Part shown: in pieces, positions 1-42,103 of the stretch
How the letters are laid out: the number at the start of each line of letters is the position of its first letter
Position numbering within the stretch: position 1 is the first letter of the stretch
Assembly (NCBI GenBank): GCA_017999615.1
Contig: JAGNLM010000015.1
Span: 1-42,103, forward strand
Reading direction: 5' to 3'
DNA length: 42,103 nt
DNA from: Gammaproteobacteria bacterium
GTDB taxonomy: Bacteria > Pseudomonadota > Gammaproteobacteria > JAABTG01
Notes under the pieces: generated by a model
Database searches by the model: none
The model's input: only the letters and a program-made list of their open reading frames with translations
Told to the model about the DNA's origin: nothing
Translations under genes and position numbers: made by a program

Positions 1-10
1 CGCGAACAAG

Positions 11-25
11 TGTCCGTTGCGGACA
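11..25. repeat. Short perfect inverted repeat
   Basis: TGTCCG and CGGACA flank a 3-base spacer. It lies in non-coding DNA downstream of the helix-turn-helix gene. It could be an operator or a small hairpin; nothing nearby decides this. Confidence 0.4.
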
Positions 26-91
26 GTCGCCGAATTGGTTATTTTTTGACCAGCGGCCCGCTCGGGTCGCGTTCCCCCCCCCTCGCTGTTC

Positions 92-118
92 CCGGCCGGG
101 CGCCCCCCGCCCGGCCGG
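92..118 (-). terminator. GC hairpin downstream of the helix-turn-helix gene
   Basis: There are two perfect 11-bp arms (92-102 and 108-118) around a 5-base loop, starting 17 bases beyond the stop codon of the gene at 135-380. The position fits transcription termination, but no run of T follows on the minus strand, so intrinsic termination is not certain. The rest of 1-134 shows no gene. Confidence 0.4.
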
Positions 119-134
119 CCCATTGCGCGCGCGG

Positions 135-380
135 TCACAGGGCCTCCGTCGTGCTCGCGCGCATGCTCTCGGCGGCGAACCGCTCAAGCTCCGTCAGGGG
201 GTAGCGGACGGCTCCGCCTAGCTTCGCGAACCGCGGCCCCCGGCCTTCCTGCCGCCAGCGTTGGAGCGTGCGCGGGGACACGCTCAACACTTCGGCCGCG
301 GCGTGCGTGTCCAGGTTTGCGGTGAGGGTCGAGCGGGCGATCGTTACCGCGGGCGATCGATTACGGGTCGTATTGCTCAC
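135..380 (-). CDS. Excisionase-like helix-turn-helix DNA-binding protein
   Basis: This 81-residue protein has a single winged helix-turn-helix of the AlpA/MerR-like (HTH_17) type over about residues 28-70. Recognition features are AAEVLSVSPRTLQRWRQEG followed by GAVRYPLTELERF. Such small proteins in integrative elements act as recombination directionality factors (excisionases) or as activators of the integrase gene. The start is GTG at 380, with AGAGG about 9 bases upstream. It lies beyond the unknown gene 490-1104 on the same strand, separated by about 110 bases of palindrome-rich DNA. The fold call is firm. The excisionase role is inferred from its place in the element, and a regulator of cargo genes to the left is the alternative. 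Confidence 0.7.
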   Translation of the reverse strand: MSNTTRNRSPAVTIARSTLTANLDTHAAAEVLSVSPRTLQRWRQEGRGPRFAKLGGAVRYPLTELERFAAESMRASTTEAL

Positions 381-439
381 TGGGACTTGCCTCTGTCGCT
401 GAATGAGTCGACTGAGGCAAGTTGTAGCGCAGAAAAGTC

Positions 440-453
440 GGGGTAGCTACCCC
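440..453. promoter_or_regulatory. 14-bp perfect palindrome, possible operator
   Basis: GGGGTAGCTACCCC reads the same on both strands and lies about 60 bases upstream of the GTG start of the helix-turn-helix gene. It is placed like a dimer-binding operator for that gene. No regulator can be assigned. Confidence 0.4.
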
Positions 454-467
454 TAAAGCATTGAATT

Positions 468-495
468 AAATAGGGAAAACCGGTTGCCCCTATTT
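468..495 (-). terminator. Inverted repeat at the 3' end of the 490-1104 gene
   Basis: AAATAGGG (468-475) and CCCTATTT (488-495) form 8-bp arms around a 12-base loop. The repeat overlaps the TAG stop of the upstream minus-strand gene, and the minus strand continues with an A/T-rich stretch. A weak terminator separating that gene from the helix-turn-helix gene is plausible; an operator is the alternative. Confidence 0.4.
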
Positions 496-1104
496 TCTCG
501 GGCGTCCGCGGCCCCGGCGCAGGGCCGGCGGCTCGATCGGCCGGAGCCAGTCGGCGACGGTCGCGAGCGGCGGAAGGATCGGTTGCAGCCGCAGGTTGCG
601 CCGGAGCCCGAAGCGCTCGGGGGCGGCGCGCATGAACGGCTCCAGCAAGCGCGCGAAGTCCGGCGCGGGCAGGTGCGGCACGTCGCCTGCCAGGTGGGTG
701 AGGTAGAGCCGGCGGGCAAGCTCCCGGGCGTTCGCGTACCCGTGCCGTCGGCCGAGCTCGCCTTGCCGCTCGCGCTCCCGATCCGCGGCGCCGAACACCT
801 CCTCATTGAGTCGCCCGAGCTCCTCGCGCATGGCGCGCTCGCGCGGGTCCTGGAGCCCCCCGGCCCGCCGCTGGGCCTCACGGGCGACCGCCAGGGCGGC
901 GCCGGCCAGCATGCAGAGGGCCCGCTGACGCGCGGTGAGGGCCTCGTACTCGGCCAGCGGCACAAGCCACTCCGCGTGTGCGCTCCAGAGCTCGGGCTCG
1001 AAGCACAAGCCAAAGCAGGCGGCGACCCGCGGCGACACCCCGCCGGCCCGGAGCTCCCGAAGCGCGCGCCGGGCGAGCCCGGCCTCGAACCATACGCGCG
1101 CCAT
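490..1104 (-). CDS. Unrecognised element-borne protein with a basic AT-hook-like tail
   Basis: I do not recognise this 204-residue family. The N-terminal half is Ala/Leu/Arg-rich and probably helical (for example RALCMLAGAALAVAREAQRR). A strongly charged segment (RERERQGELGRRHGY) follows near residues 110-125. The C-terminus ends RRGRGRPRK, close to an AT-hook, so nucleic-acid binding is possible. The start is taken as ATG at 1104, one base after the integrase stop (TGA, C, ATG), which implies translational coupling. A longer frame reaching into the integrase is less likely because its first 29 residues look like read-through. An accessory recombination factor or a replication/regulatory protein of the element would fit the context; neither is shown. 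Confidence 0.6.
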   Translation of the reverse strand: MARVWFEAGLARRALRELRAGGVSPRVAACFGLCFEPELWSAHAEWLVPLAEYEALTARQRALCMLAGAALAVAREAQRRAGGLQDPRERAMREELGRLNEEVFGAADRERERQGELGRRHGYANARELARRLYLTHLAGDVPHLPAPDFARLLEPFMRAAPERFGLRRNLRLQPILPPLATVADWLRPIEPPALRRGRGRPRK

Positions 1105-1105
1105 G

Positions 1106-2437
1106 TCAGCGACGCCCGGGGCGCAGATCGGCGGCCGCTTCGGCGAGGGCTGGCGGTGCCGCCAGCCGGCGCACGGCCTCGCGCTTCGCATCGGGTCGCA
1201 AGTGGGCGTACACGAGGGTTTGTGCGAAGTCGCCGTGCCCCAGGAGCTCGCGCACGACTTCGAGCCCTACGCCCGACTGCACGAGCTTCGAGGCGAACGA
1301 GTGCCTCAAATCATGCCAGCGAAACGCCCGGAGCTTCGCCCGCTGGCGGAGCCGTTCCCAGGCCGTGTCATGGTTCGTGAGCGGCTCGCCTTCCTTGCCC
1401 GGGAACACGAGCCCCGCACTCGCCCCGGTCGCCCGTTGCCACTCCTTCAGGACCGCGACCGCTTCGGGGTTCAACGGTATGTCGCGGGGCTTCTCGCCCT
1501 TCGCGGCGGCGGCCCGGACATGCAAGCTCGGGGTCCGCCCCCCGAGCTCCAGGTCGGTCCACTCCAGGGCGTAGAGCTCGCCGCGCCGGAGCCCGCTGTT
1601 CAACGTCAGGAGCACCATAGTCCGCAGCGGATCGGGGACCTCCGCCGGCTTACCTTCCCGGCCCCGCTCCGCTCGCCAGCGGTTCGCACTCGCGCGCCGG
1701 GCGGCCTTCTCCGCGGCCCGATCAGTCAGGGCGGCGCGCAGGGCCGTTTCCTCGGCCTCGCTCAAGTAGCGCACACGGTGCCCGCCGGTCTCCTTCACCT
1801 TCTTCACGCCCGCCAACGGGTGAGCCTTCAGCACGCCCCACTCGACGGCTTTCGCGAGGGCGGCCCGCAGCGGCGCCAAGTCGCGGTTCACCGTCTCGGC
1901 GGCGACGGGGCGGCCGGTGCGCGCCGACGGCTTGCGCATGCGCTCGCTCCGCCACTTCTCGGCAAGCCAGGGCGTCCACACGTCGAGGGGCTTGTCGAGG
2001 TACGCGCCGAAGACGGCCCGCAGATCGCTCGCCGTCTTCGCCCCGCTCTTGCGGTGAGTCGAGAGCCACTCCCCGTAGGCGAGCCCGGCCTTGCCTCCGG
2101 GGAGCTTGTAGTCGCCTTCGAGGAACTCGCGCAGGGTCGAGGCGGCGACCTCGGCCCGCTTCTCCTTCTTCGCGGCTTGCGGGTCTTCCCCGAGCCGCAC
2201 GCGGGCAAGCTCGACCTCCGCGGCCTTGCGGGCGCGGTCGACCGTGATCGCCCCGAGCTTGCCGAGGGTCAGCCGCTTCCTGTGTCCGGCCGGATCGCGG
2301 TAGACGACGGCAAAGGTCCGGGTCCCCTCCGGGGTGACTCGGCACACGAACCCCGAGAGCTCGGAGTCCCACGCGTCGTAGCGCGTCGCCCCCGGTGCCA
2401 GTGCCTTGACCGACTCGATCGTGAGCTTCGCCCGCAT
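1106..2437 (-). CDS. int: P4-type tyrosine integrase
   Basis: This 443-residue site-specific recombinase would insert and excise the element through a covalent 3'-phosphotyrosine intermediate. Residues 1-95 are the arm-type DNA-binding domain (DUF4102-like, SGFVCRVTPEGTRTF, LTLGKLGAITVDRAR). A core-binding domain follows to about residue 230, then the catalytic domain. Catalytic residues visible are Arg in SGLRRGELYALEW, the HDLRH box, His in LLGHG, and the nucleophilic Tyr in TLVYAHL. The length is normal and the frame intact, so the enzyme is probably active. The start ATG at 2437 has GGAGGGG five bases upstream; upstream in-frame codons lack a good site. It faces away from the tRNA fragment at 2681-2725. 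Confidence 0.93.
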   Translation of the reverse strand: MRAKLTIESVKALAPGATRYDAWDSELSGFVCRVTPEGTRTFAVVYRDPAGHRKRLTLGKLGAITVDRARKAAEVELARVRLGEDPQAAKKEKRAEVAASTLREFLEGDYKLPGGKAGLAYGEWLSTHRKSGAKTASDLRAVFGAYLDKPLDVWTPWLAEKWRSERMRKPSARTGRPVAAETVNRDLAPLRAALAKAVEWGVLKAHPLAGVKKVKETGGHRVRYLSEAEETALRAALTDRAAEKAARRASANRWRAERGREGKPAEVPDPLRTMVLLTLNSGLRRGELYALEWTDLELGGRTPSLHVRAAAAKGEKPRDIPLNPEAVAVLKEWQRATGASAGLVFPGKEGEPLTNHDTAWERLRQRAKLRAFRWHDLRHSFASKLVQSGVGLEVVRELLGHGDFAQTLVYAHLRPDAKREAVRRLAAPPALAEAAADLRPGRR

Positions 2438-2524
2438 GTCTGCCCCTCCGCTGACAGGCTCGGCTCCTGAAACGGGAGCCGAACCGAACTGCTGACCGTC
2501 TCCCCTGCCCTTCCCCCTACCGCT

Positions 2525-2644
2525 CCGGGGATCCACCGGGGATCCACTACCAAGGGTAGAACAGGGCAAAGGTGACGTCTAGTGAGTAGGCGAGACAGTA
2601 GCCTAAGCTACTGAACAGGCGACTGTTTCACGCTGGATCCCCGG
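2525..2644. repeat. Three copies of an 11-bp site, candidate integrase arm-binding sites
   Basis: CCGGGGATCCA occurs twice in direct tandem at 2525-2535 and 2536-2546, and once inverted at 2634-2644. All three lie between the integrase start and the tRNA fragment. Paired direct and inverted short sites beside a crossover region are how arm-type sites of tyrosine integrases are arranged. The whole gap 2438-2767 holds no credible gene: it contains these sites, the inverted repeat at 2596-2613 and the tRNA fragment. Confidence 0.5.
2596..2613. repeat. Inverted repeat in the integrase upstream region
   Basis: CAGTAGC and GCTACTG form perfect 7-bp arms around CTAA. It sits between the direct and inverted 11-bp sites. 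It could bind the excisionase or a repressor of int, or form part of the recombination complex. Confidence 0.4.
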
Positions 2645-2680
2645 CGCGGCGCGGGTTCGGGCAAAACCCGTTCTGGGGCG

Positions 2681-2725
2681 CTCCTAAGGGGAAGGTCACA
2701 GGTTCGACTCCTGTCCGGGGCGCCA
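2681..2725 (+). other. Attachment site: 3' fragment of a tRNA-Arg(CCU) gene
   Basis: The segment begins in an anticodon loop (CTCCTAA, anticodon CCT) and continues through a variable loop and a T arm (ACAGG, TTCGACT, CCTGT). It then has the 3' acceptor strand CCGGGGC, discriminator G and CCA at 2723-2725. The bases to the left do not supply the anticodon 5' stem, a D arm or the matching acceptor strand GCCCCGG, so this is not a complete tRNA. A fragment beginning at the anticodon loop is what integration into a tRNA gene leaves at the far end of an element. It marks the junction with the chromosome. Confidence 0.8.
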
Positions 2726-2767
2726 ACACCAGGCCTCATCGCTGCGCGAAAAGTGGAGTCCCACCTC

Positions 2768-3457
2768 ATGCACGCGCACGTCCTCCAGCACGTCCCCTTC
2801 GAAGGCCTCGGCAGCATCTCCCGGTGGCTCTCGCAGCGAAACGCGGGGGTCACCTACACGCGATTCTTCGAATCACCGGAGCTGCCCACCCCCGGCGCCA
2901 GTGACCTGGTGATCGCCCTCGGGGGCCCGATGAGCGTCAACGACGAGGAGGTGCTCCCGTGGCTCGCCCCGGAGAAGGCCTTCCTGCGGGAGTCCATACG
3001 GCAGGGAGCGGCCGTCCTGGGGATCTGCCTCGGCGCCCAGCTCATCGCCAGTGCGCTCGGCGCCCGGGTCTACCGGGCACCCCAGAAGGAAATCGGGTGG
3101 TTCCCCATCGAGTCCACTTCAAGCTCGCCGGACACGTTCGTCTTCCCGCGCTCGGCCACGGTCTTCCACTGGCACGGAGAGACCTTCGACATCCCCGAGG
3201 GCGCGGTGCGCCTTGCCCGCAGCGCCGGCTGCGACAACCAGGCCTTCCAGCTCGGGCCACGCGTCATCGGGCTGCAATTCCACATGGAGACGACTCCGGC
3301 GGCCGCGGAGTCGATCGTGCTCCACAGCCGTGACGAGCTGGTCGACGGAGCGTTCGTCCAGACCGAGGCGGAGATCCTTGCCACGGAACCTTCCGCCTAC
3401 GCGGCGGTCAACGCGCTCATGGAGGACGTCCTCACACACCTGGCCCGCGGCTGTTGA
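2768..3457 (+). CDS. Class I glutamine amidotransferase family protein (GMP synthase-like)
   Basis: This 229-residue single-domain class I glutamine amidotransferase resembles the stand-alone GuaA-like hydrolase family. The nucleophile is Cys87 in GICLGAQL, and the His-Glu pair is in LQFHME (His172, Glu174). The oxyanion-strand motif ALGGPMS is also present. These enzymes release ammonia from glutamine or act as related C26 peptidases (gamma-glutamyl bonds). No synthetase partner lies nearby, so the acceptor is unknown. The start ATG at 2768 has GGAG nine bases upstream; a GTG at 2753 would overlap that site. The gene begins only 42 bases after the tRNA fragment, so the original promoter, or co-transcription with the tRNA, may have been altered by the insertion. 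Confidence 0.85.
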   Translation: MHAHVLQHVPFEGLGSISRWLSQRNAGVTYTRFFESPELPTPGASDLVIALGGPMSVNDEEVLPWLAPEKAFLRESIRQGAAVLGICLGAQLIASALGARVYRAPQKEIGWFPIESTSSSPDTFVFPRSATVFHWHGETFDIPEGAVRLARSAGCDNQAFQLGPRVIGLQFHMETTPAAAESIVLHSRDELVDGAFVQTEAEILATEPSAYAAVNALMEDVLTHLARGC

Positions 3458-3518
3458 CGCTGGCGTTCCAGGGGACACAAACTGCAGACTGCCCTCGAAC
3501 GACAGGAGGAATTTTGCG

Positions 3519-3980
3519 ATGCACCGATTCTTCAAGGCAGCCGTCCTGGCCGTCGGTATCCCGCTGGTGACCACGGGGTGTCCCGCTGGTCTCGGGAGCG
3601 GTGATTACTCCAGGACCCAGGCCCGCCAGGTGATGGACGTGCAGATGGGCAAGGTCGAGAGCGTGCGCCAGGTCCAGCTCGAGGGGACCAAGAGCGTCGT
3701 GGGCGCCGGCACGGGCGCGGTGATCGGCGGCGTCGCGGGGAGCAGCATCGGTGGGGGCAAAGGCAGTGTGATTGCCGCGACGGCCGGTGCCGTCATCGGT
3801 GGCCTGCTCGGTGCCGCGGCCGAAGAGGGCGTGATGCGCAAGAAGGGAGTGGAGATCACCGTGCGCATGGACAACGGCCAGACCATTGCCGTCACCCAGG
3901 AAGACACGGGTGAAGTGTTCCCCGTCGGTGAGCGCGTGCGCGTCCTGAGCGGCGGAGGCGCCACTCGGGTCACGCCGTAA
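3519..3980 (+). CDS. Glycine-zipper envelope protein (SlyB/Pcp-like)
   Basis: This 153-residue secreted protein starts with a signal segment (MHRFFKAAVLAVGIPLVTTGC). Its VTTGC resembles a lipobox, suggesting lipidation at Cys21 and an outer-membrane lipoprotein. Two Gly-rich hairpin segments at about residues 65-110 (GAGTGAVIGGVAGSSIGGG, GAVIGGLLGAAAEEG) are the glycine-zipper 2TM motif. A C-terminal beta part (ITVRMDNGQTIAVTQ, GERVRVLSGGGATRVTP) matches SlyB-type proteins, which support outer-membrane integrity. A strong ribosome-binding site, AGGAGGA, lies just upstream. Convergent with the unknown gene at 4011-4655. SlyB itself is not claimed, because several paralogous families share this layout. 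Confidence 0.8.
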   Translation: MHRFFKAAVLAVGIPLVTTGCPAGLGSGDYSRTQARQVMDVQMGKVESVRQVQLEGTKSVVGAGTGAVIGGVAGSSIGGGKGSVIAATAGAVIGGLLGAAAEEGVMRKKGVEITVRMDNGQTIAVTQEDTGEVFPVGERVRVLSGGGATRVTP

Positions 3981-3995
3981 CAGTTCGATCGGGTG

Positions 3996-4028
3996 GGGAG
4001 CTCGGTGCCGTCAGGACGGCGAGCTCCC
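3996..4028. terminator. Hairpin between convergent genes
   Basis: Nine paired bases (GGGAGCTCG with CGAGCTCCC) enclose a second short stem, CCGT/ACGG. The structure overlaps the TGA stop of the minus-strand gene and follows the plus-strand stop at 3980 by 15 bases, so it could serve both. Neither side has a good T run. Confidence 0.45.
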
Positions 4029-4655
4029 TGCCCTCTCCCTTTGCACCACCTTCGCGGCGCGCTCCAGCAAGACCGCCGGGGCCTCGGGACGTTTCGATCC
4101 CAGTAGCCCGAGCGCCACGTCCACGCAGGCCTGGTACGGGCCGTCCGGATTCGAGCTCAAAGGGGTCCCCGCGGCCTCCAGTGCCTTACCGACACTGGCG
4201 GCCAGGCGCAGGTGCAGGCGGTCGAGTCCGATCTGCGGCTCGCGCTCCGCGGTCTCCGCCGCACGACCCACGGCAGTCGCGAGCCGGCGAACGCAGGCCA
4301 ACGTGCCCGCCGCGTCCAGCGCGCCCAGGGGGTCCTCTTCGCCGCCGGCCTCCTGGCGGAGCTTGCGCCCCACGAGGCCCCAGCCGAGGCCGTCGAGGGC
4401 CTCCAGCGCGCCCACCAGTGCGCGGCCCGCCGAGGCGGCGTCGAGCAACCGGTCGGCCACCTCCCGCGAGCGCGTGCCCCGGGCCACCCCCCGGTCCGCC
4501 AGGTAGGCGTTGCAGGCGCTTGCCACGGCCACCAGGAACCCCTCCACACGGGGCCGCGGAAGCCCTGCGACCCCGGGCACGGACTCGAGCTCCGAACGCA
4601 ATCGTGCAAGCGCGTCCTTCGTCAGTTCGGGTGCCCGACTGGGGGCGTCGTCCAT
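4011..4655 (-). CDS. Unrecognised Ala/Leu-rich, probably all-helical cytoplasmic protein
   Basis: I do not recognise this 214-residue protein. It has no signal peptide or membrane segment. Long amphipathic helices are suggested by LTKDALARLRSELESVPG near the start, REVADRLLDAASAGRALVGALEALDGLGWGL in the middle (two segments) and PAVLLERAAKVVQRERAG at the end. The start ATG at 4655 has CGGAG just upstream and AAAGGG further up. The coding pattern (GC-rich third positions, intact frame) resembles its neighbours, so it appears native. It stands alone between two convergent or tandem neighbours, each with its own hairpins, so context gives no function. Confidence 0.65.
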   Translation of the reverse strand: MDDAPSRAPELTKDALARLRSELESVPGVAGLPRPRVEGFLVAVASACNAYLADRGVARGTRSREVADRLLDAASAGRALVGALEALDGLGWGLVGRKLRQEAGGEEDPLGALDAAGTLACVRRLATAVGRAAETAEREPQIGLDRLHLRLAASVGKALEAAGTPLSSNPDGPYQACVDVALGLLGSKRPEAPAVLLERAAKVVQRERAGSSPS

Positions 4656-4710
4656 CTCCGGGGTCCCTTTCAGACTGCCCAGACTGCGGTCGCGCAGCCG
4701 GGAGCTGCGC

Positions 4711-4758
4711 ACAAAAGAAACGGGCGGCACGCTTCCCGTTGGAGAACCGTGCCGCCCG
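4711..4758 (-). terminator. Intrinsic terminator of the sulfur globule-like gene
   Basis: Perfect 11-bp arms (4721-4731 and 4748-4758, CGGGCGGCACG and its complement) surround a 16-base loop. On the minus strand they are followed by TTTCTTTTGT. This is a complete Rho-independent signal about 50 bases after the stop at 4806, and it ends transcription before the unknown gene at 4655. Confidence 0.8.
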
Positions 4759-4771
4759 CCTGGACTGCGGC

Positions 4772-4795
4772 GGGGAGGGCCCGCAGGCCCTCCCC
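4772..4795 (-). other. Strong 3'-UTR hairpin of the sulfur globule-like gene
   Basis: Perfect 10-bp arms GGGGAGGGCC and GGCCCTCCCC enclose a 4-base loop, 10 bases beyond the stop codon and ahead of the terminator at 4711-4758. No T run follows, so it more likely protects the mRNA 3' end than terminates. Tandem 3' structures fit an abundant, stable message. Confidence 0.55.
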
Positions 4796-4805
4796 CATCA
4801 GGAAA

Positions 4806-5141
4806 CTACTTCTTCTCGGCGGGCGCAGCCGGGGCAACCGGCGCCGCGACCACGGGCGGGGCATAGTACGGAACGCCATAGCCCGGATAGCCGTACGGGC
4901 CGTAGTAGCCGCCGTAGTACGGATAGCCGTAGCCGGAGCCACGACCCCAGCCGCGGGACGAGAAGTTGGCGTCGACGTCGCCAAACATGTCACCAAGGCC
5001 GCTCCAGGGGCCACCGCCGTAGCCGCTGTTGCCCCAAGGGCCCCAGCCGCCCCACGGTCCACCCCAAGCCTGAGACTGCAGGGGCAGCGCTGCCGCGCCG
5101 ACCACCGCCGCAATCGCAGCAGCCATCGCAAGCTTCTTCAT
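4806..5141 (-). CDS. Sulfur globule protein-like secreted Gly/Tyr/Trp/Pro-rich protein
   Basis: This 111-residue protein begins with a clear signal peptide, [20 protein letters not shown], with cleavage probably after LQSQA. The mature part starts with Trp/Gly-rich repeats ([12 protein letters not shown]). It continues with an acidic patch ([16 protein letters not shown]), then a Gly-Tyr-Pro tract ([20 protein letters not shown]), and ends in an Ala/Pro tail. This order and composition match the sulfur globule proteins (Sgp, CV1-CV3 of Allochromatium vinosum), which coat periplasmic sulfur deposits in purple and other sulfur-oxidising bacteria. The start has GGGAGGAAA upstream. It is a single gene with its own promoter and terminator. 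The family match is from memory of the sequences; a generic glycine-rich secreted protein is the alternative. Confidence 0.75.
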
Positions 5142-5184
5142 AGCGATTTCCTCCCGATTGAAGGTGACGGTCAAGGTACCAGCC

Positions 5185-5201
5185 CCTGTCCTATGGACAG
5201 G
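5185..5201 (-). other. Hairpin in the 5' leader of the sulfur globule-like gene
   Basis: CCTGTCC and GGACAGG form a perfect 7-bp stem with a 3-base loop, midway between the predicted promoter and the start codon at 5141. It may stabilise the leader or modulate translation. Confidence 0.45.
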
Positions 5202-5244
5202 TGCCGGGCCGATATTGTGAGACCCGGACGGCCCGTGCCCATCT

Positions 5245-5273
5245 AGTAAAAGATCCCCGACGAAAAAAGTCAA
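5245..5273 (-). promoter_or_regulatory. Sigma-70-type promoter of the sulfur globule-like gene
   Basis: On the minus strand TTGACT (5268-5273) and TTTACT (5245-5250) are separated by 17 bases. The leader would be roughly 100 bases and includes the hairpin at 5185-5201. This is one of the best sigma-70-type matches in the window, consistent with strong independent expression. Confidence 0.65.
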
Positions 5274-5333
5274 ACCACCCCATCCGCCGGGGATCCCGCC
5301 GGCCCGCCCCCCTGCGGGGTGGCCGTGCTCCGG

Positions 5334-5339
5334 TATAAT
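5334..5339 (+). promoter_or_regulatory. -10 element of psd
   Basis: A perfect TATAAT lies 84 bases upstream of the psd start codon. No convincing -35 hexamer is present 16-18 bases further upstream, so activation or a weak -35 is implied. Confidence 0.55.
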
Positions 5340-5423
5340 CCGCCGCCGATGCGCGCCCGCGGTGGGGCGGCTCTGCACCCTCCCCGCGCGCCGCATGCGC
5401 GCTCCCGCCAGAGGAACCCGTCG

Positions 5424-6338
5424 ATGCAGACGCCGAGCTGGAAAGATCGCCTGGCGGTTGCCACGCAATACCTCCTGCCCCAGCACGGCCTGACCCGGCT
5501 GATGCACGGCTTCGCGCGGGTGCGCGCCCGCCCGGTCAAGGACCTGCAGATCCATTGGTTCCTGCGCCGCTACGGCATCGACCTCAGCGAGGCGCTGGAG
5601 ACGGACCCCAGGGCCTATCCCGATCTCAACGCCTTCTTCACCCGGGCGCTACGCCCGGGGGCACGTCCCGCCAGCGGCGATGAGACGGACATCCTGGCCC
5701 CGGCGGACGGCCTCGTGAGCGCTGCCGGCATGGTGCTGGACGGCACCCTGGTCCAGGCCAAGGGGCATCGTTTCACCGCCGGCGAGCTGCTGGGGGACCT
5801 GGGCCTCGGCCCGCGCTACCGGGACGGGAGCTACCTGACCGTCTACCTCTCGCCCCGCGACTACCACCGGGTTCACATGCCCGTCACGGGCCAACTCGTG
5901 GAGATGCGCCACGTCCCGGGGAGTCTCTTCAGCGTCAACGAGCGCACCAGCCGGGTGGTGCCAGGCCTCTTCACCCGCAACGAGAGGGTCGTGGCCCGGT
6001 TCGACACGAGCGTCGGGGAGATGGCCCTCGTCCTCGTGGGCGCCCTGATTGTCGGCGGCATCGAGACCGTCTGGTCGGGGCCGGTGAGCTCCGGGCCGGG
6101 CCGGGCACCCGTGCGCACCTATCCGAGCGCGGGCCCCGGGGCCGTTCGCCTGGAGCGGGCCCAGGAGATGGGCCGCTTCAACCTCGGTTCCACCGTGATC
6201 GTCCTCTTCCCGCGGGGGCGGGTGCAGTGGGACCCCGGCATCGGGCCGGGCAGCGCGGTGCGCGTGGGCGCGCGGGTCGGGCGCCCGCTTCAGGCCCCGA
6301 CGGCGGCCGCGCAGAGCGACATCAGCGCCCCCGGGTAG
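5424..6338 (+). CDS. psd: Phosphatidylserine decarboxylase proenzyme
   Basis: This membrane-associated pyruvoyl enzyme makes phosphatidylethanolamine from phosphatidylserine. The proenzyme has 304 residues and self-cleaves in the LGST motif near residue 253, where the Ser becomes the pyruvoyl group of the alpha chain. Other family blocks are [10 protein letters not shown] (residues 92-101), [11 protein letters not shown] and [11 protein letters not shown]. The length is slightly short compared with Escherichia coli because the acidic C-terminal tail is missing. The start ATG at 5424 has GAGG upstream. The 3' end overlaps the 3' end of nuoN by 49 bases on the opposite strand. The partner gene pssA is not in the window. 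Confidence 0.95.
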
Positions 6339-7717
6339 AGGCCGAGGCCGAGCACCAGCAGGGAATTGGCGGTCAGCGTGACCGCCATGGGCCGTCCCGC
6401 CGCCACCGGCGCCTTCTCGCGCGGCTCCTCGAAGTACACGTACCAGACCACCCGCAGGTAATAGAAGGCCCCGACGACGGCGAAGAGCACGGCGGCCAGC
6501 GCGAGCCACACGTCGCCCACGGCCACCACCTGGGCCAGCACGGACCACTTGGCCCAGAAGCCCACGAAGGGCGGAACCCCGGCCATCGAGAGCATCAGGA
6601 CGAGCGCGAGGAAGGCAAACCACGGGCTGCGCTCGGCGAGGCCCTTGAAGTCCTCCAGTTGGTCGCCCTCGAAACCGGCCCGCCCGAGGAGCACCACCAG
6701 GCCGAAAGCCCCCGTGGCGGTCACGGCGTAGACGATGGCGTAGAACATCGCCGCCGAGTAGCCGGCTGGCGTCGCCGCGACGAACCCGAGCAACTGGAAG
6801 CCGGCGTGGGCGATGGTCGAATAGGCGAGCATGCGCTTGAAGTTCGTCTGGGCGATCGCGACGACGTTTCCCACGCCCATCGACAGGACTGCGAGCACCG
6901 TCAGCAGCTGCCGCCAGTCCGCCGAAAGCTCCGGCAATGCCCCCACCAGGAGCCGATAGGTCATCGCGAAGGCGGCCACCTTCGGGGCACTGCCGATGAA
7001 GAGGGTCACGGCAGTGGGTGCGCCCTGGTAGACGTCCGGGATCCACATGTGGAAGGGAACGGCGCCGAGCTTGAAGGCCACCCCCACCACCACGAAGACG
7101 AGCCCGAAGAGCAGGACTACGCGGGGTGTGGTGGGTTGCGAGGCCGCAGACGAGATGCCCGGCAGGTCGAGCGTGCCGGTCGCCCCGTAGAGCATCGACA
7201 TTCCGTAGAGCAGCATCCCCGAGGCGAGCGCCCCGAGCACGAAGTACTTGACGGCCGCCTCGGCCGCCTCCTGAGAGTCCCGTTGCAGGGCCACCATCGC
7301 GTAGAGCGAGAACGCCAGGAGCTCGAGCCCCAGATAGACGGTCAGCAGGCTGCCGGCCGACACCAGCACCATCATCCCCAGGATGGCGAAGAGGCCGAGC
7401 ACGAAGAACTCGCCGCGCGCAGTGGAGCGCCGGTCGAAATACTCCCGGGCGTACACGAAGACGAAGACGCCCACACCGAGCAGGACGAGCTTGAGCACAC
7501 CGGCCAGGGGGTCCGTCACGTACATCCCCGAGAATGCCCGCACCTCCGCGCCCGGGAAGCCCACCGCCACGCTCAAGGCCGTCGCGGTGAGCGAGGCCTG
7601 AGCGAGGACGTAGCCGAGGCCGCGCTGTCCCGGGGCCGCGAAGGCCTCCGCCAGCAGCACGACGCAGGCCGCCGCGAGCAGGATGATCTCCGGAAGGGCG
7701 GTCACGAGGTCGGGCAT
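6290..7717 (-). CDS. nuoN: NADH-quinone oxidoreductase subunit N
   Basis: One of three antiporter-like proton-pumping subunits of the complex I membrane arm, with 475 residues and about 14 predicted membrane helices. The broken-helix Lys region is VAFKLGAVPFHMWIPD and the conserved Glu lies in YLGLELLAFSLYAMVAL. It is the last gene of the nuo operon, starting 10 bases after the nuoM stop at 7728. Its stop lies inside the psd coding region on the other strand. No terminator is visible after it, so transcripts probably run antisense into psd. Confidence 0.96.
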   Translation of the reverse strand: MPDLVTALPEIILLAAACVVLLAEAFAAPGQRGLGYVLAQASLTATALSVAVGFPGAEVRAFSGMYVTDPLAGVLKLVLLGVGVFVFVYAREYFDRRSTARGEFFVLGLFAILGMMVLVSAGSLLTVYLGLELLAFSLYAMVALQRDSQEAAEAAVKYFVLGALASGMLLYGMSMLYGATGTLDLPGISSAASQPTTPRVVLLFGLVFVVVGVAFKLGAVPFHMWIPDVYQGAPTAVTLFIGSAPKVAAFAMTYRLLVGALPELSADWRQLLTVLAVLSMGVGNVVAIAQTNFKRMLAYSTIAHAGFQLLGFVAATPAGYSAAMFYAIVYAVTATGAFGLVVLLGRAGFEGDQLEDFKGLAERSPWFAFLALVLMLSMAGVPPFVGFWAKWSVLAQVVAVGDVWLALAAVLFAVVGAFYYLRVVWYVYFEEPREKAPVAAGRPMAVTLTANSLLVLGLGLYPGALMSLCAAAVGA

Positions 7718-7727
7718 GCGCTCGCTC

Positions 7728-9248
7728 CTAGAGCTTGGACTGCAGGACCTGCTGGACGAGGTGCTCCACGCTCGGGTGCATCACCTCGAGCAGCGGGTTC
7801 GGCCAGACCCCGAAGAGCAGCACGAGCACGGCGAGCGAGGCGAGGATCCCGAGCTCCCGCCGGTCGAGGTCCTGCAGACCGGCAACGCCTTCGTTCGCCA
7901 CTCGACCGTAGATCACGCGCTTGTACATCCAGAGGTTGTAGGCGGCCCCGAGCAGAAGGACCGTGGCCGCGAGGAACGCGTACCAGAAATTCGCCTGGAA
8001 GCTCGCCAGCACCACCAGGAATTCGCCGACGAAGCCCGAGGTGCCCGGCAGGCCCGAATTGGCCATGACGAAGAGCATCATCAGAGCGGCGAACGTGGGC
8101 ATGGTGTTCACCACGCCCCCGTAGGCGGCGATCTCCCGCGTGTGGAGGCGGTCATAGAGCACGCCGACCGAGAGGAACAGGGCCCCCGAGATGAAACCGT
8201 GGGAGATCATCTGGACCATCCCCCCCTCGATCCCGAGGGCGGCCCCCCCAGTGCTCCCCGTCCTCGCGACGACCTCGAACAACAGGAAGAAGCCGAGGGT
8301 GACGAAGCCCATGTGCGAGATGCTCGAGTAGGCGATGAGCTTCTTCAAATCCGTCTGAATGATCGCCACGAAGCCGACGTAGACGATGGCGACGAGCGAG
8401 AGCCCGATCACCAGCCAGTCGAGCTCCCGACTCGCGTCGGGGGTGATGGGCAGGCTGAAGCGCAGGAAGCCGTAGCCCCCCATCTTCAGCATGATCGCCG
8501 CGAGGATGACGGAGCCCCCCGTCGGCGCCTCCACGTGCGCGTCCGGCAGCCAGGTGTGGAACGGCCACATGGGCACCTTCACGCCGAAGGCCACCAGGAA
8601 GGCGAGGAAGACCAGGGTCTGCGCCGTCAGGTCCAGGGGCAGGGCGTGGAGGTCTGCAATGGCGAAGCTGCCGCCGCGTGAGTACAGGTAGAGCAGCGCG
8701 ACCAGCATCAGGACCGACCCGAGGAACGTGCAGAGGAAGAACTTCACCGTCGCGTAGACCCGGCGCGCGCCCCCCCAGACCCCGATGATGAGGAACATCG
8801 GGACGAGCATCGCCTCCCACAACACGTAGAAGAGGACGGCGTCGAGCGCCGAGAAGACCCCGACCATCAGCCCTTCCATGACCAGGAAGGACGCCAGGTA
8901 CTGGGCAACGCGGTGCTGGATCACCCTCCATGCCGACAGCAGCACGAGCACCGTGCTGAACGTCGTGAGGAGAATGAGCGGCATCGAGATGCCGTCCACC
9001 CCCAGGTGGTAATCGATGCCGAACCGCTCGATCCAGGGGGCCCGCTCCACGAACTGCATGGCGTGGGTGCCCGTGTCGAAACCGGTGTAGAGCGGGATCG
9101 AGAGCAGCAGGGTGACGACTGCCACGGCCAGGGCCAGGGCGCGCGCCCGGGCCGGGTGCTCACCCCGCCCCGCCGCGACCACCCCCAGTCCGCCCAGGAT
9201 CGGGGTCCAGAGGAGCAGACTGAGCAGCGGCAGCGATTCCAGGACCAT
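7728..9248 (-). CDS. nuoM: NADH-quinone oxidoreductase subunit M
   Basis: An antiporter-like subunit in the middle of the complex I membrane arm, with 506 residues and about 14 membrane helices. The proton-path Glu is in VLWEAMLVPMFLIIGVWGG, and the Lys-bearing broken helix is FGVKVPMWPFHTWLPDAHV followed by the EAPTGGSVILA block. The length is normal. It lies 19 bases downstream of nuoL and just upstream of nuoN. Confidence 0.97.
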   Translation of the reverse strand: MVLESLPLLSLLLWTPILGGLGVVAAGRGEHPARARALALAVAVVTLLLSIPLYTGFDTGTHAMQFVERAPWIERFGIDYHLGVDGISMPLILLTTFSTVLVLLSAWRVIQHRVAQYLASFLVMEGLMVGVFSALDAVLFYVLWEAMLVPMFLIIGVWGGARRVYATVKFFLCTFLGSVLMLVALLYLYSRGGSFAIADLHALPLDLTAQTLVFLAFLVAFGVKVPMWPFHTWLPDAHVEAPTGGSVILAAIMLKMGGYGFLRFSLPITPDASRELDWLVIGLSLVAIVYVGFVAIIQTDLKKLIAYSSISHMGFVTLGFFLLFEVVARTGSTGGAALGIEGGMVQMISHGFISGALFLSVGVLYDRLHTREIAAYGGVVNTMPTFAALMMLFVMANSGLPGTSGFVGEFLVVLASFQANFWYAFLAATVLLLGAAYNLWMYKRVIYGRVANEGVAGLQDLDRRELGILASLAVLVLLFGVWPNPLLEVMHPSVEHLVQQVLQSKL

Positions 9249-9267
9249 GGGTGAGCCCCCTGCGAGC

Positions 9268-11232
9268 CTAGGCGCGTACGAGCCAGCCGAGCAGCGCCAC
9301 CAGCCCCGCGATCATCGCGAACGCGTACTGGTAGAGGTAGCCGGTCTGAATCCGGCGCACGAGGCCCGCGAGCAGGCCTGCCGTTCGCGCCGAGCCGTTG
9401 ACGAGCCAGCCGTCGATCACCCGCTGATCCCCCAGGCGCCAGAGCAAGCCCCCCAGGGCCCGGGCCCCGCCGGCCACGACCCAGCGGTAGAACGCGTCGA
9501 ATCCGTAGCCCTTCGCCAGCAGGGCGTGCAGCGGACGAAGCGCACCACGAAGACGCTCTGGGAGCTCGGGGCGCGCGAGATAGAGGTACCAGGCCGTCGC
9601 GACGCCGGCCACGGCGAGCCACACGGGCGGCGCGCTCAGCCCGTGCGCCACGAAACCGAGGACTCCCGAGTAGTGGCGTCCCCATTCGGCCAGGACGTCG
9701 TTCCCGGGCAGGACCCGGATGGCGTCGTGGAAGTAATCCCCGAAGAGCATCGGTCCCACGAGGGCCGCGCCTGCGAGCACCGAAGGGATCGCCAGCCCGA
9801 TGAGCGGAACCGTGATCACCGCCGGGCTCTCGTGCAGATGCTCGAGGGCGTGCGCGTCCATGCGGGGGCGGCCGTGGAACACCAGGAAGAACATGCGGAA
9901 GGTGTAGAGCGCGGTGACGTAGACGCCCACCAAGAGCGCCAGGTAGGCGAAGCCCGCCCCCGGCCGCTGGGAGTGGTGCACGGCCTCGAGGATGGCGTCC
10001 TTGGAGAAGAAACCGGAGAACCCGGGGAAACCGATGAGCGCGAGCGACCCCACGAGCGAGGTCCAGTACGTCACGGGCATGTGGCGCCGGATGCCTCCCA
10101 TCCTGCGGATGTCCTGCTCGTGGTGCATCGCGATGATGACCGAGCCCGCGGCGAGGAAGAGCAGCGCCTTGAAGAAGGCGTGCGTCACCAAGTGAAAGAC
10201 CGCGGCGGCGTAGGCCGAGGCTCCGAGCGCGACCGTCATGTAGCCGAGCTGCGAGAGCGTGGAGTATGCGACCACCCGCTTGATGTCGTTCTGCACGAGG
10301 CCGACGAGCCCCATGAGGAACGCGGTAACGGCCCCGATCACCAGCACGAACGAGAGCGCCGTATCGGAGAGCTCGTAGATGGGCGACATGCGGGCGACCA
10401 TGAAGATGCCCGCCGTGACCATGGTCGCCGCGTGGATCAGGGCGGAGATCGGCGTGGGGCCCTCCATGGAATCCGGCAGCCAGACGTGCAAGGGCACCTG
10501 CGCCGATTTCCCCATGGCGCCCACGAAGAGCAGGATGCCGACGAGGGTCATCAGCGACCATTCCACACCGGGCAGGACCTGCACCGTCACGTCCTTCAGC
10601 TGCGGCGCCGCCGCGAAGACCTCGCCGTAGTCGAGGCTGCCGAAGTACGCCAGCACGGCGGCGATCCCCAACAGAAAGCCGAAATCACCCGCCCGGTTCA
10701 CCAGGAAGGCCTTCAGGTTGGCGGCGACGGCGGTCTCGCGCTCGTACCAGAAACCGATCAGCAGGTAGGATGCCAGCCCAACCGCCTCCCAGCCGAAGAA
10801 CAGCTGCAGGAAGTTGTTCGACATCACCAGCATCAGCATCGCGAAGGTGAAGAACGAGATGTAGCTGAAGAAACGCTGGTAGCCGGGGTCCTCCCGCATG
10901 TAGCCGATGGTGTAGACGTGCACCATCAGGGAAACGAAGCTGACCACCAGCATCATCGAGGCCGAGAGGGAATCCACGAGGAATCCGACCTCGAAACGCA
11001 GCCCTCCGCTGAGCGCCCAGGTGTAGACGCTGCCGTTGAACGGCTCCGCACCGAGCACCACGGTGTGCCAGAACACGACGCCCGAGAGCACGGTCGCGAG
11101 GGCGACGCCCACGATCGCGGCCCACTGGGCCCCCGCCCGCCCCACCGCCCTGCGGAACAGGCCCGAGACGATCGAGCCCACGAGCGGTGCCAGCGGGATG
11201 GCCAGGTACAGGCTGAGCATGGGATTCGCCAA
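9268..11232 (-). CDS. nuoL: NADH-quinone oxidoreductase subunit L
   Basis: The distal antiporter-like proton pump of complex I, with 654 residues. The core helices carry FFGWEAVGLASYLLIGFW and the Lys region GAMGKSAQVPLHVWLPDSM, followed by EGPTPISALIHAATMVTAG. The C-terminal 150 residues hold the long lateral helix that braces the membrane arm, ending in a final membrane segment (YQYAFAMIAGLVALLGWLV). It starts 3 bases after the nuoK stop, typical of tight coupling within the operon. Confidence 0.97.
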   Translation of the reverse strand: MANPMLSLYLAIPLAPLVGSIVSGLFRRAVGRAGAQWAAIVGVALATVLSGVVFWHTVVLGAEPFNGSVYTWALSGGLRFEVGFLVDSLSASMMLVVSFVSLMVHVYTIGYMREDPGYQRFFSYISFFTFAMLMLVMSNNFLQLFFGWEAVGLASYLLIGFWYERETAVAANLKAFLVNRAGDFGFLLGIAAVLAYFGSLDYGEVFAAAPQLKDVTVQVLPGVEWSLMTLVGILLFVGAMGKSAQVPLHVWLPDSMEGPTPISALIHAATMVTAGIFMVARMSPIYELSDTALSFVLVIGAVTAFLMGLVGLVQNDIKRVVAYSTLSQLGYMTVALGASAYAAAVFHLVTHAFFKALLFLAAGSVIIAMHHEQDIRRMGGIRRHMPVTYWTSLVGSLALIGFPGFSGFFSKDAILEAVHHSQRPGAGFAYLALLVGVYVTALYTFRMFFLVFHGRPRMDAHALEHLHESPAVITVPLIGLAIPSVLAGAALVGPMLFGDYFHDAIRVLPGNDVLAEWGRHYSGVLGFVAHGLSAPPVWLAVAGVATAWYLYLARPELPERLRGALRPLHALLAKGYGFDAFYRWVVAGGARALGGLLWRLGDQRVIDGWLVNGSARTAGLLAGLVRRIQTGYLYQYAFAMIAGLVALLGWLVRA

Positions 11233-11235
11233 GGC

Positions 11236-11541
11236 CTACCCCTTCAGACGGTCCAGGCGCTGCACGTCGATCGTGTGCCGGGCGCGGAAGAGCACCACCA
11301 GGATGGCGAGCCCGATCGCCGACTCGGCCGCGGCGACGGTCAGGACGAAGAACACGAACACCTGCCCGGCCGTGTCGCCGAGGAAGTGGGAGAAGGCGAC
11401 GAAGTTCGTGTTCACGGCGAGCAGCATCAACTCGATCGACATCAGCACGATCAACACGTTCTTCCGGTTCAGGAAGATGCCAGCCAGCCCGAGCACGAAG
11501 AGCACCGCGCCGAGAACCAGATAGTGGGTCAGGGGAACCAC
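11236..11541 (-). CDS. nuoK: NADH-quinone oxidoreductase subunit K
   Basis: A small three-helix membrane subunit of 101 residues. The two conserved membrane Glu residues of the proton path are visible: one in [11 protein letters not shown] and one in [13 protein letters not shown]. The length matches the family exactly. It lies between nuoJ (14 bases upstream) and nuoL (3 bases downstream). Confidence 0.97.
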
Positions 11542-11555
11542 GCCTCGCCCCCTCC

Positions 11556-12161
11556 CTACTCGCCCTTTTCCGCCGGCATCGCCACCAGCCGCACCCGGTC
11601 CTCGCGCCTCACCCGCACCTGGTCCCCGGTCCGCTGGGAGCGCGCGTCGCCGCGCCGGCGCAGAGAGAGGGCGATCGCGGCCACGATGGCGACCAGCAGG
11701 ATCACGGCGGCGATCTCGAAGGGGTACACGTACTTCGTGTACAGCACCGCCCCGATCTCCTGGGTGTTGCTGTAGGCCGCCCCGGCCCCCTGCGGCGGGG
11801 GGAAGGCCTGCGTTCCGAAGAGCCGATCGGACCCCACCACCAGAAAGAGCTCCAGGGCGGCGACCCCCGCCACCAGCGCCCCCACGGGCAGGTAACGCAC
11901 GAAGCCCTCGCGCAGCGGGGCACCCTGGACGTCCAGCATCATGACCACGAAGAGGAACAGCACCATGACCGCCCCCACGTACACGAGCACCAGGGCGAGG
12001 GACAGGAACTCCGCCTCGAGCAGCATCCAGAGGGCGGCGCTGCTGAAGAAGGCCAACACCAGGAAGAGCGCCGCGTACACCGGATTGCGCACGGTCACCA
12101 CCATCAGCCCCGCGAAGACGAGGATGCCGGCGAAGAGGGAGAAGAGCGCGAGGGAGGTCAT
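11556..12161 (-). CDS. nuoJ: NADH-quinone oxidoreductase subunit J
   Basis: A five-helix membrane subunit at the junction of the complex I arms, with 201 residues. The conserved [18 protein letters not shown] segment (third helix, which undergoes the pi-bulge transition) is at about residues 58-75. The C-terminus has a longer basic tail ([20 protein letters not shown]) than in E. coli, likely cytoplasmic. ATG 12161 is chosen over an upstream frame extension because it follows a GGTGAG and gives the usual N-terminus. It begins just after the end of nuoI (12169). Confidence 0.95.
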
Positions 12162-12168
12162 GGGCGGC

Positions 12169-12657
12169 TCACCGATAACGTGCGTCGGCCGCACGGTCCG
12201 CGGCGATCTGGGCCTCCATCCGCTCCCCCACCGCCAGCAGCTTTTCCTTGGTCATCACGAGGTCCCCGTGGCGGTCCCCGAAGTACTCGAAGACGCGCGT
12301 CTGCACGATGGAATCCACCGGACAGGACTCCTCGCAGAATCCGCAGAAGATGCACTTGGTCAGGTCGATCTCGTAGTGGGTGGTACGGCGCGTGCCGTCG
12401 GCCCGCACACCCGACTCGATGGTGATGGCGAGCGCCGGGCAGACGGCCTCGCAGAGCCTGCAGGCGATGCAGCGCTCCTCCCCGTTGGGGTAGCGGCGCA
12501 GGGCGTGCAGGCCGCGAAAGCGCGGCGACTGAGGGGTCTTCTCCTCCGGGTACTGGAGCGTGTCCTTGCGCCGGAACAGATAGCGGCCGGTGAGCTGCAG
12601 CCCGCCGAGGAGCTCCCAGAGCAGGAAGCTCTTGAAGAAATGCTGCAGGGCACGCAC
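12169..12657 (-). CDS. nuoI: NADH-quinone oxidoreductase subunit I (two 4Fe-4S clusters)
   Basis: This peripheral-arm ferredoxin-like subunit has 162 residues and carries clusters N6a and N6b. The two binding motifs are [16 protein letters not shown] and [16 protein letters not shown]. An N-terminal amphipathic stretch ([17 protein letters not shown]) anchors it to the membrane arm. The start is GTG at 12657, with GGGAGG eight bases upstream. Confidence 0.97.
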
Positions 12658-12672
12658 TCCTCGAGCCTCCCG

Positions 12673-13728
12673 TCAGTCGAGCCAGGGGGCCGCGCGAGTC
12701 GTGATCGCGAGGCCCAGAACCACGATCCAGAGGAGGCTGACCGGGATGAAGACCTTCCAGCCGAGCCGCATGATCTGGTCGTAACGGTAGCGCGGGAAGG
12801 TCGCCCGCAGCCACAGGAAGAGGAGCAGAAAGAGCGAGGTCTTCGCCGCGAGCCAGTGCAGGCCCGGACCGAGCAAGGTCCCGAGGACGGGGACTCGCAG
12901 CACCTCGGCGGGCAACCCCTCGAACGGCGACAGCCAGCCGCCGAGGAACATCACCGCCGTCAGGGCCGCGATCAGCACCATGTTCGCGTACTCCGCGAGG
13001 AAGAACACGGCGAAACCCATCCCGGAGTACTCGACGTGAAAGCCCGCGACGAGCTCCGACTCACCCTCCGCCACGTCGAAGGGGGCCCGGTTGGTCTCGG
13101 CCACCCCCGCCACGAAGTACACCACGAAGAGCGGCGCCAGCGGCAGCCAGAACCAGCTCAGCACCCCGCCCTGCTGGGCCAGCACGATCTTCTCCAGATT
13201 CAGGCTGCCCGCGGCCATCAACACCCCGACGAGCGCGAAACCCATCGCGATCTCGTAGGAGATCATCTGCGCCGCCGAGCGCATGGCGCCGAGGAACGCG
13301 TAGCGCGAGTTCGCCGCCCAGCCCGCCAGGATCACCCCGTAGACCCCGACCGAGCTCATCGCGAGCACGTAGAGAATCCCCGCATCCACGCTGGCCAGCA
13401 CCATCCCGTCGTCGAAGGGGACGACCGCCCAGGCCGCGAGCGCCGGCGCGATCGCGAGCGTCGGGGCCAGCAGGAAGAGAAAGCGGTTGGACGCCCTCGG
13501 CAGGATGATCTCCTTGGTCAGGAGCTTCAGCGCGTCGGCGATGGGCTGCAGCCAGCCGCGGGGACCCACCCGGTTCGGGCCGATGCGGACCTGCATGTAG
13601 CCGATGATCTTGCGCTCGGCGAAGGTCAGGTAGGCCACCACGCCCAGGAGCGGCAGCGTGATCGCGAAGACCTTGGCCAGGATGACCAGGACCTCCGGCA
13701 GACCCTCCAGCATCCCCTGTGCTCCCAC
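12673..13728 (-). CDS. nuoH: NADH-quinone oxidoreductase subunit H
   Basis: A membrane subunit forming the quinone chamber and the start of the proton channel, with 351 residues and eight predicted helices. The family signature [20 protein letters not shown] appears near residue 40, and the quinone-proximal acidic loop [20 protein letters not shown] near residue 225. The GTG at 13728 has GAGAGG seven bases upstream; ATG at 13713 is a shorter alternative with its own GGGAG. It lies downstream of nuoG. Confidence 0.96.
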
Positions 13729-13761
13729 GCTCGTGCCTCTCCCCCGCCCGCCCGCCGGTCC

Positions 13762-16128
13762 TCAGGCCCTGACCACCCGCACGGGCCCGAACAACGGCCC
13801 CAGCCCCACCGTCACCCCGACCCCGGAGGGGACCACCGCACAGCCGGCGGCCACGCGCTCGTCCACGACGACCTGCACGGTCGCCTCCCCGGCGCCCTGG
13901 GAGACTCGCGCGAAGGCCCCCGTCGCCAGGCCCTCGCGGGAGGCGACGTCCGGGGCGAGGCGCACCACCGGGGCGGCGTCCCGGGTCTGTTGCAGGGCCA
14001 CCGCTCGGCGCACCAGTGGGTCCACGGCGTAGATGGGCAACTCCCCGACCCGCACGACACCGCCCTCCTCCGCGGGCACGGGCGGCGCCTCCCAGCGCCC
14101 GCCCCCCTCGGGGGCCCACCCCTCGGCGAGGGTGGCACGGACCGCCTCCCGCACCTCGCCCGGACTCTCGTAGTCGAAGCCGGGCAGCCCCAGGAGATTG
14201 GCGAGCACCCGGAGGACCTTCCACGCCGGGCGGGCGTCCCCGGGCGGAGCCACGGCCGCCTCCGCGCTCTGCCAGCGACCCTCCGCGTTCACGAGAGTCC
14301 CGGCGCTCTCCACGAAGACACCCACCGGGAGCATCACGTCTGCCAACTCCTCCCACTCGGGGCTCGCAAACGCCGTGAGGGCCACAGTGAGGGGCGCCGC
14401 CCCCAGCGCCTGCCGGGCGCGATGGCCGTCCCAGCAGTCGAGGCCCGGCTCGAAGCCGAGGCAGAGGAAGGCGTCCAGCCCCTGGTCGAACATCTGGCCG
14501 GCCGACAAGCCAGGGCGTGCCAGCGCCACGCCCCCCGCCCGGCGGTGCGGCACCGCACCGGCCAACCACGCCCCGGCGGCGTTCGAGCCCGCCGGCAGCG
14601 TCCCGAGCACGGCCCCGGAGGCCCGGGCGATGGCCTGAGCGAGCGCCCGCAGGAGCGAGGCCTGGGGGTGCGCCAGGGCGAGGTCGCCGAGGAGGACGAC
14701 CGACGGCGAACCCTCCGCGAGGGAACGGGCGATCGAGCGCAAACCGTCGTCCACGGACGCCCGCGCGACGAGCCCGCTCACCGGCCCCTCGGCCTCGGCG
14801 CCCAGCGCCTTGGCCAAGCCCGCGAGGGCCTCCAGCATCCCCACCGGCCCTGTCACCACCCGTCCCGCGAGAGGGAAGGTGAAAGGGTAGTCCACCGGCC
14901 CCACCGCCGACACGCGGGCCCCGGCGAGCGCCGCCTTGCGCAGGCGGTGGCCGAGAAGCGGTTGGTCCTTGCGCAGATTCGAGCCCACCAGCAGAGCGGC
15001 GCCCACACGCTCGAGCCCGGCGATGGGCATGCCAAGCCCGGGGGCGAGGGGCGCCAACGCCTGATCGCTCGTGTCCCTCTCCCGCAGGCGGTGGTCCACG
15101 TGGTCGCCGCCGAGCCCCCGCACGAGCCCCTGGAGCAGGAACGCCTCCTCCAGGGTCGCACCCGGGGATGCGAGCGCCCCCACCCGCCCGGCCCCCCCTG
15201 CGGCGAGGATCGACTCGAGGCCCCGCGCGACGGTCGCGAGCGCGCTCTCCCAATCCACCACCTCCCAGCGCCCGGCGCGCCGGACCCTGGGAGCGGTGAG
15301 CCGGTCGGCCGCCGAGAGACCCAGGTAGCCGAAGCGGTCCCGGTCCGAGATCCAGGTCTCGTTGACCTCCTCGTTCTCCCGCGCGACGACGCGCATCACC
15401 GTCCCCCGGCGCACGTGCACGGAGAGGTTCGAGCCCACCGCGTCGTGGGGCGAGACGGCCGCGTGCGCCGTCATCTCCCAGGACCGGGCCGTGAAGCGGA
15501 ACGGCTTCGAGGTGAGCGCCCCCACGGGGCAGAGGTCGATGGCGTTGCCGGAGAGCTCGGAGTCGAGGGTCCGCCCGAGGAAGGCGCTGATCTTGGAGCG
15601 CTCCCCCCGTCCGATGGCACCGAGCTCCCGCACACCCGCGACCTCTTCGCCGAAACGCACGCAGCGCGTGCACAGGATGCAGCGCGTCAGGTCGGTCGCC
15701 ACCAGGGCGCCGATGTCCTCGTCCTGGACGACCCGCTTGCCCTCCCGGTACCGCGAGGCGTCCCGGCCGAAGCCCACGGCCACGTCCTGCAGCTCGCACT
15801 CCCCGCCCTGGTCACAGATGGGGCAGTCGAGCGGGTGGTTCACGAGCAGGAACTCCATCACCGCCCGCTGCGCCTCGCGCACAAAGGGCGTGCGGGTGTG
15901 CACCTTCATCCCCTCGGCGACGGGGGTGGCACAGGCCGGCACGGGCTTCCCGACCTTCTCGACCTGCACCAGGCACATCCGGCAGCTCGCCGCGACGGAG
16001 AGCTTCTTGTGGTAGCAGAAACGCGGGATGTGGATCCCGTTCGCGTCGGCCACCTCGATGATGGTGCTGCCGCGGCGCGCCTCCAGGGCGCGGCCGTCGA
16101 TCTCGATGTGGAGCAGGTCCTCGCTCAT
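13762..16128 (-). CDS. nuoG: NADH-quinone oxidoreductase subunit G
   Basis: The large iron-sulfur subunit of the peripheral arm, with 788 residues. A ferredoxin domain carries the 2Fe-2S cluster (CRMCLVQVEK and the first Cys in RFCYHKK). A His/Cys-liganded cluster region, HPLDCPICDQGGECELQD, follows, then the 4Fe-4S region ILCTRCVRF and DLCPVGALTSKPFRF. The remaining 550 residues are the molybdopterin-oxidoreductase-like domain, which is structural in complex I. That part is Ala/Gly-rich and diverged, as is common. It lies 4 bases downstream of nuoF. Confidence 0.96.
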   Translation of the reverse strand: MSEDLLHIEIDGRALEARRGSTIIEVADANGIHIPRFCYHKKLSVAASCRMCLVQVEKVGKPVPACATPVAEGMKVHTRTPFVREAQRAVMEFLLVNHPLDCPICDQGGECELQDVAVGFGRDASRYREGKRVVQDEDIGALVATDLTRCILCTRCVRFGEEVAGVRELGAIGRGERSKISAFLGRTLDSELSGNAIDLCPVGALTSKPFRFTARSWEMTAHAAVSPHDAVGSNLSVHVRRGTVMRVVARENEEVNETWISDRDRFGYLGLSAADRLTAPRVRRAGRWEVVDWESALATVARGLESILAAGGAGRVGALASPGATLEEAFLLQGLVRGLGGDHVDHRLRERDTSDQALAPLAPGLGMPIAGLERVGAALLVGSNLRKDQPLLGHRLRKAALAGARVSAVGPVDYPFTFPLAGRVVTGPVGMLEALAGLAKALGAEAEGPVSGLVARASVDDGLRSIARSLAEGSPSVVLLGDLALAHPQASLLRALAQAIARASGAVLGTLPAGSNAAGAWLAGAVPHRRAGGVALARPGLSAGQMFDQGLDAFLCLGFEPGLDCWDGHRARQALGAAPLTVALTAFASPEWEELADVMLPVGVFVESAGTLVNAEGRWQSAEAAVAPPGDARPAWKVLRVLANLLGLPGFDYESPGEVREAVRATLAEGWAPEGGGRWEAPPVPAEEGGVVRVGELPIYAVDPLVRRAVALQQTRDAAPVVRLAPDVASREGLATGAFARVSQGAGEATVQVVVDERVAAGCAVVPSGVGVTVGLGPLFGPVRVVRA

Positions 16129-16132
16129 CCCG

Positions 16133-17425
16133 TCAGGCCACCCGCTCCGGCGCCCCCGCGACGGGGCTGCGGCCGTAGCGCACGTAGTGCTCGAACTCCC
16201 CCCGGAAGTGCTTGAGGAAGCTCATCACCGGCATCGAGGCCGCGTCACCGAGGGCGCAGATGGTGTGTCCCATCACCCGGGAGGCAACCTGCTCGAGCCG
16301 GTCCAGGTCTTCGAGCTGCCCCTGCCCCGCGAGGACCCGGGTCAGGATGCGGTGCATCCAGCCAGTGCCCTCGCGGCAGGGTGTGCACTGACCGCACGAC
16401 TCCGCACAGTAGAACCGCGAGATGCGGTGCAGGACCTTCACCATGTCCGTCGTCTCGTCCATGACGATGACCGCGCCGGAGCCCAGCATGGACCCCGCGC
16501 GCGAAATGGACTCGTGGTCCATGCGCAGGTCCAGCATCACCTCGCCGGGCACCACTGGCACGGAAGATCCGCCCGGAATCACCGCCTTCAGGCGCCGCCC
16601 CCCCAGCACACCGCCCGCCACCGCGAGCAGCTCCCGGAAGGGGATGCCGAGCGGGACCTCGAAGTTCCCCGGACGCTCCACGTGTCCGGAGATCGAGAAG
16701 ACCTTCTCGCCACCGGCGCTCGCCGTTCCGAGGGACGCGAACCACTCGCCCCCCTTGCGCAGGATCACCGGGACCGAGGCGAGCGACTCGGTGTTGTTGA
16801 TGGTCGTCGGCCGGCCGTAGAGACCCACGTTCGCGGGGAACGGCGGCTTGAAGCGCGGCTGGCCCTTCTTCCCCTCCAGGGACTCGAGCAGCGCCGTCTC
16901 CTCGCCGCAGACGTACGCGCCCGCACCGAGCGTGGCGTAGAGGTCGAAGTCCACCGCCGTGCCCAGGATCCCCTTGCCCAGGTAGCCCGCCGCGTAGGCC
17001 TCCTGCACGGCCCCCTCGAAGCGCCGGAAGGGCTCGTCGAGGAATTCCCCGCGCAGGTAGTTGTAACCCACCGTGGCACCGATGGCATAGGCGGCGATCG
17101 CCATACCCTCGACCACCGCGTGCGGGTTGAAGCGCAGGATGTCCCGGTCCTTGCAGGTGCCGGGCTCGGACTCATCGGAGTTGCAGACGAGGTACTTCTG
17201 GCCCGGGGACTGACGAGGCATGAAGCTCCACTTCAGCCCCGTCGGGAAGCCCGCGCCACCCCGCCCCCGCAGGCCCGACTTCTTGACCTCTTCGATGATC
17301 AATTCCGGGGGCAGGCGCCCCTTCAGCACCTGCTCCCAGGCCTGGTACCCGCCCAGGCTGCGGTAGGTGTCGATCGACCAGGGCCGCTCGTGGCCCAGGG
17401 TGAGGAAGCAGACCTGATTCGCCAT
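16133..17425 (-). CDS. nuoF: NADH-quinone oxidoreductase subunit F (NADH and FMN binding)
   Basis: A flavoprotein subunit of 430 residues that oxidises NADH and passes electrons to FMN and then to cluster N3. The glycine-rich FMN/NADH site [18 protein letters not shown] is at about residues 50-67. The 4Fe-4S ligands are in [12 protein letters not shown] near residue 340, with a further Cys in GHTICALGD. The length is normal. It lies 7 bases downstream of nuoE. Confidence 0.98.
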
Positions 17426-17432
17426 GCGCCCC

Positions 17433-17939
17433 TCACTCGATGCCGTCGAGGATCTCGTCCACCTTCTCGGGGGTGAGATGCTCGTAGTAGACGTGGTCGA
17501 CCTGCATCATCGGCGCGCCGCAACACGCGGCCAGGCACTCCTCCTCGCGCTTCAGGTGGAACTTGCCGTCCGGGGTGCTCTCCCCGAGCCGGATCCCGAG
17601 ACGCCTTTCGATGTGCGCAAGGATGGCGTCGGCGCCGCGCAGCATGCAGGAGACGTTGGTGCACACGGAGATGCTGTGGCGGCCAACCGGCTTCAACTCG
17701 AACATGGAGTAGAACGTGGCGACCTCGTAGACCTCGATCGGCGCGAGACCGAGATAATCGGCCACGGCCTCGATCAGGTCCGTCGTGAGGTGCCCACCGT
17801 TACCGTGCTGCACCTCGCGCAGCGCGGCGAGGACCCCCGACTGGCGCCGATCGGCCGGGTACTTGGCGAGCCAGTGGTCGATCAGCGCCCGCGCGTGCGC
17901 CGGCAGCAACTCGCTCTTCCTCGCCGGCACCGGGCTCAT
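17433..17939 (-). CDS. nuoE: NADH-quinone oxidoreductase subunit E (2Fe-2S)
   Basis: A thioredoxin-fold subunit of 168 residues holding cluster N1a next to NuoF. Cluster ligands lie in [11 protein letters not shown] and [15 protein letters not shown]. Its ATG overlaps the nuoD stop by one base (TGATG), which indicates translational coupling. Confidence 0.97.
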
Positions 17940-19192
17940 CAGCGGTCGATCTCCCCGAATACGATGTCGAGCGTTCCGATGATCGCGACCACATCGGCCA
18001 GCATGTGGCCCCGGACCATCTCGTCGAGGGCCGCCAGGTGCGCGAACCCCGGCGCCCGCACCTTCACCCGGTAGGGCTTGTTGGCCCCGTCCGAGACCAG
18101 GTAGACCCCGAACTCGCCCTTCGGGGCCTCGACCGCGGCGTAGACCTCGCCGGCGGGCACGCCGTAGCCTTCGGAAAAGAGCTTGAAGTGGTGGATGAGT
18201 GCCTCCATCTCGCCCTTCATGCGCTCACGCTGCGGGGGCACCACCTTTCCGTCGCCCGCCATCACGGGCCCGGGATTCTCCCGCAGCCAGTCGACGCACT
18301 GGCGGATGATCCGGTTCGACTGGCGCATCTCCTCCACGCGCACGAGGTAGCGGTCGTAGCAGTCCCCGTTCACCCCGACCGGTATGTCGAAGTCCAGGCG
18401 GTCGTAGACCTCGTAGGACTGCTTCTTGCGGAGGTCCCAGGCGATTCCCGAGCCCCGGATCATCGGCCCCGAGAATCCCAGCTGCAGGGCCCGCTCCGGC
18501 GGGACCACGCCGATCCCGACGGTCCGCTGCTTCCAGATGCGGTTGTCGGTCAGGAGCGTCTCGTACTCGTCGACCAGACCGGGAAAGCGCTCGGTGAATG
18601 CCGCGACGAAGTCGAGGAGGCTCCCCTGACGGTCCTCGTTGAGCCGGCGCAGCTCCTTCTCGCTGCGCCGCCCCGAGGCCTGGTGCTGGGGCATGCTGTC
18701 CGGCAGGTCGCGGTACACCCCTCCGGGCCGGTAGTAGGTCGCGTGCATGCGCGTGCCCGAGACCGCCTCGTAGCAGTCCATCAGGTCCTCGCGCTCCCGG
18801 AACGCGTAGAGGAACACGCTCATCGCGCCGATGTCGAGCGCGTGCGCGCCGAGCCACATCAGGTGATTCAGGATCCGCGTGATCTCGTCGAACATCACCC
18901 GGATGTACTGCGCCCGCAGCGGCGCCTCGATCCCCAGCAGCCTCTCGATGGCGAGGACGTAGCCGTGCTCGTTGCACATCATGGACACGTAGTCGAGACG
19001 GTCCATGTAGCCGATGCTCTGGTTGTAGGGCTTCGACTCGGCCAGCTTCTCCGTGCCCCGGTGCAGCAGCCCGATGTGCGGATCGGCGCGCTCGACGACC
19101 TCGCCGTCCAGCTCCAGCACGAGCCGCAGCACACCGTGCGCCGCCGGGTGCTGGGGGCCGAAGTTCAGGGAGTAGTTGCGGATCTCAGCCAC
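17939..19192 (-). CDS. nuoD: NADH-quinone oxidoreductase subunit D (49-kDa)
   Basis: A quinone-site subunit related to hydrogenase large subunits, with 417 residues from the chosen start. The N-terminal loop [20 protein letters not shown] carries the quinone-contacting His residues, and the C-terminal block [12 protein letters not shown] is complete. The start GTG at 19192 gives the family N-terminus ([11 protein letters not shown]) and follows GGGGAG. It overlaps the end of nuoC by 8 bases. A longer frame to 19231 would add 13 unsupported residues. NuoC and NuoD are separate here, unlike the fusion in E. coli. Confidence 0.95.
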
Positions 19193-19898
19193 TGCCACCC
19201 GGCTCCCCGTCACCGCCCCGCGCCTGCGCACCCGGACCGCGAACGACCCGGGGCACCAGGACCCGCGGCTCGACCGTCACCGGCTCGTAGACCACACGGC
19301 CCCGCTCGGGGTCGTAGCGCATCTCCACGTGGCCGCCGAGGGGGAAGTCCTTGCGCAGCGGGTGGCCGACGAAGCCGTAGTCCGTGAGGATCCGGCGCAG
19401 ATCGGGGTGCCCCTCGAACAGGATCCCGAACAGATCGAAGGCCTCGCGCTCGAACCAGTTTGCGGAGCTCCACACCGGGACGAGCGAGTCCACCTGTGGC
19501 GGTTCTCCCGGCGCATACACGCGCAGGCGCAGGCGCCGGTTCCAGCGCTGGGAGAGCAGGTGGGAGACCACCGCGAACCGGCGCTCCGGAGGACACGCGG
19601 GCTCGGCGGACGCGGGGCGCAGAGCCGCGCGCGAGAAGCCGGTGCGCGTCGCCCGCTCGCTCGTGCTCCACTCACCGACACCGTAGGTCAGGTAGTCCAC
19701 GCCACAGAGATCGACGAGTTGCTCGAAGGCGAGGTCCGCCTCGTCGCGCAGCGTCCGCGCCACCGCGAGCAGCGTTCCTGGGGGAACCTCGAGCGTCACC
19801 TGGCCGCAGCAGACCGAGACCCCTCCCCCGAGCGCACCGAAACGCTCCCCGAGGAGGAGCGCCAAGGCCTGGGAGCGGGACGGTGGTGACTCGCTCAT
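19185..19898 (-). CDS. nuoC: NADH-quinone oxidoreductase subunit C (30-kDa)
   Basis: A peripheral-arm subunit of 237 residues. The diagnostic segment [18 protein letters not shown] and the adjoining [20 protein letters not shown] are at about residues 145-180. The C-terminus has a short Gly-rich tail after the family domain. Its ATG overlaps the nuoB stop by 4 bases. Confidence 0.96.
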
Positions 19899-20374
19899 CG
19901 GCGGGCGATGGTGCTCGTGCGCCGGATCTTGTTCTGCAACTGCAGGATGCCGTAGATCAGCGCCTCCGCGGTCGGCGGGCAGCCGGGCACGTAGATGTCC
20001 ACGGGCACGATGCGGTCACAGCCCCGTACCACCGAATAGGAATAGTGGTAGTAACCGCCGCCGTTGGCGCAGGACCCCATGGAGATCACCCAGCGAGGCT
20101 CCGCCATCTGGTCGTAGACCTTGCGTAGCGCGGGAGCCATCTTGTTCACCAGAGTCCCGGCCACGATCATCACATCGGACTGCCGCGGGCTCGGTCGAAA
20201 CAGGATCCCGAAACGGTCCAGGTCATAGCGCGACGCGCCCGCGTGCATCATCTCCACGGCACAACAGGCCAGGCCGAACGTCATCGGCCAGAGCGAGCCC
20301 GTGCGCGCCCAGTTGATGAGCTGGTCGGCGGTGGTGGTGAAAACCCCTTCGCGCAGAACGCCCTCTATTCCCAC
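19895..20374 (-). CDS. nuoB: NADH-quinone oxidoreductase subunit B (cluster N2)
   Basis: A subunit of 159 residues carrying the terminal 4Fe-4S cluster N2 next to the quinone site. The tandem Cys pair is in [10 protein letters not shown]. Further ligands are in [20 protein letters not shown] and [11 protein letters not shown]. The start is GTG at 20374, overlapping the nuoA stop by 10 bases; the longer open frame upstream lies inside nuoA and is discounted. The resulting length equals the family norm. Confidence 0.96.
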
Positions 20375-20721
20375 TCGAGCGCTCCCTTCTTCCACTCGTA
20401 CACGAATCCCACGACCAGGATGCCGAGGAACAGCATCATCGCGACGAAGCCCGCGAGGCCGATCTGGTCCAGGACCACCGCCCAGGGGAAGAGGAAGGCG
20501 ATCTCCAGATCGAAGAGGATGAACAGGATGGCGACCAGGTAGTAGCGCACGTCGAAGGGCGCGCGCGCGTCCCCGAAGGGCTCGAAGCCGCACTCGTAGG
20601 GGGAGATCTTCTCGTCGTAGGGGCGCCGCGGGCCGATCACGAATCCCGCGACGAGGGGGCCGACTCCGAACACGATGCCGACGAGGATGAACACGAGGAC
20701 CGGGAGGTAGTTCTCCAGCAT
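20365..20721 (-). CDS. nuoA: NADH-quinone oxidoreductase subunit A
   Basis: A three-helix membrane subunit of 118 residues and the first gene of the complex I operon. The flexible loop with [19 protein letters not shown] and the acidic helix [12 protein letters not shown] are characteristic. Its ribosome-binding site GGGGGAGG is about 12 bases upstream, inside a run of three CAGGGG units. Region 20722-20857 upstream shows no clear promoter, so transcription may come through secG and tRNA-Leu. Confidence 0.96.
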
Positions 20722-20857
20722 GTCAGCGTCCGGCCTCCCCCTGCCCCTGCCCCTGGCGCCTGCTCAGTTCCTGCCGGGTCACGAGCCCGCTGCGGACCGT
20801 ACGCCGCTGCCGGCGCGTTAGCCCGAGCGGCGCGGTATCCGAAGCGAGATGCCTGTA

Positions 20858-20942
20858 TGGTGCCGACGGTCGGACTCGAACCGACACGGCTTGCGCCACT
20901 GCCCCCTCAAGACAGCGTGTCTACCAATTCCACCACGTCGGC
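20858..20942 (-). tRNA. tRNA-Leu (GAG)
   Basis: This 85-base gene includes an encoded CCA. The acceptor strands GCCGACG and CGTCGGC pair, the D arm contains GGAATTGGTAGAC, and the anticodon loop TTGAGG gives anticodon GAG. A long variable arm and the T loop TTCGAGT complete a class II leucine tRNA. It lies between secG and nuoA, the conserved place of this tRNA (leuU beside secG in E. coli). Confidence 0.96.
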
Positions 20943-20997
20943 GTGGCTTGCAGCTGTGAGACTGATCGAGCGGCCGCCTCCTGTCAACCGGCCTTCG

Positions 20998-21366
20998 TCA
21001 ACCTCCGCTCAGCGGGACCTGGGGTACGTCCGCCGGTTGCGCGGGCTCTGCCGGCGCCGGGGCCGGCAGAGCCGGCTCGACGGCCCCCGCCGGGGCCGGT
21101 GCGCCCACCCGCTCGACTACGCTCGCAGGCTCCACCGTGTGGCTCGCGAGGTAGGCGAGCAACATGCTGTTCAGGAAGAAGGCAAGGGCCAGCCCCGCCG
21201 TCGCCCGCGACAGGAAGGACGCAGAGCCCCGGGCGCCGAAGAGGGTACCCGACGCCCCCGCGCCGAAGGCCGCCCCCACGTCCGCCCCCTTGCCGTGCTG
21301 AAGCAAGATGAGGCCCGTCACGGCGAGGCCGAAGAGAAGTTGCAGGACCAGCAACGCCGCGTACAT
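20998..21366 (-). CDS. secG: Preprotein translocase subunit SecG
   Basis: A small Sec translocon subunit of 122 residues with two membrane helices (residues 2-18 and about 50-70). They are separated by the conserved cytoplasmic stretch LLQHGKGADVGAAFGAGASGT and the FGARGSASFLSR loop. The C-terminal 45 residues are Ala/Pro-rich and unconserved. It is 5 bases downstream of tpiA and directly upstream of tRNA-Leu. Confidence 0.95.
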   Translation of the reverse strand: MYAALLVLQLLFGLAVTGLILLQHGKGADVGAAFGAGASGTLFGARGSASFLSRATAGLALAFFLNSMLLAYLASHTVEPASVVERVGAPAPAGAVEPALPAPAPAEPAQPADVPQVPLSGG

Positions 21367-21371
21367 GGCGC

Positions 21372-22124
21372 TCAGCCCGCGGCCCGGCAGATCGCCAGGA
21401 ATTCATCGGCGATGAGGGACGCCCCCCCGATCAGGCCACCGTCGATATCGGCCATTGCGAACAACCCTCCGGCGTTGCTGCCTTTGACGCTCCCGCCGTA
21501 GAGGATCCGCAGCCCCGCGGCCACCTCGGCGCCGCGGGACGCCACCCGCCCGCGGATGAATGCGTGCACCTGCTGCGCCTGCTCCGGCGTGGCGGTGCGC
21601 CCCGTACCGATCGCCCACACCGGCTCGTAGGCGATCACTCCCCTCCCGAGCTCGGTCACCCCGACCCGCTCGATGACAGCGTCGAGCTGCCGCGCGACCA
21701 CCGCCTCCGTGCGTCCTGCGTCACGCTCCTCGAGCGACTCGCCCACGCAGAGGATCGGCACCAGCCTCTCACGGAGCACGCGCGCGAACTTGTCCGCGAC
21801 CATCGCGTCGCTCTCCGCGTAGAGGGCCCGGCGCTCCGAATGCCCGACGATCACGTACCTGCAGTCGAGCTCCCGAAGCATGGGCGCCGCGACCTCGCCC
21901 GTGAAGGCACCCGGGTCCTCACGCGAGACGTTCTGCGCGCCCAGCGCGACCGGCGAGCCCCTCAGGAGCTCGCGGACCCGCGGCAGGTAGACGAACGGCG
22001 GGCAGATGGCCACCTCGCCGGTGAGGCCCTTCACGCCCGCGACGACCGCACCGACGAGCGCGTCCGCCCCCGTCAGGCTGCCGTTCATCTTCCAGTTGCC
22101 CGCAACCAACCGCCGGCGCGTCAC
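21372..22124 (-). CDS. tpiA: Triosephosphate isomerase
   Basis: Interconverts dihydroxyacetone phosphate and glyceraldehyde 3-phosphate; a cytoplasmic TIM barrel of 250 residues. The active-site Lys is in AGNWKMNG, the catalytic His in IVGHSERR, and the catalytic Glu in AYEPVWAIGTG. The phosphate loop GGSVKGSNAGGL is also present. The start is GTG at 22124, with GGGAGG nine bases upstream. It has its own candidate promoter at 22160-22188 and is divergent from the thioredoxin gene. Confidence 0.97.
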   Translation of the reverse strand: MTRRRLVAGNWKMNGSLTGADALVGAVVAGVKGLTGEVAICPPFVYLPRVRELLRGSPVALGAQNVSREDPGAFTGEVAAPMLRELDCRYVIVGHSERRALYAESDAMVADKFARVLRERLVPILCVGESLEERDAGRTEAVVARQLDAVIERVGVTELGRGVIAYEPVWAIGTGRTATPEQAQQVHAFIRGRVASRGAEVAAGLRILYGGSVKGSNAGGLFAMADIDGGLIGGASLIADEFLAICRAAG

Positions 22125-22159
22125 CCCGATATGCCTCCCAGGCCCCGCGAGGGATGAGG

Positions 22160-22188
22160 AGATTACCGGGCGCGGGCAGCGAAATCAA
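22160..22188 (-). promoter_or_regulatory. Candidate sigma-70 promoter of tpiA-secG
   Basis: On the minus strand TTGATT and TAATCT are 17 bases apart, placing transcription start about 30 bases before the GTG start. The -10 match is modest. Confidence 0.4.
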
Positions 22189-22230
22189 TTCGGGCGGGCG
22201 AGCTCGACTGGGTGGCCACGGGCGCGTGGA

Positions 22231-22254
22231 CTCGTTCGGGCGCTCGTTCGGGCG
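22231..22254. repeat. Tandem 12-bp direct repeat upstream of the thioredoxin gene
   Basis: CTCGTTCGGGCG occurs twice without a spacer, and TTCGGGCG occurs again around 22189-22196. The pair sits just upstream of, and touching, the expected -35 position of the promoter at 22276-22281, where an activator or repressor would bind. Confidence 0.5.
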
Positions 22255-22275
22255 GACTCCGCAGCCCCCAGCGGC

Positions 22276-22281
22276 TATACT
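22276..22281 (+). promoter_or_regulatory. -10 element of the thioredoxin gene
   Basis: TATACT lies 63 bases upstream of the start codon. The region 17 bases further upstream has no good -35 hexamer but borders the 12-bp tandem repeat, suggesting factor-dependent initiation. Confidence 0.5.
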
Positions 22282-22344
22282 GCGCTGACAATCCGCAAGA
22301 GTCCCGCCCCCGGGCATGGGACCAGTCTCGATGGAGAGAGTCCG

Positions 22345-22746
22345 ATGGCCCAGATCACCGAAATCCTGCCCTACCTGCTTGCCGGGGTCCTCCTCGCCTT
22401 CGTCGTGATGCACGTCGGCATCTGGCTCACCACCCGGCAGATGATCGGACACTCGGCGCCCGAGGTCGCAGATCTCCTCGGCGACCGGCTGCTCCCGGAC
22501 GGGAAGACGGTGCTCTATTTCTACAACACCGACTGTTCGGCCTGCCTCCTGATGACGCCCCGGGTGGACCGCCTGGCCAAGCAGCACCCGGGCGTCGTCA
22601 AGGTCAACACCCGTGAGGAGCGTGAGCTCTCCAAGCGCCTGGGGGTCACCGCGACGCCCACGACCATCGTCCTGCAGAACGGCAAGATCGTCGCCGCCCT
22701 GGTGGGCGCCCAGTCGGAGCGCCGGCTGCGCAAGCTGTTCCGTTAG
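22345..22746 (+). CDS. Membrane-anchored thioredoxin-family protein
   Basis: This 133-residue protein has one N-terminal membrane helix (about residues 7-28, LPYLLAGVLLAFVVMHVGIW). A thioredoxin fold with CSAC at Cys64-Cys67 and the cis-Pro motif TATPTTI near residue 105 follows. The redox pair indicates thiol-disulfide exchange. With no cleavable signal, the fold is tethered to the inner membrane; its side is not certain, though basic residues after the helix suggest the cytoplasmic face. GGAGAG precedes the ATG. It is the only plus-strand gene between 20.3 and 37 kb and stands in the slot where glmM usually lies between folP and tpiA. Confidence 0.85.
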   Translation: MAQITEILPYLLAGVLLAFVVMHVGIWLTTRQMIGHSAPEVADLLGDRLLPDGKTVLYFYNTDCSACLLMTPRVDRLAKQHPGVVKVNTREERELSKRLGVTATPTTIVLQNGKIVAALVGAQSERRLRKLFR

Positions 22747-22774
22747 TCCGGGTTCTTGCCCCCGGGCTGCCCCG

Positions 22775-23611
22775 TCAGCCCGAATCCATCACTGCACTCA
22801 CGACGGCCAGCGCCTCGACGGTGGCCCGCACGTCGTGGGTGCGCACCACGCGGGCCCCGCGCATCACCGCCACCACGGCCGCGGCTAGCCCACCGTAGAG
22901 CCTGCGGTGCACCGGCGCGTCGAGGAGCGCCCCGATCATGGACTTGCGGGACATCCCCACCAGCACCGGCAGGCCCACGGCGGCGAGCCGGTCCAGCCGG
23001 GCGAGCAGTCGAAGGTTGTGCTCGAGGGCCTTGCCGAACCCGAAACCGGGGTCGAGCAGGATCCGCGAGCGTGGGATCCCCTGAGCCTCGCAGGCGGCCA
23101 CCCGCTCCTCGAGGAAGCGCACGACCTCGCCGACCACGTCGTCGTATCGGGGGCTCGCCTGCATCGTGCCCGGCTCCCCCTGCATGTGCATCAGGCAGAC
23201 GGACACACCGGCGGCGGCTGCCGCCTCCAGGGCCCCGGGGACCCGCAGCGCCCGCACGTCGTTGACGAGCCCCGCGCCGGCCGCGCCCGCCGCGCGGATG
23301 ACCTCGGGCGTGCCGGTGTCGACGGAGATGGGCACCGGCAGCTCGGCAGCGAGGGCCTCGACGACGGGCAGCACCCGGCGCAGCTCCTCCTCGACGCCCA
23401 CGGGCGGGGCCCCGGGCCGCGTGGACTCCCCGCCCACGTCGATCACCGCCGCCCCCTCGGCAACCATCTCCCGGGCGCGCTCCAGCGCGAGCGGGAGGCG
23501 CGCGTAGCGCCCCCCGTCCGAGAAGGAGTCGGGCGTGACGTTCAGCACCCCCATGACCCGGGGGGCCGAGAGGTCGAGCAGCTTGCCGGCGCAGTCCAGC
23601 CGGGGCCCCAC
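22775..23611 (-). CDS. folP: Dihydropteroate synthase
   Basis: A folate pathway enzyme that joins p-aminobenzoate to dihydropterin pyrophosphate; a TIM barrel of about 278 residues and the sulfonamide target in other bacteria. Motifs in order are MGVLNVTPDSFSDGG, DVGGESTRPGAPPV, PISVDT and GMSRKSMIG. I chose GTG at 23611 because GGGGAGG lies about nine bases upstream and it gives an N-terminus like E. coli FolP; TTG at 23632 is possible. It follows the ftsH stop (23640) closely, as in E. coli. Confidence 0.95.
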   Translation of the reverse strand: MGPRLDCAGKLLDLSAPRVMGVLNVTPDSFSDGGRYARLPLALERAREMVAEGAAVIDVGGESTRPGAPPVGVEEELRRVLPVVEALAAELPVPISVDTGTPEVIRAAGAAGAGLVNDVRALRVPGALEAAAAAGVSVCLMHMQGEPGTMQASPRYDDVVGEVVRFLEERVAACEAQGIPRSRILLDPGFGFGKALEHNLRLLARLDRLAAVGLPVLVGMSRKSMIGALLDAPVHRRLYGGLAAAVVAVMRGARVVRTHDVRATVEALAVVSAVMDSG

Positions 23612-23639
23612 CGGAGGCACCCTCCCCGGCAAGCCGCCG

Positions 23640-25571
<1,932 letters not shown>

Positions 25572-25637
25572 ATCGCTATCTCCTGAGGACGAGACCCAGC
25601 GTGACAGGCCTCCCCCCTTCTGCCCACGTCGATTCGA

Positions 25638-26261
25638 CTATACACCAGCGTAACCCCGGGCGAGCACGTAGAGCTCCCGGGACCGCGCCCGGGACGCCTC
25701 GGGCTTGCGCCGCTCCAGGGCCGCGAAATCCGTGCGGATCGAGCGCAACAACTCCTCCAGCCCCTCGCCCTGGAACACCTTCGCGAGGAACGCCCCGCCG
25801 GGGGTCAGCGTGGCCCGTGCGAGCTCCAGGGCGAGCTCCACCAGCTCGATGGAACGGGCCTGGTCGACCGCCCGGATCCCGCTCAGGTTCGGGGCCATGT
25901 CCGAGAGCACCAGGTCCGCGGCGACCCCGCCGAGTGCCTCCCGCACGGCCTCCCGGACCGACTCCTCGCGGAAGTCTCCCTGGATGAAGCTCACGCCCGC
26001 CACGGCGCTCATGGGCAAGATATCCACCGCCACCACGCGCCCCCTCGGGCCCACGCGCTGCGCTGCCCACTGCGACCACCCTCCGGGCGCCGCCCCCAGG
26101 TCCACCACCCTGGAACCGGCCCGGAGGAGCCCGTACCGGCGGTCCAGGTCCATGAGTTTGAAGGCGGCGCGGGAACGCAGCCCTTCAGCCCTGGCCTTTT
26201 GGACAAAGGGGTCGGCGTGGTGTTCCTGGAGCCAGCGGCGGCTGCTGGGCGTTCTAGGCAT
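25638..26261 (-). CDS. rlmE: 23S rRNA 2'-O-methyltransferase RlmE (FtsJ/RrmJ)
   Basis: Methylates the 2'-O of U2552 in the 23S rRNA A loop using S-adenosylmethionine; 207 residues. The SAM motif is VVDLGAAPGGWSQ. The catalytic set is visible as Lys in FKLMDLD, Asp in VLSDMAPN, Lys in AFLAKVFQGEG and Glu in RSRELYVLARG. It lies between greA (32-base gap) and ftsH, the conserved place; the small RNA-binding gene yhbY often found beside it is absent. Confidence 0.96.
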   Translation of the reverse strand: MPRTPSSRRWLQEHHADPFVQKARAEGLRSRAAFKLMDLDRRYGLLRAGSRVVDLGAAPGGWSQWAAQRVGPRGRVVAVDILPMSAVAGVSFIQGDFREESVREAVREALGGVAADLVLSDMAPNLSGIRAVDQARSIELVELALELARATLTPGGAFLAKVFQGEGLEELLRSIRTDFAALERRKPEASRARSRELYVLARGYAGV

Positions 26262-26293
26262 GCCGCGGGGGTGACGGCCTCGTCACGGTCTTC

Positions 26294-26766
26294 CTAGACG
26301 TACAGCACCCCCGCGATCTCGTAGTCGCGCCGCCCGCTCGGGGTCTGCACGGACACGACGTCGCCCTCGATCTTGCCGATGAGGGCGCGCGCGAGGGGCG
26401 AGGTGTTGGAGATGAGACCCACTTTGATGTCCGCCTCATCCTCGCCCACGATCTGATAGCGGACCTCCTCCTCCGTCTCCACGTTCAGGAGCTCGACCGT
26501 CGCGCCGAACACCACGCGCCCGCCGGCGTTCACCTGGGTCACGTCGATGACCTGGGCGTTGCCGAGCTTCCCCTCGATCTCGGCGATCCGACCCTCGATG
26601 AAGCCCTGCTCCTCCCGTGCGGCGTGGTACTCGGCGTTCTCGCGCAGGTCCCCGTGGGCCCGCGCCTCCGCGATGGCCTGGATGACCTTCGGGCGGCGCA
26701 CGGACTTCAGGTGCTGCAGTTCCCCCTTCAGCCGCTCGGCCCCGCGCACGGTCATGGGTGAGCGGC

Positions 26767-26770
<4 letters not shown>
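26294..26770 (-). CDS. greA: Transcription elongation factor GreA
   Basis: Rescues backtracked RNA polymerase by stimulating transcript cleavage. The N-terminal coiled coil contains the acidic tip [19 protein letters not shown], and the C-terminal FKBP-like domain ends GVLYV. I chose GTG at 26770, which gives 158 residues as in E. coli and overlaps the carB stop by four bases (GTGA). ATG at 26755 would remove only five residues. Translational coupling to carB is implied. Confidence 0.95.
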
Positions 26771-29988
<3,218 letters not shown>

Positions 29989-30015
29989 GGAACGAGTGCC
30001 CTCCGCGCGGCCCCC

Positions 30016-31167
30016 TCAGACGCCCTGCCGCGACCGGGCGCGCTCCTCGATGAGCTCGAGGAAGTGGTCGAAGAGCGCGCCGGCGTCGTGAGGGCCGGGG
30101 CTCGCCTCCGGGTGGCCCTGGAAACTGAAGGCGGGCCGGTCGGTGCGGTGGATCCCCTGGAGCGAGCCGTCGAAGAGCGAGCGGTGCGTCGCCCGCACGC
30201 TCGCCGGGAGCGTCGATTCGTCGACGGCGAAGCCGTGGTTCTGGCTGGTGATCATCACCCGGCCGCTCTCCAGATCCTGAACCGGGTGGTTCGCCCCATG
30301 GTGCCCGAATTTCATCTTCACCGTGCGCGCCCCGCTCGCCAGTCCGAGGAGCTGGTGCCCGAGGCAGATCCCGAAGAGCGGGATGCCGGTCTCGAGCAGC
30401 TCGCGGATGGCCTCGATGGCGTAGCCGCAGGGCTCCGGGTCCCCCGGCCCGTTGGAGAGGAAGACCCCGTCCGGGCTCCGGGCCAGCACGTCGCGCGCCG
30501 GGGTCTCGGCCGGGACCACGGTCACGCGGCACCCGCGGCGCACGAGATTGCGCAGGATGTTCCGCTTGACGCCGTAGTCGTAGGCCACCACGTGCCAGCG
30601 CGCCCCCCGCCCCTCGCCGACCGCGTGACCCCGCCCGAGCGACCAGGTGCCGTCCTCCCAGGCATAGGGCGAGGGGGTGGTGACCACCCGGGCCAGGTCC
30701 ATGCCCTTCAGCCCCGGGAACTCCCGCGCCGCCGCGAGCGCCCGCGCCTCGTCGATGCGGGGTCCGGCGACGATACAGCCGTTCTGCGCGCCTTTCTCGC
30801 GCAGCGTGCGCGTCAGTCGCCGCGTGTCCACCCCGGCGATGGCGACCACCCGGTGCCGGCGCAGATACGCGTCGAGCCCCTCTTCGGCGCGCCAGTTGCT
30901 CACCGCAACCGGCAGATCCCGGATGACGAGCCCCGCGCCGTAGACCCGCGGGGACTCCTCGTCCTCGCGGTTCGTCCCCACGTTTCCGATGTGCGGGAAG
31001 GTGAGGGTGACGATCTGCCGCTCGTAGGACGGGTCGGTCAGGACCTCCTGGTAGCCCGTGATGGCGGTGTTGAAGACGACCTCGCCCACGGTCTCGCCCG
31101 CCGCGCCGATGGACTCGCCGCGGAAGAGGCTACCGTCTGCGAGCGCCAGCAGTGCCGGGTCGCGCAT
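30016..31167 (-). CDS. carA: Carbamoyl phosphate synthase small subunit
   Basis: A glutaminase subunit of 383 residues that feeds ammonia to CarB. The nucleophile Cys is in [15 protein letters not shown] and the catalytic His in [13 protein letters not shown]. The N-terminal domain carries [12 protein letters not shown] and [23 protein letters not shown] at 31167 is preferred over GTG at 31191 because GAGGT lies six bases upstream and the length then matches E. coli (382). It starts about 30 bases after the dapB stop, in the operon order dapB-carA-carB. Confidence 0.97.
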
Positions 31168-31197
31168 CGTTGCACCTCGCGTCGCAGGCACCCGGTC

Positions 31198-33154
<1,957 letters not shown>

Positions 33155-33173
33155 CCTTCCCGCGCTCAAGACA

Positions 33174-33205
33174 CCGGGCGCGCGGCCTCCCGACCGCGCG
33201 CCCGG
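33174..33205 (-). other. Intercistronic hairpin between dnaK and dnaJ
   Basis: Perfect 12-bp arms (33174-33185 and 33194-33205, CCGGGCGCGCGG and its complement) enclose an 8-base loop, 20 bases before the dnaJ start. No T run follows on the minus strand, so partial attenuation, mRNA processing or protection of the dnaK 3' end are more likely than full termination. A smaller stem at 33221-33235 precedes it. Confidence 0.55.
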
Positions 33206-33242
33206 CGTGCAGTGCTCCTACCGGCCGATCGCCGGAGGCCCC

Positions 33243-35183
<1,941 letters not shown>

Positions 35184-35235
35184 TCTCTTCGCTCTCCTGG
35201 ACTCTCAGGCCGCCGGACCCGACGGCTTTCCCCGG

Positions 35236-35264
35236 ATCTGGGGGCCCGGGGTCGTTTTTTCAAC
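35236..35264 (-). promoter_or_regulatory. Sigma-32 (RpoH) type heat-shock promoter of dnaK
   Basis: On the minus strand GTTGAAA (35258-35264) and CCCCAGAT (35236-35243) are 14 bases apart. The consensus is CTTGAAA and CCCCATNT with about 11-16 bases between, so the matches are 6/7 and 6 of 7 informative bases. It lies about 50 bases upstream of the dnaK start. Confidence 0.65.
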
Positions 35265-35278
35265 CGGCCCGCGCCGAC

Positions 35279-35821
35279 TCAGCGCGCCACCACCACCATC
35301 GCCGGACGCACCAGGCGCTGGTTCAGCACGTACCCCTTCTGGAAGACCTGGGTGACGGTGCCAGCCTCGGCCCCCGTCCCGTCCTGCACGGTCATCGCGT
35401 GGTGGCGCTCCGGGTCGAACCGCGCCCCCTGCGGGCTGACCTCCTCGACACCAAACTTTTCAAATACATTGGACAACATCTTGAGAGTCAGCTCGAGGCC
35501 TTCACGCATCTTCTCGGAGTCCTTGGCGCTGGTGACGGCCGCTGCGAGGGCGAGCTCCAGGCTGTCCTTGACCGGCAGGAGCTCCCCCACGAACCGCTCG
35601 ATGCCGTACTTGTGGGCGTTCTCCACGTCCCGGGCGGCTCGCCGGCGCAGGTTCTCCATCTCGGCCCGGGCCCGCAGCAGGGCGTCCCAGTTCTCATTCG
35701 CCTTGCCCCGCGCCTCCTCCAGCAGCAGCGCGAGCTCCTCGGGGGACCCCTGCTCCGAGGCGGCGGCGCCTGCCTGCCCCTCGGCCTGCGGCTTCCCCTG
35801 GCTCTCCGTTTCCGTCGCCAT
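35279..35821 (-). CDS. grpE: Nucleotide exchange factor GrpE
   Basis: Releases ADP from DnaK; 180 residues. It has an acidic and Gln-rich disordered N-terminus and a long helix (residues about 28-80, LLLEEARGKANENWDALLRA onward). A four-helix segment and the C-terminal beta domain with HHAMTVQDGTGAEAGTVTQV and QKGYVLNQRLVRPAMVVVA complete it. It lies between hrcA and dnaK and is preceded by a near-perfect heat-shock promoter. Confidence 0.96.
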   Translation of the reverse strand: MATETESQGKPQAEGQAGAAASEQGSPEELALLLEEARGKANENWDALLRARAEMENLRRRAARDVENAHKYGIERFVGELLPVKDSLELALAAAVTSAKDSEKMREGLELTLKMLSNVFEKFGVEEVSPQGARFDPERHHAMTVQDGTGAEAGTVTQVFQKGYVLNQRLVRPAMVVVAR

Positions 35822-35907
35822 AGCGCGTCGATGCCCTCCGCTTTGATCCGCACTAACCCCCGGGGATCGGGCACCGCCCGCCCGGACCGGGTCCGTCTTG
35901 ATTGCCG

Positions 35908-35935
35908 ATATGGGGACTAACCGGCCTCGTTCAAG
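35908..35935 (-). promoter_or_regulatory. Sigma-32 (RpoH) type heat-shock promoter of grpE
   Basis: On the minus strand CTTGAAC (35929-35935) and CCCCATAT (35908-35915) are 13 bases apart; the -10 matches the consensus fully and the -35 at six of seven bases. It overlaps the 3' end of hrcA, including its stop codon, so grpE can be heat-induced independently of hrcA. Confidence 0.78.
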
Positions 35936-36969
35936 GCCGAGCCGAGCAACCGGGCGGTCAGGTCGACCACGGGGATGATCCGCTCGTAGGCCATGCGGGT
36001 CGGCCCGATGACGCCCAGGACCCCGACCACCTGCCCGTTCACCGTGTACGGGGCGGTCACCACGCTCAACTCCCCGAGGACCTCGTACCCGGACTCCTCG
36101 CCGATGAAGATCTGCATGCCGTCGGCGCGCAGGGCCTTGTCCAGCAGGTGCAGGATGCGCCGCTTCTCGTAGAAGGCCTCGAAGAGCTGGCGCATCTTCT
36201 CCAGGTCGCGGAGCTCCGCGAACTCCATGAGGTTCGTCTGGCCGGCGAGGATGTAGTCGTCGCCCCGCTCCTTGGCCGCGAACGCCTGATCGGCCACCTC
36301 GATGGCCGCGAGCATCATGCGGTTCACGCCCTCGCGCGCCGCCTGCATCTCCCTCAGCAGCGTCTCGCGCGCCTCCGGGAGGTCTTTTCCCGCGAACACC
36401 ACGTTCAGGTAGTTCGCGGCCTGCTGCAGCTCCTGCTCGGAGTACTGGCGGCCGGTCTGGATCACCCGGTTCTGGACTTCCCGGTCGTTCACCACCAGGA
36501 CGACGAGCACCCGCTGCGCGGACAGCGGGAGGAACTCCACGTGCCGCAGCCTGAGGTGCTCGCGCCGGGGCAGCGTGACCAGCCCGGCGAGGTGGGTGAT
36601 GTCCGAGAGCAGGCTCGAAGTGCTCTGCACCAGCTCGGGGACGGCCCGGTCGGGCTGCAGCTGCTGGCGCAGCCGGTCGGCCGCCCCGGCCTCGATGGGC
36701 TCGGTGCGCAGCAGCGAGTCGACGAAGAACCGGAACCCGCTCACCGTGGGCACCCGCCCGGCCGAGGTGTGCGGGGAGCGCACCAGGCCCAGGTCCTCGA
36801 GGTCGGCCATGACGTTGCGGATGGTCGCCGGGCTCAGGTCCAGACCCGAGTCACGGGAGAGCGTGCGGGAGCCGACCGGCTGGCCCTCGCGGATGTAACG
36901 TTTCACCAGCACCTTCAGGAGGTGCTGGGCGCGCTCGTCGATCACCGGCTCGTGGGCACCCCTGACCAT
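35917..36969 (-). CDS. hrcA: Heat-inducible transcription repressor HrcA
   Basis: Represses heat-shock operons by binding the CIRCE operator; its folding depends on GroEL. It has 350 residues, with an N-terminal winged helix (VGSRTLSRDSGLDLSPATIR, then NVMADLEDLG) and PHTSAGRVPT just after it. The GAF-like domain ends with GYEVLGELSVVTAPY and GVIGPTRMAYERIIP. The start is ATG at 36969. It is divergent from nadK and upstream of grpE. No CIRCE sequence (TTAGCACTC-N9-GAGTGCTAA) is present in the window. Confidence 0.95.
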   Translation of the reverse strand: MVRGAHEPVIDERAQHLLKVLVKRYIREGQPVGSRTLSRDSGLDLSPATIRNVMADLEDLGLVRSPHTSAGRVPTVSGFRFFVDSLLRTEPIEAGAADRLRQQLQPDRAVPELVQSTSSLLSDITHLAGLVTLPRREHLRLRHVEFLPLSAQRVLVVLVVNDREVQNRVIQTGRQYSEQELQQAANYLNVVFAGKDLPEARETLLREMQAAREGVNRMMLAAIEVADQAFAAKERGDDYILAGQTNLMEFAELRDLEKMRQLFEAFYEKRRILHLLDKALRADGMQIFIGEESGYEVLGELSVVTAPYTVNGQVVGVLGVIGPTRMAYERIIPVVDLTARLLGSALNEAG

Positions 36970-36993
36970 CGGATTCGGACACCACCCTTCCGC

Positions 36994-37128
36994 CCTCCCC
37001 GTCCGCCGGGGAGGTGGGTTGAGAAGGATCGGCGAAACCCGCACCCAACACAACCCGGGAGGTCCGGCCCGCTCGGGAGGTCCGGAGCCGGGCGGTTGGC
37101 GCCGGGCGGTTGGAGCCGGGCGGTTGGC
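36994..37128. repeat. Hairpin and tandem repeats in the hrcA-nadK divergent promoter region
   Basis: This 210-base gap holds three structures. A 7-bp hairpin (CCTCCCC/GGGGAGG, 36994-37014) lies 25 bases upstream of hrcA. CGGGAGGTCCGG is repeated at 37056-37067 and 37074-37085. A 14-bp unit, GCCGGGCGGTTGGC, is tandemly repeated three times at 37087-37128 with one differing base. They are positioned like operators controlling either gene. Confidence 0.6.
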
Positions 37129-37152
37129 GACCCCGGCCCTCCGTGCTAACGT
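37124..37152 (+). promoter_or_regulatory. Candidate promoter of nadK-recN
   Basis: TTGGCG and TAACGT are 17 bases apart, with TG two bases before the -10. The -35 lies inside the last 14-bp repeat. The -10 match is weak. Confidence 0.35.
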
Positions 37153-37179
37153 CCGGCTCCTCGCCGGGGAGCGGCAGGG

Positions 37180-38049
37180 ATGTTCGAGACCGTAGGAATC
37201 GTCGCCAAGCAGGACGACCCCCGCGTCGTCGAGACGTGCCGCTCGCTCTGCGCGTACCTGCGCTCCCGGGGCATCCGCTATCTCCTGGACCGCGTCTGCG
37301 CCGCCGCAGTTCCCGGCGGACCGGGCCCGGTCGCCCGCTGTGAAGTGCTCGGTGAGGGATGCGACCTCGTCGTGGTCGTGGGCGGGGACGGCACGCTCCT
37401 GCAGACGGCCCGGCGGCTCGTCGACTACGACGTGCGGCTGCTCGGCATCAACCTGGGGCGGGTGGGGTTCCTCACCGACGTGTCGCAACAGGAGATGACG
37501 GCGCGCCTCGACGAGATCTTCGACGGCCGGTTCCAGGAGGAGCGCCGCTTCCTGCTCCAGGCCGAGGTCGTGCGGGAGACGGCCCCTGCGACGCGCCACG
37601 ACGCGCTGAACGACGTGGTCGTGCAGAAGGGCAACGTCGCGCGCCTGATCCGCATCGACACCTACATCGACGGCAACTTCGTCAGCAGCCAGCGATCGGA
37701 CGGCCTGATCGTGGCGACCCCGACCGGGTCCACGGCCTACGCCCTCTCCGGCGGGGGTCCCCTTCTGCACCCGGCGCTGAACGCGATCGTCCTGGTGCCC
37801 ATCTGCCCGCACACGCTCAGCAACCGCCCCATCGTGGTGGAGGCCGACAGCGTCGTGGAGATCGTGCTGAGCGACGGGCAGACCAGCCCCGCCGCGCTCA
37901 CCTGTGACGGCGAGACGGTGAGCGAGCTGCAGGTGGGCGACCGGGTGCGGGTGCGCAAGCGGACCCCGCCAGTGCGCCTCATCCATCCTCCCGGACACGA
38001 CTACTTCGCCACCCTGCGCACGAAGCTGCACTGGGCCAAGGAGCTGTAG
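37180..38049 (+). CDS. nadK: NAD kinase
   Basis: Phosphorylates NAD to NADP using ATP; 289 residues. The GGDGT motif is in VVVGGDGTLLQTAR near residue 68. The conserved DALNDVVVQKG and the Gly-rich TPTGSTAYALSGGGPLL follow. It starts at ATG 37180 behind AGCGGCAGGG. Its stop overlaps the recN GTG start by one base (TAGTG), so the two are translationally coupled. Confidence 0.97.
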   Translation: MFETVGIVAKQDDPRVVETCRSLCAYLRSRGIRYLLDRVCAAAVPGGPGPVARCEVLGEGCDLVVVVGGDGTLLQTARRLVDYDVRLLGINLGRVGFLTDVSQQEMTARLDEIFDGRFQEERRFLLQAEVVRETAPATRHDALNDVVVQKGNVARLIRIDTYIDGNFVSSQRSDGLIVATPTGSTAYALSGGGPLLHPALNAIVLVPICPHTLSNRPIVVEADSVVEIVLSDGQTSPAALTCDGETVSELQVGDRVRVRKRTPPVRLIHPPGHDYFATLRTKLHWAKEL

Positions 38050-39728
38050 TGCTGACCCAGCTCGAGGTCCGCGACCTGGCCATCGTCGAGCGGGTGTCCC
38101 TCGAGATCGGCCCGGGGATGACCGTGCTCACGGGGGAGACCGGCGCCGGGAAGTCGATCCTGCTCGACGCCCTCGGTCTCGTCCTGGGGGACCGGGCGAG
38201 CGCGGGCATCGTGCGCCCCGGCTCGGAGCGCGCCGAGGTCTCCGCCGTCTTCGAGACCGGCGGGCTGCCCGCGGTCGAGGCGCGGCTCGCCGAGCTCGAG
38301 CTCTCCGACCCCGAGGGGACCTGCGTGCTGCGCCGGACCATCGGCAGCGACGGACGCTCGCGGGGTTTCGTCAACGGGCGGCCGGTCCCTGTGCAGGGCC
38401 TGCGCGACATCGGCGAGCTCCTCGTGGAGATCCACGGCCAGCACGCCCACCAGGCGCTGCTGCGCCGTGACGCCCAGCGCGAGGTCCTGGACCACTTCGC
38501 AGGCGCAGGGCCGCGTCTCGCGGAGCTTCGCGCCACCTGGCAGGCCTGGCAGGCCGCGCGGGCGGCCGCGGCCCGGCTCGGGGGCAGCGCCGCCGAGCGT
38601 GCGGGCGAGCGCGACCTCCTGCGCTACCAGGTGGAAGAGCTCCGCCGTCTGGCGCTGCAGGCCGGCGAGCTCGAGGCCGTCGGCGCCGAGCACCGGAGAC
38701 TGAGCCACGCCGGGGCGCTCATCGCGAGCGCGCGGCGCGCCGCCCACGCGCTGGAGGAGGCCGAGGACGGCGCGGTCGTCCCGCGGCTCGACGCGCTCGC
38801 TCGGGAGCTCTCGGAAGACGCCCGCATCGACGAGCGGCTCGCGGCGCTCGCCGAGCTGCTCGACGCCGCCTCCATCCAGGCCCGGGACGCGGCGGCAGGG
38901 CTGCGCCGCTACGCCGACGCGGACGAGCTCGACCCCGAGCGGCTGCAGTGGCTCGAGGAGCGCATCGGGGCCATCGAGGCCCTGGCCCGCAAACACCGTG
39001 TCCTGGCGGCCGACCTGCCCTCCCACCTCGAGAGGCTCGAGGATCGGCTCGCCGAGCTCGACCGGGGAGAAGAACGCCTCACAGCGCTCGAGGCGGACAT
39101 CGAGGCCCACCGCCGGCGCTACGAGGCACTCGCCGCGGACCTGCACGAGGCCCGCATCGCGGCCGCGCCGCACCTCTCCCGCGCCGTGGCGGCCCACGTG
39201 CGGGAACTGGGCATGACCGGCGCGCGCATCGCCGTCGAGGTGCAGCCGCTTGCCCCGGGCGAGTCCGGCCCCAGCGGACGGGACCGAGTGGAATTCCTGG
39301 TCAGCGCGAACCCCGGCCTGCCCCTCGCCCCCCTCTCCCAGGTCGCCTCCGGTGGCGAGCTCTCCCGCGTCAGCCTGGCCATCCAGCTCGTGGGGGCCGC
39401 GGGCCGGCGCGTGCCCACGCAGGTCTTCGACGAGGTGGACAGCGGGGTCGGGGGGCGGGTGGCCGAGACCGTGGGCAGCGCCCTGCGCCGGCTGGCGGGA
39501 GACTGTCAGGTCCTCTGCGTCACCCACCTGCCCCAGGTCGCCGCCCGGGGACACCAGCACGTGGAGGTCAGCAAGGGGGTCCGCGACGGGACGACCTTCG
39601 CCCGCGCCGCGAAGCTCGCCGGTGAGGCCCGGGTAGAAGAGATCGCCCGCATGCTGGGCGGCACCGAACTGACCGACCGCGCCCTCGCCCACGCCCGCGA
39701 GATGCTGGAGCGCGCCACCCGGCCCTGA
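38049..39728 (+). CDS. recN: DNA repair protein RecN
   Basis: An SMC-like ATPase for double-strand break repair, 559 residues. Walker A GETGAGKSILLDAL is near residue 30 and long coiled-coil arms fill the centre. The ABC signature is ASGGELSRVSLAIQL and Walker B is VFDEVDSGVGG near the C-terminus. It starts with GTG directly on the nadK stop. No LexA box was seen upstream of the nadK-recN pair, unlike E. coli recN, which is SOS-controlled. Confidence 0.97.
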   Translation: MLTQLEVRDLAIVERVSLEIGPGMTVLTGETGAGKSILLDALGLVLGDRASAGIVRPGSERAEVSAVFETGGLPAVEARLAELELSDPEGTCVLRRTIGSDGRSRGFVNGRPVPVQGLRDIGELLVEIHGQHAHQALLRRDAQREVLDHFAGAGPRLAELRATWQAWQAARAAAARLGGSAAERAGERDLLRYQVEELRRLALQAGELEAVGAEHRRLSHAGALIASARRAAHALEEAEDGAVVPRLDALARELSEDARIDERLAALAELLDAASIQARDAAAGLRRYADADELDPERLQWLEERIGAIEALARKHRVLAADLPSHLERLEDRLAELDRGEERLTALEADIEAHRRRYEALAADLHEARIAAAPHLSRAVAAHVRELGMTGARIAVEVQPLAPGESGPSGRDRVEFLVSANPGLPLAPLSQVASGGELSRVSLAIQLVGAAGRRVPTQVFDEVDSGVGGRVAETVGSALRRLAGDCQVLCVTHLPQVAARGHQHVEVSKGVRDGTTFARAAKLAGEARVEEIARMLGGTELTDRALAHAREMLERATRP

Positions 39729-39804
39729 GCCGGAGCCGTGCCCGATGGTCTTTGCCTCGGCCCCTCGGGTATCATCCGCCGGTCATCACCGGTCCGGCGT
39801 CACC

Positions 39805-40254
39805 ATGCGAAAGGCTTTCATCATCGGCCTCCTTGCCGCAGCCCAACTCGGCGCAGGATGCTCGAGCGAGCAGGTACCCTTCGTCTACCGGATCGACATC
39901 CCCCAGGGGAACGTCGTCACCCAGGAGATGCTGAATCGCCTGGAACCGGGGATGAGCAAGCAGCAGGTCTCCCTGGTGATGGGCACACCGCTCGTGGTCG
40001 ACCCGTTCCACCCGGACCAGTGGGTCTACCTCTACCGGCTGAAGAAGGGTGGCGAGGCGGTCGAGGAGCGGCAGATCGAGCTCCACTTCCAGGGCGACCG
40101 GCTGCAGCGGGTCACCGGCGACGTCAAGCCGGCCGCGGGCCTCCAAGCCCCCGCTCGGGCGCCTGCCGGCGCGGTGGTGGTGCCCCTCGAGCCCCCTCGG
40201 GAACCGGGGCTCTGGGAGCGCATCAAGCGCAGCGTCGGGCTCGGCGAGGAGTAG
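39805..40254 (+). CDS. bamE: Outer-membrane assembly lipoprotein BamE (SmpA/OmlA)
   Basis: A lipoprotein of the BAM complex that inserts beta-barrel proteins; 149 residues. The signal ends in a lipobox LGAGC, so the mature protein starts at about Cys19. The SmpA/OmlA domain contains YRIDIPQGNVVTQEMLNRL, MSKQQVSLVMGTP and WVYLYRLKKGG. The C-terminal 45 residues are Pro/Ala-rich and not conserved. TATCAT at 39770-39775 could be its -10. The fur gene that often lies beside bamE is absent. It is convergent with ratB. Confidence 0.95.
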   Translation: MRKAFIIGLLAAAQLGAGCSSEQVPFVYRIDIPQGNVVTQEMLNRLEPGMSKQQVSLVMGTPLVVDPFHPDQWVYLYRLKKGGEAVEERQIELHFQGDRLQRVTGDVKPAAGLQAPARAPAGAVVVPLEPPREPGLWERIKRSVGLGEE

Positions 40255-40288
40255 TCCCCGGCCCGGGACCGGACGCGAGCGGGCCCGG

Positions 40289-40612
40289 TCAGTCCTCCGC
40301 GCCCGCGCCACGCTTCATCTTCTTGCCCTCCGCGGCGCGCAGCTTCCGGATCTCCTTCGGGTCCCCGATGAGCGCCCGGTAGATCTCGACCCGGTCGCCG
40401 CTCTTCACCACCGTATCCAGCGGGACGACCTTCCCGTAGACCCCCACCTTGCTCTTCTCCAGGTCGATCTCGGGAAAGCGGGCGAGCACGCGCGAGGCCT
40501 CGATCGCCTCGCGCACGGTCGCCCCCTCGGGCACCTGGACCTCGGCGAGCACCTGCTGGTCGGCGCGCGCGTAGGCGACCTCAAGCTTCAGTTGCCGTGT
40601 AGCCTGTTCCAT
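40289..40612 (-). CDS. ratB: RnfH family protein (RatB/YfjF)
   Basis: A 107-residue ubiquitin-like beta-grasp protein of the RnfH family. Conserved segments are LEVAYARADQQ, EGATVREAIEAS, KVGVYGKVVPLD and GDRVEIYRALIGDPKEIR. It is the usual partner of ratA, and its molecular role is unsettled. Its start lies 32 bases inside the end of ratA, so the genes overlap. The C-terminus is Lys-rich. Confidence 0.93.
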   Translation of the reverse strand: MEQATRQLKLEVAYARADQQVLAEVQVPEGATVREAIEASRVLARFPEIDLEKSKVGVYGKVVPLDTVVKSGDRVEIYRALIGDPKEIRKLRAAEGKKMKRGAGAED

Positions 40613-41027
40613 AGATCTGTACCGCCCTCGTGCGAAAGGCATCGATCATCTGCCGGGTCACCTCATTAAACAGGGGACCGAGCGTCAGGGACATGACCCG
40701 CGTCGAGAAATCGAACTCCAGGTCCAGCGTGACCCGGCAGCCCCCGTCGCCGGCGGGCTCGAAGAGCCAGACCCCGTAGAGGTGGCGGAAGGGCCCGCTG
40801 GCGAGCCGCATCTCGATGGTGCGGTCCTGCACCAGGCGGTTCTCCGTCGTGAAGGCCTGGCGCAGCGGCCCGCGGGAGACCTCGACGGTCGCGCGCACCC
40901 GCTCACCTTCCCGCAGGTGTACCTCGACCCACCGGCACCAGGGCAGAAACTCGGGGTACGACTCCACGTCCGCCACGAGCGCGTACATCTCGCTCGCGCG
41001 GTAGGGAACGACGGTGGACCGCTGCAC
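40581..41027 (-). CDS. ratA: START-domain protein RatA (type II toxin-antitoxin family, COQ10-like)
   Basis: A 148-residue single START-like lipid-binding domain. N-terminal VPYRASEMYALVADVESYPE is diagnostic, with ATVEVSRGPLRQAFTTENRL and FDFSTRVMSLTLGPLFNEV further on. In E. coli RatA was reported to block 70S ribosome association. Its closest eukaryotic relative, Coq10, binds ubiquinone, so a quinone-related role is equally plausible. I chose GTG at 41027 because GAGGGG lies eight bases upstream; GTG at 41036 is possible. It is divergent from smpB. Confidence 0.92.
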   Translation of the reverse strand: MQRSTVVPYRASEMYALVADVESYPEFLPWCRWVEVHLREGERVRATVEVSRGPLRQAFTTENRLVQDRTIEMRLASGPFRHLYGVWLFEPAGDGGCRVTLDLEFDFSTRVMSLTLGPLFNEVTRQMIDAFRTRAVQIYGTGYTATEA

Positions 41028-41091
41028 GTGATACACCCCTCGATTTTCCGGGAACCCGCCCCGGGGCTCAACCGGCAGTTCGCAGGGGGGC

Positions 41092-41100
41092 TGGTATACT
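41092..41100 (+). promoter_or_regulatory. Extended -10 promoter of smpB
   Basis: TGGTATACT combines the TGn extension with a five-of-six -10 match. No clear -35 is seen, which extended -10 promoters tolerate. The smpB start lies 48 bases downstream. Confidence 0.55.
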
Positions 41101-41148
41101 CCGAGGTCAACCCGCCGGCGGTGGCCCGGCGCAGGGAGCGCGGAGCGC

Positions 41149-41628
41149 ATGGGCGCAGCCAAACGACAGGACACCCCCAGCAGCACCATCGTGCTGAACC
41201 GCTTCGCGCGCCACGAATTCCACCTGGAGGACCGCTTCGAGGCGGGCATCGCACTCGAGGGCTGGGAGGTGAAAAGCCTGCGCGCGGGCCGGATCCAGAT
41301 CAAGGACAGTTACGTGCTCCTGAAGGACGGCGAGGCCTCCCTCCTCGGCGCCTTGATCACCCCCCTGCCGACGGCTTCCACCCACATCCACCCCCAGCCC
41401 GACCGGACCCGCAAGCTCCTGTTGCACCGCTCCGAGCTCGACAAGCTCGTCGGCGCCGTCGAGCGCAAGGGGTACACCCTCGTGCCCACGGCGATGTACT
41501 GGAAGCAGGGCCGCGCCAAGATCGAGATCGCGCTTGCCCGCGGCAAGAAGGAGCACGACAAGCGCGCCACCGAAAAGGAGCGCGACTGGCAGCGAGAGAA
41601 GGCCGGGCTGATGAAGAAACCCCGCTAG
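41149..41628 (+). CDS. smpB: SsrA-binding protein SmpB
   Basis: Binds tmRNA and delivers it to stalled ribosomes; 159 residues. The OB-fold contains [38 protein letters not shown] and [18 protein letters not shown]. The basic C-terminal tail ([17 protein letters not shown]) that reads the empty mRNA channel is present. It lies 104 bases upstream of ssrA, its functional partner. Confidence 0.97.
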
Positions 41629-41732
41629 GTGGGGGAAGGGTCCCTTCAGGCGGATGGGCTCCGCGCGTTCCCCTCCCCCACGCTTTCCCCGGAACCTGTG
41701 GGCGGATACACTGTCAGAGTCGATGTAACCCA

Positions 41733-42103
41733 GGGGGCGACCTGGTTTCGACGTGGGTTTCAAAGCCCCAGGTGCATGCCGAGGGAGCAGTCTTCCTCGT
41801 TAATCCGGCTGCAAACTTTAGCTGCCAACGACGACAGCTACGCCCTGGCCGCCTAAGGCTGGGCCTCTGACCGGAGCCGCGCCTGTGCGTCCGGAGACCG
41901 CTTCGGCGGTCGCTCAGGGGTAACCGCTCGCAGGATCGCGGCGAAGCCCGCCCGGGGCCGAGCCGTTAAAACCCTTACGGGCTCGCCGTCGTGCCGCCCT
42001 GCCCGTCGGGTGGTCGCCGGTCAAAGCTAATGACTGGGCTAAGCATGTAGAGCCGAAGGTAGAGAGCTTGCGGACGTGGGTTCGATTCCCACCGCCTCCA
42101 CCA
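41733..42103 (+). ncRNA. ssrA: Transfer-messenger RNA (tmRNA)
   Basis: This 371-base RNA rescues stalled ribosomes. The 5' end GGGGGCGACCTGGTTTCGACG and the 3' end with T loop TTCGATT, CGCCTCC and ACCA form the tRNA-like half; the acceptor strands pair with one G-T. The encoded tag reads ANDDSYALAA from a GCC resume codon at 41824, with stop TAA at 41854-41856. It ends in the ALAA recognised by ClpXP. The final CCA is the last base of the window, so the whole gene is present but its downstream context is not. Confidence 0.96.

Follow-up and report, generated by a model that had tools for sequence, protein, structure and literature searches.

Introduction

Stored sulfur is usually burnt by reverse Dsr (rDsr). 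Among the systems closest to the one described here, SgpA, SgpB and SgpC of Allochromatium envelop the sulfur globules of the periplasm in a protein coat (PMC10386293), while Beggiatoa leptomitoformis stores sulfur without either rDsr (rDsrAB) or sHdr (PMC11507549). Concerning the Ectothiorhodospiraceae, it has been stated that no member contains sulfur globule proteins (SGPs), and the same work argues that most chemotrophs should leave this family (PMC8877833).

The locus studied lies in a stretch of 42,103 nt, the whole of which is called the window (contig JAGNLM010000015.1, assembly GCA_017999615.1), of a Gammaproteobacteria bacterium with a genome of 2.47 Mb that is 98.98% complete. When genome contigs were scanned with the sgp protein as the query, six loci were obtained, in two MAGs only. 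The diverged orthologue used for the comparisons comes from CALMKJ01, a MAG labelled as uncultured Ectothiorhodospiraceae and the closest of the public ones, with approximately 90% identity in the DNA of the neighbourhood.

The sgp gene and its transcription unit

The features recognized were the following:

4806–5141, minus strand: sgp-like coding sequence of 111 amino acids, with a Sec signal peptide and a Gly/Tyr/Pro/Trp-rich mature chain (PF17228 match, shuffles, codon changes)
5067–5141, minus strand: part coding for the signal peptide, with predicted cleavage between QSQA and W (sequence inspection and family alignment)
5245–5273, minus strand: promoter-like block TTGACT-17 nt-TTTACT (by eye; conserved in genus orthologues)
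5185–5201, minus strand: leader hairpin CCTGTCC-ATA-GGACAGG in the 5′ untranslated region (fold and orthologue comparison)
5150–5155, minus strand: ribosome-binding site GGGAGG, 8 nt before the ATG (sequence; orthologues identical)
4772–4795, minus strand: 3′ hairpin GGGGAGGGCC-TGCG-GGCCCTCCCC, without a T tail (fold and orthologue comparison)
4713–4759, minus strand: intrinsic terminator, a long GC-rich stem followed by GTTTCTTTT (fold; conserved in orthologues)

The signal peptide displays, on inspection, a Lys-rich n-region, a hydrophobic core and a cleavage site SQA/W, and is predicted to be of the Sec type. In the alignment of the SGP family, the Ala at the cleavage site is invariant and is usually followed by an aromatic residue. 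Past residue 27, Gly makes up 27% of the chain, Pro and Tyr 14% each, and Trp 6%. The original prediction of a secreted protein rich in Gly, Tyr, Trp and Pro is thus in agreement with the 111-residue product, its predicted signal peptide and its composition. Compared to the diverged orthologue, there is an insertion of two residues (Gly-Tyr), and 11 codons differ, 10 of them by synonymous and one by nonsynonymous changes. This balance of codon changes shows that the coding sequence 4806–5141 is a real gene, with purifying selection acting on it.

Concerning the transcription unit, the leader hairpin, the 3′ hairpin and the intrinsic terminator that had been proposed were upheld by folding and by conservation in the orthologues. 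The stem of the leader is modest (z of −1.82 for the region, fold versus shuffles), and in the diverged orthologue it shows one C-to-T change with pairing kept as G-U. The same kind of change, also one C-to-T giving G-U, occurs in the first 3′ hairpin, with the stem kept. The fold of the 3′ region is much stronger, −70.3 kcal/mol with z of −5.98, as good a value being reached in none of 200 shuffles. The terminator of the orthologue keeps the stem and the T-rich tail, with the changes located in the loop or outside the core stem; a simple terminator scan misses it. The promoter-like block matches 9 of 12 positions by eye, with A absent from position 2 of the −10 element, and it is highly conserved in the genus orthologues. 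A consensus promoter scan did not list this block and gave no promoter for sgp, so the earlier qualification of the promoter as good was overstated. The Rfam search yielded only one hairpin, below threshold (BjrC80, 25.6 bits versus a gathering score of 80), which was regarded as a chance match.

Downstream of sgp there is a 239-residue open reading frame (4011–4730) that is syntenic in the orthologous contigs and gave no Pfam match.

Family membership of the encoded protein

The best and only Pfam match of the protein was SGP (PF17228), with 34.4 bits versus a cut-off of 26.7. The score of the window copy is thus modest (34 bits), and neither the NCBIfam families nor the solved structures searched gave any match. 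As a control of composition, nine composition-matched shuffles were run against Pfam, with no SGP match in any of them. A custom profile, built from SGP loci outside the family of the window, scored the mature chain at 54.6 bits, versus a maximum of 2.4 bits in 2000 shuffles. By its sequence, the protein is a bona fide member of the SGP family (PF17228).

The Sgp reading of the original prediction was therefore correct, PF17228 being above cut-off with negative shuffle controls, and the search for a better match to an unrelated glycine-rich family returned SGP alone. The suggestion that the protein may be a distinct Sgp variant did not hold, because the blocks GGPW, GDMFGD, RGxGRGxGYGYPY (with its GRGxGYG core), GYP and APVAP are aligned also in the paralogs and in ordinary SGPs of other families. 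The window gene thus adds one more ordinary member to a family already known.

Paralogs and gene neighbourhoods

The profile search of the host genome, where further sgp genes had been proposed to be looked for, revealed four SGP loci in all, above the PF17228 cut-off, unlinked and distributed over three contigs. Each of the three paralogs is followed by a GC hairpin and then by a T-rich stretch of its own, by which all four look like single-gene units. No obvious upstream element is common to the four, and no sulfur genes were seen beside any of them. The neighbours are psd/nuoN, Hsp20/CbpA-type and lpdA/pyrC-type genes and a RecD-like open reading frame (names assigned by eye, except psd). 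In agreement with the earlier observation that sgp sits away from sulfur-oxidation genes, none was recognizable among the genes called in the 42-kb window. A solitary sgp gene apart from sox is ordinary, since the three sgp genes of A. vinosum bear widely separated locus numbers (PMC10386293).

With respect to the edges of the window, a tyrosine integrase (1106–2569), a small HTH_17 protein (135–380) and a fragment similar to a tRNA 3′ end (near 2690–2725) were observed, and the syntenic contig L029 also stops near 2690–2725. The region 1106–2720 probably marks the border of an integrated element. At the other extreme (41733–42103), the contig breaks off at the 3′ terminus of the tmRNA gene, directly after a small smpB-like open reading frame, and this is possibly another integration site.

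Sulfur oxidation in the host and in the class

The presence of sulfur-oxidation genes in the genome, another point raised by the original prediction, was confirmed by profile searches. The soxB gene was found with 848.7 bits, soxY and soxZ were above the NCBIfam cut-offs, and there are two FccB-like genes (FCSD flavin domains), one of them near soxYZ. An exported-type DsrE-like protein is encoded in the soxYZ-fccB neighbourhood, and ATP sulfurylase on the same contig as soxYZ. No soxCD genes were seen adjoining soxB or soxYZ. Presumably, SoxAX is present in the host and SoxCD is absent.

The association of the family with sulfur oxidation was surveyed in 370 Gammaproteobacteria genomes, the same set being searched for each family. 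SGP was present in 55 genomes, dsrA in 123 and soxB in 158. Either soxB or dsrA was found in 54 of the 55 genomes with SGP versus 115 of the other 315 (Fisher p about 6e-20, a value not corrected for relatedness), which links the SGP family firmly to sulfur oxidation. Only a minority of the genomes with SGP (7/55) are devoid of dsrA. Besides the host, the genomes of this kind include G065, G202, G353, G267 and G283; in G202 and G353, which belong to one genus, soxB is present twice and SGP matches once in each. This suggests that independent lineages kept SGP in the absence of dsrA.

Absence of the usual re-oxidation route

The absences considered in this section come from profile searches of MAGs. 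No dsrA was found either in the host genome, which is 99% complete, or in the other genome of the same genus, versus its presence in each of the three remaining same-family genomes examined. Likewise, neither genome of the genus has aprA. The lack of dsrA and aprA means that the usual re-oxidation route for stored sulfur is missing. No persulfide dioxygenase was recognized, by length and sequence, among the four metallo-beta-lactamase matches of the genome, which on inspection resemble ComEC, an RNA-processing nuclease and two other non-ETHE1 types. The only strong HdrB match sits in a Qmo-like operon with a layout unlike that of sHdr, so sHdr, judged here with models not specific to it, is probably absent from the host.

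Contig C14 of the host genome (G000) carries (L053:4914-9951) an operon for an HdrA-like protein (428 residues), an HdrA-MvhD-like protein (722 residues), HdrC and HdrB. It resembles QmoAB-HdrCB, or the Qmo/Hdr of the Apr pathway, in a genome devoid of aprA though with ATP sulfurylase.

Proposed function

With a probability of about 0.88, the SGP of the window is expressed from its own transcription unit, exported by Sec and, most likely, engaged in coating sulfur globules together with its three paralogs. We infer secretion, coat assembly and sulfur storage as follows: Sec would export the protein to the periplasm, where the Gly/aromatic-rich chain would most likely self-assemble with the paralogs to form a thin coat around globules of elemental sulfur, and the globules would arise as Sox and a flavocytochrome c-type sulfide dehydrogenase oxidize thiosulfate and sulfide. 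This globule-envelope reading is well supported by the SGP-sulfur gene association together with the soxB, soxYZ and FccB-like genes of the host.

Concerning the fate of the sulfur, a rather unlikely proposal is that the genus, with SGP-coated globules, lost both rDsr and Apr, and either re-oxidizes the sulfur by an unrecognized route, e.g., with the Qmo/Hdr-like operon of contig C14, or keeps it as a dead-end or electron-acceptor store.

The same missing genes could be interpreted in another way, namely that the genus lost the pathway consuming stored sulfur, and that SGP has there given rise to a Gly/Tyr-rich structural protein that is exported and now serves another use, as a cell-surface or periplasmic matrix. 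The absence of dsrA and aprA from both genomes of the genus, with dsrA kept in the same family, and the lack of a persulfide dioxygenase among the four candidates would be accounted for. However, four copies have been kept above the family cut-off, the window copy under purifying selection, the soxB, soxYZ and fccB-like genes retained are capable of forming sulfur, and SGP goes with soxB or dsrA almost without exception in the survey, all of which renders this interpretation improbable. An unrelated glycine-rich secreted protein with a chance likeness to SGP, as the low-complexity composition and the lack of an NCBIfam match could suggest, is hardly credible, since shuffles of the same composition never reached SGP with Pfam or the custom profile, which refutes a composition artefact, and the protein has no other Pfam family and shares ordered motifs with SGPs of other families.

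Comparison with known systems

The reading as a globule envelope adds an uncultured genus to the likely globule formers, its closest record being labelled Ectothiorhodospiraceae in NCBI, a MAG label that may be loose. The gene is otherwise normal, and the noteworthy aspect is only its setting devoid of dsrA and aprA; with SGP genes kept there, the fate of the stored sulfur becomes a concrete question.

SgpD of A. vinosum is also an exported protein and is globule-associated, but it is a proposed coiled-coil protein (PMC10386293), in contrast to the Gly/Tyr-rich, SGP-family chain of the window. Compared by description, SgpA, SgpB and SgpC of A. vinosum share with the window SGP the small size, Sec export, Gly/aromatic-rich composition, several paralogs and scattered genes. 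A. vinosum needs rDsr to oxidize its stored sulfur, whereas the host genus is devoid of it. In this respect, the host is more like Beggiatoa leptomitoformis (PMC11507549), a gammaproteobacterium with Sox and FCSD and without rDsrAB, in which sulfur storage is established, while here it is inferred. Beggiatoa leptomitoformis uses a persulfide dioxygenase, of which none was recognized among the four metallo-beta-lactamase matches of the host. The setting of the host has precedent, with seven survey genomes having SGP and no dsrA, and with globule storage in the absence of dsr published for Beggiatoa leptomitoformis (PMC11507549).
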